From positions 186,001 through 250,000 of the forward strand of contig NZ_JAUOTP010000001.1 of assembly GCF_030546695.1 (NCBI RefSeq): a stretch of DNA of 64,000 nt, written 5' to 3'. Positions 1 through 64,000 of this stretch are shown piece by piece; the first letter of the stretch is position 1, and each line of letters opens with the position of its first letter. A program made the translations under genes and the position numbers. The notes beneath the pieces are model-generated. The model saw only the letters and a list, made by a program, of their open reading frames with translations. It was not told the DNA's origin and did no database searches. Source of the stretch: Sphingomonas natans (GTDB lineage Bacteria; Pseudomonadota; Alphaproteobacteria; Sphingomonadales; Sphingomonadaceae).

Positions 1-1
1 C

Positions 2-1705
2 CCGATCTGCGACCAGGGCGGGGAGTGCGACCTGCAGGACCAGTCGATCGCGTATGGCCGCGGTCATTCTCGCTATGACGAGAGCAAGCGCGCGGTCACC
101 GAGAAATATATGGGGCCCATCGTCAAGACGGCGATGACGCGCTGCATCCAGTGCACGCGCTGCGTGCGCTTCGCCGAGGAAGTCGCCGGGGTCGAGGAAG
201 TCGGCGCGCTGTATCGCGGCGAGAATATGCAGATCACGACCTATCTGGAGAAGGCGTTTACGTCCGAGCTTTCGGGCAATATCGTCGATCTCTGCCCGGT
301 GGGTGCGCTGACCTCCAAGCCTTATGCGTTCGAGGCGCGGCCGTGGGAGCTCAAGAAGAGCTTCGCGATCGACGTGATGGATGCGGTCGGCACCAATATC
401 CGCCTCGACAGCCGCGGGCGCCAGGTGCTGCGCGCGCTGCCGCGGATCAACGAGGACGTGAACGAGGAGTGGGCGTCGGACAAGACGCGCCACGCCGTGG
501 ACGGGCTCGTACGGCGTCGGCTCGACAAGCCCTATGTGGAGAAGGACGGCAAGCTCGTGCCCGTCACGTGGGGCGAGGCGTTCGGCGCGATCAAGGCGGT
601 CAATGCGGGCGCCAGCGTTGCGGCGATCGCGGGCGATCTCGTCGATTGCGAGACGATGTATGCCGCCAAGGCCTTGCTGCGTTCGATGGGATCGGACCTT
701 CTGGAAGGTCGGCAGACGGGGCTGGCCTACGACACGTCGAGCATCGCGGCGGTCAATTTTAACACGACGATCGCCGGCATCGAGACGGCGGATGCGATCC
801 TGATCATCGGATCGAACGTCCGCTGGGAAGCGCCGCTCGTCAACACGCGCATCCGCAAGGCGGTGAAGCGCGGCGCGAAGGTGTTCGCGATCGGGCCGGA
901 GGTCGACCTGACCTATCCGGTCAACTGGCTGGGCAATGATCTCGGCCTCGTCGGGTCGCTGCCCCAGGCGGTGACCGACGTGTTCGGCAAGGCCGCGCGA
1001 CCGGCGGTGATCGTCGGCGGCGGCGCGCTCAACAAGGGGCAGGGCGCGAGCCTCGGCCTGATCGACAGCCTCGGCCTCGTGAAGGATGGCTGGAACGGCT
1101 ATAACGTGCTGCACATGGCGGCGAGCCGGATGGGCGGGCTGATGCTCGGTTACGCGGCAGACGGCGGCATCGCGGCAGTCGCGGCGAAGAGCCCGAAGCT
1201 CGTGTTCCTGCTCGGTGCGGACGAGGTATCGGACGATCGCTTCGCGGGCGCGCTGAAGGTCTATGTCGGCCATCATGGCGACAAGGGCGCGGCACAGGCG
1301 GACGTGATCCTGCCGGCGGCGGCCTATTCCGAGAAGAGCGGCACCTATGTGAACCTCGAGGGCCGGGTGCAGCGCGGCGACCGCGCGGTCTTCCCGCCGG
1401 GCGATGCGCGCGAGGATTGGGCGATCTTCCGCGCGCTCTCCGACGTGCTCGGCGCGACGCTCCCGTTCGACACGCTCGATGCACTGCGCGCGAAGATGGC
1501 GGAGGAGGTGCCCGCCTTGGGCACGCTCGGGCTCGCCAGTTTCGCCTGGTCGGTGCCGTCGCTGGATGCCTCGGCATCGGGTGAGATCGGGTCGCCGATC
1601 AAGGATTTCTACCTGACCAACGCCATCGCGCGCGCGAGCGACACGATGCAGCGCTGCTCGGCCGAACTGCTCCACGGCATGGATTATGCGGAGGCGGCAG
1701 AGTGA
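2..1705 (+). CDS. nuoG: NADH-quinone oxidoreductase subunit G (partial, 5' end outside window)
   Basis: Large iron-sulfur subunit of respiratory complex I, on the cytoplasmic peripheral arm. The reading frame is open from base 2, so the gene begins before the window; about 567 C-terminal residues are visible. The visible part starts in the N-terminal ferredoxin-like region with [12 protein letters not shown], followed by [13 protein letters not shown] and [13 protein letters not shown], the cysteine clusters that hold FeS centres. The rest is the molybdopterin-oxidoreductase-like fold, with [18 protein letters not shown] near the end. The stop overlaps the GTG start of nuoH by four bases (GTGA), so the two are likely translationally coupled. 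First of eight contiguous nuo genes here. Confidence 0.97.
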
Positions 1706-2742
1706 TCTCCTGGTTCAGCTTCCTGCCTTATGGGCTGGCCTATACGGTCGCGACGGTCATCGACATTCTCGTGATCGCGCTGCCGCTCATGCTGGCGGTG
1801 GCGATGATCATCTATGCCGATCGCAAGATCTGGGCGGCGATGGCGCTGCGGCGCGGGCCCAACGTGGTCGGTCCGTTCGGCCTGCTCCAGTCGTTCGCGG
1901 ACGGGCTCAAGGTCTTCCTGCAGGAGACGATCATCCCGTCGGCCGCCAATCGCGGCCTGTTCCTGATCGCGCCGATCATCACCTTCACGGTGGCGCTCGC
2001 AGCCTGGGCGGTGATCCCGTTCGGGCCGAAGGCGGTGCTCGCCAACATCAATGTCGGCCTGCTCTACCTGCTCGCGATCAGTTCGATGGGCGTCTATGGC
2101 GTGATCCTGTCGGGCTGGGCGTCCAACTCCAAATATCCCTTCTATTCCGCGATCCGCGCCGCGGCGCAGATGGTGAGCTACGAGGTCGCGATCGGCTTCG
2201 TGCTGATCTCGGTCGTGCTGTGGACGGGAAGCTTCCGCCTCAACGATATCGTGATGGCGCAGCGCGGGCACATCTTCGGGATCATCAACGCCTTCGGCTT
2301 TAATCCCTTGCTGTTCCCGATGGCGGTGGTGTTCCTGATCTCGTCGATGGCGGAGACGGCACGCGCCCCGTTCGATCTGACCGAGGCCGAGAGCGAGATC
2401 GTCGCGGGCTACCAGACCGAATATTCGTCGATGAGCTTCGCGCTCTTCTGGCTCGGCGAATATGGCAATGTGCTGCTGATGTGCGCGCTGAACGCCACGC
2501 TCTTCTGGGGCGGATGGCTGCCACCGCTGGACCTGCCATTCCTCTACTGGGTGCCGGGGATCGTCTGGATCTTCGCCAAGATCCTGATCTTCTTCTTCAT
2601 CTTCTCGTGGGTGAAGGCGACGGTGCCGCGCTATCGCTACGACCAGCTGATGCGGCTGGGCTGGAAGATCTTCCTGCCGCTGTCGCTGATTTGGGTGTTC
2701 CTCATTTCCGGGTGGCTGATGCTGACCCGGTATGGAGTGTGA
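1702..2742 (+). CDS. nuoH: NADH-quinone oxidoreductase subunit H
   Basis: Membrane subunit of complex I that forms much of the quinone chamber at the junction with the peripheral arm. It is 346 residues, the usual length, with about eight hydrophobic segments. The conserved acidic loop [20 protein letters not shown] is present around residues 218-237. It starts with GTG overlapping the nuoG stop, and its end overlaps the possible ATG of nuoI by 11 bases. Confidence 0.97.
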
Positions 2743-2746
2743 GCCG

Positions 2747-3232
2747 GTGAAGCTCGGTTATTATATCAAGTCGTTCACGCTCTGGGAGTTCGTGAAGGCG
2801 CATGCGAAGACGCTCGCATACTTCTTCAAGCCCAAGGCGACGATCAACTATCCGTTCGAGAAGAACCCGCTGAGCCCGCGCTTCCGCGGCGAGCATGTGC
2901 TGCGGCGCTACCCGAACGGCGAGGAACGCTGCATCGCGTGCAAGCTGTGCGAGGCGGTGTGCCCGGCGCAGGCGATCACGATCGAGGCGGAACCGCGGGA
3001 CGACGGCAGCCGCCGGACGACGCGCTACGATATCGACATGACCAAGTGCATCTTCTGCGGCTTCTGTCAGGAAGCCTGCCCGGTCGACGCGGTCGTGGAA
3101 GGTCCGAATTTCGAATATTCGACCGAGACGCGTGAGGAACTGATCTACGACAAGGCCAAGCTGCTGGCCAATGGCGACCGGTGGGAAAGGGCGATCGCCC
3201 AGAACCTTGCCGCTGACGCACCCTATCGGTAG
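2747..3232 (+). CDS. nuoI: NADH-quinone oxidoreductase subunit I (2x[4Fe-4S])
   Basis: Ferredoxin-like subunit carrying clusters N6a and N6b that pass electrons toward quinone. Two CX2CX2CX3CP motifs are visible: [12 protein letters not shown] near residue 62 and [12 protein letters not shown] near residue 101. I prefer the GTG at 2747 ([15 protein letters not shown], 161 residues) over the in-frame ATG at 2732, because GGAG at 2734-2737 lies nine bases upstream and the usual NuoI N-terminus begins close to [11 protein letters not shown]; the ATG start would add only five residues. A long inverted repeat separates this gene from nuoJ. Confidence 0.95.
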
Positions 3233-3264
3233 GCGCGAGACCGTGAACGATTCATCCGCAATGA

Positions 3265-3386
3265 TCCTCCCCGGCACGGGGAGGGGGACCATGCGCAGCA
3301 TGGTGGAGGGGGCTCTCAACGAGCGTCCCGCTTCGCCGCGCTCCCCCTCCACCGCTGCGCGGTCCCCCTCCCCGTGCCGGGGAGGA
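3265..3386. repeat. Long inverted repeat between nuoI and nuoJ covering the nuoJ RBS
   Basis: The arms are 3265-3312 and 3343-3386. The outer 26 bases pair perfectly, then 7 and 11 more bases pair after two 2-base bulges, giving about 44 base pairs around a 30-base loop. Each arm is also self-complementary (CCTCCCC/GGGGAGG). The last six bases of the right arm, GGAGGA at 3381-3386, are the Shine-Dalgarno of nuoJ and pair with TCCTCC at 3265-3270. It resembles the dispersed palindromic repeats seen between genes in sphingomonads; that family assignment is from memory. Confidence 0.85.
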
Positions 3387-3394
3387 ATGCACGC

Positions 3395-4006
3395 ATGATC
3401 CAGATCCTCGCTTTCTATCTGTTCGCGATCGTCGTGGTGCTGTCGGGCGTGCTGTGCGTGACCGCGCGCAACCCGGTGCATAGCGTGATGTGGCTGATCC
3501 TGGCCTTCTTCAACGCGGCGGGGCTGATGCTGCTCGTCGGCGCCGAGTTCATCGCGATGCTGCTCGTCATCGTCTATGTCGGCGCGGTCGCGGTGCTGTT
3601 CCTGTTCGTCGTGATGATGCTCGACATCGACTTTACCGAGATGCGATCGGGCTTCGCCAAATATCTGCCGATCGGCGTCGCTCTGGTCGCGGTGCTCGCG
3701 GGCGAGATCATCTTCGCGACGAGCGCGTGGAATGCAGGCGGGATCCCGCTCGGCGATGCGCCGACGCCGGATCCCGAGGCGATCCCGAACATCCAGGCGC
3801 TCGGTTTGCTGATCTATACGCGCTATCTGTTCATCTTCGAGGGCGCGGGGCTCGTGCTGCTCGTCGCCCTGATCGGCGCGATCGTGCTGACGCACCGCAA
3901 GCGCGGCGACGTGCGCCACCAGAATATCGCCAAGCAGAACCAGCGCCGCCCCGAGGAGGCCACCGTCAACATGAAGCCGCCGGTCGGGCAGGGGGTCGAG
4001 CTGTGA
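3395..4006 (+). CDS. nuoJ: NADH-quinone oxidoreductase subunit J
   Basis: Hydrophobic complex I subunit in the proton-pumping arm, 203 residues with about five membrane segments and a charged C-terminal tail. The start is set at ATG 3395, eight bases after the strong GGAGGA; an in-frame GTG at 3374 inside the inverted repeat would add seven unlikely residues (MPGRNAR). The family core VIVYVGAVAVLFLFVVMMLD is present. Its Shine-Dalgarno lies in a long stem-loop, so translation may depend on that fold. Confidence 0.95.
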   Translation: MIQILAFYLFAIVVVLSGVLCVTARNPVHSVMWLILAFFNAAGLMLLVGAEFIAMLLVIVYVGAVAVLFLFVVMMLDIDFTEMRSGFAKYLPIGVALVAVLAGEIIFATSAWNAGGIPLGDAPTPDPEAIPNIQALGLLIYTRYLFIFEGAGLVLLVALIGAIVLTHRKRGDVRHQNIAKQNQRRPEEATVNMKPPVGQGVEL

Positions 4007-4007
4007 T

Positions 4008-4032
4008 CCTTCGACAAGCTCAGGATGAGCGG
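4008..4032. repeat. Short dispersed repeat unit between nuoJ and nuoK
   Basis: The 46-base gap between nuoJ and nuoK contains a stretch with the core TTCGACAAGCTCAGGATGAG starting at 4010. I recognise this core as a unit that recurs between genes in many sphingomonad genomes; only one copy is seen in this window. It does not encode anything. Confidence 0.5.
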
Positions 4033-4052
4033 ACCAAGGGAGCGCTCCGCGC

Positions 4053-4358
4053 ATGATTGGTTTGCAGCATTATCTCACCGTCTCCGCGATCCTGTTCGTC
4101 ACGGGCGTGTTCGGGATCTTCCTCAACCGGAAGAATCTGATCATCATCCTGATGGCGATCGAGCTGATCCTGCTCGCGGTGAACATCAATCTCGTCGCCT
4201 TCTCGGCCTTCCTCCACGATCTCGTGGGGCAGGTGTTCGCGATGTTCGTGCTGACCGTCGCCGCTGGCGAGGCCGCGATCGGGCTTGCCATTCTTGTCAT
4301 CTATTTCCGCGCCCGGGGCACGATCTCGGTCGACGATGTCAACCGGATGAAGGGGTGA
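4053..4358 (+). CDS. nuoK: NADH-quinone oxidoreductase subunit K
   Basis: Small proton-pumping subunit of complex I, related to MrpC. It has 101 residues and three hydrophobic segments. The conserved membrane glutamates are visible in the segment [18 protein letters not shown] and in [15 protein letters not shown]. It follows nuoJ after a 46-base gap that holds a dispersed repeat and is followed seven bases later by nuoL. Confidence 0.97.
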
Positions 4359-4365
4359 CGCCGGC

Positions 4366-6462
4366 GTGATCGTATTGTTGGTCTTCCTGCCCCTGCTCGC
4401 GGCGATCGTCGCGGGCCTCGGCAACCGCACGATCGGCAATGTCGCGGCGAAAGTCGTCACGACGGGCTGCCTGTTCGCGTCCTGCGCGCTCGCCTGGCCG
4501 ATCTTCCTCGGCTTCCTGAGCGGCAGCGACAGCGCGCATGTCGTCAAGGTGCTGAGCTTCATCACCTCCGGCGACCTGCATGTCGATTGGGCGCTCCGCG
4601 TCGACACGCTGACGGCGGTGATGCTCGTCGTCGTGACGAGCGTGTCGAGCCTCGTCCACCTCTATAGCTGGGGCTATATGAGCGAGGATCCGAGCCAGCC
4701 GCGCTTCTTCGCCTACCTCTCGCTGTTCACCTTCGCGATGCTGATGCTCGTCACGAGCGACAATCTCATCCAGATGTTCTTCGGCTGGGAAGGCGTCGGT
4801 CTCGCTTCCTATCTGCTGATCGGCTTCTGGTACGAGAAGCCGAGCGCGCAGGCGGCGGCGATCAAGGCGTTCGTCGTCAACCGCGTCGGCGATTTCGGCT
4901 TCAGCCTCGGCATCTTCGGTACGTTCCTCGTGTTCGGCACGGTCTCGATCCCCGCGATCCTCGCCGCCGCACCGGGCATGGCGGGGGCGTCGATCGGCTT
5001 CCTCGGCGGGCGCGTCGATCTGATGACGCTGCTCTGCCTGCTGCTGTTCGTCGGCGCGATGGGCAAATCCGCGCAGCTCGGACTGCACGTCTGGCTGCCG
5101 GACGCGATGGAAGGCCCGACGCCGGTGTCCGCGCTGATCCATGCGGCGACGATGGTCACCGCGGGCGTGTTCATGGTCTGCCGCCTCTCGCCGATGTTCG
5201 AGGTCAGCCCGACCGCGCTGACGGTGGTGACTTATGTGGGCGCGGCGACGGCTTTGTTCGCGGCGACGGTCGGCACGGTCCAGACCGACATCAAGCGCGT
5301 CATCGCTTATTCGACCTGTTCACAGCTCGGCTACATGTTCTTCGCCGCCGGCGTCGGCGCCTATAATACGGCGATGTTCCACCTGTTCACGCATGCCTTC
5401 TTCAAGGCCTTGCTGTTCCTGGGTGCAGGCTCGGTGATCCACGCGATGCACCACGAGCAGGACATGCGTTTCTACGGCGGGCTGTGGAAGAAGATCCCGC
5501 TGACCTTCTTCGCGATGATGGCGGGCACGCTCGCGATCACCGGCGTCGGCATCGAGGAGGTGTTCGGATTCGCGGGCTTCTATTCGAAGGACGCGATCAT
5601 CGAGGCGGCCTATGCGCGCGGCACGACGGCGGGCGGCATCGCTTATTTCGTCGGCATCTCGGCGGCGCTGCTGACGAGCTTCTATTCGTGGCGGCTCATC
5701 TATCTGACCTTCTTCGGCACGCCGCGCTGGGCCGCGTCCGAGCATATCCAGCATGCGGTGCACGACGCGCACGGCCATGGGCATGACGATCATGGCCATG
5801 CGCACGACGCGCATCACGATCATCACGATGCACCGGATGAGGGCGCAGGCGCCGAACCGCATGCGCACGATCCGGGCGCCGAGCATGTGACGCACGGCAC
5901 GGCGGGCTATCACCCGCACGAAAGCCCGATCGTGATGCTGATCCCGCTCGTCGTCCTTTCGGTCGGCGCGATACTCGCGGGCGCGGTGTTCGCTCCGGCC
6001 TTCATCGGCGAAGGCGCGACCGCATTCTGGCAGGGCAGCCTGCACGTGAACGAGCATCTGATGCATGCCATGCACGGCATTCCGGAGCTGGCGAAGCTGA
6101 TGCCGTCGATCGTGATGCTGCTGGGGCTCGCCATCGCGACCTGGGCCTATCTGCTTGATCGCAGCATTCCCGGCCGCTTCGTCGCAAGCTTCGGCGGGCT
6201 CTACCAGTTCCTGCTCAACAAATGGTATTTCGACGAGCTGTACGACATCCTGTTCGTGAAGCCCGCCTTCGCGCTCGGCCGCTTCCTGTGGAAGCGCGGC
6301 GATCAGCAGACGATCGATCGCTTCGGGCCGAACGGCGCCGCCGCGCTCGTGCAGATGACGTCGGTGGCGAGCCGCAAGCTGCAGTCGGGCTATGTCTATA
6401 CTTATGCGCTGGTGATGCTGATCGGCCTTGCCGCCGCCGCGACCTGGGCGATGGCGATCTAA
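4366..6462 (+). CDS. nuoL: NADH-quinone oxidoreductase subunit L with histidine-rich insert
   Basis: Largest antiporter-like subunit of the complex I membrane arm, 698 residues, GTG start. Family motifs include [19 protein letters not shown] near residue 140 and [20 protein letters not shown] near residue 244. About residues 460-521 form a loop that is very rich in histidine (19 His in 62 residues, for example [19 protein letters not shown]), longer than in well-studied NuoL proteins. It lies between hydrophobic segments, so it should form a soluble loop that could bind metal. The long C-terminal lateral helix region follows. Confidence 0.96.
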
Positions 6463-6463
6463 C

Positions 6464-7996
6464 ATGAACCAACTTGGCTTCCCCATCCTCACCATCCTGC
6501 TCGCGGTGCCGACCTTCGCCGCGATCGCCTGCCTGTTTGCGGACGCGAAGGCGGCGCGGTGGATCGCGCTCGGCGCGACGCTCGTCGATTTCGCGCTCGG
6601 GATCCTATTGTGGGTTTCCTACCAGGTCGGCGGGCCGCAGTGGCAGTTCGTCGAGCATATCGGCCTGTTCGGCAGCTTCGGCTGGTCGCTGGGCATCGAC
6701 GGCATCGCCTTGATGCTGATCGCGCTGTCCGTGTTCCTTATGCCGATCTGCGTGCTCGCCAGCTGGCAGGCGATCGAGAAGCGTGTGCCCGAATATATGG
6801 CGGCGCTGCTTCTCACCGAGGTGTTCATGCTCGGCGTTTTCATGGCGCAGGACCTGTACCTCTTCTACATCTTCTTCGAAGCCGGCCTGATCCCGATGTA
6901 TCTGATCATCGGCATCTGGGGCGGCGCGGACCGGATCTACGCGAGCTACAAATTCTTCCTCTACACGTTGCTCGGCTCGATCCTGATGCTGATCGCGATG
7001 CTGTGGATGGTCAATTTCGCGCACACGACCAGCATCCCCGTGCTGATGAACACCGATTTCCCGCCGCACGTGCAGACCTGGCTGTTCCTCGCCTTCTTCG
7101 CGAGCTTCGCGGTCAAGATGCCGATGTGGCCGGTCCACACCTGGCTGCCCGACGCGCACGTCCAGGCGCCGACCGCGGGTTCGGTGATCCTCGCCGGCGT
7201 GCTGCTCAAGATGGGTGGCTACGGGTTCATCCGCTTCTCGCTGCCGATGTTCCCGGAGGCGAGCGCGCAGCTTTTCTGGCTGGTGATGACGCTGTCGAGC
7301 ATCGGCATCGTCTATACCTCGCTCGTGGCGCTCGTGCAGAGCGACATGAAGAAGCTGATCGCTTATTCGTCGGTCGCGCATATGGCGTTCGTGACCTTCG
7401 GCCTGTTCGCCTTCAATCGGCAGGGGCTGGAAGGCGCACTGATGGTCATGCTGGGCCATGGCATCGTCTCGGGCGCGCTCTTCCTGTGCGTCGGCGTCGT
7501 CTATGATCGGCTGCATACGCGCGAGATTTCGCGCTACGGCGGCGTCTCGACCAACATGCCGCGCTACGCGATGCTGTTCCTTTTGTTCACGATGGCGTCG
7601 GTCGGCCTGCCGGGCCTGTCCAACTTCCCCGGCGAATTCCTGGCGATGATGGGCACCTATCGCGCCTCGTCGATCGCAGGCGTGATCGCGGTGACGGGCA
7701 TCATCACCGGCGCGGCCTATATGCTCTATCTCTATCGGCGCGTGGCATACGGCCCGCTCGACAAGCCCGACGTCGCGGCGATGAAGGATCTGTCTCCGCG
7801 CGAACTGCTGCTGCTCGTGCCGCTCGCGCTCGTGACGATCTGGATGGGCGTCTATCCGGAAAGCTTCATGGCGCCGATGCGCAAGGACGTGGGCGTCGTG
7901 CTCGCCCGCACCGACCGCGCCTGGAAGGGCGGCGACGCCAAGGTCGCGCTGAACGCGCACCCGACACCTGCTCACGCTGAAGGCGCACACGAATGA
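6464..7996 (+). CDS. nuoM: NADH-quinone oxidoreductase subunit M
   Basis: Antiporter-like proton-pumping subunit, 510 residues with about fourteen hydrophobic segments. The start is ATG 6464 (MNQLGFPILT), one base after the nuoL stop; a longer in-frame reading from 6428 would run into nuoL. Typical features are FYIFFEAGLIPMYLIIGIWG near residue 134, MPMWPVHTWLPDAHVQAPT near 219, and SSVAHMAFVTFG. It overlaps nuoN by four bases (ATGA). Confidence 0.97.
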   Translation: MNQLGFPILTILLAVPTFAAIACLFADAKAARWIALGATLVDFALGILLWVSYQVGGPQWQFVEHIGLFGSFGWSLGIDGIALMLIALSVFLMPICVLASWQAIEKRVPEYMAALLLTEVFMLGVFMAQDLYLFYIFFEAGLIPMYLIIGIWGGADRIYASYKFFLYTLLGSILMLIAMLWMVNFAHTTSIPVLMNTDFPPHVQTWLFLAFFASFAVKMPMWPVHTWLPDAHVQAPTAGSVILAGVLLKMGGYGFIRFSLPMFPEASAQLFWLVMTLSSIGIVYTSLVALVQSDMKKLIAYSSVAHMAFVTFGLFAFNRQGLEGALMVMLGHGIVSGALFLCVGVVYDRLHTREISRYGGVSTNMPRYAMLFLLFTMASVGLPGLSNFPGEFLAMMGTYRASSIAGVIAVTGIITGAAYMLYLYRRVAYGPLDKPDVAAMKDLSPRELLLLVPLALVTIWMGVYPESFMAPMRKDVGVVLARTDRAWKGGDAKVALNAHPTPAHAEGAHE

Positions 7997-9435
7997 CCGG
8001 CTCCGTCACTCTCGCGGCGAGCGTGCCCGAGCTCATTCTTTCGATCGGCGCGATGCTGCTGCTGCTCGTCGCCGGCTGGCGCGGCGATGAAGCCTCGCGC
8101 GGGATCAGCTGGGCGGCGGTCGCCCTGTTCGTCGCGGCCTCCGTCTCGCTGATCGGTGCGCCGAGCCATGCCGGGATCGCTTATGGCGGGCTGTACCGTG
8201 CGGATGCGTTCGCCGGCTTCGCCAAGCTTCTGATCTACATCGCCAGCGCGGTCTCGATCATGCTCGCGCCGGGCTGGTTCTCGCGGACGGGCGCGATGCG
8301 CGCCGAATATCCGGTGCTGATCCTGCTCTCGGCGACGGGCATGGGGATCATGGTCTCGGCGGGCGATCTGCTGACGCTCTATGTCGGTCTCGAGCTGCAG
8401 AGTTTGGCTGCCTATGTGCTGGCAAGCTGCATGCGGCGCGACCTGCGCTCGGCGGAAGCGGGCCTCAAATATTTCGTGCTGGGCGCGCTCGCGAGCGGCA
8501 TCCTGCTCTACGGCATCTCGCTTCTGTACGGCTTCACCGGGACGACGCAGTTTTCGGGGATCCACGCCGCGATCGCCGATCGCGGGCTTTCGACCGGGAT
8601 ATTGTTCGGGCTGGTGTTCGTGTTCGCGGGGCTGGCGTTCAAGATCTCGGCGGTGCCGTTCCATATGTGGACGCCCGACGTCTATGAGGGCGCGCCGACG
8701 CCGGTGACCGCCTTCTTCGCCTCCGCGCCCAAGGTCGCGGCGATGGCGCTGATGGTACGCGTCGCGGTCGAGGCGATGGGGCCCGCGACCGATGCGTGGC
8801 GGCAAATCATCATCTTCTCGTCGCTCGCCTCGATCGTGCTGGGCGCGGTGGCGGCGATCGGCCAGACCAACATCAAGCGGCTGCTCGCTTATTCGTCGAT
8901 CAACAATGTCGGCTTCGCGCTGATCGGCCTGGCCGCTGGCACGCCCGAGGGCGTCGCGTCGGTGATGACGTACATGACCGTCTATATCGCGATGACGCTC
9001 GGCAGCTTCCTGTGCATCATCCGGATGCGCGATCTGGACGGCGCGCCGGTGGAATCGATCGCTGCTTTGTCCGGCCTGTCGCGCTCGCGGCCCGGCCTGG
9101 CGGCGGCGCTGGCGATGTTCATGTTCAGCCTCGCCGGCATCCCGCCCTTGTTCGGCTTCTATCCGAAGTTGGCCGTGTTCGGCGCGGCGACCAACGCCGG
9201 CTATTTCTGGCTGGCGGTGGCGGGTGCGGTCGGCTCGGTGGTCGGCGCTTATTATTATCTGAAGATCGTCAAGACGATGTATTTCGACGAGCCGGCGCCC
9301 TTGCTTGCCTCGTCGGACGACAAGATCGAGGGCGGGCTGATCGCCCTCTCCGCGCTTGCGATCTCGCCGCTCGGTTACCTGGCGATCCCCGTGCTGAGCG
9401 CAGCGACACTGACGGCCGCCAAGGCGCTGTTCTGA
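7993..9435 (+). CDS. nuoN: NADH-quinone oxidoreductase subunit N
   Basis: Third antiporter-like subunit and last nuo gene, 480 residues. Conserved parts include LYVGLELQSLAAYVLA near residue 125, FHMWTPDVYEGAPTPVTAFF near 221, and LLAYSSINNVGFALIGLA. The ATG overlaps the nuoM stop. birA follows after four bases in the same direction, a linkage common in alphaproteobacteria. Confidence 0.97.
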   Translation: MTGSVTLAASVPELILSIGAMLLLLVAGWRGDEASRGISWAAVALFVAASVSLIGAPSHAGIAYGGLYRADAFAGFAKLLIYIASAVSIMLAPGWFSRTGAMRAEYPVLILLSATGMGIMVSAGDLLTLYVGLELQSLAAYVLASCMRRDLRSAEAGLKYFVLGALASGILLYGISLLYGFTGTTQFSGIHAAIADRGLSTGILFGLVFVFAGLAFKISAVPFHMWTPDVYEGAPTPVTAFFASAPKVAAMALMVRVAVEAMGPATDAWRQIIIFSSLASIVLGAVAAIGQTNIKRLLAYSSINNVGFALIGLAAGTPEGVASVMTYMTVYIAMTLGSFLCIIRMRDLDGAPVESIAALSGLSRSRPGLAAALAMFMFSLAGIPPLFGFYPKLAVFGAATNAGYFWLAVAGAVGSVVGAYYYLKIVKTMYFDEPAPLLASSDDKIEGGLIALSALAISPLGYLAIPVLSAATLTAAKALF

Positions 9436-9439
9436 GGCG

Positions 9440-10144
9440 ATGATCCGCACCGTCGCGGAGACGGGATCGACCAACGCCGATCTGCTCCGCGACGCGGCCA
9501 TCCTGCCTGAAGGCATGTGGCTGCGCGCCGAGCGGCAGACCGGCGGGCGCGGACGATTGGGCCGGGCCTGGGCATCGTCGACGGGCAATCTCTACGCGAG
9601 CACGCTCGTGCGGGTGACGCCGCAGGATCCGGACGCGCCGACGCTCGCGCTCGTCGCCGGCGTCGCGCTGCATGCCGCCGCCGCGGCCTGGACGGGCGCA
9701 GGCGCGGCGGCGCTGCAGCTCAAATGGCCCAATGATCTGCTGGCGGACGGCGCCAAGCTGGCGGGCATATTGCTGGAGCGGAGCGGTTCGACGATCGTCG
9801 CGGGCTTCGGCGTCAATCTGGCGGCGGCACCCGAGGGACTGGAGCGCGCGACGACGAGCCTCGCAGCGCTGGCGGGGGCGGCACCCGATCCGGCGCTGTT
9901 CCTGGAGGATCTGGCGCGCGAATTCGCTTCGTGGCTCGGGCGGTGGCGCGGGCAGGGGCTGGCGGTCGTGCGGGCGGCGTGGCTGGAGCGCGCGCATCCG
10001 ATCGGCACGGCGCTCTCCGCGCGGGGGCCGGCGGCCACGCTCGACGGGCTGTTCGAGGGGCTGGACGGCGAGGGTGCGCTCAGGTTGCGGCTCGCGGACG
10101 GATCGGTCGAGATCGTCCGCGCGGGGGACGTGTTCCTGATCTGA
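9440..10144 (+). CDS. birA: Biotin--[acetyl-CoA-carboxylase] ligase
   Basis: Activates biotin as biotinyl-AMP and attaches it to the carboxyl carrier protein of acetyl-CoA carboxylase. It has 234 residues, so this is the short form without the DNA-binding repressor domain. Visible motifs are the N-terminal TGSTN, the nucleotide loop GGRGRLGRAW near residue 35, and KWPNDLL near residue 96, followed by a C-terminal SH3-like part. It starts four bases after nuoN and is probably the last gene of the nuo transcript; the next gene converges on it. Confidence 0.93.
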   Translation: MIRTVAETGSTNADLLRDAAILPEGMWLRAERQTGGRGRLGRAWASSTGNLYASTLVRVTPQDPDAPTLALVAGVALHAAAAAWTGAGAAALQLKWPNDLLADGAKLAGILLERSGSTIVAGFGVNLAAAPEGLERATTSLAALAGAAPDPALFLEDLAREFASWLGRWRGQGLAVVRAAWLERAHPIGTALSARGPAATLDGLFEGLDGEGALRLRLADGSVEIVRAGDVFLI

Positions 10145-10162
10145 GGATGCCGGAGCGGGGGC

Positions 10163-10780
10163 TCAATAGCCCGTATAGCGCCCCGGCCGGTGCCAGACGA
10201 GCATCACGCCGTTGATCGCGACCGCGCTGAGGATCGACCAGCCGAGCCTGTCCCACGGCACGACCAAAGCCGCGGCCGCCATCACGCAGGCATCGAGCGA
10301 CATCTGCGTGCGGCCGGCATTCCAGCCGCGCGCGCGATAGAGCCAGAGCGCGACCACGCCGAAGCCGCCGACGCCGGCCTGATGGCGGGCGAGCGCGAGG
10401 ATGCCCATGCCGATCGCCGAGCCGCCGACGAGCGCGGCGAAGGCCGGGTGGATCGCCTTGATCGTCATCATCGACGGCGCAATCGCGGAGAAGCCGGCGA
10501 GCGCGATGTTGAGCGCGGTCGTCTTCAGCGTGAATTCGGCGCCCATCGTGCGCGCGGCGAGGAGCAGGAAAGGCAGGTTGGCGACCGCGAGCAGCAGCCC
10601 GACGGGCAAGGGAAGCAGATAGTGGAGCAACAACGCGACGCCCGCGACGCCGCCGGTAACGAGTTGCGCCGACTGGAGCAGCATCAGACCGATGGTCACG
10701 AGCGCGCAGCCGACGCCGAGCGCATAGACGTCCTCGGCCCAATGGTGCTCGACGGGCGGTGGGGCGGGGGGCGGGCTCAT
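10163..10780 (-). CDS. YitT-family (DUF161-type) membrane protein
   Basis: Integral inner membrane protein of 205 residues with five to six hydrophobic segments, starting at MSPPPAPPPVEHHWAEDVYA. The glycine-rich QLVTGGVAGVALLLHYLLP followed by GLLLAVANLPFLLLA is typical of the N-terminal membrane domain of YitT-like proteins, whose function is not established. The start is ATG 10778-10780; longer upstream extensions are poor in hydrophobic signal. It converges with birA and is divergent from the HD-GYP gene. Confidence 0.75.
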   Translation of the reverse strand: MSPPPAPPPVEHHWAEDVYALGVGCALVTIGLMLLQSAQLVTGGVAGVALLLHYLLPLPVGLLLAVANLPFLLLAARTMGAEFTLKTTALNIALAGFSAIAPSMMTIKAIHPAFAALVGGSAIGMGILALARHQAGVGGFGVVALWLYRARGWNAGRTQMSLDACVMAAAALVVPWDRLGWSILSAVAINGVMLVWHRPGRYTGY

Positions 10781-11018
10781 GCGGTGCGCCGGCCTTAGCG
10801 ATCGGGGCAGACGCTGCCAACGGCTGCGCGCCTGTTTCGCGCCTCGCCGATCGGCGCCGGGCCACGTTCGTTTTCGGCTCGATCCGGCGGATTTCGCGAT
10901 GTCGCCGCGGCTGGTCAACGGCTTGGTAAGGAGATGCGCGCTAACCCGGCGTGGACGGTTCGGCGTGGCGCTCCGGATGAGGCGGTCGGCATCAACGGGA
11001 CGGAGACGCACGGACATC

Positions 11019-12326
11019 ATGCTGCAGCGCGTCGCGCCCGACCAGGTCACCGTCGGCATGTATATCCGCAAGTTCGAGGGGAGCTGGTTCTACCATCCCT
11101 TCTGGCGGGCGCGCTTCGTCATCCGGACCGAGCGACAGCTGCAGCGGATCCGCGACAGCGGGCTCCACGTCCTGATTGACGCGGCGAAAGGAGCCGATGC
11201 CGCATCGTCCTCCGCCGAGGTCGCTGCCGCGCCGGTGCGTCGCCGGACATTCGCCGAGCCATCGACACTGATGCAGAGCGCGCCCGTTCGCGCGCCCCGT
11301 CCCTCGCCACAATCTCGGCCCGCTTCGACGCCCGCCCGCGTCGTCGCGCCGCCGGCGTTTGGCAAGGCGGACAAGGTGCGCGCAACGGCGCTGGCGCAGC
11401 GTTCGACCAAGGTGGTCCAGGCCTTGTTCGAGAACTGCCAGATCGGCCGCACCGTCTCGACCGAGCCGATCCTGTCGGTGGTGGACGACATCGCGACGAC
11501 GCTGGAGCAGAATGGCGCGGCCTTCATCAACGTCACCCGCCTGCGGGCGAAGGGCGATGCGATCTACACGCACTCGATCGCGGTCTGCGCGCTGATGATC
11601 GGGCTGGCGCGCGAGGCGGGCTGTCCGCCCGCGACGATCCACGCGATGGGGACGGCCGGGCTGCTCCACGACGTCGGCAAGGTCGTGATCGACCAGGCGC
11701 TGCTCGACAAGACCGAGGCGCTGACCGAGGCCGAGATAGCCGACATCCGTCGCCATCCGCAGTCGGGACACGACATATTGTCGGAAGAGATCCGCCTGCC
11801 GCCGGCCGCGCTGGACGTGTGCGTGAACCATCATGAGCGGCTCGACGGATCGGGCTATCCGTTCGGGCTGCGCGGAGACGCGATCAGCCAGGCGACGCGG
11901 ATGGCGGTGATCTGCGACGTCTATGACGCGATGACGTCTGGCACATCCTACAGGAAGGGCATCTCGCCGGCCGAGGCGATCGCGCAGATGGACGCTGACG
12001 AGGGCAAATATGACGGCGCCCTGCTGTTCAAGTTCATGCGCAGCATCGGCGTCTTCCCGGCGGGCAAGCTCGTCCGGCTGCGATCGAACCGGCTTGCCAT
12101 CATTCTGCCCCCGGCCGGCGCGGACCGGCAGCCACTAGCGCGCGCTTTCTATGCGACGGTCGACACGGCGTTCGTCGATTATCAGGACGTGATCCTCAGC
12201 GATCGGCTGAGCGACGACCAGGCCGTGCGCGAGGAAGATCCGGCGGCGTGGTTTGGCGGCGACTGGACGGAGATGCGCGCCCGGATCGAGAAAGGAAAAT
12301 TCTCAGCAGCGCCCGCGACCGCCTGA
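11019..12326 (+). CDS. HD-GYP domain cyclic-di-GMP phosphodiesterase with DUF3391 N-terminus
   Basis: Likely degrades the second messenger cyclic-di-GMP in the cytoplasm. It is 435 residues from ATG 11019 (MLQRVAPDQVTVGMYI). Residues 1-55 look like the DUF3391 domain that often precedes HD-GYP; residues 60-110 are a low-complexity Pro/Ala/Arg linker. The catalytic domain holds LLHDVGK near 218, HHERLDGSGYPFGL near 270-283 (the diagnostic HHExxDGxGYP), and ICDVYDAMTSGTSYRKG. All metal and GYP residues are present, so activity is expected. GGAG lies 13 bases before the ATG, which is somewhat far. Confidence 0.9.
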   Translation: MLQRVAPDQVTVGMYIRKFEGSWFYHPFWRARFVIRTERQLQRIRDSGLHVLIDAAKGADAASSSAEVAAAPVRRRTFAEPSTLMQSAPVRAPRPSPQSRPASTPARVVAPPAFGKADKVRATALAQRSTKVVQALFENCQIGRTVSTEPILSVVDDIATTLEQNGAAFINVTRLRAKGDAIYTHSIAVCALMIGLAREAGCPPATIHAMGTAGLLHDVGKVVIDQALLDKTEALTEAEIADIRRHPQSGHDILSEEIRLPPAALDVCVNHHERLDGSGYPFGLRGDAISQATRMAVICDVYDAMTSGTSYRKGISPAEAIAQMDADEGKYDGALLFKFMRSIGVFPAGKLVRLRSNRLAIILPPAGADRQPLARAFYATVDTAFVDYQDVILSDRLSDDQAVREEDPAAWFGGDWTEMRARIEKGKFSAAPATA

Positions 12327-12337
12327 CGGCTGGAGCG

Positions 12338-13750
12338 TCAGCTCCAGCCCAGCCCCAGCGACTTCTCGACCCCGATGAACGCTGCGGTGAGCGCGGCCTC
12401 CTCGGCGGCGAGGCCGGATTCGGCGGAGAGGCGACGGCGCTCGGCATCGGCGGCGTCGATCTTGGTGGCGGTGCCGGCGCGTTCGCGCTGCGCGGCGATA
12501 TCGGCGGCGGTGGTTGCCGAGGCCAGAGCGCGGGCGCGATCGGCGACGATCAGGCGCTGATCGCGGAAGCGGGCGAGCGCGCCCTCAGCATCGCGCAAGC
12601 CGGCGAGGACGGCGGTGCGATATTTGGCCTCGGCTTCGTCGCGGACCGCCTCCGCTTGCGACAGCTTGGCGCGGTTGCGGCCGAAATCGAGGAAGCTCCA
12701 GCTGATCTGCGGCGCGAGCAGGGCGGTGAGCTTGCCCGGATCGACCAGATCGGAGGGGCTCGTGCCGCCGAGGCCGAAAATGCCCATGAACTTGATCGCG
12801 GGGAAGCGCGCCGCATCGGCGACACCGACCTTGGCGGTCTGGAGCGCGAGTTCTCGCTCGGCGGCGCGGATGTCGGGGCGGTTGCGGAGCAACGCCGCGG
12901 GATCGCCGATCGCCACTTCACGCGGGGGCAGAGGCGCGGACGCAGCGCTCCCGAGCTCGGCGTCGAGCGCGCCGGGGGCGAGCGCCAGCAGCGTGGCGAG
13001 TTCGTCGAGATAGGCGTCGCGCTGGGTCAAGAGCGGCACGAGCTGCGCGCGCGCTTCGTCCAATTGCTGGCGGGCCTGTTCGATCTGGCCGCGGGTCGCG
13101 GTGCCGCGGTCCAGCCGTTGCTGGCCGAGCAGCAGGGCCTGCTCGCCGAGCGACACCGACTGCGTGCCGAGCGCGATGCGGCGCTGGCGATCGCGCAGGG
13201 AGACATAGGCCTGCGCGACTTCGGCGGTGAGGCTGACCTGGACGTCGGCGAGTTTGGCGTCGGCCTCGCCCGCCTGCGCGCGCGCGGCTTCGACCGACCG
13301 GCGGCCGCCGAACAGATCGATCTCCCAGCTGGCGGTGAGCCCATCATTGTAGAAATCGAACCGGCTGCTGCTGTCGCCATCCTGCTCCAGGCTCAGGCCG
13401 GGCAGTCGCGCATGGACATAGGTGCCCTGCACGTTCGCCGAGGGCAGAGTGTTCGCACGCTGCACCCGCAGCCCGGCGCGAGCCTGGTGGAGACGCGCCT
13501 GCGCGGCGGCGAGATCGGCATTGGCGGCGAGCGCGCGCTGCTCGAGCAAATCGAGCGTCGCATCGCCGAGCGCCGTCCACCAGCGGCCGGTCTGCGCGGC
13601 GGTGGGGACCGCTGCGGCATCGGCACGCACGAAGGCGGGGGGCGGGGCGCCGGCGCCGAGTGGGGGCGGTCCCTTATAGTCCGGGCCTACGGTGCAGCCT
13701 GCGAGCGAGGCCGCTCCGGCGAGGAGCGCGAGAGCGAGGCGTCTCGTCAT
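12338..13750 (-). CDS. NodT-family outer membrane efflux lipoprotein
   Basis: TolC-like outer membrane channel of a tripartite efflux pump, 470 residues. The N-terminus MTRRLALALLAGAASLAGC ends in a lipobox, and mature residues start CTVGPDYKGP, the usual NodT beginning. Two long Ala/Glu/Gln/Arg-rich helical repeats follow, for example around LLEQRALAANADLAAAQARL. It is the last gene of the emrA-emrB-nodT set, one base after emrB, so the pump can span both membranes. Confidence 0.93.
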   Translation of the reverse strand: MTRRLALALLAGAASLAGCTVGPDYKGPPPLGAGAPPPAFVRADAAAVPTAAQTGRWWTALGDATLDLLEQRALAANADLAAAQARLHQARAGLRVQRANTLPSANVQGTYVHARLPGLSLEQDGDSSSRFDFYNDGLTASWEIDLFGGRRSVEAARAQAGEADAKLADVQVSLTAEVAQAYVSLRDRQRRIALGTQSVSLGEQALLLGQQRLDRGTATRGQIEQARQQLDEARAQLVPLLTQRDAYLDELATLLALAPGALDAELGSAASAPLPPREVAIGDPAALLRNRPDIRAAERELALQTAKVGVADAARFPAIKFMGIFGLGGTSPSDLVDPGKLTALLAPQISWSFLDFGRNRAKLSQAEAVRDEAEAKYRTAVLAGLRDAEGALARFRDQRLIVADRARALASATTAADIAAQRERAGTATKIDAADAERRRLSAESGLAAEEAALTAAFIGVEKSLGLGWS

Positions 13751-13751
13751 G

Positions 13752-15311
13752 TCAGTGCATCAGTTCGGCGGGCACGCCGCGCTTGGGCAGCGGGCGCAGC
13801 AGCAAGGCGAGCGGCATGATGGCGATGACGCCGACGGTGAGGATCCAGAACATGTCGACATAGGTCAGCGTCAGCGCCTGGATGCGGATCGTGTTCGCGA
13901 GCGCCTGATAGGCGGTGGGCATCCCGCCGAGCGCGACCGCCTGGCCGTTCATATAATCCTGGACCAGCACCGAATTGGCCGAGATCGTCTCCTCGAGCCG
14001 GCGCTGGTGGAGCCAGATGCGCTGGTCCTGCACGACCGAGATGCCGGCCAGCGCGAGACTGCCGCCGAGATTGCGCGCGGCGCTGAACAGGCCTGCGGCG
14101 TCGCGCGAAAATTCGATCGGCACGGACGAGAGCGCCGCCTGATTGAGGAACATCATCGCCAAAGTCTGGCCGACGCCACGCATCAATTGCGATTCGGCGA
14201 AGACGCCGCCGCTCGTCTGCGAGGTGAGATCGGTCTCCAGCCAGCAGCTCAAAGCGAGCATCGCGAGACCGCTTATCACCACGACGCGAATGTCGATGCT
14301 GCGGATCAGCCACGGCACGAAGGGCATCAGCATCGCTGCCGGAATGCCGGCGAGGAAGACGACGCGGCCCGACTGGAGCGAATTGTAGCCGGCGATCGCG
14401 GTGAGGAACTGGGGGATGATGAAAGCGGTGCCGTAGAGCGCCATGCCGACGATGATCGCCATGATGATGACCGCGCCGAACTGGCGGTCCAACAGCAGCC
14501 GGAGCCGGAGGACCGGCTTTTCGGCGATGACCTGCCCCAGCATGAGCAGGACGAAGCCCAGGATCGTTCCCGCGAAGACAGCGACGATCGTGCGCGATTC
14601 GAACCACTGTTCGCGCTCGCCCTCCTCGAGGAAGATCGTCAGGCCGCCGAGGAACAGGGTGATGCCGGCGATGCCGAGCCAGTCGGCCTCGCGCAGCAGG
14701 TGGCGCTGCGCGCGGACCGCAGGCAGCCCGAAGAAGAGCAGGCTCAGCAGCAGGATGCCGATCGGCAGATTGATAAAGAAGGCATAATGCCAGGAGAGAT
14801 TGTCGGCGAGCCAGCCGCCGACGACGGGACCGAAGACCGGGCCGGTGATCGCGGTCGCGCCGAAGGCGGCGATGCCGACCGGCTGCTGGTGCGCAGGCAG
14901 GCGGGTGGCGATGATCGACATGGCGGTCGGGATCAGCGCGCCGCCGGCGAAGCCCTGTCCCATCCGGCCGATGATCATCATCGTCAGCGAGGTGGAGACG
15001 CCGCACAGCATCGAGAAAGCGGTGAAGGCGGCGACCATCACCATCAGGAAGGTGCGCAGCCCCGTCAGCCGTTCCAGCCAGCCGGCGATCGGGATGATGA
15101 TGATCTCGGCGACGAGATAGGAGGTCGCGATCCAGGTACCTTCCGTGCCGCTCGCGCCGATCTCGCCCTGGATCGTGGGCAGAGCCGAATTGACGATCGA
15201 GATGTCGAGCGTCGCCATGAACGCGCCGATCGTGCCGGCCGCAACCGCGAGCCACGCGCCGAAATCGGCATTGCCCGTGGGGCGGGTGTCGGCCGTAACG
15301 GCAGCGCTCAT
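13752..15311 (-). CDS. emrB: EmrB-type MFS multidrug efflux transporter (DHA2, 14 TMS)
   Basis: Proton-driven drug exporter of the inner membrane, 519 residues with about fourteen hydrophobic segments. The start is ATG 15309-15311 (MSAAVTADTRPTGNADFGAW), overlapping the emrA stop by four bases. Motif D1-like FMATLDISIVNSALPTIQGE and motif C-like AITGPVFGPVVGGW are visible. It is expected to work with EmrA and the adjacent NodT-type channel and to be controlled by the divergent MarR protein. Confidence 0.93.
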   Translation of the reverse strand: MSAAVTADTRPTGNADFGAWLAVAAGTIGAFMATLDISIVNSALPTIQGEIGASGTEGTWIATSYLVAEIIIIPIAGWLERLTGLRTFLMVMVAAFTAFSMLCGVSTSLTMMIIGRMGQGFAGGALIPTAMSIIATRLPAHQQPVGIAAFGATAITGPVFGPVVGGWLADNLSWHYAFFINLPIGILLLSLLFFGLPAVRAQRHLLREADWLGIAGITLFLGGLTIFLEEGEREQWFESRTIVAVFAGTILGFVLLMLGQVIAEKPVLRLRLLLDRQFGAVIIMAIIVGMALYGTAFIIPQFLTAIAGYNSLQSGRVVFLAGIPAAMLMPFVPWLIRSIDIRVVVISGLAMLALSCWLETDLTSQTSGGVFAESQLMRGVGQTLAMMFLNQAALSSVPIEFSRDAAGLFSAARNLGGSLALAGISVVQDQRIWLHQRRLEETISANSVLVQDYMNGQAVALGGMPTAYQALANTIRIQALTLTYVDMFWILTVGVIAIMPLALLLRPLPKRGVPAELMH

Positions 15312-16393
15312 CGCGCGCCGGCTTTGGTATCGACGGTGACGGTCGCAGACAGGCCGGCGATGAGCGCGCGGCGGATGGCAGGCGCGGCATCGATCGCGAT
15401 GCGGACGGGAACGCGCTGGACGATCTTGGTGAAATTGCCCGTCGCATTCTGCGGCGGCAGCAGCGAGAATTCCGCGCCCGTGCCCGGCGAGAGGCTCTCG
15501 ACATGGCCGTGCAGGTCGGCGTCGGGCATCGCATCGATCGCGATCTCGACCGGCTGGCCGGGGCGCATCGCGCCGATCTGCGTCTCCTTGAAATTGGCGA
15601 CGATATAGAGCGCGTCGACGGGAACGATCGACATGAGGCGAACCCCCGGCTGGACATATTGGCCGACGCGGACCGAGCGATCGCCGATCCGGCCCGCGAT
15701 GCTCGCCTTGACCTGCGCGGAGCCGACATTGACGTTGGCCGCCGACAGCTGCGCGCGCGCCGCCGCGCCCTGCGCAACGGCCTGGCGCACCTGCGCGCGG
15801 AGCGAGCCGATGCGGCGCTGCGCGCTGATCAGAGCGGCGCGGCCCTGCGCGACCTGCGCATGCGCTTGCGCGGCCTCGCGGCGTAGGCTCGCCAGCTTCT
15901 CGCGCGTCTCCGCGCCGGAGGCGGCGAGCGGCGTGTAGCGAGCGACCTCGCCGTCGGCGAAGCGCTGCGTGGCGAGCGCGCTGTCGAGCTGGGCGCGCGC
16001 CTGATCGATCGCGGCCTCCTGCTCGAGGATCGTCGCGCGGATATTGTCGGCATTGGCGGCGGAGACGCCCTGCTGCGCGGTGAACTGCGCGGCCTGCGCG
16101 CGATAGTCGCGCGCATCGAGGCGCAGCAGCGGCGCGCCGGCGCGGACGTCCTGATTGTCGGCGACGAACAGCTGATCGACATAGCCCGACACTTTCGACG
16201 AGACGGTGACGCTGTCGCCGCGGACATAAGCGTCGTTGGTCTCTTCGAGATATTGACCGATCAACTGGTGGTGGATCAGCCAGGCACCGCCGCCGACGAG
16301 GATAACGATCGCGAGGCCGATCAGGAATCGCCGGAGCAGCCGGTTGCGCCGCTGTGTGTCCGCGTTCGTTTCCGTTTGCGCCGTCGTTGCCAT
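15308..16393 (-). CDS. emrA: EmrA-type HlyD-family membrane fusion protein
   Basis: Periplasmic adaptor linking EmrB to the outer membrane channel. It has 361 residues from ATG 16391-16393 (MATTAQTETNADTQRRNRLL), with one N-terminal membrane segment (FLIGLAIVILVGGGAWLI), a biotinyl-lipoyl half, a long coiled coil rich in Ala/Gln/Arg, and a beta-barrel near the C-terminus. AGGTGG just upstream supports this start over the longer reading to 16471, which would run into the shared promoter region and the marR start. Confidence 0.92.
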   Translation of the reverse strand: MATTAQTETNADTQRRNRLLRRFLIGLAIVILVGGGAWLIHHQLIGQYLEETNDAYVRGDSVTVSSKVSGYVDQLFVADNQDVRAGAPLLRLDARDYRAQAAQFTAQQGVSAANADNIRATILEQEAAIDQARAQLDSALATQRFADGEVARYTPLAASGAETREKLASLRREAAQAHAQVAQGRAALISAQRRIGSLRAQVRQAVAQGAAARAQLSAANVNVGSAQVKASIAGRIGDRSVRVGQYVQPGVRLMSIVPVDALYIVANFKETQIGAMRPGQPVEIAIDAMPDADLHGHVESLSPGTGAEFSLLPPQNATGNFTKIVQRVPVRIAIDAAPAIRRALIAGLSATVTVDTKAGAR

Positions 16394-16449
16394 GCCACCT
16401 GACCGTCTGCCGTTGCCGTCCCTTGCCGCACCGGGAAAGATACGGCAAT

Positions 16450-16464
16450 ACCATTCTATATGGT
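16450..16464. promoter_or_regulatory. Possible MarR operator in the emrA/marR divergent region
   Basis: ACCAT-TCTAT-ATGGT is a perfect 5+5 inverted repeat with a 5-base spacer, lying in the 66-base gap between the divergent emrA and marR genes and covering the marR start codon at 16460. MarR-family proteins usually bind short palindromes between themselves and the genes they control, so this is the best operator candidate. The site is short and could arise by chance. Confidence 0.4.
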
Positions 16465-16951
16465 TAAGCAAGAGCTCCCTGCAGATCCGACGATCCTTGG
16501 CTTCGCGCTGCGCGATTTCTATCAGAAGTCGCAGCTCGAAATGGATCGGATGCTGAAGGTGCAGGGGCTTTCGCTGTCGCGGGTGCGGCTGTTGCGCTTC
16601 ATCGCGCAGGCGGGGCAGACGCGGTCCGTCGATGTCGCCGAAGCCTTCGGTTATGCGCCGCGCACCGTGACCGAGGCGCTCGACGGGCTCGAGCGGGCAG
16701 GACTGATCGCGCGACGCGCATCCGTCGAGGACCGGCGATCGAAGGTGATCGAACTGAGCGAGAGCGGCGAGGCGGCACTGGCACTGGCGGCGCCGGTCGC
16801 GCGGCGCTTCGTCGAGGACGTATTCACCGCGCTGGACGAAGGCGAACAGGATGTGCTGGCCGCGCTGGTGGAGAGGCTGACCGCGCGGCTCGACCAGCTG
16901 GCGTCAGACCGGCTGGCAGCAAAGGCGCCTAAAGCCGGCCCGGATCAGTGA
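16460..16951 (+). CDS. MarR-family transcriptional regulator
   Basis: Winged helix repressor of 163 residues, divergent from emrA-emrB-nodT and therefore the likely local regulator of that pump. The DNA-binding part contains SVDVAEAFGYAPRTVTEALD near residues 56-75, followed by the wing ASVEDRRSKVIELSESG. No clear Shine-Dalgarno is seen before ATG 16460, and a palindrome overlaps the start, so the mRNA may be leaderless or the start may be misplaced. The stop overlaps a tiny converging ORF by seven bases. Confidence 0.88.
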   Translation: MVKQELPADPTILGFALRDFYQKSQLEMDRMLKVQGLSLSRVRLLRFIAQAGQTRSVDVAEAFGYAPRTVTEALDGLERAGLIARRASVEDRRSKVIELSESGEAALALAAPVARRFVEDVFTALDEGEQDVLAALVERLTARLDQLASDRLAAKAPKAGPDQ

Positions 16952-17064
16952 AGCAGGAGCGCCATCACGCCGGTCAGCAGGAGCGAAACGCCGCTCACCG
17001 CGAAGAGCAATTTGTACTGAAGGTCGCACAATGCGGGATCCAGATGCTCCACGATCGTCTCCAT
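16945..17064 (-). CDS. Possible small single-span membrane protein (39 residues)
   Basis: The reading frame METIVEHLDPALC... ends in LLFAVSGVSLLLTGVMALLLH, one clear hydrophobic helix after an acidic N-terminus. It is too short for usual gene callers. It converges on marR with a 7-base overlap. No strong Shine-Dalgarno is visible. I do not recognise a family; the codon-regular composition and the clean amphipathic-to-membrane pattern are the only support. Confidence 0.4.
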   Translation of the reverse strand: METIVEHLDPALCDLQYKLLFAVSGVSLLLTGVMALLLH

Positions 17065-17168
17065 CGATCTAGTCTGCCCGTTTTCGGACTTATGCTTCAG
17101 TCTATCACGAGTCGGGCGGGCGGCAAGCGGTTTCCATCGCGTTGCCGCGGCATCGCGGGGGCGTCTAA

Positions 17169-18182
<1,014 letters not shown>

Positions 18183-18205
18183 GGCCGATCGGGCGCCGAC
18201 ATGGA

Positions 18206-18238
18206 GAGGGCGGCCGCAGCATCGCCGCGACCGCCCTC
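18206..18238. terminator. Stem-loop between convergent genes
   Basis: GAGGGCGGCCGC (18206-18217) pairs with GCGACCGCCCTC (18227-18238) with one mismatch. It sits in the 77-base gap between the ends of the nitronate monooxygenase gene and metK and could terminate transcription from both sides. No T-tract is present, so termination strength is unknown. Confidence 0.45.
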
Positions 18239-18259
18239 CATTCGGTCTTGCAGTCGGGA

Positions 18260-19471
<1,212 letters not shown>

Positions 19472-19518
19472 GATCGATCGGTTCCTTCGTTCGGATTCGC
19501 GCCGCCCTCGGCGGTCAC

Positions 19519-19538
19519 ACTTAAAGACATCTTTATGT
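19519..19538 (-). promoter_or_regulatory. Palindromic operator candidate in the metK leader
   Basis: Read toward metK the site is ACATAAAGATGTCTTTAAGT, a 9+2+9 inverted repeat with one mismatch, about 48 bases before the metK ATG. Its AT-rich sequence stands out in this GC-rich DNA. Palindromes of the form TAAAGAnnTCTTTA before methionine-cycle genes are, to my recollection, targets of ArsR-type regulators (SahR-like) in some proteobacteria; this link is an inference. A GC-rich hairpin (19501-19515) lies between it and the start codon. Confidence 0.5.
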
Positions 19539-19545
19539 CTCGCCT

Positions 19546-21066
19546 TTAGCGACGGCGGCGGGCGCTTGCAAACCCCAACACAGCGAGAAAGAGGCCCGTC
19601 GCGAGCGCCAGCCCGTTGCCGATCCGCGCGAAGGGCGTGGGTGGGAGCACGGGCGGCAGGCGCGCATCGATCGCGCCGGCCGTGTGCCAGGGGAGCGACG
19701 ACAGCAGCCGCCCATGCGCGTCCACCACGGCGGAGATGCCGGTCGGGGTCGAACGGATCACGGGCATCCCTTCCTCGGCCGCGCGCAGCCGCGCCTGCGC
19801 GAGATGCTGGGGCGGGCCCCAGCGGCCGAACCAGGCATCGTTGGACGGATTGAACAGAAAGCGCGGGCGATGCGCGGCATCGACGACATGGCCCGAGAAG
19901 ATGATCTCGTAGCAGATCTGCGCGCCGACGAGGCCGATGCCGGGCATCAGGATGCCGCGCGCGCCGGGCCCGGCTTCGAAATCCATGTCGCCGGGCGCGA
20001 GGCGGGAGAGGCCGATCCTAGACAGGATCGGGCGCATCGGCAGATATTCGCCGTAAGGGACGAGATGCGCCTTGTCGTAGCGGCCGATCAGCTGCGCTCT
20101 TGGTGTCAGGCCGAACAGGCTGTTGGTCGCGGTGACCGCGTTGCCGGCTTTGTCGTAATTGAAGTGAATCGCGCCGGTCATCAGCAGATCGCGCGGGCCG
20201 AGCAATTCGGCGATCGTCTCGCGCGCGAGCGGATTTTCATCGAGATACCAGGGGACGGCGACTTCGGGCCACAGGATCAGGCGCGGTTCGGCGCCGGGCT
20301 TGCCGGTCAGGCGGACGAGGCGGTCATAATTGCGGACCTCGGCGCCTTCTTCCCATTTCTCATTCTGGTTGATGTTGGGCTGGATCACGCGGATCGCGAT
20401 GCCGGCAGACCCGGCGCCGTCGGGAAGTGCGGTGCGGATCACGGCGGCGACGAGGCCGAGCAGGAGCGGCGCTGCGGCGATCGCGATCGGGCGGGGCCCG
20501 GCGCGGATGACGACGAGCCAGACGAACCCGGCGAGCAGCACGAACAGGCCGGACAGCGCATAGGTGCCGATCAGGGGGGCAAGCGCGAAGGCGCCGGGCA
20601 CCTCCATCCAGACGACGCCGAGCGGGTTCCAGGCGAAGCCGGTGAAAGCGGTCGCGCGCAGCCATTCGCCCGCGATCCAGCCGGCGGCGGCGAAGAGGAC
20701 GAGCGGGGCGGGGCCTTTCGCCATGCGGCTCAGCGCCCAGCCGCAGGCGAGCCCGAGCGCGGGATAGAGCGCGAGGTATAGCGACAGCAAAACGACCGCG
20801 ACCCAGCCGAGCCACGCTGGCATCGCCGCCTGGAAGGTGAAGGCGGTCGCGATCCAGTTGAGCCCGACCGCGAAATGGCCGAGCGCGAACCACCAGCCGA
20901 GCCCGAACGCCTGACGGAAGCCGCGCGCGCGGGCGAGCAAGGCGATCAGCGCAGCGAGCCAGCAGAGCGTGAGCGGCCAGAGCGAATAAGGCTCGAAGCC
21001 GAAGGCCGAGGCGGCGCCGAGCAGAAGGGCGAGGGGGAAGGCGCTCGACGCGCGAAGGGGAGGCAT
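19546..21066 (-). CDS. lnt: Apolipoprotein N-acyltransferase
   Basis: Inner membrane enzyme that adds the third acyl chain to lipoproteins, needed for their sorting to the outer membrane. It has 506 residues: about six N-terminal membrane segments, then a nitrilase-like periplasmic domain. The Glu-Lys-Cys catalytic set is visible as [24 protein letters not shown] and [13 protein letters not shown] last hydrophobic helix ([18 protein letters not shown]) ends the protein. The window holds several lipoprotein substrates. metK follows downstream on the same strand. Confidence 0.95.
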
Positions 21067-21377
21067 GAAGCGGGCTCTAGAGCAGCTTCGTGACGGATGC
21101 AGCGATGTTGTTGCGGCGGGCGCGGGGCAGGCTGCGATCGGGGTGGCGTCGCGCGCGGACGTTCACGAAATTCAAGCCACATCCTCTGCTCTCGGCCTTC
21201 CGGCATTTCCCCGCCACCATTTGCTGGCGCAAATGGTCCCCTCCCCATCAAACCATGGAAAGGATGATCGGCAACAGTCTGCATCCGGTCGTTGAGCTGC
21301 GGAATGCAGCCGCCGATAGCGGACGGTCCGCTATCGCCCCAATTGCGGACATTCGAATAGTGGCTAAGCTACGCCGC
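21067..21377. other. Gene-free stretch with a perfect palindrome
   Basis: These 311 bases between the lnt start and a doubtful membrane ORF hold no convincing gene on either strand. They contain a perfect palindrome at 21315-21335. Promoters for lnt (leftward) must lie in the first part, but I cannot point to clear -35/-10 boxes. Confidence 0.5.
21315..21335. repeat. Perfect palindrome, 10-bp arms
   Basis: GATAGCGGAC and GTCCGCTATC flank a single G. A related GC-rich word (TTGCGGACATTCG) follows at 21343-21355. The form resembles small dispersed palindromes of sphingomonads built around AGCGGAC; there is no gene product or obvious terminator T-tract. Confidence 0.6.
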
Positions 21378-21965
21378 ATGAAGGCTCCCGCATGGTTCTG
21401 GATCGGCATGGTCTTCTGGCTCGGGCTGGGTTTACCGGCTTTCTTACTTGGAGCCATGTGGGCCGGAGGCTTCGACCCAATCGCTGACCCCCCTCCGTAT
21501 TTTCAAGCGCCATACGAGGACTATTCGCTCGCTGCTAACCTGATCTGGCTGGTGGCTGTGTCCGTCATCTACCTGCCGTTGATACTTTTGGTAGCCTTGG
21601 CAGTCTCGAAGTGGCGTAGCCGGCGCAAACGCGCCTCTAGGAATGACCGCTTTCCACCACAAGCGGTCGTTCACCAACTCGGATCAGACCGAGGCGACAG
21701 ATGCGCGCATGACGACGCGAGGCCCCGCTTCCCTTCCCCGCACGCCTCGCTATCCAGCAGACATGACGCTCCAGCCTTTCCACCTCGCTTTCCCCGTCCA
21801 CGATCTCGCCGCCGCGCGCGGCTTCTACGTCGGGTTGCTGGGGTGCAAGGAGGGGCGGAGTTCGGATCAGTGGATCGATTTCGATCTGCGCGGGCACCAG
21901 ATCGTCGCGCATCTCGATCCGGACATGCGGCCGCCTGCGACCAGCAACCCGGTGGACGGGCATGA
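21378..21965 (+). CDS. Doubtful membrane protein ORF running through a repeat into the next gene
   Basis: From ATG 21378 the first 85 residues are convincing: two hydrophobic segments ([20 protein letters not shown] and [20 protein letters not shown]) joined by an acidic loop and ended by [11 protein letters not shown]. The frame then reads through the inverted repeat at 21641-21672 and continues 203 bases into the VOC gene in a different frame, with Arg/Pro/Ser-rich text that looks non-coding. The natural end was probably near 21640 and the stop may have been lost when the repeat arrived. Function unknown. Confidence 0.4.
21641..21672. repeat. Inverted repeat, 12-bp arms
   Basis: GAATGACCGCTT and AAGCGGTCGTTC pair with one mismatch around an 8-base loop. 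It falls at the end of the hydrophobic part of the upstream ORF and before the VOC gene. Same general type (core ACCGCTT/AAGCGGT) as small palindromes often found between sphingomonad genes, by recollection. Confidence 0.6.
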
Positions 21966-22185
21966 GGTGCCCGTGCCGCATTTCGGGATCGTGCTGGAGT
22001 GGGACGACTGGCAGGCGCTTGCCGAGCGGCTGACCGCGGCGGGCGTCCGGTTCGGGATCGCGCCTTATGTGCGCTTTGCGGGGCAGGTGGGCGAACAGGC
22101 TACGATGTTCTTCCGCGATCCTTCGGGCAATGCGCTCGAGTTCAAGGCGTTTCGCGACATCGGACAGTTGTTCGCGACCGACTGA
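21763..22185 (+). CDS. VOC-family protein (glyoxalase/bleomycin-resistance fold)
   Basis: A 140-residue vicinal-oxygen-chelate fold protein from ATG 21763 ([20 protein letters not shown]). Two beta-alpha-beta-beta-beta modules are recognisable, and the end [21 protein letters not shown] is typical. Metal ligand candidates are His-7, His-71 and Glu-126 in VOC positions. Substrate cannot be told. An upstream in-frame extension to 21643 reads through a repeat and is not used. Confidence 0.82.
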
Positions 22186-22272
22186 GCGGTCCATCGCAAC
22201 AAAGGCTCGTTACACCTCTGGCCTCTTTGTCGCAGTTTCGCTAACTCGGGGACAACGGGGCGGGGGCGACTT

Positions 22273-23664
22273 GTGGGGACAGAGAGAATCCGGACGGGAC
22301 GGATCGCGCTGATCGCGCTTGCGATCGCGGCTGTGCTCGTGTCCGTCATCCTCTCCTTCGGCGGCGTCAAAGGCGATCGCGCCGAGGCGGCGACACACGT
22401 CGTGGCCGACCAGCATCTCGGCGTCGCCTCCTGCGCGGGCACGACCTGCCACGGCCGGCAGGAAGGCGACGGCGCCGTCGTCCGCCAGGACGAGATCCTT
22501 CGCTGGCAGGACGAATCGAGCCAGGCGGGCGCGCATTCGCGGGCGTGGCGCGTGCTCGGCGAGCCGCGCGGACTCGCAATCGGCGCCAAGCTCGGCATCG
22601 GCAATCCGCAGAATGCCGCCGAGTGCCTCGGCTGCCATGCCGATCCCGCGCCGAATCACGGCGCCCGCTGGACCGTGTCGGACGGCGTCGGCTGCGAGGC
22701 GTGTCACGGGCCGGCGAGCGGGAACTGGCTCACCAGCCATTATGCGGTTGGCGCGACGCATGCGAAGAACGCGTCGGGCGGGCTGTTCCCGATCGACCAG
22801 CCTTCGGCACGCGCGGATCGCTGCCTCGATTGCCATTTCGGCAGCGGGCGCGACGGCCAGTTCGTCGATCACCGGATCATGGCCGCGGGCCACCCGCGAA
22901 TCGCGTTCGAGCTCGATCTGTTCACGACGCTGGAGCAGCATTGGAACGAGGACGCGGACTATACGAAGCGCAAGGGCATGCCTTCGACGATCAAGACCTG
23001 GGCCGTCGGCCAGGCGGCGGCGGTGCAGCGCGCGCTGAGCGTCTATTCCGGGCCACGCGGCACCGCGGGCGTGGCGGCCGAGCCCTATTTCTTCGATTGC
23101 CACAGCTGCCACCGGCGGATCTCGGACGATGCCGATTTCCGGCCGACGGCGATCGCCAATCCGGAACGGCCGATGCCGGTGGGCGCACCGCCTTTCCAGG
23201 ACGAGAATATGATCATGCTGTCGGCAGCGGCGCGCGTCGTCGCGCCCGCCGAGGGGCAGCGCTTCGATGCGGCGGCGCGCGGCTTTCACGCCTCGCTCGC
23301 GCAGGGGCGTCCGCAGGCGCTGGCGGCGGCTGGGCGGCTGAAGGCGGCGGCGGCATCGCTGGAGAGCGCGATGGCGGCGCGCAGCTTCTCGACGAGCGAG
23401 ACGCTGGCGATCGTGGCCGCGGTCGCGGGCGAGGGCGGGCGGCGCTACACCGATTATGAGGCGAGCGCGCAGGCGGTGATGAGCCTCGATACGCTGCTCA
23501 ACGCGCTCGTGAAGCAAGGCGCGGTCAGCCAGGGCCAGGCGCGCTCGGTGCGCGGGCCGATCGACGCCGCTTACCGTGCGGTGCGCGATCCCAATGCGTA
23601 CAAGCCGCTCGAATTCCGCGCCGCGATCCAGCGCGCGGCTTCGGCGGTCGGAGCGCTGCGTTGA
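22273..23664 (+). CDS. Pentaheme c-type cytochrome, c554-like
   Basis: Exported multiheme cytochrome of 463 residues, GTG start. Residues 11-40 form a signal or anchor segment (IALIALAIAAVLVSVILSF, then an AEAA cleavage-like site). Heme sites are CAGTTCH at residue 54 (a CX4CH form), CLGCH at 118, CEACH at 141, CLDCH at 184 and CHSCH at 276. The spacing and the CX4CH first site recall the cytochrome c554 family. The last 180 residues are Ala-rich helices without heme sites. It is first of four overlapping genes; its stop overlaps the TTG start of the next. Likely carries electrons in the periplasm; donor and acceptor unknown. Confidence 0.85.
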   Translation: MGTERIRTGRIALIALAIAAVLVSVILSFGGVKGDRAEAATHVVADQHLGVASCAGTTCHGRQEGDGAVVRQDEILRWQDESSQAGAHSRAWRVLGEPRGLAIGAKLGIGNPQNAAECLGCHADPAPNHGARWTVSDGVGCEACHGPASGNWLTSHYAVGATHAKNASGGLFPIDQPSARADRCLDCHFGSGRDGQFVDHRIMAAGHPRIAFELDLFTTLEQHWNEDADYTKRKGMPSTIKTWAVGQAAAVQRALSVYSGPRGTAGVAAEPYFFDCHSCHRRISDDADFRPTAIANPERPMPVGAPPFQDENMIMLSAAARVVAPAEGQRFDAAARGFHASLAQGRPQALAAAGRLKAAAASLESAMAARSFSTSETLAIVAAVAGEGGRRYTDYEASAQAVMSLDTLLNALVKQGAVSQGQARSVRGPIDAAYRAVRDPNAYKPLEFRAAIQRAASAVGALR

Positions 23665-25643
23665 GCCTTGGCCGTCGTCTGATCGGCGCGGTGGTGGGCT
23701 GCGCATTCCTGCTGTCGTCGTGCGGCGGGGGCGGGGGGAGCAGCACGACCGCGACCAGCACCGATACGAGCACCGGAACCTCAACGCCGACGGGCAACAA
23801 TTTCACGGCCCCCGCGCAGGAAGCGCTGACGACCGCGGATGTCGGCAGGATCTTGTCGCAGGCCGCGACCGAGGCGACCGCGCGGGGGATGCCCTCGGTG
23901 ATCGCGGTCTCGGATCGGGTCGGCAATATCCTCGCGGTCTACAACATGACCGGGGCGAGGCCGACCGCGACGATACCCTTGCCGGCGACGGGCACCGGAC
24001 TCGACGTGCAGGGCGCGACGATCCCCGCAGGCGGCGGCGCGATCGCCAAGGCGGTGACCGCCGCCTATCTGTCGAGTTCGGGCAATGCGTTCACGACGCG
24101 CACCGCCAGCCAGATCGTCCAGCAGCATTTCCCGCCCGCGCCGACGACGGTGGGGCTCGAGAGCGGGCCTCTGTTCGGCGTGCAATTCAGTCAATTGCCC
24201 TGCTCGGACCTGTCGAGCCGCTATATCGCGACGGGCGGATCGGCGGCGCTGATCGGGCCGAAGCGCTCGCCTCTGGGCCTGTCGGCCGATCCGGGCGGCA
24301 TTCCGCTCTACAAGAATGGCGTGCTCGTCGGCGGGATCGGCGTGATGGGCGACGGGGTCTACGGGCTCGATGCCAACACGCTCGATGTCGATGTCGACAA
24401 TGAGGAATATATCGCGCTGGCGGGCACGAGCGGCTTCCAGGCACCCGAGGGGATCACCGCCGACAAGATCACCGTCGACGGCACGACATTGCGCTTCATC
24501 GATGCGGTGGCGAGCGGCCTCAAGAGCAATCCCGCGCAGGCGCCTGCCTTCGCCAGCCTGACCTCCGGCCAGCTCGTCTCGGTGCGCGGCTATTTCGCCG
24601 AGACGGGGACGCCGGCTTTGGTTGCGGGACAGGCTTATGGGACCGAGGCGTCGGGCATCCGCGCCTCGACCGCGGCCGAATTCTCGAACCGCGACGCGTT
24701 CGTGCTGAGCGACGGCGCGGGCAATGATCGCTTCCCCGTGATCGGCGCGACCGACGCGGGCGATGTCGCGCAGCCGCTGACGCAGACCGAGGTGCGCACG
24801 ATCCTCGAGGAAGCCTTCACGATCATGACGCGCGCGCGGGGGCAGATCCGCCGCCCGCTCGACAGCCGCGCGCAGGTCTCGATCACGGTTGTCGATACGC
24901 GCGGCAATTCGCTGGGGCTGGTGCGCTCTCCCGATGCGCCGATCTTCGGCACCGACGTGGCGCTGCAGAAGGCGCGGACCGCGGCCTTCTTCTCGAGTGC
25001 GAAGGCGGGGACCGATCTCGCCGCCGATCCGTCGGCCGACGTGCGCGGACTGGCCGCGGCGGAACGCGCGTTTCTCGGCGACCAATCCTCGCAGCTCGGC
25101 AAGTTCGCCTATACCGATCGCGCGCACGGGCTGGTCTCGCGGCCTTATTTTCCAGACGGCGAAGTGGGGCGTCCGAACGGCCCCTTCTCGCGCCCGATCG
25201 CACAGTGGAGCCCGTTCTCGACCGGGCTGCAGACCGCGTTGATCCTGAACAATCTCGTCGCGCATCTCGGTTACGTGCAGGGCGCAGCGACGGATACGCC
25301 GCAGCGCTGCACGAACCTGCCCGTGACGCCCTCGGGCAAATCGCGCCTTGCCAACGGCATCCAGATCTTCCCGGGTTCGGTGCCGATCTATCGCGGCAGC
25401 ACGCTGATCGGCGGGATCGGCGTGTCGGGCGACGGCATCGACCAGGACGACATGATCTCGTTCCTCGGCCTCAACAATGCCGGCGCCAAGCTGAACACCG
25501 GCGTCGGCAATGCGCCGGCGGCGATCCGCTCCGATCAGGTCGTCGTCGCGCTCGGCGATAAATCGGTGCGGCTGCGCTATGTCGGCTGTCCGTTCGCGCC
25601 CTTCCTCGATTCAAGCGATCAAGATGCCTGCGGCGGCAAATAG
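23661..25643 (+). CDS. Lipoprotein with two GlcG/HbpS-like (DUF336) heme-binding-type domains
   Basis: 660 residues from a TTG start that overlaps the previous stop (TTGA). The signal peptide ends in the lipobox LLSSC, followed by a Gly/Ser/Thr-rich tether (to about residue 45). Two copies of a GlcG/HbpS-like fold follow, about 50-270 and 375-640; each has a segment like IPLYKNGVLVGGIGVMGDG or VPIYRGSTLIGGIGVSGDG. HbpS-type proteins bind heme or small molecules, but binding here is not shown by the sequence alone. Being anchored between two multiheme cytochromes and a barrel suggests an accessory role in the same complex. Confidence 0.8.
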   Translation: MSLGRRLIGAVVGCAFLLSSCGGGGGSSTTATSTDTSTGTSTPTGNNFTAPAQEALTTADVGRILSQAATEATARGMPSVIAVSDRVGNILAVYNMTGARPTATIPLPATGTGLDVQGATIPAGGGAIAKAVTAAYLSSSGNAFTTRTASQIVQQHFPPAPTTVGLESGPLFGVQFSQLPCSDLSSRYIATGGSAALIGPKRSPLGLSADPGGIPLYKNGVLVGGIGVMGDGVYGLDANTLDVDVDNEEYIALAGTSGFQAPEGITADKITVDGTTLRFIDAVASGLKSNPAQAPAFASLTSGQLVSVRGYFAETGTPALVAGQAYGTEASGIRASTAAEFSNRDAFVLSDGAGNDRFPVIGATDAGDVAQPLTQTEVRTILEEAFTIMTRARGQIRRPLDSRAQVSITVVDTRGNSLGLVRSPDAPIFGTDVALQKARTAAFFSSAKAGTDLAADPSADVRGLAAAERAFLGDQSSQLGKFAYTDRAHGLVSRPYFPDGEVGRPNGPFSRPIAQWSPFSTGLQTALILNNLVAHLGYVQGAATDTPQRCTNLPVTPSGKSRLANGIQIFPGSVPIYRGSTLIGGIGVSGDGIDQDDMISFLGLNNAGAKLNTGVGNAPAAIRSDQVVVALGDKSVRLRYVGCPFAPFLDSSDQDACGGK

Positions 25644-27615
25644 AGCGCTGCTCTTCTGGCTGCTGGCGGGCGTGGCGACGCCCGTCTTCGCGCAGGCCGC
25701 GCCGCCAGTCGACCGGGCGACGCAGGACGTGGTCGATACCGCCGCGCGCCTGCCCAAGGGTTCGGACGTTCCCAATCCGCACCCGCAAGCGCAGCTGACG
25801 CCCGCGCCGCCGCTGCCGGTGACCGACCACAAGGCGCTGGAGCCGCAGGCGGTCGCGCCCGGGGTCGATCCGATGCTGGAGGGGCGGCGGCGCCCCGGCG
25901 TGGCGCGGCCCGATCTGCCCGACACGATTGTGCAGGACAATCCGGGCGCGGTGCGCCCGCCGCCGCCCGACAATTTCCCGACCGACGAGCTACCGATCCC
26001 CGATCGCTGGCGGCTGATCACGGCCTTGTGCGCGGACAAGAATTACGTCGCGGTGCAGGTCGTGTGCGGGCCCAAGACCGATCCCTATCACCAGAATCTG
26101 CTGAAGGGCGATCGGCCGCTCGATCCGCACAAATTCCCGCTGCCGATCCACGGCGAGGACTGGTTCCTGACGCTGAGCGGTACATCCGACACGATCGTCG
26201 AGCCGCGCTCCTTCCCGACGCCGGTGAGCGTGCAGACGACGGCGCGGCCGGACAGCCCCGACGTGTTCGGCAAGGGATCGAGCCTCGTCCTCGCGCAGAC
26301 CTTCATCGCCAGCGTCGGGCTGGTGAAGGGCTCGACGGCGTTCATGCCGCCGCACATCGAATATCGCGTCACGCTCGCCTACAACGTCAATTATGTCGAC
26401 GTGAACGAGCGGCGCGTGCTCGACGTACGGCCGTCATCGCCGACGCACCGAACCGATCGCTTCCTCGGCGTGCAGGAAGCCTTTTTCGATTACCATCTGC
26501 GCAACGTCTCGGATCGCTACGATTTCGATTCGCTGCGCGTCGGCATCCAGGAGTTCCAGGCGGATTTCCGAGGCTTCCTGTTCAACGACAGCGCGCTGGC
26601 GATCCGGCTGTTCGGCAATCGCGACAATAACCGCTTCCAGTATAATCTCGCCGTGTTCCGCCGGCTGGAGAAGGACACGAACAGCGGGCTCAACGATCTC
26701 GGCCAGACGCCGCGCGACGATTATGTGTTCTTGGCCAATCTCTATCGGCAGGATCTGCCGGTGCCCGGTTTCACGAGCCAGCTGATCGGCGTCTACAATC
26801 GCAATCGCGAGGGCAACGGCGTCGAGATCGACCATAATGGCTTTCCGGTGCGCCCGGCTCTGCTCGGCGATCTGCGCGGCCACGATTATGACGCTTATTA
26901 TCTCGGCTATAATGGCGACGGGCATTTCGACCGGATCAACCTGACCGTGTCGGCTTACGGCGTGTTCGGGCGCGACAGCCACAATTTCCTGACCGGCGAG
27001 CGCAGCCGGATCCGCGCCTTCTTCGCCGCGGCCGAACCCTCGATCGATTTCTCGTGGGTGCGCGTGCGCGGCGCGGCGATGTTCGCGAGCGGCGACAGCG
27101 ATCCCTACGACAAGACCGAGAATGGCTATGACGCCATCCTCGAGAACCCGATCTTCGCGGGCGCAGATACGAGCTACTGGATCCGGCAGACGATCCCGTT
27201 TGCGGGCGGCGGGCGCGTGATCGGGGTCAACGGGCGCAATGGCATCCTCGCCGATCTGCGCTCGTCCAAGGATCAGGGCCAATCCAACTTCATCAATCCG
27301 GGCACGGTGCTGGCCGGCGCGGGCGCGGATTTCGATCTGACGCCGACCTTGCGGCTTTCGACCAACGCCAATCATCTGTGGTTCCAGACTACGAAGGTGC
27401 TGCAGGTGCTGCGATCCGAAGGCACGATCCCGAAGGATATCGGCTGGGACCTGTCGGCGGCGGCGATCTGGCGGCCCAAGATGACGCAGAATATCGTCGT
27501 GCGCCTGTCGGCGGCGACATTGCAGGCGGGCAAGGGTTTTCGTGACCTGTTCGATCAGCGCAGCGGTTCGAAGGCCTATTATTCCGTGCTCGGCAATGTG
27601 ATCGTGAGTTTCTGA
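25624..27615 (+). CDS. Predicted outer membrane beta-barrel of the multiheme cytochrome operon
   Basis: 663 residues from ATG 25624, overlapping the lipoprotein gene by 20 bases. A signal peptide (RALLFWLLAGVATPVFAQA) is followed by about 100 Pro-rich residues and then by alternating aromatic/polar strands to a C-terminal phenylalanine (LGNVIVSF), the outer membrane barrel signature. Strand-like pieces such as IRLFGNRDNNRFQYNLAVF and YDAYYLGYNGDGHFDRINL support this. I do not recognise a named family. A role as the porin of a porin-cytochrome conduit is inferred from context. The next gene follows at TGATG. Confidence 0.75.
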   Translation: MPAAANRALLFWLLAGVATPVFAQAAPPVDRATQDVVDTAARLPKGSDVPNPHPQAQLTPAPPLPVTDHKALEPQAVAPGVDPMLEGRRRPGVARPDLPDTIVQDNPGAVRPPPPDNFPTDELPIPDRWRLITALCADKNYVAVQVVCGPKTDPYHQNLLKGDRPLDPHKFPLPIHGEDWFLTLSGTSDTIVEPRSFPTPVSVQTTARPDSPDVFGKGSSLVLAQTFIASVGLVKGSTAFMPPHIEYRVTLAYNVNYVDVNERRVLDVRPSSPTHRTDRFLGVQEAFFDYHLRNVSDRYDFDSLRVGIQEFQADFRGFLFNDSALAIRLFGNRDNNRFQYNLAVFRRLEKDTNSGLNDLGQTPRDDYVFLANLYRQDLPVPGFTSQLIGVYNRNREGNGVEIDHNGFPVRPALLGDLRGHDYDAYYLGYNGDGHFDRINLTVSAYGVFGRDSHNFLTGERSRIRAFFAAAEPSIDFSWVRVRGAAMFASGDSDPYDKTENGYDAILENPIFAGADTSYWIRQTIPFAGGGRVIGVNGRNGILADLRSSKDQGQSNFINPGTVLAGAGADFDLTPTLRLSTNANHLWFQTTKVLQVLRSEGTIPKDIGWDLSAAAIWRPKMTQNIVVRLSAATLQAGKGFRDLFDQRSGSKAYYSVLGNVIVSF

Positions 27616-27640
27616 TGCGCGGTCGCCTCTCCTTCTCCGG

Positions 27641-27740
27641 TCGTCCCGAACGTGGTTCAGGATCCAGGTTCCGCGCTCTCTTCGGGCGGCTTGCTCGCGG
27701 CAAGGTCCGGTCATGGATGCTGAAACGCGTTCAGCATGAC
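27641..27740. repeat. Dispersed repeat material at the 5' end of the decaheme gene
   Basis: The stretch holds words typical of sphingomonad intergenic repeats (GTCGTCCCGAACGTGGTTCAG at its left and GTTCAGCATGAC at its right). It includes a perfect palindrome, ATGCTGAA-ACGCG-TTCAGCAT, at 27717-27737, which contains the ATG I choose as start of the decaheme gene. Repeat membership is from memory; the palindrome is directly visible. Confidence 0.6.
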
Positions 27741-30700
27741 GGGAAGTGGATCGGCGCGGCGCTGGGCCTCCTCCTGCTCGCCGCTCTGCTGCCCGCGACG
27801 CGCTCGCTCGCGTCCGAGAGCGAGAAGCCTGTCGCGCGGGTCTATCCGGCTTATGCCGATGCGCCGCAGGCGCAGACGCCCGAGAAGGTCAAAGCCAAGT
27901 CGGAAGGCTGTCTCGATTGCCACACGGCGACCGAGGCGCCGTCGATGCACAAGTCGGAGGCGGTGCTGCTCGGCTGCGCGGATTGCCATGGCGGCGATCC
28001 CTATGTGCGGATCGGGGCGGGGCTGAAGGCGGACGATCCCGCCTATGTCGCCGCGCGCGACAAGGCGCATGTGCTGCCGCGCTTCCCGGAGAGCTGGGGC
28101 TGGCCCAAGTCCGCCAACCCGAAGCGCAGCTACACGTTGCTCAATCGCGAGGCGCCCGAATATATCCGCTTCGTCAATCCGAGCGACTATCGCGTCGCGC
28201 GCCAGGCGTGTGGCGCCTGCCATCTCGAGACGATCGAGGCGGCCGAGCGATCTTTGATGTCGACGGGCACGATGCTGTGGGGCGGGGCCGCCTATAATAA
28301 CGGCATATTGCCCTACAAGAATTACATCACGGGCGAGGCCTATACGAAGATCGGCGAGCCCGCGAAGCTGCTGTCGCCGGGCGCGCCTCCGGGGACGGTG
28401 ACGCCGCAGCAGGCCGCGCGCGGGGCGCTGCCGCTGCTCTATCCGCTGCCGACCTGGCAGGTGACGCCGCCGGGCGACATCTTCCGCGTGTTCGAGCGCG
28501 GCGGCCGCACGATCGGCAGCGGCTTCGCCGAGATCGGGCTGCCCAATCCTTCGGGCAATATCCAGCGCCTCGACGAGAATGGCCGGCCGGAGCTCAAGCA
28601 GTCGAACCGCGGTCCGGGCACCGGCTTGCGCGTGGCGATCCCCGTGCTCAACATCCACAAGACGCGCCTCAACGACCCGTACATGTGGTTCATGGGCACG
28701 AACGACCAGCCGGGCGACTATCGCAATTCGGGCTGCGCGGGTTGCCATGTCGTCTATGCGAACGATCGCGATCCCAAGCACAGCCTCGGCTGGGCGGCGT
28801 ACGGGCGCGACGGGCAGACCGGGACCAAGGACCCGACCATCTCCAGCCTGATGGAGCGCGCGGCGAGCGACCTGCACGGCGCCGAGGCGATGCCCGCCAA
28901 CCATCCGGCGACGGAGAAGGAGAAGGGCCACCCGATCGAGCACAGCTTCACGCGCGCGATCCCGACCGCGCAGTGCATGAACTGCCACATGCACCAGCCC
29001 AACATCTTCCTGAATTCGTACCTCGGCTACACGATGTGGGATTATGAATCCGACGCGCCGCTGATGTGGCCCGAGAAGCAGAAATATCCGACCGCCGCCG
29101 AGACGCGCGAAGTGGAGGATCGCAATCCCGAGGCGGCGTCCCCGCGCGGCAAGTGGAGCGACGTGGATTTCCTGCGCCGCGTCTATGACGACGTGAACCC
29201 GAAGGCGAAGGACACGCAGTTCGCCGACTATCACGGCCATGGCTGGAATTTCCGCGGCATCTTCAAGCGCGATCGCGAGGGCAATCTGCTCGACAAGGAC
29301 GGCAAGATCGTCTCGCCCGACGATGCCGAGAAGTTCAGCAAGAAGGGCATGCCCGACTTCGCGCCGGTCGGCGAACAGAAGGGCAAGGCGGTCCATATGA
29401 TGGACATCCACGCCGAAAAGGGCCTGCAATGCGCCGACTGCCATTTCGCGCAGGACAGCCACGGCAACGGCCTGATCTATGGCGAGGTTGCCAATGCGGT
29501 GGAGATCGGCTGCAAGGATTGCCACGGCACCGCCGACGCCTTCCCGACGCTGAAGACGTCCGGGCCCGCGGCCAGGCCGGGCGGCAACGATCTGTCGGTA
29601 TTGCGCAACGGCGATGGCAAGCGCCGCTTCGAGTGGACGACGGGCGCGGCCGGCGAGCGCGTGCTGATCCAGCGTTCGATCGTCGATCCCAAGCTCGAAT
29701 GGCGCGTGTCGCTCGTCAAGAATTCGGTGGATCGCGCTCTGCCCGAATTCAATCCCAAGGCGGCGCGCGCGAAGCTGATGGGCAAGGAGGGCGTCGAGAC
29801 CGGGCGCTTCACCTTCGGCCCCGGCATCGCGCCCGAGAATCGTGCGCACGATCCGAACAAGATGGCCTGCTTCACCTGCCATCTGTCGTGGACGACCTCG
29901 TGCGGCGGCTGCCACCTGCCGATCGAGGCGAACTGGAAGACCAAGGAGCATCACTTCAAGGGCGACGAGGAGACGCGCAACTTCGCGACCTACAACCCGC
30001 AGGTGGCGCGCGAGGACATGTTCCAGCTCGGCATCCACATGACGACCAAGGGCAACGAGATCGCACCGGTGCGCTCGACCTCGGCGCTGGTCCTGTCCTC
30101 GACCAACATCAACCGCGAGCGGATCTACGTGCAGCAGGCGCCGATCTCGTCGATCGGCTTCTCGAGCCAGGCGTTCGCGCCGCACTTCCCGCACACGGTG
30201 CGCACGACCGAGACCAAGACCTGCTCGGACTGCCACCTGTCCGCCAAGAACGACAACAACGCGATCATGGCGCAGCTGATGCTGACCGGCACGGGCAGCG
30301 TGAACTTCGTCGGCATGCATGCGTGGCTCGGCCTCGAAGGCGGGGTCGAGGCGGTGCGCGTGACCGAGTGGCAGGAGCCGCAGGCGGTGATCGGCTCCTA
30401 TCTCCAGCGTTATGCCTATCCTGACTGGTTCAAGCTCCATGTCGATCGCAACAAGCGCGAGCTGGTCAACTGGAACCGCGGCCAGACCTTCGACAAGAAG
30501 GGATCGGGCGAAACCAACCCGGTCGAGAGCTTCCGCAACATCGTCCAGAAGACGGGCGGGTCGGCGCAGTGCGTCCAGCTGCGCGGCGAATATCTGTTCG
30601 TCGCCGAGGGCAAGGGCGGCTTCCGCGCCTATGACGTCGCCTCGGTCGCCAACAAGGGCTATTCGGACAAGATCACGAGCGCGCCTTTCTCGCCGCTCGG

Positions 30701-31709
30701 CCAGCGCGATCATGTGAAGAGCACGAACGCGACGTGCATGGCGATCCCGACCAACCAGCCGATCAATCCGCTGCGCAACACGCCCGTTATGCGCCAGATG
30801 AACCAGGAGCAGGCGTTCGACCCGATCTACCATTATGCGGTGGTGACGGATGCGAGCGAGGGGCTGATCCTCGTCAATATCGACACGCTGGCCGACGGCG
30901 AGCCGCGCAACAATTTCCTGAAGCGCGCGGTGACGTGGAATCCCGGCAATGTGCTGGCGGGCGCACGGCACGTGCAGCTGGCCGGGCATATCGCCTACAT
31001 CACCGCCGACGTGGGCCTGGTGGTCGTCGATCTCGCTGATCCGCTGCGGCCGAAGCTGGCGGCGACGGTGGCGCTGAAGGATGCGCGCGCGAGCGCGATC
31101 CAGTTCCGCTATTTGTGGGTGACGACCGCCGAGGGGCTGCGCGTGCTCGACGTGACCAAGCTGACCGCGCCCAGGCTGCTGCCCGCGATCGTGCCGCTTG
31201 CCGATGCGCGCCGCATCTATGTCGCGCGGACCTACGCCTATGTCGCGGCGGGGGCGGACGGTCTGGTCATCGTCAACGTGACCAATCCCGAGGCGCCCAA
31301 AGTCTATCTGAAGGAGAATTTCGGCGGGCGGATGACGGATGCGTCGGACGTCGTGATCGGCGCGACCAATGCCTCGCTCTTCGCTTATGTCGCGGACGGC
31401 CGGAACGGCATGAAGGTGATCCAGCTGACCTCGCCCGCGAGCCAGCCCAATTTCTACGGCTTCTCGCCCGCGCCCAAGCCCGAGCTGATCGCCTGGGCGA
31501 AGACGCCCGCGCCGGCGCGCGCGCTCAGCCGCGGGCTCGATCGCGACCGCGCGGTGGACGAGACGGGCGGACAGATCGCGGTATTCGGCCGCGTCGGATC
31601 GCGCCCGTTCACGCGCGTGGAAATGGAGCGCTTCTTCCTCAACAAGAGTGGCGCGCCGTGGAAGGTGATGGACGAGGGCGACCTGAAAGACTGGGCGGCG
31701 GCGCGCTGA
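27717..31709 (+). CDS. Decaheme c-type cytochrome fused to an LVIVD-repeat beta-propeller
   Basis: 1330 residues from ATG 27717 (MLKRVQHDGKWIGAALGLLL, signal peptide ending near SLA). Ten CXXCH sites at about residues 65, 87, 165, 340, 420, 572, 599, 718, 729 and 836. From about 940 to 1270 there are LVIVD-type blades (GLVVVDLADPLRPKLAATV, GLRVLDVTKLTAPRLLPAI, GLVIVNVTNPEAPKVYLKE), usually a surface or periplasmic propeller. ATG 27615 (TGATG with the barrel gene) would add 34 Arg-rich residues translated from a repeat, and is less likely. Expected to move electrons at or across the outer membrane with the three upstream products; substrate unknown. Confidence 0.85.
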   Translation: MLKRVQHDGKWIGAALGLLLLAALLPATRSLASESEKPVARVYPAYADAPQAQTPEKVKAKSEGCLDCHTATEAPSMHKSEAVLLGCADCHGGDPYVRIGAGLKADDPAYVAARDKAHVLPRFPESWGWPKSANPKRSYTLLNREAPEYIRFVNPSDYRVARQACGACHLETIEAAERSLMSTGTMLWGGAAYNNGILPYKNYITGEAYTKIGEPAKLLSPGAPPGTVTPQQAARGALPLLYPLPTWQVTPPGDIFRVFERGGRTIGSGFAEIGLPNPSGNIQRLDENGRPELKQSNRGPGTGLRVAIPVLNIHKTRLNDPYMWFMGTNDQPGDYRNSGCAGCHVVYANDRDPKHSLGWAAYGRDGQTGTKDPTISSLMERAASDLHGAEAMPANHPATEKEKGHPIEHSFTRAIPTAQCMNCHMHQPNIFLNSYLGYTMWDYESDAPLMWPEKQKYPTAAETREVEDRNPEAASPRGKWSDVDFLRRVYDDVNPKAKDTQFADYHGHGWNFRGIFKRDREGNLLDKDGKIVSPDDAEKFSKKGMPDFAPVGEQKGKAVHMMDIHAEKGLQCADCHFAQDSHGNGLIYGEVANAVEIGCKDCHGTADAFPTLKTSGPAARPGGNDLSVLRNGDGKRRFEWTTGAAGERVLIQRSIVDPKLEWRVSLVKNSVDRALPEFNPKAARAKLMGKEGVETGRFTFGPGIAPENRAHDPNKMACFTCHLSWTTSCGGCHLPIEANWKTKEHHFKGDEETRNFATYNPQVAREDMFQLGIHMTTKGNEIAPVRSTSALVLSSTNINRERIYVQQAPISSIGFSSQAFAPHFPHTVRTTETKTCSDCHLSAKNDNNAIMAQLMLTGTGSVNFVGMHAWLGLEGGVEAVRVTEWQEPQAVIGSYLQRYAYPDWFKLHVDRNKRELVNWNRGQTFDKKGSGETNPVESFRNIVQKTGGSAQCVQLRGEYLFVAEGKGGFRAYDVASVANKGYSDKITSAPFSPLGQRDHVKSTNATCMAIPTNQPINPLRNTPVMRQMNQEQAFDPIYHYAVVTDASEGLILVNIDTLADGEPRNNFLKRAVTWNPGNVLAGARHVQLAGHIAYITADVGLVVVDLADPLRPKLAATVALKDARASAIQFRYLWVTTAEGLRVLDVTKLTAPRLLPAIVPLADARRIYVARTYAYVAAGADGLVIVNVTNPEAPKVYLKENFGGRMTDASDVVIGATNASLFAYVADGRNGMKVIQLTSPASQPNFYGFSPAPKPELIAWAKTPAPARALSRGLDRDRAVDETGGQIAVFGRVGSRPFTRVEMERFFLNKSGAPWKVMDEGDLKDWAAAR

Positions 31710-31732
31710 CGCGGGACGGGCTTCGCCCCGCG
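31710..31732 (+). terminator. Possible hairpin after the cytochrome operon
   Basis: CGCGGG (31710-31715) pairs with CCCGCG (31727-31732) around a loop that can itself pair as GGGC/GCCC. It starts right after the decaheme stop codon. No T-tract follows, so it may act with Rho or only protect the mRNA end. Confidence 0.4.
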
Positions 31733-31823
31733 TGAGGACCGCCTTAACCTTATTTCTCGTCGCTCATCGGAATGTCGGCATCTGGCGCGTTGGGGGCATT
31801 CCGCTTTCATCGACGAGGCCGCC

Positions 31824-32057
31824 ATGCTCCGACCGCGACACTGTGCTGCCCCGATCCTGCTGCTGCTGTGCACCGCCTGCGGCAGCAGCCACAGCGTCGA
31901 CGAGCCCAATCCGGCGATCGCGCATCAGGTCAACGAGGCAGCGAGCAATATCAGCAGCGCGGACGGGCGAGCGGAGATGAGCCCGCCGATGACGCCGGCC
32001 GAAGCCGGTGCGACGATGCGGACATCGGCGACCACGCGGCCGCCGCAGCAGCCCTGA
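31824..32057 (+). CDS. Small putative lipoprotein
   Basis: 77 residues with signal APILLLLCTAC, whose last residues fit a lipobox, followed by a short polar Ser/Ala/Pro-rich mature part (about 58 residues) without a recognisable domain. GAGG lies about six bases before ATG 31824. It ends 10 bases before the tRNA-Lys 3' end on the other strand. I do not recognise a family; role unknown. Confidence 0.55.
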   Translation: MLRPRHCAAPILLLLCTACGSSHSVDEPNPAIAHQVNEAASNISSADGRAEMSPPMTPAEAGATMRTSATTRPPQQP

Positions 32058-32067
32058 TCGGGGGAAG

Positions 32068-32143
32068 TGGTGGGTCCGGCGGGATTCGAACCCGCGACCT
32101 ACAGATTAAAAGTCCGGTGCTCTACCAACTGAGCTACGGACCC
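32068..32143 (-). tRNA. tRNA-Lys (anticodon TTT)
   Basis: Folds as a standard cloverleaf on the minus strand: acceptor GGGTCCG/CGGACCC, D-arm AGCTCAGTTGGTAGAGC, anticodon loop CTTTTAA, T-arm GCGGGTTCGAATCCCGC, and encoded CCA (32068-32070). The 27-43 position of the anticodon stem is a C-T mismatch, otherwise pairing is complete. Confidence 0.97.
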
Positions 32144-32209
32144 ACGCGGCGAGTTCCATACGGGGGCGGGCGCGGATCGCAACCCCTGGCGTGTCCGATC
32201 GCGATGTCG

Positions 32210-32698
32210 TCAGTCGCGCGGTCTGGCTGCCATCAGGCAGGCGCGGGCATGCGCGACGGTCAGTGCCGTGCCCGCAAGCGGCCAGTCGCGCGCGACATGG
32301 ATCAGCGGATCGAGCACGAAGCGCCGCTGGCCGAGCGCGGGATGCGGGACGACGAGGCGGGGGCGAGGCGAGCGCCAGCGGCCGCCGGACCAGAGCAGGA
32401 TATCGAGATCGAGCACGCGCGTGCCCCATCTCTTGCCGCGCCGCCGGCCGAAGGCGCGCTCGATCCGCTTGAGGCGTGCGAGCAAGGCAGGCGGGTCGAG
32501 CTCGGTCTCGATCGTCGCGGCGGCATTGGCGAAGCGGCGACCGCGATCGCCGACCGCCTGCGTCGCGAAGATCGGCGACAGTGCGAGCAGGGTGATATCC
32601 TCGCCGAGCGAAGCCGCAGCGGCGCGCACGACGGCCTCGGGCCGACCGAAGCGGCCATGCGGACGATTGGAGCCGAGGGCGATGGCATAGACGTGCAT
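32210..32698 (-). CDS. folK: 2-amino-4-hydroxy-6-hydroxymethyldihydropteridine pyrophosphokinase
   Basis: Transfers pyrophosphate from ATP to the pterin in folate synthesis. 162 residues, beginning MHVYAIALGSNRPHG with the family ALGSN motif; then FGRRRGKRWGTRVLDLDILL near residues 85-104 with the metal-binding DLDIL, and PHPALGQRRFVLDPL near 120. Stands alone between tRNA-Lys and the divergent glycosylase gene. Confidence 0.94.
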   Translation of the reverse strand: MHVYAIALGSNRPHGRFGRPEAVVRAAAASLGEDITLLALSPIFATQAVGDRGRRFANAAATIETELDPPALLARLKRIERAFGRRRGKRWGTRVLDLDILLWSGGRWRSPRPRLVVPHPALGQRRFVLDPLIHVARDWPLAGTALTVAHARACLMAARPRD

Positions 32699-32743
32699 CG
32701 CGCGCGCCTAGCCCGAACGGCGCGCGCAGGGTAGCGGCAGGGG

Positions 32744-33394
32744 ATGCCTGCGCCGTCCGACTATCCGCCCGAGCCCCCACGCGATTGCCCGCTCTGCCCG
32801 CGCCTCGCCACGTTCCGTGAGGAACAGCGCATCGCGCATCCGGACTGGTTCAATGCCCCCGTGCCGCGCTTCGGCGATCCGGAGGCGTGGCTGGCGATTG
32901 TTGGCCTCGCGCCGGGCCTGCAGGGCGCGAACCGGACGGGGCGGCCGTTCACGGGCGATGCGTCCGGGCCTTTGCTCTACGAGACGCTGATCAAATTCGG
33001 GCTGGCGAGTGGTTCGTATGACGCGCGACCCGACGACGGGCTGAGACTGCACGGCGCGATGATCGTCAATGCGGTGCGCTGCCTGCCGCCGCACAACAAG
33101 CCGACGCCCGAGGAGATGCGGACGTGCCGGCCGTTCCTGGAAAATGATCTCGCCGACCGGCCGAAGCTGAAGGTGGTCGTCGCCCTGGGGCAGATCGCGC
33201 ACCAGTCGGCGGTGAAGGCGCTCGGCGGGCGGCTGCCCAAGGCGCCGTTCGGGCACGGCAATGTGCATCGGATGCCGTCTGGGGTGATCGTCGTCGATAG
33301 CTATCACTGCTCGCGCTACAACCAGAATACGGGCGTGCTGACGGCGGAGATGCTGGAGGCGGTGTTCGAGCGGGCAATTGTCCTAGGTAGCTGA
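32744..33394 (+). CDS. Uracil-DNA glycosylase, type 5 (UdgB-like)
   Basis: Base-excision repair enzyme of 216 residues that removes deaminated bases. The N-terminal CPLCPRL could help hold a FeS cluster. Motif 1 is GLAPGLQGANRTGRPFTGD near residues 54-72, which lacks the classic catalytic Asp as in family 5, and motif 2 is HCSRYNQNTG near 188. The T/G-type family usually excises uracil and hypoxanthine. It overlaps the converging aminotransferase by 12 bases. The purine run AGGGG directly abuts the ATG, so the start has an unusual spacing. Confidence 0.88.
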   Translation: MPAPSDYPPEPPRDCPLCPRLATFREEQRIAHPDWFNAPVPRFGDPEAWLAIVGLAPGLQGANRTGRPFTGDASGPLLYETLIKFGLASGSYDARPDDGLRLHGAMIVNAVRCLPPHNKPTPEEMRTCRPFLENDLADRPKLKVVVALGQIAHQSAVKALGGRLPKAPFGHGNVHRMPSGVIVVDSYHCSRYNQNTGVLTAEMLEAVFERAIVLGS

Positions 33395-34234
33395 GTTGCG
33401 AGCGGCCGCTATATAGAGCCCGCGCAGCTTCGCGGCGATCGGACCCGGCCTGCCGTCGCCGACGGGCCGATCGTCGATCATGACCACCGGCAGTACGAAG
33501 GTGGAGGCGCTCGTCACCATCGCCTCGCGCGCGGACTGCGCCTCGGTGAGCGTGAAGGCGCGTTCCTCGATCCGGAGGCCCTCGGCCAGCCCCAGCGCCT
33601 CGACCGCCGCCCGCGTGCAGCCGGGCAGGATGGCGCGACTGTTGGGGCGGGTGACGAGCGTGCCGTCGGTCGTGACGATCCAGGCGGTGGACGAAGCGCC
33701 TTCTGTGACGAAGCCGTCCTCGATCATCCATGCTTCCTGCGCGCCGCGTGCGGCGGCCTCGCGCTTGGCGAGCACCTGAGCGAGGAGCATGACGCTCTTG
33801 ATATCCCGTCGTGCCCAGCGGATGTCGGGCAGGCTGACGACCTTGATGCCCGTGTCCGCCGCAGGATTGTCGATCAGCCGCTTGGGCTGGGTGAAGGCGA
33901 CGAAGGTGGGGCTGTCGGGTTCGGACAGGAAATCTCGCTCCGCGACGCCGCGCGTGATCTGGAGATAGACGGTGCCTTCCTCCATCCCGTTGCGGGCGAT
34001 GAGCTCGCGTTCCATCGCCTCGATCGCGTCCACGGGCCACGGAAAGGCGATGGCGAGCGCCTCTGCCGAGCGTTGGAAGCGGGCCAGATGCGATGCGGAG
34101 TCGACCAGCCGGCCGTCGAGCACGGCGGTTACTTCATAGATGCCGTCGGCGAACAGGAAGCCGCGATCCATCAACGGCACGCGCGCCTCTTCAAACGGCA
34201 CGAACGCGCCGCCGATCCAGACGATTCGGCTCAC
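33383..34234 (-). CDS. Class IV aminotransferase (D-amino acid aminotransferase-like)
   Basis: PLP enzyme of 283 residues in the fold-type IV family that includes D-alanine and branched-chain aminotransferases. Visible are LMDRGFLFADGIYEVTAVLDG near residue 21, the PLP lysine in RRDIKSVMLLAQVLAKREA near 144, and DGFVTEGASSTAWIV with the cofactor phosphate loop near 172. Features match D-amino acid transaminase better than IlvE. It is last of the aguA-DUF3147-aguB operon, overlapping aguB by four bases; a link to polyamine metabolism is not obvious. Confidence 0.85.
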   Translation of the reverse strand: MSRIVWIGGAFVPFEEARVPLMDRGFLFADGIYEVTAVLDGRLVDSASHLARFQRSAEALAIAFPWPVDAIEAMERELIARNGMEEGTVYLQITRGVAERDFLSEPDSPTFVAFTQPKRLIDNPAADTGIKVVSLPDIRWARRDIKSVMLLAQVLAKREAAARGAQEAWMIEDGFVTEGASSTAWIVTTDGTLVTRPNSRAILPGCTRAAVEALGLAEGLRIEERAFTLTEAQSAREAMVTSASTFVLPVVMIDDRPVGDGRPGPIAAKLRGLYIAAARNSAT

Positions 34235-35079
34235 AGATCCTGCGCCAATCGCCCGTACAGCTCAGGCCGACGATCGCGGAAGAAGCCGAAGGCGGCGCGG
34301 TGGCGTTTGATGCGATCGATGTCGAGCGTCGCGGTAAGCACGCCGGTTTCGTTCGCACCGAATTCGGCGAGCATGTCGCCGCGTTCGTCGCAGATGAAGC
34401 TGTGGCCGTAGAAGGTCTGGCCGTCTTCCGTGCCGATCCGGTTCGAGGCGACGACGGGGACGACGTTCGAGACGGCATGGCCGATCATCGCGCGGCGCCA
34501 CAGGCGCGACGTGTCGAGGCCCGGATCGTGCGGCTCGTTGCCGATCGCGGTGGGATAGAAGAGCACTTCCGCGCCCATCAGCATCATCGCGCGCGCGGTC
34601 TCGGGATACCATTGGTCCCAGCAGACGCCGACGCCGACCGTCGTGCCGGCCGCGGGCCACACCTTGAAGCCGGTATTGCCCGGGCGGAAATAGAATTTCT
34701 CTTCATAGCCCGGGCCATCGGGAATGTGGCTCTTGCGATAAACGCCCTGCACCGCGCCATCGGGGCCGATCATCGCGAGGCTGTTATAATGGTGCGGGCC
34801 GTCCGCCTCGAAGAAGCTGGTCGGGATCGTCACCGACAGTTCGGCGGCGAGTTTCTGCATCGCCTTGACCGCGTCATGCTCGGCGGTCGGCTTGGCGGTG
34901 GCGAACAGGCCTTCGTCCTCGACCCGGCAGAAATAGGGGCCCTCGAACAGCTCGGGCGGCAGGATCACCTGCGCGCCCTTGCCCGCCGCTTCGCGCACCA
35001 GTTCGGTGACGGTGGCGATGTTCGCGTGGATGTCGCCCGTGAAGGCGAGCTGGAGCGCGGCGACGGTGATCTGGGTCAT
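34231..35079 (-). CDS. aguB: N-carbamoylputrescine amidase
   Basis: Nitrilase-superfamily enzyme of 282 residues that converts N-carbamoylputrescine to putrescine, CO2 and ammonia. The catalytic triad is visible: Glu in LPPELFEGPYFC near residue 43, Lys in VYRKSHIPDGPGY near 115, and Cys in GVGVCWDQWYPE near 152. With aguA two genes upstream it completes the agmatine route to putrescine. Starts seven bases after the DUF3147 stop. Confidence 0.95.
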   Translation of the reverse strand: MTQITVAALQLAFTGDIHANIATVTELVREAAGKGAQVILPPELFEGPYFCRVEDEGLFATAKPTAEHDAVKAMQKLAAELSVTIPTSFFEADGPHHYNSLAMIGPDGAVQGVYRKSHIPDGPGYEEKFYFRPGNTGFKVWPAAGTTVGVGVCWDQWYPETARAMMLMGAEVLFYPTAIGNEPHDPGLDTSRLWRRAMIGHAVSNVVPVVASNRIGTEDGQTFYGHSFICDERGDMLAEFGANETGVLTATLDIDRIKRHRAAFGFFRDRRPELYGRLAQDL

Positions 35080-35086
35080 GCGGGGA

Positions 35087-35437
35087 TCAAAGCCTCACAC
35101 CAAAGCGAGCGGCAACGCCGATCGTCAGGAGATAGAACAGGAAGGTGACGAGACAGGCCACCGCGACGACCGGCCAGAAGCCGATGCCGTGGCGCAGCCC
35201 CGCCGGGATCAGCAGAAACATGGGAAGCGAGGGCAGGACATACCAGAAGGTCGCCTCGACATGCGCGGCGACGCGCTCTGCATCCCGCGTGTCGCGCCAC
35301 AGCCAGATCATCGCCAGCAGCGAGACGAGCGGAAGCGAGGCGACGAGCGCGCCGAAGGCGGGGCTGCGCCGGGCGATCGAAGCGACGAGCGCGACGATCA
35401 GGCCCGACAGCAGCGCGCGGACGGCGAACGCGGTCAT
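35087..35437 (-). CDS. DUF3147 family small membrane protein
   Basis: 116 residues with four hydrophobic segments, including FGALVASLPLVSLLAMIWLW and YVLPSLPMFLLIPAGL, a pattern I associate with DUF3147. Function unknown. It lies between aguA and aguB, overlapping the aguA stop by four bases, so it is made together with the polyamine enzymes and might be a transport or regulatory partner. Confidence 0.75.
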   Translation of the reverse strand: MTAFAVRALLSGLIVALVASIARRSPAFGALVASLPLVSLLAMIWLWRDTRDAERVAAHVEATFWYVLPSLPMFLLIPAGLRHGIGFWPVVAVACLVTFLFYLLTIGVAARFGVRL

Positions 35438-36411
35438 GCGCGCGGGATCTGCTGGCTGATGCAGTGGAGGCTGCCGCCGCCGGTCAGGATATGATCGGCA
35501 CGCACGCCGATCGCCTGCCGGCCCGGGAACAGCGCCCCGATCGCGGCGACGGCGGCCTCGTCGTTGGGCGCGCCGTAGAGCGGCACGACGACCGCGGCAT
35601 TGCCGATGTAGAAGTTCATGTAGGAGGCTGGGACCATCTCGCCGTCGCGCTCGACGAGGCCGGGCGAGGGGATGAGGACGAGCTCGACGCCGAAGGCGCG
35701 CGCGCGGGCGGCAGCATCGCGATAGACCTCCGCATTGGGATCGTCCTCGCCGGCCGGCTCGGGCAGAGCGAGGCGGTTCTCACCAACGAAGCGCGCGAGA
35801 TTGTCGACATGGCCGTCGGTATGATCCTCGGCGAGGCCCTCGCCCAGCCACAGGATGCGCGTCAGGCCGAGATCCTCGGCGAGGCGGCGTTCGATGTCTG
35901 AGCGGATCAGGCCGGGATTGCGATTCGGATTGAGCAAGCATTGCTCGGTGGTGACGGCGAGGCCGGTGCCGTCGACGTCGATCGCGCCGCCTTCCAGCAC
36001 CCAGTCGTTCGACGCGGGCACCAGATCGAGGCTGGCGGCGAGGCGCGGGCCGATATCCTCGTCGCCGGGGAGATGATATTTGCCGCCCCACCAGTTGAAG
36101 CGGAAGCTGGCCGCGCGCAGCCCGGCGCCGTCCGTCACGAGCAGCGGGCCGGTGTCGCGCAGCCAGATGTCGCCGAACGGCGCCTCGACGACCTCGACAT
36201 CGCCCACCGCGCGCGCCGCCTCGGCCGAGGCGTCGTCGGCGGCGACGAGGATGACGCGCTCACCCTTGCCCCCGGCGCGGACCGCGCGCGCGAAGGCAGC
36301 GACCTCCTCGCGGGCGGGCTCGAGGTCTTCCTCCCACAGCTCGGCATGGCTGGGCCAGCCGAGCCAGACGGCTTCGTGCGGTGCCCATTCGGGCGGTTGG
36401 CGGAACGACAT
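35434..36411 (-). CDS. aguA: Agmatine deiminase
   Basis: Guanidino-group modifying enzyme that converts agmatine to N-carbamoylputrescine and ammonia. 325 residues from MSFRQPPEWAPHEAVWLGWP. Active-site parts are LRDTGPLLV near 87, EGGAIDVDGTG near 137, HTDGHVDNLARF near 197 and the C-terminal nucleophile in GGGSLHCISQQIPRA. First gene of an operon continuing through DUF3147, aguB and a class IV aminotransferase. The longer frame to 36756 runs through the promoter region and is not used. Confidence 0.95.
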   Translation of the reverse strand: MSFRQPPEWAPHEAVWLGWPSHAELWEEDLEPAREEVAAFARAVRAGGKGERVILVAADDASAEAARAVGDVEVVEAPFGDIWLRDTGPLLVTDGAGLRAASFRFNWWGGKYHLPGDEDIGPRLAASLDLVPASNDWVLEGGAIDVDGTGLAVTTEQCLLNPNRNPGLIRSDIERRLAEDLGLTRILWLGEGLAEDHTDGHVDNLARFVGENRLALPEPAGEDDPNAEVYRDAAARARAFGVELVLIPSPGLVERDGEMVPASYMNFYIGNAAVVVPLYGAPNDEAAVAAIGALFPGRQAIGVRADHILTGGGSLHCISQQIPRA

Positions 36412-36490
36412 CGGGCGCTTCCTCGGGCTGGCGACGGGCAGGCGGGAGATACGGGCGATCGATGGCACGTCAAGGACATGCGATCGTTTC

Positions 36491-36515
36491 GGAACCGTAG
36501 GGGAGTGCGGCGGTT
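36491..36515 (+). promoter_or_regulatory. EcfG-type general stress promoter
   Basis: GGAAC at 36491-36495 and GTT at 36513-36515 are separated by 17 bases, the pattern bound by EcfG/SigT sigma factors of the alphaproteobacterial general stress response. It is placed 31 bases before the start codon of the Lys/Ala-rich protein, with AGGAG (36532-36536) in between. No experimental start is known here. Confidence 0.65.
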
Positions 36516-36545
36516 TCACTGCCGAACCGACAGGAGCTTTCACAC

Positions 36546-37130
36546 ATGGCCGACACCGAAGGCACGTCCGAGACGCCCGCCACCCCGACACCGCCCCGCC
36601 GCCGTACGCGCACCGCGTCCGCAAGCTCGGCGCCGGCCAAGACGCGCCGGCCGCGCAAGTCGTCGAGCACTGCCGCGACGGGCGAGACGGCCGTGAAGGC
36701 TCCGCCCAAGCCGCGCCGCGCCGCGGCCAAGCGCACCGCCAAGGCCGCGGCGGCACCCGTCGCCGTGGGGACCGTCGAGAAGGTCACGAAGACCGCCAAG
36801 CGCGCCGTTAGCAGTGCCAAGCCTGCCGCCCAGCGCGCGACGAAGGCGATCAAGGACACGGTCGATCAGGCGGCGAAGCCGTCCAACCGGACGCGCATCC
36901 TGGTGGGCGCGGCTGCGGCTGCGGTGGGCGTGGCGGCGGCTGCCGCCGGCTTCGTCAACCGCGCGCGGATCTCGAAAGCCGCCGGCGGCGTAGCCGAAGT
37001 GGTGAGCGAGAAAGCCGGCAGCGTCGCCGAAGCCGTGAGCGGCAAGGCCGGCAGCGTGGTCGAGGCGGTGAGCGAGAAGATCGAGACGCTCACCGGCGAA
37101 GACAAAACGGCGACGACTGAGCAGGCCTGA
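36546..37130 (+). CDS. Lys/Ala-rich histone H1-like protein with a membrane segment
   Basis: 194 residues of low complexity. Residues 1-115 are Lys/Arg/Pro/Ala-rich (KRTAKAAAAPVAVGT style), like histone H1 tails. Residues 116-138 are a hydrophobic Ala-rich helix (LVGAAAAAVGVAAAAAGFV), and the tail repeats EKAGSVAEAVSGKAGSVVEA, a coiled or amphipathic helix. The mix of a basic tail and a membrane helix suggests either DNA-membrane or surface-charge functions. It is preceded by an EcfG-type promoter and followed by a strong terminator, so it is a single-gene stress unit. No family function is known to me. Confidence 0.8.
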   Translation: MADTEGTSETPATPTPPRRRTRTASASSAPAKTRRPRKSSSTAATGETAVKAPPKPRRAAAKRTAKAAAAPVAVGTVEKVTKTAKRAVSSAKPAAQRATKAIKDTVDQAAKPSNRTRILVGAAAAAVGVAAAAAGFVNRARISKAAGGVAEVVSEKAGSVAEAVSGKAGSVVEAVSEKIETLTGEDKTATTEQA

Positions 37131-37156
37131 CGCCTCCGCATTCCAACGCTCTCGAC

Positions 37157-37189
37157 GGCACCCCGGCTTCGGCGCCGGGGTGCCGTTTT
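37157..37189 (+). terminator. Rho-independent terminator
   Basis: GGCACCCCGGC (37157-37167) pairs perfectly with GCCGGGGTGCC (37174-37184), followed by GTTTT. Ends the transcript of the Lys/Ala-rich gene. Confidence 0.9.
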
Positions 37190-37261
37190 CCTGTGCGCGC
37201 CGTCCCGGTCTGCTCGCGAAATCCGCTGGCGAGGCGAAGCGATCGCCCTTAGTCTTTGCCG

Positions 37262-37369
37262 ATGAATGTCCGGATCAAGCCGTTCCTGCCGCTCGATCGC
37301 AGCGAGATCCGCCTGTTCCTGGCGACGTGGGCGGCGGGGCTGATCTTCTTCCTGGTGATGCTGACCTAG
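37262..37369 (+). CDS. Possible small membrane protein (35 residues)
   Basis: MNVRIKPFLPLDRSEIRLFL continues into ATWAAGLIFFLVMLT, a basic amphipathic start and one hydrophobic helix. It ends in TAG ten bases before the converging transporter gene. No strong Shine-Dalgarno is seen. Its regular composition suggests a real microprotein rather than chance, but no family is recognised. Confidence 0.5.
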   Translation: MNVRIKPFLPLDRSEIRLFLATWAAGLIFFLVMLT

Positions 37370-37378
37370 GCGCACGCT

Positions 37379-38698
37379 TCAGTCCAGGCGGCAGCTTTCC
37401 TCGTGCGCATCGCACGCGACGTGCAGACGCCAGGCGAGGAAGGCGGCGACGAGGCAGAGCGCCGAGACGCTCGCCAACGCATCCTGAACGGGCACGCCCA
37501 GCGCCGCGAAGCCGATCGCGATGATCGCGCCGAACACCATCGCGCCCGAATTGACGATATTGTTCGCGGCGACCGTGCGCGCCGTATGATCGACCTCCAC
37601 CGTCGTCGTCAGGAAGGCGTAGAGCGGCACGACGAACATGCCGCCCGTCACCGAGATGCCGAGCAAGGCGACGATCGCGACGGGCGCGCCGGGATGCGTG
37701 ACGAAATCCTTCAGATTGTAGAGTTCGCCGACGGGCGCCGGGATCCAGTGGTGCGAGGCGAAGCCCAGCAGCAGCAGGAACAGCGCCATCGCGATGACCG
37801 AGGCGGGGGCGAAGCGGGCCGAGACGCGGCCGTCGAGCATGCGATTGATCAGCACCGATCCGATCGCCACGCCGATCGAGAAGATGGCGAGGAACAGGCT
37901 GGCGACCTGCTTGTCGGCGGTGAAGACGTTCTTCACGAGCGGCGGGAACTGGATGATCAGGATCGAGCCGATCATCCAGAAGAAGCTGATCGCGCAGATC
38001 GCGAGGAACAGGCGCGGGATGTGCATGGTGCCCGAGACGAGCTTGATCGACGAGCGGATGATGTGGAAATCGGTGACCGGCCGCTCGCCCGGCGGGGGCG
38101 CGGGCGGCACGCTGCGCGCGGTCGCCCAGCCGAGGATGGCGATGACGACGACGAGGATCGCGGTCGCGCGGAAATCGATGAGACCCGCCAGGATCGTGCC
38201 CGCGAGGATCGCGCAATAGGTGCTCGCCTCGACCAGGCCGGTGCCGCCCAGCACCTCATCGCACTCCAGATGCTGCGGCAGGAGCGCATATTTGATCGGG
38301 CCGAAGAAGGTGGAATGGATTCCCATCGCGAGGATCGCGACGAGCATCAGCGGCACCTGATGCGTGAGCAGCCCCGCCGCGCCGACGATCATGATCGCGA
38401 TCTCGGCGAGCTTCACGATGCGGATGATGCGCGCCTTGTCGTGCGCGTCGGCGAGCTGGCCGGAGAGGGCGGAGAACAGGAAGAAGGGGAGGATGAAGAG
38501 GCCGGTCGCGACCGCGTTGAACGCGGCTTCCTTCTTGGGATCGGAATAGATGGTGTAGGTCGCGAACAGGACCATCGCCTGCTTGAACAGATTATCGTTG
38601 AAGGCACCGAGGAACTGCGTCGCGAACAGAGGCAGAAATCGTCGAGTGCCGAGCAGGCGGAACGATGGGGTCATATGTGGGGGTGTCGCGCCTGCCAT
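37379..38698 (-). CDS. LplT-like MFS transporter (lysophospholipid transporter type)
   Basis: 439 residues with about twelve hydrophobic segments. The N-terminal FLPLFATQFLGAFNDNLFKQ is the hallmark of the LplT family that flips lysophospholipids inward, and GPIKYALLPQHL plus ECDEVLGGTGLVEASTYCA fit it too. In other bacteria it partners with an acyltransferase, which is absent here. The start could also be Met-9 (38674). Divergent from the GNAT gene. Confidence 0.82.
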   Translation of the reverse strand: MAGATPPHMTPSFRLLGTRRFLPLFATQFLGAFNDNLFKQAMVLFATYTIYSDPKKEAAFNAVATGLFILPFFLFSALSGQLADAHDKARIIRIVKLAEIAIMIVGAAGLLTHQVPLMLVAILAMGIHSTFFGPIKYALLPQHLECDEVLGGTGLVEASTYCAILAGTILAGLIDFRATAILVVVIAILGWATARSVPPAPPPGERPVTDFHIIRSSIKLVSGTMHIPRLFLAICAISFFWMIGSILIIQFPPLVKNVFTADKQVASLFLAIFSIGVAIGSVLINRMLDGRVSARFAPASVIAMALFLLLLGFASHHWIPAPVGELYNLKDFVTHPGAPVAIVALLGISVTGGMFVVPLYAFLTTTVEVDHTARTVAANNIVNSGAMVFGAIIAIGFAALGVPVQDALASVSALCLVAAFLAWRLHVACDAHEESCRLD

Positions 38699-38765
38699 GG
38701 TGTCGCTATTCCCCCGCCATAGCCGAACGTTTGCGTTCGCGCCAAATCAGGAAAATGTTACGGAT

Positions 38766-39299
38766 ATGGATGCGCTTCCCTCCCAGGTGCCGAGGATCGA
38801 GACGGCGCGACTGATCCTGCGCGGGCACGGCCCCCAGGATATGGGCGCCAGGCTGCGGATGACGAGCGACGAGGAGGTCGTTCGCCATATCGGCGGCGAG
38901 ACGCAGGACCCCGAAGAGAATTGGACGCGGATCCTGCGCTATGCCGGGCACTGGGCCCTGTTCGGCTGCGGCATCTTCGCGATCGAGGAGAAAGCCTCGG
39001 GCGCCTTCGTCGGCGAGGCGGGGTTCGCCGATTTCCATCGCGGCCTCGGCCCCGATTTCGATCCCTTCCCGGAGGGCGCCTGGGTCTTCGCCAGCGAGGC
39101 GCAGGGCAAGGGCTATGCGACCGAGGTGATGGAGGCGGCACTCGCCTGGCGCACGGAAAAATTCGGCCCGGTGCGGATGGTCTGCCTGATCGGGCACGAA
39201 AATCTGCCGTCGCTGCGCGTGGCGGCGAAACTTGGCTTCGTGCCGTTCGCTGAACGGGACTATCATGGTTTCGACCGGATCCTGCTCGCCCGACCTTGA
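38766..39299 (+). CDS. GNAT-family N-acetyltransferase
   Basis: 177 residues from ATG 38766 (MDALPSQVPRIETARLILRG), the RimJ/RimL-like subgroup. The acetyl-CoA binding stretch is ASEAQGKGYATEVMEAALAW near residues 110-129, and the end has HENLPSLRVAAKLGFVPFAE. The substrate is unknown. The gap to pgsA is 46 bases, so the two may share a transcript. Confidence 0.85.
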   Translation: MDALPSQVPRIETARLILRGHGPQDMGARLRMTSDEEVVRHIGGETQDPEENWTRILRYAGHWALFGCGIFAIEEKASGAFVGEAGFADFHRGLGPDFDPFPEGAWVFASEAQGKGYATEVMEAALAWRTEKFGPVRMVCLIGHENLPSLRVAAKLGFVPFAERDYHGFDRILLARP

Positions 39300-39345
39300 G
39301 GGGGGTATGATTCGGCGCGGTAATCCGGTCTACGAAGGCGCATAG

Positions 39346-39894
39346 ATGCTCACGCTGCCGAACCTGCTGACACTCTCCCGCATCTTCGCGATGCCGATCC
39401 TGTGCGCCTTGCTGTGGCGCCCCGGTCCGGCCGATTATGCGGTCGCGTTCGTGCTGTACCTGATCGTCGCCGCGACGGATTATTTCGACGGCTATCTGGC
39501 GCGCGCGCAGGGCACGGTCTCGAAGCTCGGCATCTTCCTCGATCCGATCGCGGACAAGATCATGGTCGGCACCGTGATCGTCATGCTCGTCTTCACGCGC
39601 GTGCTCGACGGGCTGCCGGTGATCGCCGGGCTCATCATCGTGCTGCGCGAGATCACCGTATCGGGCCTGCGCGAGTTCCTCGCGACCCTGCGCGTCTCGA
39701 TCCCGGTCAGCCAGCTCGCCAAGTGGAAGACGACCTTCCAGCTCGTTGCGCTGGGAGCACTGATCCTGGCGGGCGCGCTGCCGGCGACGCCGGCGATCGG
39801 CTGGATCGGATTGTTTTGCCTGTGGATGGCGGCTGGCCTCACGCTCATCACCGGCTGGGATTATCTCCGCGTCGGCCTGAAGCACATGGACTGA
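39346..39894 (+). CDS. pgsA: CDP-diacylglycerol--glycerol-3-phosphate 3-phosphatidyltransferase
   Basis: Inner membrane enzyme making phosphatidylglycerol phosphate, 182 residues. The CDP-alcohol phosphotransferase motif DGx2ARx8Gx3Dx3D is fully present from DGYLARAQGTVSKLG to IFLDPIADK (residues 49-71). Hydrophobic segments follow. Upstream of moaD by 12 bases; the pairing of pgsA with moaD/moaE is common in alphaproteobacteria. Confidence 0.95.
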   Translation: MLTLPNLLTLSRIFAMPILCALLWRPGPADYAVAFVLYLIVAATDYFDGYLARAQGTVSKLGIFLDPIADKIMVGTVIVMLVFTRVLDGLPVIAGLIIVLREITVSGLREFLATLRVSIPVSQLAKWKTTFQLVALGALILAGALPATPAIGWIGLFCLWMAAGLTLITGWDYLRVGLKHMD

Positions 39895-39906
39895 GCGCAA
39901 GCGGGC

Positions 39907-40164
39907 ATGGCGATCGACATTCTCTACTTCGCCTGGGTGCGCGAGCGGATCGGGCTGGACGGCGAATCCGTGACGCCGCCGGACGACGTCGTCGACGTGG
40001 CGGCGCTCATCGACTGGCTGGCGACCTCTAGCGACGCGCATGCGACGGCTCTGGCCGATCGGGCACGGATCCGCGCGGCCGTCGACCAGCGATTCGCGAC
40101 TCCCGACACGTCGATCGTCGGCGCGCGCGAGGTGGCGCTGTTTCCGCCGGTGACGGGCGGATGA
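39907..40164 (+). CDS. moaD: Molybdopterin synthase sulfur carrier subunit
   Basis: Ubiquitin-fold sulfur carrier, 85 residues, with the C-terminal ALFPPVTGG needed to form the thiocarboxylate. Delivers sulfur to the molybdenum cofactor precursor. The start of moaE overlaps its stop by four bases. Confidence 0.94.
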   Translation: MAIDILYFAWVRERIGLDGESVTPPDDVVDVAALIDWLATSSDAHATALADRARIRAAVDQRFATPDTSIVGAREVALFPPVTGG

Positions 40165-40601
40165 TTTCGGTCCGCGTCCAGACCGAGGCGTTCGATCCCG
40201 GCGTCGAGCTCGCGGCGCTCGAGGAGCTTGGCGGGGGCGGGGTAGCGAGCTTCACCGGGATCGTCCGCGGCGACGGCGATCTCGTCGAACTTCTGCTGGA
40301 ACATCATGCCGCTATGACCGGAGCGGCGATGGAGACGATCGCCGCCGAGGCGGCCGGACGCTGGCCGCTGCTCGGCCTCACGCTCATCCACCGCGTCGGC
40401 GCGCTGACGCCGGGCGAGCGGATCGTGTTCGTCGGGACGGCCGCGCGCCATCGTGGCGCGGCGCTGGAGGCTTGTGCTTTCCTCATCGATTGGCTCAAGA
40501 CGGCCGCACCGTTCTGGAAGCGCGAGCGCTTCGCGAACGGCACGAGCCGCTGGGTGGAGGCGCGGGCCGAGGATGCGGAGGCGGCCGCACGCTGGCGTTA
40601 G
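40161..40601 (+). CDS. moaE: Molybdopterin synthase catalytic subunit
   Basis: 146 residues. Converts precursor Z to molybdopterin with two sulfurs from MoaD. Motifs include GGVASFTGIVRGDGD near residue 30, HHAAM, HRVGALTPGE near 80, and the C-terminal KRERFANGTSRWVEA with the active-site lysine. Partners moaD directly upstream. Confidence 0.94.
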   Translation: MISVRVQTEAFDPGVELAALEELGGGGVASFTGIVRGDGDLVELLLEHHAAMTGAAMETIAAEAAGRWPLLGLTLIHRVGALTPGERIVFVGTAARHRGAALEACAFLIDWLKTAAPFWKRERFANGTSRWVEARAEDAEAAARWR

Positions 40602-40619
40602 ACGGGGGGGACGTGGGGA

Positions 40620-41174
40620 ATGGCACAGACTGTGGGGTTCGCCGGCTGGCAGCTCGAGGATCTGCTCGCTTCGGTCGCGGATCAGGACCGCGCCGCTTTC
40701 GCGGAACTGTACCGCCGGACCGCCCCGAAACTTTACGGCATCATCCTCCGTATCTTGGGCGAACCGGCCAAGACGGATGAAGCTGTGCAAGACGCGTATG
40801 TAAGGATCTGGCGAAGCGCGGGCGGCTATGATGCCGGGCGCGGACGACCGATCACCTGGCTGGCCACGATCGCACGCAACATCGCGATCGACCGCCGCCG
40901 CTCCGAACTGTCGCGCGGTGCCGCGCAGACCGTGGATTTCGATCTCGACTTGATCGCGCATCGCGGCGGCGAGGGTGCCTCCAGCGAGGACCTTGCCGCG
41001 CTGCGCGTCTGCCTCGAACGGCTCGATCCCGAGCAGCGCCAGATGGTGATCTCGGCCTATCTTGGCGGCGAGAGCCGCGAGGAACTGGCCGAGCGCACCG
41101 GGCGCCCCGTCGGCACGATCAAATCCTGGCTGCACCGCAGTCTCGGCCAGCTGAGGAATTGCCTCGGTGGCTGA
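40620..41174 (+). CDS. ECF-family RNA polymerase sigma factor
   Basis: 184 residues. Region 2 is AFAELYRRTAPKLYGIILRI with DEAVQDAYVRIWRSAGGYD, and region 4 is LDPEQRQMVISAYLGGESRE followed by TGRPVGTIKSWLHRSLGQLR. It is the type paired with RskA-like membrane anti-sigma factors, and such a gene follows with an 8-base overlap. It is not EcfG. Its target promoter is unknown; I see no obvious autoregulatory box in the 18 bases after moaE. Confidence 0.93.
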   Translation: MAQTVGFAGWQLEDLLASVADQDRAAFAELYRRTAPKLYGIILRILGEPAKTDEAVQDAYVRIWRSAGGYDAGRGRPITWLATIARNIAIDRRRSELSRGAAQTVDFDLDLIAHRGGEGASSEDLAALRVCLERLDPEQRQMVISAYLGGESREELAERTGRPVGTIKSWLHRSLGQLRNCLGG

Positions 41175-41889
41175 GGATTTTCCCGAGGACGCCGGCGAGT
41201 TCGTGCTCGGCACGCTTCCCCCCGACGAGCGCCGCGATTTCCTGAGACGGCTCGCGCGCGAACCGGCGACGGTCGATGCGGTGCGGAGCTGGCAGGAACG
41301 TCTGGCGCCGCTCGCGCTTGCGATCGAGCCGGTCGAGCCGCCGCGCGAGCTGGAGCGACGCGTGCTGGAGGCGATCGGCATTGCGCCGATCGTGCCGGCT
41401 GCCAACGACAACCAGGCCGGACGCTGGCGGATCGCGACCGCAGCGGCGTCGCTCGTCGCGCTCGTCGCGGCGGGGCTCGCACTCCGGCCGCACGAGACGA
41501 CGATGCCGGTGCCCAACGTGAGGCCTACGGCCGTCCAGCCGATCGCGCTGCGGACGACGGCGATCGCGGCGCTGAGTGCTCAGGGGCAGACGCCCGGGCT
41601 GTTCGTGACCTACGACAAGGTCAGCGGGCGGATGCGGATCGTGCCCGTCGGCCTGACGCCGGATGAGGCGCACAGCTACGAATTGTGGCTGATCGAAGGG
41701 AAGAATGCGCCCAAGCCGATGGGGCTCGTCGATGCCAAGCTGCCGGGCGAGCGCCGGGTGGGAAGCGCGATGGCGATGGGCGCGACCTTCGCCATCTCGC
41801 GCGAGCCGGTCGGCGGATCGACAACCGGGGCGCCGACGGGGCCCGTGCTCTTCTCCGGCCCGCTCGTGGCGATTTCGCCGGAGACCTGA
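41167..41889 (+). CDS. RskA-like anti-sigma factor
   Basis: 240 residues from GTG 41167. The cytoplasmic N-terminus (FVLGTLPPDERRDFLRRLAR) should bind the ECF sigma; one membrane helix follows (ATAAASLVALVAAGLAL, near 100); the periplasmic part ends in the RskA domain, with VPVGLTPDEAHSYELWLIEG and MAMGATFAISREPVGGSTTG. Release probably depends on regulated proteolysis. No zinc motif is seen. Confidence 0.9.
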   Translation: MAEDFPEDAGEFVLGTLPPDERRDFLRRLAREPATVDAVRSWQERLAPLALAIEPVEPPRELERRVLEAIGIAPIVPAANDNQAGRWRIATAAASLVALVAAGLALRPHETTMPVPNVRPTAVQPIALRTTAIAALSAQGQTPGLFVTYDKVSGRMRIVPVGLTPDEAHSYELWLIEGKNAPKPMGLVDAKLPGERRVGSAMAMGATFAISREPVGGSTTGAPTGPVLFSGPLVAISPET

Positions 41890-41895
41890 GAAAAG

Positions 41896-41909
41896 CTTCT
41901 ATCTAGAAG
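41896..41909. repeat. Perfect palindrome after the anti-sigma gene
   Basis: CTTCTA-TC-TAGAAG, a 6+2+6 inverted repeat starting seven bases after the stop of the anti-sigma gene. AT-richer than the surroundings. Confidence 0.5.
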
Positions 41910-41917
41910 AAGGCGAA

Positions 41918-41955
41918 AGGGCGGCGGATGCGCTCGTCGCGCGGTCCGCCGCCCT
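41918..41955. terminator. Strong GC-rich stem-loop between sigma operon and oxyR
   Basis: AGGGCGGCGGA (41918-41928) pairs perfectly with TCCGCCGCCCT (41945-41955) around a 16-base loop. It lies in the convergent gap and may end transcripts from either side; there is no T-tract. Confidence 0.5.
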
Positions 41956-42124
41956 AAAGATGTCCGCCTGAACGCACACGCTACACTTCAACACGCTACG
42001 CAACCGGAACGGATCCCGTCTGGGGGCGGCGCCACGGTCAGGCCGCCGAAACGCTGACCGAGTTACCTTCCCGGCCCGGGACATTCCCAGATACGGGGCG
42101 CTCAGGTGGCCGGTTGCGATGCGG

Positions 42125-43048
42125 TCATTTTTTTTCGGTGTGGTCCGCCGATGCCTTGCGGAGCGCCTTGCCGAGCAGGCGGAACTCCTTTTCGCGCGGA
42201 CTGCCCGAGCGCCAGACGAGCGCGATCCGGCGCGAGGGATGCTCGGCCGCGAGCGGGCGCGCGACGACGCTCGTATGATCGAGGATGCCCGCATCCAGCG
42301 CCATCTTGGGCAGCATCGTCACGCCCAACCCGTTATCGACCATCTGCACCAGCGTGTGCAGCGACGTGCCCATCATGCCCGCCTCGGCGCGCAGCTCCGG
42401 CCGATTGCACGCGGCCAGCGCATGATCCTTCAGACAATGCCCATCCTCGAGCAGCAGCAGCCGATAGGGCTCGATCGCATCGGGCGAGACGAGATCGCCA
42501 ATCTGTTCGGCCTGCGCGGCGGGGAAGGCGACGTAGAGGCGATCGTCGAAGAGATCGTCATGCTCGATATCGCCGCACGCATAAGGCAGCGCGAGGATCA
42601 CGCAATCGACATGGCCGCGGTGGAGCGATTCGCAGGCCGCGCCTGACGGCTCCTCGCGCAGGAACAGCTTGAGATCCGGCCACTCGCCGCGCAGCTTGCC
42701 GAGCACGCGCGGCAGCAGGAACGGCGCGATCGTCGGGATCACGCCCATTCGCAGATCGCCCGAGAGCGGCTTGTGCGCCGCCTTCGCCATGGCCGATAAT
42801 TCCTCGGCCTCGCGCAGCACGCGCTGGCCCTTCTCGGCGATGCTCAGCCCTAGCGGGGTGAAGCGGACGACGCGGCGGGTTCGCTCGACCAGCATCACGC
42901 CGAGATGCGATTCCAGCTCGCGCAGGCCCGCCGACAGCGTCGATTGGGTGACGAAGCAGGCATCGGCGGCGCGGCCGAAATGGCCGTGGTCGCGCAGCGC
43001 GATGAGATATTGGAGCTGCTTCAGGGTCGGCAGATAGGTGGCGGGCAT
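42125..43048 (-). CDS. oxyR: OxyR hydrogen-peroxide sensing regulator
   Basis: LysR-type activator of 307 residues that senses peroxide by an intramolecular disulfide. The DNA-binding helix-turn-helix is RAADACFVTQSTLSAGLREL near residue 26, and the redox cysteines are in DGHCLKDHALAACN near residues 202-212, spaced like Cys-199 and Cys-208 of E. coli OxyR. It follows the CPA2 antiporter gene by nine bases on the same strand, so they are co-transcribed. Confidence 0.94.
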   Translation of the reverse strand: MPATYLPTLKQLQYLIALRDHGHFGRAADACFVTQSTLSAGLRELESHLGVMLVERTRRVVRFTPLGLSIAEKGQRVLREAEELSAMAKAAHKPLSGDLRMGVIPTIAPFLLPRVLGKLRGEWPDLKLFLREEPSGAACESLHRGHVDCVILALPYACGDIEHDDLFDDRLYVAFPAAQAEQIGDLVSPDAIEPYRLLLLEDGHCLKDHALAACNRPELRAEAGMMGTSLHTLVQMVDNGLGVTMLPKMALDAGILDHTSVVARPLAAEHPSRRIALVWRSGSPREKEFRLLGKALRKASADHTEKK

Positions 43049-43057
43049 CGTGTGGGC

Positions 43058-44827
43058 TTATACCTCTTCGGGTGCGCGAGGGCGCCGCAGGAGCGGCTCG
43101 CGCGTGAGTTCGGCCATTTCCATGATCTTCAGCCGCAATTGCGATCTCTTCTCGTGGATCGAGGCGATCACCGGCCCGGCGGCGAGGCCGAGATCGCACA
43201 ATACCGCTTCCGACAATTGCAGCGAGGATTCGATCGTCTCCGGCACCGCATCGCTAGCGCCCGCGCGATACAGCGCGGCGGCATGGTTGGGATCGCGCGC
43301 GCGCGCGACAATCGTGAGATCGGGATAGCGTTCGCGAAGCGTCCTGGTCAGCCGCACGCTTTGGACCGGATCGTCCATCGTCAGGATGACCGCACTCGCG
43401 CGATGGAATTCGAGGCGATCGATCATGCCGGGGCGGGCGATGTCGCCGAACGCGACCTTGTAACCGCGTTCGCGCGCGCGCTTCACCGTATCGGGATCGG
43501 CGTCCAGCCCGGTATAGGGCAGGCGATGCTCGTCGAGCATCTGCGCGACGAGCCGGCCGACGCGGCCGAAGCCGATGATCAGCGCGCGATCGCCCGTTGC
43601 TTCCTCTTCGTCCGCGGGATCGACCTCGACCACCGCCACGCGCCGCGCCAGCGCGCGGCCCGCGGCGGCGAGCAATGGCGTGAGGATCAGCCCGATCGCG
43701 GTGACGATCTGCCAGAAGGCGGCGGTGGCCGGGCCGATCAGGGCAGCCGCGCTCGCCGCAGAGAGCACGATGAGGGTCGTCTCGCCCGGCGCCGCCATCA
43801 TCAGCCCGATCTCGAGCGCGACGCCGCGCGGCGCCCCGCCCAGCTTCAGGAGCAGCCCGGTCACGATCGCCTTGACTACGACGACGATCGTCACCGCGAT
43901 CAGCAGCGGCAGCCACTGATGCGCGACCGCGTTGAAATCGAGGCTCATCCCGATCGAGATCAGGAACACGCCGAGCGCGAGGCCCTTGAACGGCTCGGTG
44001 ATATGCTCGACCTCGCCATGATAGTCGGTCTCGGCAATCAGGACGCCCGCAAGCAGGGCGCCGACGATCGGCGAGAGCCCGATCGCGCTCGTCACCACGC
44101 TGGCGAGGATCACGACGAGCAGGCTCGCCGCGAGGAACAGCTCCGGGCTTTTGGTGCGCGCGGCCTGCGCGAAGAGACGCGGGAGCGCGACGCGGCCGAG
44201 CAGCATCAGGAAGCCGATCACGATCACGCCGAGCAGCAAGGTCCGGCCGATCTCGGCGGCGGCGCCTTCGCCCCCATGCGGCGCCATCGCACCTAGTGCG
44301 AAGATGATCGGCACGAGCGCAAGATCCTCGAACAGCAGCATCCCGAACGCGCGCTGCCCGACGGGGCCGCCGGTGCCCGCCATCGGCAGGACGAGCGCGG
44401 TCGAGGACAGCGCGAGCGCGAAGCCCAGCCCGAGCGCACCCTCGCGCGAGGTGCCGCTCAGCCAGAACAAGACCGCAAGCAGAGCGCCGCAACCGATCAG
44501 CTCCGCCGCGCCGAGCCCGAACACGCGCCGCCGCATCGCCCACAGCCGACCGAACGAGAGTTCGAGCCCGATCGAGAAGAGCAGGAGGATGATGCCGAGC
44601 TCGGCGAAGGGCTCGATCGAATGCGGATTGCTGATCGTGACATGATAGAGCCACGGCACCTGCGGCACGAAGCGGCCGAGCCCGAACGGCCCGACGAGCA
44701 TGCCGACGAGAATGAAACCGATGACCGGGCTGATCCGCAACCGCGCGAAGGCCGGGATGACGACTCCGGCTGCGCCCAGAATGACGAGCGCGTCGCTGAA
44801 ACCGACGGATTCGAGGGGAAGGGCCAT
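43058..44827 (-). CDS. CPA2 (KefB/YbaL-type) monovalent cation/proton antiporter with TrkA-N domain
   Basis: 589 residues. Residues 1-390 contain about twelve hydrophobic segments, with LSPIVGALLAGVLIAETDYH and GVFLISIGMSLDFNAV typical of Kef-type proteins; residues 415-540 form a Rossmann domain (ALIIGFGRVGRLVAQMLDE) that binds a nucleotide. Kef proteins are glutathione-gated K+ efflux systems that protect against electrophiles; co-transcription with oxyR suggests a stress role. The C-terminal RCK_C domain is not clear. Confidence 0.9.
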   Translation of the reverse strand: MALPLESVGFSDALVILGAAGVVIPAFARLRISPVIGFILVGMLVGPFGLGRFVPQVPWLYHVTISNPHSIEPFAELGIILLLFSIGLELSFGRLWAMRRRVFGLGAAELIGCGALLAVLFWLSGTSREGALGLGFALALSSTALVLPMAGTGGPVGQRAFGMLLFEDLALVPIIFALGAMAPHGGEGAAAEIGRTLLLGVIVIGFLMLLGRVALPRLFAQAARTKSPELFLAASLLVVILASVVTSAIGLSPIVGALLAGVLIAETDYHGEVEHITEPFKGLALGVFLISIGMSLDFNAVAHQWLPLLIAVTIVVVVKAIVTGLLLKLGGAPRGVALEIGLMMAAPGETTLIVLSAASAAALIGPATAAFWQIVTAIGLILTPLLAAAGRALARRVAVVEVDPADEEEATGDRALIIGFGRVGRLVAQMLDEHRLPYTGLDADPDTVKRARERGYKVAFGDIARPGMIDRLEFHRASAVILTMDDPVQSVRLTRTLRERYPDLTIVARARDPNHAAALYRAGASDAVPETIESSLQLSEAVLCDLGLAAGPVIASIHEKRSQLRLKIMEMAELTREPLLRRPRAPEEV

Positions 44828-44914
44828 GTCGCCCCCTTGTTGCCTGATGTGGCGGCGAAGGCCAGTCCGCTATCGACCAAGACCTGCCAGGGCAGGCATC
44901 ATTGATCGGGCAAG

Positions 44915-44944
44915 AAAAAAGGGGCCGGGATTGCGCCCGGCCCC
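44915..44944 (-). terminator. Rho-independent terminator of icd
   Basis: On the minus strand GGGGCCGGG pairs perfectly with CCCGGCCCC around a 6-base loop, followed by six T. It starts 25 bases after the icd stop. Confidence 0.92.
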
Positions 44945-44968
44945 TCCTGTCGTTCAGCGATGAGTGGC

Positions 44969-46183
44969 TTATTCAGCCATCGCCTTTTCGAGATTGGCGC
45001 GGATCGCCTCGAAGAATTGCTCGGTCGTCATCCACGCCTGATCCGGGCCGATCAGGATCGCGAGATCCTTGGTCATCCCGCCCTGCTCGACGGTCTCGAT
45101 GCAGACGCGCTCGAGCGTCTCGGCGAACTTGACCACGTCGGGCGTGTCGTCGAACTTGCCGCGGAACTTGAGCCCACCGGTCCATGCGAAGATCGACGCG
45201 ATCGGGTTGGTCGAGGTCTGCTTGCCCTGCTGGTGCATGCGATAGTGGCGCGTCACCGTCCCATGCGCGGCCTCCGCCTCGATCGTCTTGCCGTCGGGCG
45301 TCATCAGCACCGAGGTCATCAGCCCGAGCGAGCCGAAACCCTGCGCGACCTGATCCGACTGGACGTCGCCGTCGTAATTCTTGCAGGCCCAGACGAACTT
45401 GCCGCTCCACTTGAGCGCGGAGGCGACCATGTCGTCGATCAGGCGATGCTCGTAGACGATGCCCGCTTCGGCGAACTTGTCCTTGAATTCCTTCTCGAAA
45501 ACCTCGGCGAACAGATCCTTGAAGCGGCCGTCATAGGCCTTCAGGATCGTGTTCTTGGTCGACAGGTACAAGGGCCAGCCGCGGTCGAGCGCATAGTTCA
45601 TCGAGGCGCGGGCGAAATCGGCGATCGAATCGTCGAGATTGTACATGCCCATCGCAACGCCCGAGGACGGGAAGTCGAACACTTCCTTCTCGATCTTCTG
45701 GCCGTCCTCGCCTTCCCAGACCATGCGCAGCTTGCCGGGGCCGGGGACGAGAAAGTCGGTCGCGCGATACTGGTCGCCATATGCATGGCGGCCGACGACG
45801 ATCGGATCGGTCCAGCCCGGGATCAGGCGGGGAACGTTGCTGATCACGATCGGCTCGCGGAAGATCGTGCCGCCGAGGATGTTGCGGATCGTGCCGTTGG
45901 GCGAGCGCCACATCGACTTGAGGTTGAACTCCTCGACGCGCTGCTCGTCGGGGGTGATCGTCGCGCACTTCACGCCGACGCCGTACTGCTGGATCGCCTT
46001 GGCCGAATCGATCGTGATCTGGTCGTTGGTCTCGTCGCGCTTCTCGACCGAGAGATCGTAATATTTGAGATCGATATCGAGATAAGGGAGGATCAGACGC
46101 TCGCGGATCCATTGCCAGATGATCCGCGTCATCTCGTCGCCGTCGATCTCGACGACGGGTGTCTTAACCTTGATCTTCGCCAT
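44969..46183 (-). CDS. icd: NADP-dependent isocitrate dehydrogenase (eukaryote-like type)
   Basis: TCA-cycle enzyme converting isocitrate to 2-oxoglutarate and CO2, 404 residues. [20 protein letters not shown] at the N-terminus, [18 protein letters not shown] near 97, [12 protein letters not shown]-like [20 protein letters not shown] near 257 and [20 protein letters not shown] mark the type II, eukaryote-like family. It is a single gene ending in its own terminator. Confidence 0.97.
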
Positions 46184-46321
46184 GGTGCGCGCGTTCCCGC
46201 TGCTGGAGGGAGGAGGATGCGGGGGGCTCTACGGCGGGGCGGCGGAGGTTTCAACCGCTCCCGGGCGCCCGCTTTCGCGCGCCAGATTGTCACCGGCGCG
46301 CGCTCGCCCTAGAAACCCGCC

Positions 46322-47056
46322 ATGAGTTCCCTGGAAACCCGTCCCGACACGACCCCGAGCGCGCAGTGGCGCTGGCCGTCGGTCCATCCCGAAGGTCGCA
46401 AGTTCGCGCTGATCGCGGCGTGCATCACGTTGCTGGTCTTCTGGTTCGTGTCCGATGCCTTGGGCTGGATCTGCGTCGGCATCACGATCTGGGTGCTGGC
46501 CTTCTTCCGCGATCCGATCCGCAGCGTGCCGCAGGGCAAGGGACTGATCATCGCGCCCGCCGACGGGCTGATCACGATGATCGAGCGGGTCCTCCCGCCG
46601 CGCGAGCTCGTCGGTGAGGATGCGCTGGCGGCCGAGCCGCTGATGCGCGTCTCGATCTTCATGAGCGTGTTCGACGTCCACATCAATCGCGCGCCGATCG
46701 GCGGCACGATCCGCCGCGTCGTCTATATTTCGGGCAAATTCCTCAATGCGAGCCTCGATAAGGCGAGCGAGGAGAATGAGCGCCAGCATCTTCTGGTGGA
46801 AGGCGCGGACGGAACGCGGATCGGCTTCACCCAGATCGCCGGGCTCGTCGCGCGGCGGATCGTGCCGTTCGTGAAGCCGGGCGACATCGTCGCCGCGGGG
46901 CAGCGCGTCGGGCTGATCCGCTTCGGCAGCCGCGTCGACGTCTATCTGCCGGCCGGAACCGCACCGCAGGTGGCGCTCGGCCAGCGCTCGATCGCGGGCG
47001 AGACGATCCTCGGCAGACTCGGAGACGGCGAGGTCGTCACGGGCGTCGCACAATGA
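46322..47056 (+). CDS. psd: Phosphatidylserine decarboxylase, short (archaetidylserine-type) form
   Basis: Makes phosphatidylethanolamine. 244 residues, one or two N-terminal hydrophobic segments, then the catalytic domain with [16 protein letters not shown] near 119 and the self-cleavage site [13 protein letters not shown] near residues 198-210, where Gly-Ser is cut to form the pyruvoyl group. The LGST of the long form is FGSR here. It overlaps pssA by four bases. Confidence 0.95.
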
Positions 47057-47871
47057 AGCCGCCGCGTGCCGTTCGCCGGGCGAGGCTCATGCAGCGCGGC
47101 ATCCCGCTGCGTGCGATTCCGCCCAATGCCACGACAGCGCTGGCGCTCTGCTTCGGGCTGACCGGGGTGCGTTTCGCGATTTCGGGCGAGTGGGAGAAAG
47201 CGGTCGGCGCGATCATCGTCGCCGCCGTGCTCGACGGGCTCGACGGGCGCATTGCCCGGCTGCTGAAGGGCGAGAGCCGCTTCGGTGCCGAACTGGATTC
47301 GCTGTCCGACGTGATCGCCTTCGGCGTGTCGCCGGCGATCATCCTCTATCTCTGGTCGCTGAGCTACGTCCCCAAATATGGCTGGGTCATCGCGCTGACG
47401 CATGCGGTCTGCTGCGCCCTGCGGCTGGCGCGGTTCAACGCGCAGATCGATGCCGACATCATCCAGCCGAAGAAAGCGGCCGGTTTCCTGATCGGGATAC
47501 CCGCGCCCGCAGGCGCGGCGATGGCGCTGCTGCCGCTGATCCTGTGGCTGGCGACCGGCCAATGGTTTCTCCAGGCCACCTTCATCGTCGCGCCGTGGAC
47601 GATCATCGTCGCGCTGCTGATGATCTCGCAGCTGCCGACCTATGGCTCGGGATCGCTGCGGATCCGGCAGGAATGGCGCCTGCCGGCCTTGCTGCTGATC
47701 GCTCTGGTCGGAACCTCGCTCATCACCGCGACATGGGCGACGCTGAGCGTGCTGATCCTCGTCTATGCGGCGGCGATACCCTTCGCCCACCGCAGCTATC
47801 AGAAGATCAGAGCGCGACGCGCACTCGCGCCGGCGGCGTCATCCGGACCATCGATCCACGCCGAACCGTAA
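47053..47871 (+). CDS. pssA: CDP-diacylglycerol--serine O-phosphatidyltransferase
   Basis: Supplies phosphatidylserine to Psd. 272 residues; CDP-alcohol motif [18 protein letters not shown] continuing with [17 protein letters not shown] (residues 60-90). About seven hydrophobic segments follow. The last about 65 bases overlap a small gene on the opposite strand, and the final 25 residues are polar and variable. Confidence 0.95.
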
Positions 47872-48034
47872 CGTCGCGAAAGCGTGGCGGGAGCGGCGCG
47901 AAGGTCTGAGCAGCGCGGCGAACGCCCAAAGCGCCGAGGATGGCGTCCCGCTCTTCGCTGACGATCTGCAGAATGACGCTGATCGCGATCGCCCCGACGA
48001 AAAACGAGGCCAGCGTGGTAATTGCTTGCAGCAT
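47807..48034 (-). CDS. Small membrane protein with an EcfG-type promoter
   Basis: 75 residues: LQAITTLASFFVGAIAISVI is one membrane helix, then a polar/basic tail ([20 protein letters not shown]). GGGAG lies eight bases before the ATG, and a GGAAC-N17-GTT element sits 45 bases upstream. The 3' end overlaps pssA by 65 bases antisense. The good RBS and stress promoter make this a credible general stress gene; no family is recognised. Confidence 0.62.
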   Translation of the reverse strand: MLQAITTLASFFVGAIAISVILQIVSEERDAILGALGVRRAAQTFAPLPPRFRDVTVRRGSMVRMTPPARVRVAL

Positions 48035-48078
48035 AACGATTACTCCCGTCCGCGTCTGCTCCGCACGAACAGGGTGTT

Positions 48079-48103
48079 AACCTGTCCGGAGCTCCTTGGT
48101 TCC
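48079..48103 (-). promoter_or_regulatory. EcfG-type general stress promoter
   Basis: Read on the minus strand: GGAAC (48103-48099), 17 bases, then GTTAA starting at 48081. It points to the small membrane protein at 47807-48034, with an expected 5' leader of about 35-40 bases. It lies in the gap shared with rpsB. Confidence 0.65.
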
Positions 48104-48309
48104 AATGTTCCTTATTCGTTCTGGCATGTCAAGCGATGTTCGTCGATTGTTCCGAGCCGTGCTCGGGTGGCTATCTTGCGGTCGAGGCGCGAGCCGTGTA
48201 GGGGCGGCGCCATTCCACATGCGCGGCATCCATACCGGTGCCCGAGCGGACCTTTCAGGTTCGCGACGGTTCCAGCCGCGCAGAGGTCAAACCGGGTAGG
48301 AGAATAATC

Positions 48310-49062
48310 ATGGCGGCACCCACCGTATCCATGCAGGCGTTGCTCGACGCGGGCGCGCATTTCGGTCACCAGACGCACCGCTGGAACCCGAAGATGAAGC
48401 CTTACATCTTCGGCGATCGCAACGGCATCCACATCATCGATCTCTCGCAAACCGTGCCTTTGATGGCGCGCGCGCTGGAGTTCATCTCGTCCACCGTCGC
48501 CGGCGGCGGCAAGGTCCTGTTCGTCGGCACCAAGCGCCAGGCGCAGGATCCGATTGCGGACGCGGCACGCGCCTCGGGCCAGCATTTCGTCAACCATCGC
48601 TGGCTGGGCGGCATGCTCACCAACTGGAAGACGATCTCGGGTTCGATCAAGCGCTTCAAGGCACTGGAAGAGCAGCTTTCGGGCGACACGCACGGCCTGA
48701 CCAAGAAGGAAGTGCTGCAGCTCACGCGCGAGCGCGACAAGCTCGAGCAGTCGCTCGGCGGCATTCGCGACATGGGCGGCGTGCCCGACATCATGTTCGT
48801 GATCGACGCGAACAAGGAAGAGCTCGCGATCAAGGAAGCCAATACGCTCGGCATCCCGGTCGTCGCGATCCTCGATTCGAACGTGTCGCCGGACGGCATC
48901 GCCTTCCCGGTGCCCGCCAATGACGACGCCAGCCGCGCGATCCGCCTCTATTGCGATGCGGTGGCCGAAGCTGCGACGCGCGGCAATATCGGCAATCGTC
49001 GCGACAGCGGCGAGGATTTCGGCGCGTCCGAGGCTCCGCCGGCCGAAGCCGCGATCGCGTAA
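48310..49062 (+). CDS. rpsB: 30S ribosomal protein S2
   Basis: 250 residues from ATG 48310 ([20 protein letters not shown]) with TAGGAGA eight bases upstream. The family stretch [17 protein letters not shown] is near the start, and [20 protein letters not shown] near 155. The C-terminal extension ([20 protein letters not shown]) is acidic. An upstream in-frame extension to 48238 is not used. First gene of a block running to fabZ. Confidence 0.98.
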
Positions 49063-49076
49063 TCACATTGTCGTCA

Positions 49077-49096
49077 ATCCCGGCGCAGGCCGGGAT
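49077..49096. repeat. Palindrome in the rpsB-tsf gap, first copy
   Basis: ATCCCGGC and GCCGGGAT flank GCAG. The form TCCCGGC..GCCGGGA is the usual core of short palindromes between genes in sphingomonads. It starts 14 bases after the rpsB stop and could also attenuate transcription. Confidence 0.6.
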
Positions 49097-49132
49097 CGCT
49101 TGAGACCGGGCGCATCGCCCGATCGTCCAGCG

Positions 49133-49152
49133 GCCCCGGCCTCCGCCGGGGC
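49133..49152. repeat. Palindrome in the rpsB-tsf gap, second copy
   Basis: GCCCCGGC and GCCGGGGC flank CTCC, 8 bp perfect arms. Ends 33 bases before the tsf start, just before its RBS region. Confidence 0.6.
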
Positions 49153-49185
49153 GACGTGCTCCAGTTTTCAGGAAAGGACATTGCG

Positions 49186-50136
49186 ATGGCGGACATTACC
49201 GCTGCTGCCGTGAAGGATCTGCGCGAGCGTTCGGGCGCCGGCATGATGGATTGCAAGAAGGCGCTCGTCGAAAATAACGGCGACATGGAAGCGTCCATCG
49301 ATTGGCTGCGCACCAAGGGCCTCGCCACCGCGGCCAAGAAGTCCGGCCGCACCGCGGCCGAGGGCCTCGTCGGCGTCGCCGTCGAAGGCAAGACGGGCGC
49401 GGCCGTCGAGGTGAACAGCGAGACCGACTTCGTCGCCAAGAACGAGCAGTTTCAGGATTTCGTCCGTACGGTTTCGAAGCTGGCGCTGCAGACCGGCGAC
49501 AGCATCGAGGCGCTCGGCGCGGCTGCCTATCCGGGCGGCGGCACCGTCACCGAGAAGCTGACCGCGAACGTCGCGACGATCGGCGAGAATCAGCAGCTGC
49601 GCCGCGCGAAGCTGGTGTCGGTGAACGAGGGCGCGGTCGTGTCCTACATCCACAACGCCGCCGGCACGGGCATCGGCAAGATCGGCGTACTCGTCGCGCT
49701 CGAAGGCTCGGCCCCAGTCGACAAGATCGAGGCGCTCGGCAAGCAGCTCGCGATGCACATCGCCGCCGCGTCGCCGCTGGCGCTGCACGAGGAAGGCCTC
49801 GACGAGGCGATGGTCGAGCGCGAGCGCGCCATCGCGATGGAAAAGGCCGCTACTTCGGGCAAGCCGCAGAACATCATCGAGAAGATGGTCGAGGGTGCGA
49901 TCGCGAAGTTCCGCAAGGAAAATGCGCTGATCAGCCAGGTCTTCGTCATGGATAACAAAACCAAGATCGCCGACGTGATCGCGGCCGCCGCGAAGGATGC
50001 GGGCGGATCGATCGCGCTGACCGATTATGTCCGCTTCCAGCTGGGCGAAGGCATCCAGAAGGAAGAAAGCGATTTCGCCGCCGAAGTCGCCGCCGCATCG
50101 GGCGTCGGCCAGAAGGATCCGGCACCGGTCAACTGA
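49186..50136 (+). CDS. tsf: Elongation factor Ts
   Basis: Guanine nucleotide exchange factor for EF-Tu. 316 residues from ATG 49186 ([20 protein letters not shown]), with AGGAAAGGA six to fourteen bases upstream. The N-terminal UBA-like domain contains [13 protein letters not shown], the core has [13 protein letters not shown] near 82. Followed by a terminator, so the next genes have a separate promoter. Confidence 0.98.
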
Positions 50137-50161
50137 TCGGTTCCGATCGGCCAAGCAGAAG

Positions 50162-50197
50162 GGCCCCGTTCCTCGATCGAGGGACGGGGCCTTTTTC
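50162..50197 (+). terminator. Rho-independent terminator of rpsB-tsf
   Basis: A 13-bp stem (GGCCCCGTTCCTC with GAGGGACGGGGCC, one G-T pair), loop GATC, followed by TTTTTC. It lies 25 bases after tsf and separates it from pyrH. Confidence 0.93.
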
Positions 50198-50301
50198 TTG
50201 AGGCCGACTGTCGTTTCCGATGCGTATCGGAGCCTTGGCACCGCGACCGCGCCTCTCTAAGAGTGGCCGTCGTTTCCACCAGTATCGGACCCTTCCCAGG
50301 C

Positions 50302-51027
50302 ATGTCGAAGCCGCCCTTCAAACGCATCCTTCTCAAGCTCTCGGGCGAGGTGCTGATGGGCGAGGGCGCCCTGGCGATCGATCCCGTGACCACCGCACGC
50401 GTGGCCGGCGAGATCGCCGCGGCGCGCGAAGCCGGATTCGAGCTGTGCATCGTCGTCGGCGGGGGCAATATCTTCCGCGGGCTTTCGGCGGCCGCCAAGG
50501 GGATCGAGCGCGCGACCGCCGATTATATGGGCATGCTGGCGACGGTGATGAACGCGCTCGCGGTGCAGAATGCGCTCGAGCAGATCGGCGTCGATACGCG
50601 CGTCCAGTCGGCGATCCCGATGCAGACGGTGTGCGAGCCCTTCATCCGCCGCCGCGCCGAGCGCCACCTTGATAAGGGCCGGGTCGTGATCTTCGCTGCC
50701 GGCGTCGGCAGCCCCTTCTTCACCACCGATACGGGCGCTGCGCTCCGCGCCGCCGAGATGAAGTGCGATGCCTTGTTCAAGGGCACGTCGGTCGACGGCG
50801 TCTATGATGCCGATCCGAAGAAGGTTTTGACCGCAAAGCGTTATGAAACAGTCACCTATGATCGGGTATTGTCCGACAATCTGAAGGTGATGGATGCGAG
50901 CGCGGTGGCGCTGTGCCGTGACAATGATATTCCGATCGTGGTGTTCAATATTCGCGAGCAGGGCAACCTTGCCACCGTGCTCGCCGGCAATGGCACGGCA
51001 ACGACCGTGCGGAACGAAGGAAACTGA
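50302..51027 (+). CDS. pyrH: UMP kinase
   Basis: Phosphorylates UMP to UDP. 241 residues from ATG 50302 ([20 protein letters not shown]). Amino-acid-kinase features include KLSGEVL, the GGGNIFRGL loop near 54, and [20 protein letters not shown] near 134, [15 protein letters not shown] near 163. Followed by frr after one base. Confidence 0.97.
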
Positions 51028-51028
51028 G

Positions 51029-51586
51029 ATGCCCGCCTATAACAAGGCCGATCTGGAGCGCCGCATGGCCGGCGCCGTCGAGGCGCTGAAGCACGATCTG
51101 CAGGGCCTGCGCACCGGCCGCGCCTCCACCTCCCTGCTCGATACGATCACGGTCGAGGTCTATGGCGCGCATATGCCACTCAACCAGGTCGCGACCGTGA
51201 CGACGCCGGATTCGCGGATGCTGGCGGTGCAGGTCTGGGACAAGTCGAACGTCGGCGTCGTCGACAAGGCGATCCGCTCGGCCGATCTCGGGCTCAACCC
51301 GATCACCGATGGCCAGAACCTCCGCATCCCGATCCCGGATCTGACCGAGGACCGCCGCAAGGAACTCGCCAAGCTCGCCGGCACCTTCGCCGAAAAGGCG
51401 AAGATCGCCGTCCGCAACGTCCGCCGCGACGGCATGGACACGCTCAAGACCGACGAGAAGAAGGGCGAGATCAGCGAGGATGAGCGCAAGCGCCTCGAGG
51501 CCGAGGTCCAGAAGCTGACCGACGCGACCGTCGCCGATGCCGATGCCGCCACCTCCGCCAAGGAAAAGGAAATCCTGGGCAAGTGA
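51029..51586 (+). CDS. frr: Ribosome recycling factor
   Basis: Splits post-termination ribosomes together with EF-G. 185 residues from ATG 51029 ([20 protein letters not shown]); [14 protein letters not shown] near 30, [16 protein letters not shown]-like [20 protein letters not shown] near 111 and [12 protein letters not shown] near 132. GGAACGAAGGAAAC upstream gives a good RBS. Overlaps uppS by four bases (GTGA). Confidence 0.97.
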
Positions 51587-52326
51587 ACCGGGGCTCGGCA
51601 CGCCCTGTCGCCGCCCCCGGAGGCGGCCTTGCGGGAGCCCGCCACGTCGCCATCATCATGGATGGCAATGGGCGCTGGGCGAAGGCCCGGCATCTGCCGC
51701 GCGTCGCCGGGCATCGCCAGGGGATGGAGGCGGTCCGCCGCACGATCCGCGCCGCAGGCGAACTCGGCATCGAGGCGCTGACGCTCTATGCTTTTTCGTC
51801 GGAGAATTGGCGGCGCCCGGCGGACGAGATTTCCGATCTCATGGGGCTGCTGCGCCTCTACCTCCAGCGCGAGATCGACGAGCTGGATCGCAACGGCGTG
51901 CGGCTTCGCCTGATCGGCGATTATGGCAAGTTCGCACCCGATCTGGTCGCGCAACTGGAAGCCGCCTGCGCGCGCACCGCGGGCAATACAGGGCTGACCG
52001 TTGCGCTGGCGCTCAATTATGGCGGCCAGGACGAACTGGTGCGCGTCGCCCGACAGTTGGCCGAGGCGGCGAGGGCCGGATCGCTCGACCCGGCCGACAT
52101 CGATGTCGATCTGTTCGACGAATGCCTGGATACGGCAGGCCTTCCGCCGCTCGATCTGATGATCCGCACGTCGGGCGAGAGTCGGCTGTCCAACTTCCTG
52201 CTCTGGCAGGCAGCCTATGCCGAACTGCTGTTCACCGACACGCTCTGGCCCGATTTCGATCGGGCGGCGCTGGAGGGCGCGCTGGCCGATTTCGGGCGGC
52301 GTGAACGCCGCTTCGGCGGCCGCTGA
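51583..52326 (+). CDS. uppS: Undecaprenyl diphosphate synthase
   Basis: cis-Prenyltransferase making the C55 carrier lipid for peptidoglycan and surface polysaccharides. 247 residues, GTG start in the frr stop. [20 protein letters not shown] (residues 21-40) holds the catalytic Asp, [12 protein letters not shown] near 67 and [18 protein letters not shown] near 186 are signature motifs. Confidence 0.96.
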
Positions 52327-52332
52327 CCGCAA

Positions 52333-53103
52333 ATGTCGGGCGTTTCCGATCTTGGAACCCGCGCGCTCGTCGGGAGCCTGGCGGCCATCGTCGCGCTGGC
52401 GGCGCTGGTCGCCGGCGGATGGTTGTTGTGGGCGTTCGTCGCGATCGTGGCGGCGATCGCTCTTCTGGAATGGGCGGCGCTGGCCGGCTCGGCCACCGCG
52501 CGGACGGCGATCGCGCTCGGCCTGTTCGCCATCGTCCTGCTCGTCGCATCGCCGGGCTCGTGGGGACCGGTGCGCGATACAGTGGCACTGCTCTCGATCC
52601 TCGCGATCGTCGCGGCGATGGCGGTCGGCAGCGGCAAGGTCGGCTGGGGACTGATCTATGCGGGCGCGCCGGCGATCAGTCTGCTGTTTCTTCGAAGCCA
52701 GCCGCAGGGCTTCGGGCTCGCGCTGTGGACCATCCTTATCGTCATCCTGACGGATACGGGCGCCTATTTCGTCGGGCGTGCGGTCGGCGGACCCAAGCTT
52801 TCGCCCAAGCTCAGCCCGAAGAAGACCTGGGCGGGGTTGCTCGGTGGGATGGTGGCAGCGTTGCTGGGCGGCGCGGCGGTGGGCGCGATGTTCGGACTGC
52901 CGGGTGCCACCTTGTGGCTGGGCGCGCCGCTGGCGATCGTCGCGCAGGCGGGTGATCTCTATGAGAGCGCGCTCAAGCGGCAGGCGGGCGTCAAGGATAG
53001 CGGGCGGCTGCTGCCGGGGCATGGCGGCATTCTCGACCGGATCGACGGGCTCGTGCCGGTCGCGGCTCTCGTCGCGACTTTGGTCGCGGGTGGTGTGCTG
53101 TGA
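52333..53103 (+). CDS. cdsA: Phosphatidate cytidylyltransferase
   Basis: Makes CDP-diacylglycerol, the substrate of PgsA and PssA, which are both in this window. 256 residues with about seven hydrophobic segments and the C-terminal signature SALKRQAGVKDSGRLLPGHG with GGILDRIDGLV (residues 214-240). Overlaps dxr by four bases. Confidence 0.95.
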   Translation: MSGVSDLGTRALVGSLAAIVALAALVAGGWLLWAFVAIVAAIALLEWAALAGSATARTAIALGLFAIVLLVASPGSWGPVRDTVALLSILAIVAAMAVGSGKVGWGLIYAGAPAISLLFLRSQPQGFGLALWTILIVILTDTGAYFVGRAVGGPKLSPKLSPKKTWAGLLGGMVAALLGGAAVGAMFGLPGATLWLGAPLAIVAQAGDLYESALKRQAGVKDSGRLLPGHGGILDRIDGLVPVAALVATLVAGGVL

Positions 53104-54263
53104 GCGCACGGTCGGTCACGATCCTCGGCGCGACGGGTTCGATCGGTGCCTCCACGCTCGATCTGATCGAGCGCGAGCCGGAGCGCTTCCGCATCAAGGC
53201 GCTGACCGCCGCGCGCAGCGTCGCAAAGCTCGCCGACGCGGCGCGCCGGACGCGGGCGGAGCGCGCGGTGATCCTCGATCCGGCGCTCTATGCCGATCTC
53301 AAAGTCGCGCTTTCGGGCAGCGGCGTCGAGGCGGCCGCCGGCGAGGAGGCGATCGTCGAGACGGCGGCGATGGGCGCCGACTGGACGATGGCGGCGATCG
53401 TCGGCACTGCGGGGCTGCGGCCGGTGATGGCGGCGCTTGGGCAGGGCGCGACCGTCGCGCTCGCCAACAAGGAGGCTCTGGTCTCGGCCGGCGCGCTGAT
53501 GACGCGCGTCGCGAGCGACCACGGCGCGACCCTGCTGCCCGTGGACAGCGAACATAACGCCGTATTCCAATGCTTTCCGCATGGATCTGCGGAGCGCGTG
53601 CGAAAGATCATCCTGACCGCGAGCGGCGGGCCATTCCGGGGTCTCACCCGCGACGAGATGGCCGGCATGACGCCTGCTCAGGCGGTCAAGCACCCCAATT
53701 GGTCGATGGGCGCCAAGATCTCGGTCGATAGCGCGACGCTGATGAACAAGGGGCTCGAGCTGATCGAGGCCTTCCACCTGTTCCCGGTCGGCGCGGACAA
53801 GCTCGACGTGATCGTCCACCCGCAATCGGTCGTCCACAGCATGGTCGAATATGTCGACGGGTCGGTGCTGGCCCAGCTCGGTACACCCGACATGCGGACG
53901 CCGATCGCGCACACGCTTGCCTGGCCGGAGCGGATGGAGACGCCCTGCGCGCGGCTGGATCTGGCCAGCGTCGGCCGGCTGGATTTCGAGGCGCCCGATT
54001 TCGATCTCTTCCCCGCGCTCGGCCTCGCACTCGATGCGCTGCGCGAAGGCGGCGCGGCGCCGGCGATCCTCAATGCGGCCAACGAAATCGCGGTCGCCGC
54101 CTTTCTCGCCGGCCGGGTCGGCTTTCTCGATATCGCCTTAATCGTCGAGAAAGTCCGTTCGTGCTATGCGGCACCCCATCCGGCGTCGATCGACGATGTA
54201 CTCGCGATCGATGCCGAGGCGCGCGTCCGCGCGTCGCAGGTGGTGGAGACGCTTTCCCGATGA
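53100..54263 (+). CDS. dxr: 1-deoxy-D-xylulose 5-phosphate reductoisomerase
   Basis: Second step of the MEP isoprenoid pathway, which feeds UppS. 387 residues, GTG start. The NADPH loop is SVTILGATGSIGASTLDLIE at the N-terminus; metal and substrate residues appear in LLPVDSEHNAVFQCF near 144 and KISVDSATLMNKGLELIEAF near 206. Overlaps rseP by four bases. Confidence 0.97.
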   Translation: MSARSVTILGATGSIGASTLDLIEREPERFRIKALTAARSVAKLADAARRTRAERAVILDPALYADLKVALSGSGVEAAAGEEAIVETAAMGADWTMAAIVGTAGLRPVMAALGQGATVALANKEALVSAGALMTRVASDHGATLLPVDSEHNAVFQCFPHGSAERVRKIILTASGGPFRGLTRDEMAGMTPAQAVKHPNWSMGAKISVDSATLMNKGLELIEAFHLFPVGADKLDVIVHPQSVVHSMVEYVDGSVLAQLGTPDMRTPIAHTLAWPERMETPCARLDLASVGRLDFEAPDFDLFPALGLALDALREGGAAPAILNAANEIAVAAFLAGRVGFLDIALIVEKVRSCYAAPHPASIDDVLAIDAEARVRASQVVETLSR

Positions 54264-55393
54264 TGGCCGTGCCCAATATTCTCCTCGCGATATTCGGCTT
54301 CATCGTCGTGATCGGCCCGCTCGTCTTCCTGCACGAGCTGGGCCATTATTTCGTCGGCCGCTGGTTCGGCGTCCATGCCGAGACCTTCTCGATCGGGATG
54401 GGCCGCGAAGTGACCGGCTGGACCGACAAGCGCGGCACGCGCTGGCGCGTCTCGCTGTTGCCGCTCGGCGGCTATGTGAAGTTTGCGGGCGACATGGGGC
54501 CCGCCGGAAGGACAGATCCGGCTTGGCAGGCGCTGCCCGAGGCCGAAAAAGCGCGCACCTTCCAGGGAAAACCGCTCTGGCAGCGCTTCCTGATCGTGCT
54601 GGCCGGGCCGCTGACCAATTTCCTCGTCGCGATCGCGATCTTCGCGGGCTTCTTCGCTTTCTATGGCGTCCCGCAAACGCCGGCCCTGATTTCGGGCGTC
54701 GTCGAGAAATCGGCTGCCGCCAAGGCCGGCATCCTGCCGGGCGACCGGATCGTCACGATCGACGGGCGCGCCATTTCGCGCTTCGAGGAGCTCGCCATCT
54801 ACGTCTCGGTCCGGCCGGCGACGCCGATGGCGCTGGAGATCGAGCGCGGCGGGCGGACGATCGCCGTTTCCGCAACGCCCGGCGTGCGCGAGGTGATGGA
54901 CGATCTCGGCAATCCGCAGCGCATGGGCCTGCTGGGCGTGACCCCGGGGCTGCCCATCTATGAACGGCGCGGACCGATCGGGATCGTCGGCGCGGCGGTG
55001 CGCGAGACGGTGCAGACCGTTCGGACGATGGTCGACGTCATCGGCCAGATCGTCACCGGCCGGCGCCCGGCGCAGGAACTGGGCGGCCCGATCCAGATCG
55101 CACGCTACTCGGGCGAGACGGTGTCGTTCGGGCTGATCGCGATCATCCATTTCATGGCGCTGATCTCGATAAACCTCGGGTTCATCAATCTCTTGCCAAT
55201 CCCCATGCTGGATGGCGGGCATCTCCTCTTCTATACGATCGAGGGCGTTTTCCGACGGCCGCTTCCCGAACGGGCGCACGATTGGGCGTTCCGTTCAGGT
55301 CTCGCGATGCTGCTCGGCTTCATGGTGTTCGTGACGTTCAACGATCTCGGCTCGCTTGGTCTCTGGCGGACGCTTGCCGGCTTGATCGGCTGA
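54260..55393 (+). CDS. rseP: Site-2 zinc metalloprotease RseP
   Basis: Intramembrane protease that cuts anti-sigma factors and clears signal peptides. 377 residues from MMAVPNILLAI. The zinc site HELGHY is in membrane segment 1 (near residue 23), a PDZ-like domain spans about 140-220, and INLLPIPMLDGGHLLF near 312 provides the third ligand. The RskA-type anti-sigma elsewhere in the window is a possible substrate type. Confidence 0.96.
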   Translation: MMAVPNILLAIFGFIVVIGPLVFLHELGHYFVGRWFGVHAETFSIGMGREVTGWTDKRGTRWRVSLLPLGGYVKFAGDMGPAGRTDPAWQALPEAEKARTFQGKPLWQRFLIVLAGPLTNFLVAIAIFAGFFAFYGVPQTPALISGVVEKSAAAKAGILPGDRIVTIDGRAISRFEELAIYVSVRPATPMALEIERGGRTIAVSATPGVREVMDDLGNPQRMGLLGVTPGLPIYERRGPIGIVGAAVRETVQTVRTMVDVIGQIVTGRRPAQELGGPIQIARYSGETVSFGLIAIIHFMALISINLGFINLLPIPMLDGGHLLFYTIEGVFRRPLPERAHDWAFRSGLAMLLGFMVFVTFNDLGSLGLWRTLAGLIG

Positions 55394-55461
55394 ACGGGAT
55401 GGGGCAGGGCGGTGCGCCGGAAAAGGGGCCCGGCACTGCGATCGGTTTTAAGGGCGGACGG

Positions 55462-58158
55462 GTGAAGTTTCAGAACAAGACGTGTGCACGCCGCTACGCT
55501 TCGGCCTTCCTGATCGGCACCGCATTCGCGGGTATGCCGGTGATCGCTCAACGACCGGTCCGGACGCCGGTTCCCACCGCGCCCGTCGCGCCGCCGCCCG
55601 CGGCCGCGCTGCCGGCGACGATCTCGGGCACGATCAAGGCGATCAACGTGACGGGCAACCAGCGTCTGGAGCCGGATACCGTCCGTTCCTACGTGAAGCT
55701 CGTCGCCGGCCAAGCCTATACGGCTGCCGATCTCGATCAGGCGCTGAAGGATCTCTACGCGTCCGAGCTGTTCGCCGACGTGACGATCGCCGGTGCCGAC
55801 ACGGGCAATATCGTGCTCCAGGTGCGCGAGAATCCGGTGATCAACCGGATCGTGCTGGAGGGTAACAAGCGGATCAAGGAAGAGAAGATCCGGCCCGAGA
55901 TCAAGCTCGCGCCGCGCCAGATCTTCACGCGCTCCAAGACCCGCGCCGACGTCGCGCGCATCATCGAGCTCTACAAGCGCCAAGGCCGCTATGCGGCGAC
56001 GGTCGAGCCGAAGATGGTCCAGCTCGACCAGAATCGCGTCGATGTCGTGTTCGAGATCCACGAGGGTCCGAAGTCGCGCATCCGCAAGATCAACATCATC
56101 GGCAACGAGAAATTCTCGGACGGACGCCTGCGCGGCGAGATGGTGACGAAGCAGAGCGGCATCACCAAGATCTTCTCGGGCGGGACGAGCTACGATCCCG
56201 ATCGGCTCGCCTACGATCAGCAGAAGATGCGTCAGTTCTACCTGACCAACGGCTATGCCGATTTCCACGTCGTCTCCGCCGTGGCCGAGCTCACGCCCAA
56301 CAAGCGCGACTTCATCGTCACGTACGTCGTCGAGGAAGGCGATCGCTACAAGTTCGGCGACATCGATCTGGAAAGCCAGATCCGCGATCTGAAGCCCGAC
56401 ACGCTGAAATACCTGATCCGCTTCAAGAAGGGCGACTGGTATAACGCGAAGATCGTCGAGGACACGGTCGACACGATCACCGAGACGGCGGGCCTGCTCG
56501 GCTATGCCTTCGCCGACGTTCGCCCCGATTTCCATCGCGAGAAGGAATCGCTCACGATGGGCGTGACCTTCCAGCTTGCGGACGCGCCGCGCGTCTATGT
56601 CGAGCGGATCGATATCAACGGCAACACGATCACGCGCGACAAGGTCGTCCGCCGCGAATTCCGCCTGGCCGAGGGCGATGCGTTCAACGGGTTCCGGGTG
56701 AAGCGCTCGCGCGATCGCATCCAGAGCCTCGGCTTCTTCCAGGACAAGCTGGAGATCGGCCAGAAGCAGGGCTCGACCCCCGACAAGGTCATCCTCGAGG
56801 CCAATCTGGAAGAGAAATCGACCGGCCAGCTGCAGGTCTCGGCGGGCTATTCGAGCCTCGAGAAGTTCATCGTCAACGCCTCGATCACCCAGTCCAACTT
56901 CATGGGCAAGGGTCAGGAAGTCCGTACCAGCGTCGATTATTCCGTCTATTCGAAGTCCATCAACGTCGGCTTCACCGAGCCCTATCTGTTCGACAAGTCG
57001 ATCGCGCTGGGCGTCGATGTGTTCCGCCGCGATCTCAACTCGTTCAACTACGTGAACAATGACCGCAACACGACCTATAGCCAGGTGACCACGGGCTTCC
57101 AGGTCCGAGCCGGCCTGCCGCTGACCGAATATTGGAGCCTCGCGCTGCGATATGGCCTGAGCCTCGACAAGGTCAGCCTCGACAAGAGCAGCTTCTATTC
57201 GAACTACATCACCGATCCGGTGACGGGCACGTCGATCCTGACGAACACGTCGCAGTGCGATCCCCTGCTCGCCGGCCGCTATCTGTGCGATTCGATCGGC
57301 AACCGGACGACGTCGTCGGTCGGCTACAGCATCGTCTTCGACAATCTGAACGATCGCCGCCGGCCTACAGCGGGCCGCCGCTTCGTCGTGAGCCAGGACA
57401 TTGCCGGCCTCGGCGGCAGCGTCCGCTACATCCGCACGCGCGCCGAAGGGCACCAATATTATCAGGTCATCAAGGGGATGATCCTGTCGGTGAACGGCGA
57501 GGGCGGCTATATCTATTCGCTCAACAAGAGCCGCGGCGCGAATATCGACAAGGTCCGCCTGACCGACCGCTTCTTCCTCGGCCAGCCCGAATTCGCCGGT
57601 TTCGACATTCGCGGCGTCGGCCCGCGCGTGTTGCGCGTGCCATATGATTCGAACGGCAATCTCGTCACCGATCGCAGCCAGATGTCGGACGATGCGCTGG
57701 GTGGTCGCGCTTATTATATGGGCAAGCTGGATCTCGAACTGCCGCTCGGCAATGGCGCGCGCGAGCTGGGCCTGCGCCCGTCGATCTTCGCGATTGCGGG
57801 CTCGGTCTTTGGCCTGACCCGGCCAGCGACCACGAACATCCCCGTCGCCGGCCAGTTCCGCGAAATCCTGAACACGGACGGGACGCGGCTTTGCTACGAT
57901 GCCGCCGGCGTCAATGCCTCGCAGAACGTGACCGCGGGTACAGCTTGCCCGAGCGGGCTGGCCATCTATGGTCAGAGCATTCCAGGCTTCAGCGAAGTCT
58001 ATGTCGGTAATACCTGGAAGCCCCGTGTTTCGGTCGGGTTCGGCGTCAACTGGAACTCGCCATTCGGACCGTTCCGGATCGACATCGCCAAGGCACTCGT
58101 CAAATATGCCGGCGACGATCCCAAGCTCTTCACTTTCAACGTAGGGACGCAATTCTGA
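55462..58158 (+). CDS. bamA: Outer membrane protein assembly factor BamA
   Basis: Omp85 protein that inserts barrels into the outer membrane. 898 residues with five POTRA domains (about 55-400) and a C-terminal barrel ending FTFNVGTQF. I choose GTG 55462 because AAGGG lies seven bases before it and the signal peptide (ARRYASAFLIGTAFAGMPVI) starts close to it; ATG 55399 would add 21 residues. A Pro/Ala-rich linker (PVPTAPVAPPPAAALPA) follows cleavage. Barrel motif VRLTDRFFLGQPEFAGFDIR is seen near 695. Confidence 0.96.
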   Translation: MKFQNKTCARRYASAFLIGTAFAGMPVIAQRPVRTPVPTAPVAPPPAAALPATISGTIKAINVTGNQRLEPDTVRSYVKLVAGQAYTAADLDQALKDLYASELFADVTIAGADTGNIVLQVRENPVINRIVLEGNKRIKEEKIRPEIKLAPRQIFTRSKTRADVARIIELYKRQGRYAATVEPKMVQLDQNRVDVVFEIHEGPKSRIRKINIIGNEKFSDGRLRGEMVTKQSGITKIFSGGTSYDPDRLAYDQQKMRQFYLTNGYADFHVVSAVAELTPNKRDFIVTYVVEEGDRYKFGDIDLESQIRDLKPDTLKYLIRFKKGDWYNAKIVEDTVDTITETAGLLGYAFADVRPDFHREKESLTMGVTFQLADAPRVYVERIDINGNTITRDKVVRREFRLAEGDAFNGFRVKRSRDRIQSLGFFQDKLEIGQKQGSTPDKVILEANLEEKSTGQLQVSAGYSSLEKFIVNASITQSNFMGKGQEVRTSVDYSVYSKSINVGFTEPYLFDKSIALGVDVFRRDLNSFNYVNNDRNTTYSQVTTGFQVRAGLPLTEYWSLALRYGLSLDKVSLDKSSFYSNYITDPVTGTSILTNTSQCDPLLAGRYLCDSIGNRTTSSVGYSIVFDNLNDRRRPTAGRRFVVSQDIAGLGGSVRYIRTRAEGHQYYQVIKGMILSVNGEGGYIYSLNKSRGANIDKVRLTDRFFLGQPEFAGFDIRGVGPRVLRVPYDSNGNLVTDRSQMSDDALGGRAYYMGKLDLELPLGNGARELGLRPSIFAIAGSVFGLTRPATTNIPVAGQFREILNTDGTRLCYDAAGVNASQNVTAGTACPSGLAIYGQSIPGFSEVYVGNTWKPRVSVGFGVNWNSPFGPFRIDIAKALVKYAGDDPKLFTFNVGTQF

Positions 58159-58799
58159 TGCTGACGAACTTCAAGCGCGCGGCCGTCGCCGCGCTCCTCT
58201 CGGTGGCGATCGCGCCGCCCGTATTCGCCCAGGCCGCCACCGGCGGGATCCTGACGATCGATATCGAGCGCCTGTACAGCGACAGCGCCGCCGCCAAGAG
58301 CGCGCAGGCGCAGATGGTGACGCGCTATCAGGGTCCGCAGAGCCAGGCGAACACCGCGTTCGAGACGGCGCGCAACGCCTATCAGACGCAGGTTGCCGCC
58401 GCGCAGAAGCTGGTCGGCCCGAGCGGCGACGCCTCGAAGCTTCCGCCCGCCACGCAGCAGGCGCTCGGCCAGGCCGAGGATCGCGTCTCCGAGGCGCGCA
58501 ACCAGGCGCTCGGCCTGCAGCAGGCGATCCAGGATTCGGCCGCTTATGTGCGCGAGCAGATTATCCAGGCGGTCGTGCCGCTGGCCGAGCAGGTCCGCGC
58601 CGAGCGCAAGGCCGCTCTGGTCGTGCCGCGCGGTACCGTGCTCGCCGCCGATCCGGCGGGCGACGTCACGGCCGTGATCCTGCCGCGTCTCGATGCGAAG
58701 ATCACGTCGGTGCAGATCGTCCGTCCGCAGCCGACGGCGCCTGCCGCAGCACCCGGCGCCGCGCCGGCCGCTCCGCGTCCGCAGCCGCAGGGCCGCTGA
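58158..58799 (+). CDS. skp: OmpH/Skp-family periplasmic chaperone
   Basis: 213 residues with a signal peptide (VAALLSVAIAPPVFAQA) and Ala/Gln-rich coiled coils that form the tentacles of Skp-type chaperones for outer membrane proteins. A Pro/Ala tail (APAAAPGAAPAAPRPQP) ends it. ATG overlaps the bamA stop by one base. fabZ follows after six bases. Confidence 0.9.
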   Translation: MLTNFKRAAVAALLSVAIAPPVFAQAATGGILTIDIERLYSDSAAAKSAQAQMVTRYQGPQSQANTAFETARNAYQTQVAAAQKLVGPSGDASKLPPATQQALGQAEDRVSEARNQALGLQQAIQDSAAYVREQIIQAVVPLAEQVRAERKAALVVPRGTVLAADPAGDVTAVILPRLDAKITSVQIVRPQPTAPAAAPGAAPAAPRPQPQGR

Positions 58800-58805
58800 T
58801 CCGGC

Positions 58806-59279
58806 ATGAGTGACGTGGAGCGCCCGGACATCGGCCCCTTGGACATCCAGCGGGTCATGGCGGCGCTCCCGCACCGCTACCCCATGCTCCTCGTCGATCG
58901 CGTCGAAGAGCTGATCCCCGATCGTTCGATCGTCGCGGTGAAGGCCGTGACGATCAACGAGGGCTTCTTCCAGGGGCATTTCCCCGGTCGCCCGATCATG
59001 CCGGGCGTGCTGATCGTCGAGGCGCTGGCGCAGGCCGCCGGCGTGCTCGCGGTCGAGAGTCTTGGCCTCGCCGGCTCGGGCAAGCTCGTCTATTTCATGG
59101 CGATCGACGAGGCGAAGTTCCGCAGCCCGGTGGAGCCCGGCGTGCTGCTCAAGCTCCACGTCGAATTCGTCCAGAAGCGCGCCTCGGTCTGCAAGTTCGC
59201 CGGCAAGGCGCTGATCGACGGCAAGGTGGTGGCGCAGGCCAACTTCACCGCGATGATCGCCGATCCGCCCAAGGCCTGA
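58806..59279 (+). CDS. fabZ: 3-hydroxyacyl-[acyl-carrier-protein] dehydratase FabZ
   Basis: Dehydratase of fatty acid synthesis, 157 residues. [16 protein letters not shown] near 19 and the catalytic stretch [20 protein letters not shown] near 57, with active-site His and Glu, are present. In E. coli lpxD stands between skp and fabZ and lpxA follows; both are missing here. Confidence 0.97.
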
Positions 59280-59284
59280 TCCAG

Positions 59285-59309
59285 AGCCCGGGCGCCGGGC
59301 TTCCCTTTT
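59285..59309 (+). terminator. Terminator after fabZ
   Basis: AGCCCGG/CCGGGCT with loop GCG (59285-59301), followed by a T-rich run TCCCTTTT. Ends the pyrH-fabZ block. Confidence 0.75.
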
Positions 59310-59380
59310 CGCGCGGCCGCCTGTAAGGGCGCCGCTTCCCTCCGGCTGGTCGGTAACCAGCCATATCAGGAGCATAGATT

Positions 59381-59611
59381 ATGAAGAGCGGTATCCACCC
59401 CGATTATCATGTCATTACGGTCCAGATGACCGATGGCAGCACCTACCAGACGCGCTCCACCTGGGGCGCCGAGGGCGACACGATGACGCTGGACATCGAT
59501 CCCACCGTCCACCCGGCCTGGACCGGCGGTCGCGGGACGCTGCTCGATCAGGGCGGCCAGGTCGCGCGCTTCAACAAGCGTTTCGGCGGCCTCTCGCTCG
59601 CCAAGAAGTAA
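59381..59611 (+). CDS. rpmE: 50S ribosomal protein L31
   Basis: 76 residues, [20 protein letters not shown], with the family end [21 protein letters not shown] and FGGL. It contains no cysteine, so it is the zinc-independent form. AGGAG lies nine bases before the ATG. A UUCG-capped hairpin follows. Confidence 0.95.
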
Positions 59612-59617
59612 GGTGTC

Positions 59618-59643
59618 GGGCGGTCGGCTTCGGCCGGCTGCCC
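59618..59643 (+). terminator. UUCG-capped hairpin after rpmE
   Basis: GGGCGGTCGGC-TTCG-GCCGGCTGCCC forms an 11-bp RNA stem with two G-U pairs and a C(UUCG)G loop, seven bases after the rpmE stop. There is no T-tract. Confidence 0.55.
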
Positions 59644-59713
59644 CCACGGACCGTCGCATACGGCACCGGGCGCGCATTGCCGCGCCCGACCGGCGCTGAT
59701 ATTGCGCTGCACA

Positions 59714-60094
59714 ATGAACATCGCCACCGTCCAACGTCTCATGCGGATCGGCTTCTGGTCCGCGTTGCTGTTCGCTTATGTCTGCGCGGTGATCCCGGGC
59801 GGGCCCGAGATCGGCAATAGCGACAAGGACGGTCATGTCCTGGCGTTCGTGACGCTGGCGCTGCTCGCGCGGCTGGGCTGGTCGCGCAAGGGCGCGTTCC
59901 GGATTGCCGCGGCCCTGCTGCTGTTCGGCATCTTCATCGAGCTGAGCCAGGCGACCCCGCTCGTCCATCGCGATGCCGATGTAATGGACGTCGTCGCAGA
60001 CGCATGCGGTCTGGCGCTGGGGCTGCTGCTCGGTGCGGTTCTGCTCTATATCTTCCGCCGCAGAGGCGACCGAACGAGTCCGGTCGCCCCCTGA
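59714..60094 (+). CDS. VanZ-like membrane protein
   Basis: 126 residues from ATG 59714 (a TTG at 59702 is possible). Four hydrophobic segments: FWSALLFAYVCAVIPGG, HVLAFVTLALLARLGW, FRIAAALLLFGIFIELSQA, and ADACGLALGLLLGAVLLYIF. The pattern with DKDGHVLAF and ELSQ fits VanZ-like proteins of unknown function. The end is basic (RRRGDRTS). Confidence 0.75.
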   Translation: MNIATVQRLMRIGFWSALLFAYVCAVIPGGPEIGNSDKDGHVLAFVTLALLARLGWSRKGAFRIAAALLLFGIFIELSQATPLVHRDADVMDVVADACGLALGLLLGAVLLYIFRRRGDRTSPVAP

Positions 60095-60107
60095 TCCTGG
60101 CCCGCGT

Positions 60108-61292
60108 CTAGCGCGCGGCGAACCTGCCGGCACCGTGCCGGATCAGCGACCAGAGATTGCGCGGCGTCCGTGCCAACAGGAAGGCCGAGCGCGCGTGGGC
60201 ATAGGCGCCGACGCGATCGCCCATCGCCAGCCGAACACGTGCCGCCCAGCGGAAATACTCGCTGTCGAATGCTCGCTCGGCGAGCGCCTGTTCGGCGCGC
60301 TCCAACGCTTCTTCCAGCCGCCCCGCGAAGAAGAGCGAGCGGCTGAGCGAAAGGACGAAGATCGGATGCGGAGCGATCGCGACCGCCGCCTCATGCGCGA
60401 GCACCGCCTCATCATATCGGGCCAGATCATGCAGCCGCATGCCATATTGATGCTGAATCGTGGCGCTGCCCGGCGCGAGCGAAACCGCGCGAGCGGCGAG
60501 TTCGTGCGCGCGGACCTTGCCGCCTTCGGGCAGGCGCGACGAATATTCGGCGAGCCACATCGAAGCCTCCTCCCGGCGGCGCCGGAACTCGCCTTGGATC
60601 GCGCCCAGATCGAGCGGTCCGGTCGCGAAGGCGACCGCCATCGTCTGCAACAAATGCAGCTCGCTCAGCACCGTCGTCACCGGGTGACCTGCATAATCTA
60701 GGCGGAGGAAGCGAGCACGGACATCGCGGCCGATCAACTCGGCATGCAGCCGGTCCAGCTTCAGCGTCGGATCATATGCGACGACGACGTCGGCGGCGCA
60801 GCTGATCGTACCATTGTGGCGCGACAGGAAGCCGATGCGTTTCTGATCCCACCACCAGCGCCGATCCGCGCTCACGCGCCTGGGGTCGATCGAATATTGC
60901 GGCGACAGCGACAGGACGTGCGTGGCGCCGACGGCATCGGCAAAGCGCACTGCGGCGTAACCGCCCATGCTCGAGCCATAAGTAAGCACGCGCTCGGCGC
61001 CGCTCACCGCCTCGCGAATGACGGCGAGGACGGCGTCGATTTCGGGATATTGATACCAGTCGTTGCCGGCGCTCAGCACGTGGATGCCGGTAAATCCGGC
61101 ACGTTCGAAGAAGGTCTCGCCGAAGCCGGTGCGTTCGAAGCCGCCATCGTCGTGATAGGATTCGAACGTGACGATTTGATGCCGCAAATCTCCGGCGAGG
61201 ATGCGGCGCACTTCGACATGATCGGACCTGAACAATATTTCCGGCTGGCCGGGTCCCACGTCGTCCGCTTGTATGATCGTTTCTGCCGTCAA
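60108..61292 (-). CDS. Alpha/beta hydrolase-like domain fused to TPR repeats
   Basis: 394 residues. Residues 1-220 look like an alpha/beta hydrolase: nucleophile elbow YGSSMGGYAAVRFA near 105, DPTLKLDRL near 170 (acid candidate) and DYAGHPVTTVL near 200 (His candidate). Residues 250-380 are helical with TPR-like spacing (ELAARAVSLAPGSATIQHQY, AVLAHEAAVAIAPHPIFVL). I know of no named function; the shape suggests an enzyme that works on or in a protein complex, possibly surface polysaccharide related. It converges with the VanZ-like gene. Confidence 0.7.
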   Translation of the reverse strand: MTAETIIQADDVGPGQPEILFRSDHVEVRRILAGDLRHQIVTFESYHDDGGFERTGFGETFFERAGFTGIHVLSAGNDWYQYPEIDAVLAVIREAVSGAERVLTYGSSMGGYAAVRFADAVGATHVLSLSPQYSIDPRRVSADRRWWWDQKRIGFLSRHNGTISCAADVVVAYDPTLKLDRLHAELIGRDVRARFLRLDYAGHPVTTVLSELHLLQTMAVAFATGPLDLGAIQGEFRRRREEASMWLAEYSSRLPEGGKVRAHELAARAVSLAPGSATIQHQYGMRLHDLARYDEAVLAHEAAVAIAPHPIFVLSLSRSLFFAGRLEEALERAEQALAERAFDSEYFRWAARVRLAMGDRVGAYAHARSAFLLARTPRNLWSLIRHGAGRFAAR

Positions 61293-61398
61293 CGCATCCG
61301 TGCCGTCACTGTGAATCGATCGTCCAACGCCCGATTGCTGCGTTTGTTACGACCGCGTTGCTTCCCGTTGCCCGTCCGTTCGCGGCCATGCAAGTCCC

Positions 61399-61488
61399 TG
61401 GCGGACAGGGTGGGATTCGAACCCACGGTGAGCTTCCACCCACGGCGGTTTTCAAGACCGCTGCCTTAAACCACTCGGCCACCTGTCC
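61399..61488 (-). tRNA. tRNA-Ser (anticodon TGA)
   Basis: Class II tRNA with acceptor GGACAGG/CCTGTCC, D-arm GCCGAGTGG..., anticodon stem-loop GCGGT-CTTGAAA-ACCGC, a long variable arm (GTGGGTGGAAGCTCAC), T-arm GTGGGTTCGAATCCCAC, and encoded CCA (61399-61401). 90 bases on the minus strand. Confidence 0.97.
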
Positions 61489-61592
61489 GGCGGCGGGCTT
61501 ATCGGGGCAGGCGGGCGTCTGTGCAAGCCGGCGCGGAGCAACGCGAGGAGGTTCGGGGAGACGAGCGCGTCCTGCTGTGGCAGGAAGGCGAC

Positions 61593-62702
61593 ATGATTTC
61601 GCGTATCCTGATTGCCGCTTTGTTCGTCGCCACGCCCATATGGGCGCAGGAGACGGCACCACCCGATACGGACCAGTCCGCGACGGTCGCTGCCGAGCCG
61701 GCGGCGCCCCCGGCCGAGCCGACCGCCGCCGAGCGCGAGGCAACCGCCTTCCGCGCCTTCGTGGTCGGGCTGCGTCCGCAGGCACTGGCCGCGGGGGTCA
61801 ATCCGCAGACCTTCGATCGCGAGGTCGCCGATCTCGCCTTCGATCCGCGCGTCGTCCGCGCCGATCGCGGTCAGCCGGGCGGGGCGATCGGTGCGCCGTC
61901 CGCGAGCATCAATTTCGCGCCCTACAAACGTAGCCATGTCGAGCCGGTGCGGATCGGGCGCGGGCGGCAGCGCTACGAGAGCCTGCGCTCCCAGCTTTCG
62001 GCGATCGAGGCGAAGACGGGCGTGCCCGAATCGGTCATGCTGGCGATCTACGGGCACGAGACGGGCTACGGCACCTTCACCGGCAATTACGATATCCTCC
62101 GCTCCTTCGCGACATTGGCCTATGAGGGGCGCCGCCGCGCCTTGTTCACCGCGGAATTCATCGACACGCTCAAGCTGATCGACAAGGGTTTCCCGCGCTC
62201 GGTGATGAAGGGCAGTTGGGCGGGGGCGACGGGCTTCCCGCAATTCCTGCCGAGCGTATATCTGCGGCTCGGCATCGATGGCGACGGCAATGGCAAGGCC
62301 GATATCTGGCGCAGCGAGGCGGACGCGCTCGCCTCGATCGGCAATTATCTCGTCAATGCCGGGTGGAAGCCGAACGTGCCGTGGGGCGTCCCGGTGGTCG
62401 TGCCCTCGACCTTCGACCGGACGGGGCTCGCCTCGTCGCTGACGAGCCCGCGCTGCCCGCGCGTCCATGTCCGGCTGAGCCGCTGGCTGACGATCGCCGA
62501 GTGGCGCGGCAAGGGCGTGATGATCGCCGGCGCGCCGGTGCCGGCCGACAGCGAACTGGCGAGCCTGATCGAGCCCGACGGGCCGGGGGCGACCGCCTAT
62601 CTGCTGACGACCAATTACCAGGCGATCCTCGATTACAATTGCTCGAACTTCTACGCGCTTTCGGTCGGGCTGCTAGCGGACGAGGTGTCGCGTCCTGAGT
62701 AA
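61593..62702 (+). CDS. MltB-type lytic murein transglycosylase
   Basis: 369 residues from ATG 61593 (MISRILIAALFVATPIWAQE, a signal peptide). Cleaves the glycan strands of peptidoglycan. The catalytic glutamate lies in LAIYGHETGYGTFTGNYD near residue 155, and the family stretch SWAGATGFPQFLPSVYL near 208 is present. No lipobox, so soluble in the periplasm. rlpA overlaps its end. Confidence 0.9.
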   Translation: MISRILIAALFVATPIWAQETAPPDTDQSATVAAEPAAPPAEPTAAEREATAFRAFVVGLRPQALAAGVNPQTFDREVADLAFDPRVVRADRGQPGGAIGAPSASINFAPYKRSHVEPVRIGRGRQRYESLRSQLSAIEAKTGVPESVMLAIYGHETGYGTFTGNYDILRSFATLAYEGRRRALFTAEFIDTLKLIDKGFPRSVMKGSWAGATGFPQFLPSVYLRLGIDGDGNGKADIWRSEADALASIGNYLVNAGWKPNVPWGVPVVVPSTFDRTGLASSLTSPRCPRVHVRLSRWLTIAEWRGKGVMIAGAPVPADSELASLIEPDGPGATAYLLTTNYQAILDYNCSNFYALSVGLLADEVSRPE

Positions 62703-63213
62703 GACAGGCCTTGGCCGGGTCGCGACGCTGGCGGCGGCGCTGCTGCTCGCATCGTGCGCGGGCAACCACATGGTGCCCGACACGCCGGTCAAGATCGGCA
62801 AACCCTATCAGGTGCGCGGGCGGACCTATGTGCCCGCGGACGACGCGGATTATGACGAGGTCGGCTCCGCGTCCTGGTACGGTCCGGGGCAGGGTGGCCG
62901 CACCGCCAACGGCGAGAAGTTCAAGCAGAACCGCGTCGGCGCCGCACACAAGACCTTGCCTTTGCCTTCCTATGTCGAGGTGACGGCGCTCGCCACGGGC
63001 CGCCGGATCATCGTGCGCGTCAACGATCGCGGGCCGTTCGTGGAGGGGCGGATCATCGATCTGTCGCGCGGCGCGGCCGAGGAACTGGGGATCGTGCGCA
63101 CGGGCACCGCGCGGGTGCGGGTGCGCCGCGTCTTCCCGAGCGAGAAAGTCAGGCGCGCGCTGCGATCGGGCCGCGCTGCCGAGCCGCTGTCGAGCGTCAC
63201 GCCGCAGCGGTGA
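62695..63213 (+). CDS. rlpA: RlpA-family lipoprotein (septal ring lytic transglycosylase type), CTG start
   Basis: 172 residues read from CTG 62695. That start gives a full lipoprotein signal, SKTGLGRVATLAAALLLASC, with GAGG nine bases before it and an overlap with the upstream stop. No ATG, GTG or TTG exists between the preceding in-frame stop (62674) and ATG 62770; starting there would remove the signal and lipobox. The DPBB domain is clear: GSASWYGPGQGGRTANGEKF near 60 and VNDRGPFVEGRIIDLSRGAA near 110 with the key Asp. It lacks a SPOR domain. Acts on peptidoglycan next to the MltB-type enzyme. Confidence 0.85.
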   Translation: MSKTGLGRVATLAAALLLASCAGNHMVPDTPVKIGKPYQVRGRTYVPADDADYDEVGSASWYGPGQGGRTANGEKFKQNRVGAAHKTLPLPSYVEVTALATGRRIIVRVNDRGPFVEGRIIDLSRGAAEELGIVRTGTARVRVRRVFPSEKVRRALRSGRAAEPLSSVTPQR

Positions 63214-63371
63214 GATGCGGCCGAGACCGCCTGCGCATGCGCCGAACCGCAGCGGGATCGGACGGACGGAGCGCCGCCCCCCTGTTCGGCCTGTCTTAAT
63301 CGCCTGATAACGCTGGTGTGGCACACGGCAGGAATGGCTGTCGGATGGCACGAAACGCTCAGGGGTGGGCA

Positions 63372-64000
63372 ATGATCTGGTTACGGAAACGGAGCGCCGT
63401 GCGCGCGGCCGGCGCGATCGCCGCGGCGTCTCTCGTCCTTGCGACGGTTCCGGCGACGGCGACGGTCGTCGGCGCGTCGACGGGGCTGGAAGCGCAGGTG
63501 TTCGCCGCGCTCAACGCGATGCGGGCCGAGCCCGGCGCGCATGTCGCGGATCTCAGAAGCTATCGCCAGCATCTGCGCGGCAAGATCGTAACGATGCCTG
63601 GCACACGGATCAGCTATCGTACGCGCGAGGGCGCGGTGCCGGTCGATGAGGCGCTGACGTTCCTGTCGGGCGCCGGGGGGCGGGTACAACTCGCGTCCGA
63701 TCCGGTGCTGGCGGCAGCGGCGGCGGATCATGTCGCGCAGCAAAGCCGATCCGGCCGGACGGGTCATTTCGGGGCGGACGGTTCGGGGCCGTGGTCACGG
63801 GTCGAGCGGCGCGGCGGCGGCGGGATGGTCACGGAGGTCATCGCTTACGGTGCGTTCGATGCGGCCGATGTCGTGCGCCAGCTCGTCGTCGACGATGGCG
63901 TGCCGAATCGTGGGCATCGCCGCGCGGTCTTCGCCAGCCATCTGCGCTATGCAGGCGTCGCGTGCGGTCCGCATCCCACCTTCCGGACGATGTGCGTCAT
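63372..64000 (+). CDS. CAP-domain (SCP-like) secreted protein, cut by window end
   Basis: Frame open to the window edge; 209 residues visible. ATG 63372 follows AGGGG by six bases. Signal peptide: VRAAGAIAAASLVLATVPAT. Mature part: FAALNAMRAEPGAHVADLRS near 44, then DPVLAAAAADHVAQQSRSGR near 112, with GHFGADGSGPWSRVERRGGG and a later RGHRRAVFASHLRYAGVACG, typical CAP (PR-1-like) features including the conserved His and Glu candidates. CAP proteins act outside the cytoplasm; function in bacteria is poorly known. Confidence 0.85.
   Translation, partial: MIWLRKRSAVRAAGAIAAASLVLATVPATATVVGASTGLEAQVFAALNAMRAEPGAHVADLRSYRQHLRGKIVTMPGTRISYRTREGAVPVDEALTFLSGAGGRVQLASDPVLAAAAADHVAQQSRSGRTGHFGADGSGPWSRVERRGGGGMVTEVIAYGAFDAADVVRQLVVDDGVPNRGHRRAVFASHLRYAGVACGPHPTFRTMCV

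Follow-up and report, generated by a model that had tools for sequence, protein, structure and literature searches.

A conserved four-gene multiheme cytochrome and outer-membrane protein unit in Sphingomonas natans, outer half of a proposed larger electron-transfer system

Described electron conduits and the locus compared with them

Electron pathways across the outer membrane have been studied mostly in a few anaerobic metal reducers. The MtrCAB, MtoAB and PioAB systems join an inner-membrane entry, a periplasmic multiheme cytochrome, an outer-membrane barrel and a large multiheme protein, the solved MtrB complex having 26 strands, and the Geobacter Pcc systems (OmbB-OmaB-OmcB) hold a porin and multiheme cytochromes in one cluster. 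The extHIJKLMNOPQS cluster of Geobacter sulfurreducens contains a non-cytochrome lipoprotein, an outer-membrane protein, a periplasmic pentaheme cytochrome and the multihemes ExtM and ExtN (PMC5877670, PMC6148476). A survey of MtrCAB covering 148 species found a single Alphaproteobacterium (PMC8805035).

The window analysed here is a stretch of 64,000 nucleotides from Sphingomonas natans, in which four open reading frames, P1 to P4, follow one another on the + strand. P1 overlaps P2 by 4 bases and P2 overlaps P3 by 20, as a preliminary description had it, and the last overlap, given there as about 3 bases, is a single base (TGATG). Taken with the inner-membrane genes described below, the locus has all four parts of the MtrCAB, MtoAB and PioAB systems, but it lacks a surface lipoprotein cytochrome and, by Pfam and NCBIfam, the MtrA, MtrB and MtrC/OmcA families, so that the earlier remark that no MtrA/MtrB signature is present holds for P1 to P4. 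Fragments of P1 match OmcA/MtrC (20.8 bits against a cut-off of 209) and DmsE (13.8 against 192); assignment to an MtrCAB/Mto conduit was rejected for the MtrB/PioB barrel and for the MtrA/DmsE and OmcA/MtrC decahemes alike. The clustering of a porin with multiheme cytochromes recalls Pcc, without a Pfam or NCBIfam family match in a comparison made between families rather than residues. The likeness to the ext cluster lies in its general make-up and in a remote homology of the P4 heme part to ExtM/ExtN. However, the lipoprotein is HbpS-like here and a rhodanese in ext, an NCBIfam match to an Ext family is lacking for the P3 barrel, in P4 a single protein carries ten hemes and a fused propeller, and the entry is a cNMP/flavin/Fe-S oxidoreductase with an FHA-decaheme cytochrome instead of the Rieske/cytochrome b proteins ExtO/ExtP. 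Among such Ext models as NCBIfam may contain, whether of ExtH, ExtI or ExtKL, P1, P2 and P3 match none.

The four proteins

P1 (22273..23664, 463 aa) carries five heme sites in its translation, four CXXCH and one CX4CH, as expected of the pentaheme cytochrome first proposed, and this set is present in 85 of 85 homologues. In an alignment of 18 sequences (A5), H48, H116, H160, H167 and H183 are invariant in addition to the five motif histidines, so bis-His ligation is possible for all five hemes. P1 has a single TM-like stretch near its N-terminus, matches Cytochrome_C554 in Pfam (2.2e-7) and c554 among PDB sequences (0.0018), and has no match in PHROGs. We regard it as a membrane-anchored or exported c-type cytochrome related to c554 and propose that it acts as a periplasmic electron relay. 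P2 (23661..25643, 660 aa) has the lipobox LSSC and passes the cut-off of the Pfam HbpS-like family (PF03928, 2.1e-22; 80 bits against 25) over three stretches that we read as two domains; the nearest solved structure is EfgA (8.6e-7). We class it as an outer-membrane-type lipoprotein with two HbpS/GlcG-like domains, in agreement with the preliminary description, and binding of heme or of a substrate are candidate roles.

The frame of P3 (25624..27615) is open from 25510, and ATG 25624 is the start that gives a signal peptide. The protein ends in VIVSF, and its AF2 model (mean pLDDT 65, pTM 0.67) is a barrel, as the C-terminal Phe had suggested, of 18 predicted strands whose fold search matched AlgE/Occ-type solved structures with the 18-strand fold. 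We therefore predict an outer-membrane beta-barrel with an AlgE/Occ-like fold. It differs from the AlgE/OprD (Occ) channels in its low identity to them (9-14%), in the cytochrome genes nearby and in a long Pro-rich N-terminal arm, which takes up some 155 residues of the mature chain ahead of its opening strand, 107 with a model pLDDT below 50, and contains invariant positions in an alignment of 63 sequences. P3 of the window has no match at E 0.1 in Pfam or NCBIfam, and none in PHROGs. Within an E limit of 1, Alginate_exp (PF13372) appears in seven of the 63 homologues (best 6.2e-4) and not in the window P3, and four other Pfam families found among the homologues were taken for chance; judged by the PF13372 cut-off, membership of the AlgE alginate-export family was rejected. 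For MtrB, 28 strands have been predicted (PMC5877670), and the 18-strand model of P3 does not support an MtrB-like sheath. The absence of MtrB among the listed fold-search matches excludes nothing by itself. Because the barrel is narrower than MtrB and akin to exporters and substrate channels, P3 may not carry electrons: MtrAB-style threading of a cytochrome is unproven, and on this model its odds are about equal to those of a channel for substrate or docking.

P4 (27615..31709, 1364 aa) unites ten CXXCH motifs with an LVIVD propeller (Pfam, 2.7e-15), bearing out the earlier reading of a decaheme-propeller fusion; it has a hydrophobic signal stretch at about residues 48-66 and is not a lipoprotein. 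Every one of the 101 homologues longer than a chosen limit has all ten motifs, and 13 non-motif histidines are also conserved. P4 is the most conserved of the four proteins, with a median identity of 70% in the 80 loci described below and 59% in loci L208-L224. Its matches to NCBIfam ExtM (5e-20, 71 bits, cut-off 800) and ExtN (8e-7, 28 bits, cut-off 200) lie far below the curated thresholds. Profile comparison with hhalign links the heme part collinearly over 546 columns (99.9%, E 1e-33) to an intermediate ExtM-like family, six of whose six members match ExtM (best 1.9e-70). Through this family the heme part appears to be a remote homologue of ExtM/ExtN, that is, superfamily kin and not an equivalog. 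The possibility, raised at the outset, that a cytochrome belongs to octaheme tetrathionate reductase fails for P4, which has ten heme sites, not eight, and scores 15.5 bits over about 50 residues against a TIGR04315 cut-off of 375. An AF2 model of the heme part, made for residues 66-975 from 48 sequences, was too poor for use, with a mean pLDDT of 42.8. Among PDB sequences, P4 found one match, taken for chance (E 0.23), and the A3 profile nothing at 0.01. The protein is best described as an exported decaheme c-type cytochrome fused to a beta-propeller, for which we propose a role as terminal electron-transfer or reductase unit.

Gene order and the inner-membrane half

In a sample of 80 loci, kept from 382 found in genome contigs, P4 is present in 80, P3 in 77, P2 in 73 and P1 in 69, always in the same order and on the same strand. 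P1 is missing from 11 loci, ten of which break off at the end of a contig, and the true exception, L074, has about 8 kb upstream of P3 with neither P1 nor P2. Of the 70 loci free of such cuts, 69 therefore preserve the four-gene order, which answers the synteny check suggested earlier, and the conservation of gene order and of heme motifs goes far beyond chance. The genes are real and conserved together, and they make up one half of a larger set. The other half consists of OXR, an 830-aa flavoprotein with a FAD/NAD(P) domain, two cNMP-binding domains and four 4Fe-4S clusters; CYB, a membrane cytochrome b; and FHAC, an FHA decaheme cytochrome anchored by one TM helix. Sixteen Cys of OXR (73 sequences) and six His of CYB (74 sequences) are each conserved in at least 95%, and FHAC has ten heme motifs in 76 of 78 sequences and eight in the other two. 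The domains of OXR resemble DmsB/HydN-type four-cluster ferredoxins, YpdA/TrxR flavoproteins and CRP-type cNMP domains, but OXR unites them all in one protein and does not reach the curated cut-off for any of the 25 NCBIfam families among the matches listed. FHAC reaches 31.8 bits against DmsE (cut-off 192), matches only FHA proteins among PDB sequences (0.005-0.01) and shares with the P4 profile a single short heme-motif match (28% probability).

The two halves are joined in other genomes; in the window's genome they lie on different contigs. The order OXR>CYB>FHAC>P2>P3>P4 is found in 14 of 18 regions fetched from other families of the class (14 of 16 within L209-L224; G065, one of the 20 class genomes with strong P4, was left out because a contig end leaves just 504 bases of its P4). 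In L224 the same gene set has OXR after P4, and the 10-kb contig L223 reads P3>P4>OXR>P1. Of two further class families, L226 (G687) has one gene interposed, FHAC>P1>GDH>P2>P3>P4, and L225 (G582) carries the halves apart on opposite strands. A genome of another class (G680) has CYB>FHAC>P2>P3>P4>P1, and the conjugative plasmid pMSHV, from the cultured soil strain Sphingobium herbicidovorans MH, bears both halves. Co-occurrence follows the same pattern, in tests that ignore the phylogenetic non-independence of genomes. P4 is present in 13 of 59 relatives and FHAC in 12, all among the 13, the remaining genome being 67% complete; strong P4 occurs in 20 of 289 genomes of the class, all with strong OXR (26 overall), and in 11 of 398 of the phylum, all with FHAC (15 overall). 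These counts omit weak P4 matches, all short and partial to the heme or propeller part, in 5 of 25 class genomes (G080, G170, G194, G242, G295) and 9 of 20 phylum genomes (G080, G433, G568, G350, G356, G396, G451, G529, G658), as well as OXR matches under 600 bits, which were attributed to shared domains in general (some match was present in 265 of 289 genomes, and 26 were kept; the best listed among those dropped has 115 bits). Of the six class and four phylum genomes with OXR or FHAC and without detected P4, G083 and G481 have a contig that ends after P2 or P2-P3, and the others have P1 beside other genes, or neither. This larger system brings its own entry at the inner membrane, and P1 to P4 are its outer half. 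The porin-cytochrome conduit of the preliminary description stands as a conserved multiheme and outer-membrane set, but not as a free-standing one.

Proposed electron flow, alternatives and genomic setting

We consider it fairly probable that P1 to P4 serve, in the periplasm and at the outer membrane, as one half of a multiheme system that is linked to NAD(P)H and sends electrons outward to P4. NAD(P)H would be oxidised by cytoplasmic OXR and the electrons passed to CYB, then to FHAC, with its FHA domain in the cytoplasm and its ten c-hemes in the periplasm, and through P1 to P4, which P3 and P2 would hold at the outer membrane. There an external or periplasmic acceptor would be reduced, P3 serving as docking barrel or substrate channel. 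The kinship with ExtM/ExtN lends indirect support to the initial guess of metal or oxyanion respiration, and it is the basis for suggesting a metal or metalloid oxyanion as acceptor. The cNMP domains, a SpdA/CpdA-like phosphodiesterase gene (SpdA 7e-40, cAMP phosphodiesterase 2e-26, both below cut-offs) and, in 31 of the 80 neighbourhoods, a match to a CHASE2 cyclase suggest control by cyclic nucleotides, and the FHA domain suggests a phosphorylation input. Nothing in the analysis places P4 at the cell surface, and electrons could also run inward. The exposed components of Geobacter conduits are highly variable (PMC6148476), and the strong conservation of P4 counts against outward transfer to an exposed P4. 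The separate contigs of the window's genome, the two regions that depart from collinearity (L225, L226) and the genomes that have OXR or FHAC without detected P4 also weigh against the proposed chain.

A serious competitor, somewhat less probable in our view, departs from this chain at the last step alone, and the confidence placed in the two overlaps: P3 would admit a soluble substrate, such as an oxyanion or small organic molecule, P4 would reduce it in the periplasm and P2 would bind heme or substrate, no electrons crossing the outer membrane. However, the ten hemes and the sizeable propeller, together with the invariant positions in the arm of P3, suggest protein docking over free diffusion, and the 13 conserved non-motif histidines of P4 do not hint that any heme lacks a ligand, although such a lack is not excluded.

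Several tellurite-reducing aerobic anoxygenic phototrophs are sphingomonads. A narrower proposal, which we think unlikely, makes the locus the counterpart of the ext cluster behind selenite and tellurite reduction in some Sphingomonadales. It draws on the ExtM/ExtN homology of P4, on the parallel combination of lipoprotein, outer-membrane protein, pentaheme and ExtM/ExtN cytochromes (PMC5877670, PMC6148476) and on tellurite reduction by aerobic anoxygenic phototrophs (PMC5023272, PMC5488091). Against it, P1, P2 and P3 match no Ext model in NCBIfam, and the available portions of the ext literature contain no demonstration that ExtM or ExtN are reductases. An enzyme purified from Erythromonas, of 62 and 55 kDa reportedly with GroEL as nearest mass-spectrometric match (PMC5488091), neither fits nor excludes P4. 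Nor is P4 clearly tied to phototrophy: reaction-centre genes occur in 4 of 13 relatives with P4 and 5 of 46 without (Fisher p 0.10), and a link was rejected as unsupported. The window's genome itself encodes photosynthetic reaction-centre-type proteins, so the earlier label of a plain aerobic chemoheterotroph with no need for a conduit may not fit this host.

Multiheme chains run both ways, as in Mto and Pio, and the flavoprotein and 4Fe-4S part of OXR is reversible in principle; electrons from an external or periplasmic donor could pass through P4, P1, FHAC and CYB to OXR and yield NAD(P)H. We hold such uptake to be more improbable still, as a donor-oxidising enzyme is absent from the gene run and many loci have heterotrophic-looking neighbours (among the 80, GDH-like in 28, ALS-like and ALDH-like in 20). 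That P3 is an ordinary nutrient porin beside unrelated cytochromes is very hard to sustain, for the fold likeness to substrate channels is its one point in favour, with no sequence-family match, and the synteny and the redox module joined elsewhere contradict it. The nutrient-porin match named at the outset as a refuting outcome is approached by P3 in fold, but not in sequence family.

What emerges looks like a seemingly complete and so far unnamed pathway from the cell interior to the outer membrane, patchy in bacteria commonly deemed aerobic; no description of the cluster was found in PMC open-licence full text, among the matches listed, judged by titles and abstract openings. Tentatively, and with some reserve, it could be a distinct class of trans-envelope electron export, driven by NAD(P)H, switched by cyclic nucleotides and by phosphorylation via the FHA domain, with an ExtM/N-like decaheme-propeller seated on an 18-strand barrel as its last component. 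The entry part, OXR-CYB-FHAC-P1, would be modular, serving other end modules in L204 and L206, and the class would be patchy but widespread in Alphaproteobacteria mostly considered aerobic and present on at least one conjugative plasmid. If so, a conserved full chain in sphingomonads, caulobacters and erythrobacters would make disposal of excess electrons, or metal and metalloid reduction, genetically testable there, and would tie electron export to cyclic-nucleotide control within the oxidoreductase itself.

The GC content of the cluster (0.63-0.71) is similar to that of its flanks, and the left flank, metK-lnt-VOC, is common to the window and a sister genome (G001), in which the right flank lies elsewhere; the idea of a foreign island was rejected in favour of rearrangement over fresh insertion. 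An interspersed repeat at approximately 27618..27745 on the + strand, with 28 matches in 24 places of its own genome, itself counted, adds in-frame length to P4 near its N-terminus and plays no part in the mechanism.

Four genes and their surroundings

All four genes of the preliminary description were recovered in the window as open reading frames on the + strand: P1 (22273-23664), with five heme sites (one CX4CH and four CXXCH); P2 (23661-25643), a lipoprotein with HbpS-like domains; P3 (25624-27615), which starts with a signal peptide and ends in Phe; and P4 (27615-31709), with ten CXXCH motifs and an LVIVD propeller. Its overlaps of 4 and 20 bases stand, and the last one is 1 base instead of about 3. 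In Pfam and NCBIfam the nearest family to P1 is cytochrome c554 and that of P2 is HbpS-like, P3 has no family in either, and P4 matches LVIVD, short cytochrome models and the NCBIfam model ExtM (5e-20; 71 bits, cut-off 800).

A single scan over named genomes yielded 382 loci encoding P4 relatives, and the best 80 were kept, which by their titles belong to sphingomonads, erythrobacters, caulobacters and unplaced Alphaproteobacteria or Proteobacteria. In these best 80 of 382 loci, P4 (80), P3 (77), P2 (73, or 72 if L057, where P2 and P3 lie within one frame, is counted differently) and P1 (69) keep the same order and strand; P1 is missing at 11 of the 80, ten of them truncated by a contig end and one (L074) not. 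None of seven flanking genes of the window (lnt, metK, glyoxalase-like, folK, uracil-DNA glycosylase and two more) had a match in these loci. P4 is the best conserved of the four proteins, with median identities to the window proteins of 70% (P4), 64% (P3), 62% (P2) and 55% (P1), a comparison biased in favour of P4 because the 80 loci were chosen as best-scoring; in L208-L224, of which L209-L224 are class-sample regions outside the window's family, the medians are 59%, 53%, 49% and 37%. Among relatives the distribution is patchy: P4 occurs in 13 of 59 genomes, and in two of the seven of the genus.

An interspersed repeat (about 27618-27745), read in frame, directly follows the P4 start; its own genome contains 28 matches to it, complete or partial, spread over 24 places and counting itself, and it is near-palindromic, since four places match on both strands. 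It extends the stretch ahead of the P4 signal peptide, and the P4 of the sister species (G001) is without it, with an uninterrupted frame. The sister keeps the left flank, metK-lnt-VOC-P1-P4, and has tRNA-Lys-folK-nitrilase about 1.1 Mb off; in the window, tRNA-Lys (32068-32143) lies downstream of P4. This places a rearrangement breakpoint 3' of P4 near tRNA-Lys (31710-32150).

The entry half

Neighbourhood clustering showed that extra genes adjoin the cluster at many loci. With matches taken at 1e-8 in the best 80 of 382 loci, these are PDE (58), a phosphodiesterase resembling SpdA and cAMP phosphodiesterase with scores below both cut-offs; FHAC (56), with an FHA-like N-terminus, one transmembrane stretch and ten CXXCH; CYB (52), a cytochrome b in which six His are conserved and hydropathy indicates four or more membrane stretches; OXR (51), in which a pyridine-nucleotide/FAD part is combined with two cNMP-binding stretches and a ferredoxin part with four clusters, and of which 16 Cys are kept in 95% or more of 73 sequences; a TPR protein (49); and a CHASE2 cyclase (31). 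Pfam FHA was found in the FHAC of L053 and of G680, a genome of another class, and related models in that of the window's genome. Glutamate-dehydrogenase-like (28/80), acetolactate-synthase-like (20/80) and aldehyde-dehydrogenase-like (20/80) genes, named from sequence reading and not from a family scan, also recur in L053-L132, a possible metabolic link.

In the window's genome the entry half lies on contig C8, with TPR (155402-156346, -), OXR (156417-158915, +), CYB (159070-159969, +), FHAC (159941-161809, +) and PDE (161802-162680, +), and P1-P4 on C5; the same genome encodes three CHASE2 proteins, none on C5 or C8. One contig of G001 carries both FHAC and P4, about 94 kb apart.

The two halves look like one system. 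For gene order, 20 further regions were fetched, and OXR>CYB>FHAC>P2>P3>P4 runs in one direction in 14 of the 16 class-sample regions from other families (L209-L224), L224 having CYB>FHAC>P2>P3>P4>OXR>P1 and L223, a 10-kb contig, P3>P4>OXR>P1. G680 has CYB>FHAC>P2>P3>P4>P1. In L227 and L228, from the window's family, PDE, FHAC, CYB and OXR face P1>P2>P3>P4. Two phylum-sample regions from other families of the class show FHAC>P1>GDH>P2>P3>P4 (L226) and separate halves on opposite strands (L225). Co-occurrence agrees with gene order in pointing to one system: P4 and FHAC are both present in 12 of 59 relatives, P4 only in one (a genome 67% complete) and neither in 46; P4 and OXR are both present in 20 genomes of the class sample, OXR only in 6 and neither in 263; and in the phylum sample P4 and FHAC are both present in 11, FHAC only in 4 and neither in 383. 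The three samples have a few genomes in common, and Fisher p values, which ignore kinship, range from 1e-11 to 7e-26. The components, their ligands, gene order and co-occurrence are observed; the proposed route, drawn from domain knowledge, would lead from NAD(P)H through FAD, 4Fe-4S and heme b to FHAC, P1 and P4, with cyclic-nucleotide control at OXR.

Thirteen plasmid records (12 Sphingobium, one Sphingopyxis) contain most of P4. One of them, the conjugative plasmid pMSHV of Sphingobium herbicidovorans, carries both halves, annotated in RefSeq with cautious product names. On this megaplasmid (L269, 1-27900) two-partner-secretion genes (ShlB/FhaC family) flank the system, and a 6.3-kb hypothetical gene is immediately upstream of it.

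Identity of P4 and the tellurite idea

An alignment of 546 columns (hhalign 99.9%, E 1e-33) links the heme part of P4 to six proteins from other Pseudomonadota that carry 10-12 hemes. All six match ExtM, the best at 1.9e-70, and ExtN, the best at 1.4e-19; one of them scores 169 bits for ExtM, below the cut-off of 800. On these profile alignments, P4 thus belongs to the ExtM/ExtN superfamily, with a propeller as its fusion partner. Beyond the ten motifs, 13 His are invariant in 48 sequences, so each P4 heme could have bis-His ligation. The intermediate ExtM-like family (L196-L201) stands between P4 and ExtM, and in two of its six loci (L200 and L201) the gene adjoins one for a 381-382-aa protein with five heme motifs, its N-terminus NapC/NrfH-like by sequence reading, not family scan.

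In the Geobacter ext cluster (PMC5877670, PMC6148476) a lipoprotein of the rhodanese type, a protein of the outer membrane and a pentaheme cytochrome accompany ExtM and ExtN; the cluster parallels P2, P3, P1 and P4 in composition, and homology was shown for P4 alone. PMC5877670 reports that less selenite and tellurite is reduced once extI is lost. Tellurite is an attractive candidate acceptor for the P4 system because aerobic anoxygenic phototrophs reduce it (PMC5023272, PMC5488091) and the host has reaction-centre genes. However, the one purified enzyme, reported in PMC5488091, has GroEL as its best match, and the presence of P4 does not clearly track phototrophy. The reaction-centre genes are of the L/M type (PF00124, C13:163880-165536), so the host may itself be an aerobic anoxygenic phototroph.

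Entry modules without P4

In ten genomes of the class and phylum samples the entry module was found and P4 was not detected. P2 or P2-P3 is present as far as the contig end in G083 and G481; in four (G315, G118, G163 and G110) P1 accompanies the entry module, joined in G118 and G163 by a second protein with five hemes and by one of 535 aa that has no family. OXR stands by itself within the 20 kb fetched in G178, OXR and FHAC were seen in G371 and G480, and in G346 the contig with OXR-CYB-FHAC stops about 0.7 kb past FHAC. Since several such genomes have P1, this protein seems to be a relay of general use, and the end module seems to be exchangeable. An alternative end module adjoins OXR-CYB-FHAC-P1 at L204:13747-17165 and L206:6793-10309; it comprises a C554-like protein with five hemes (604-641 aa) and a 535-539-aa protein that matched no Pfam family at 0.01.
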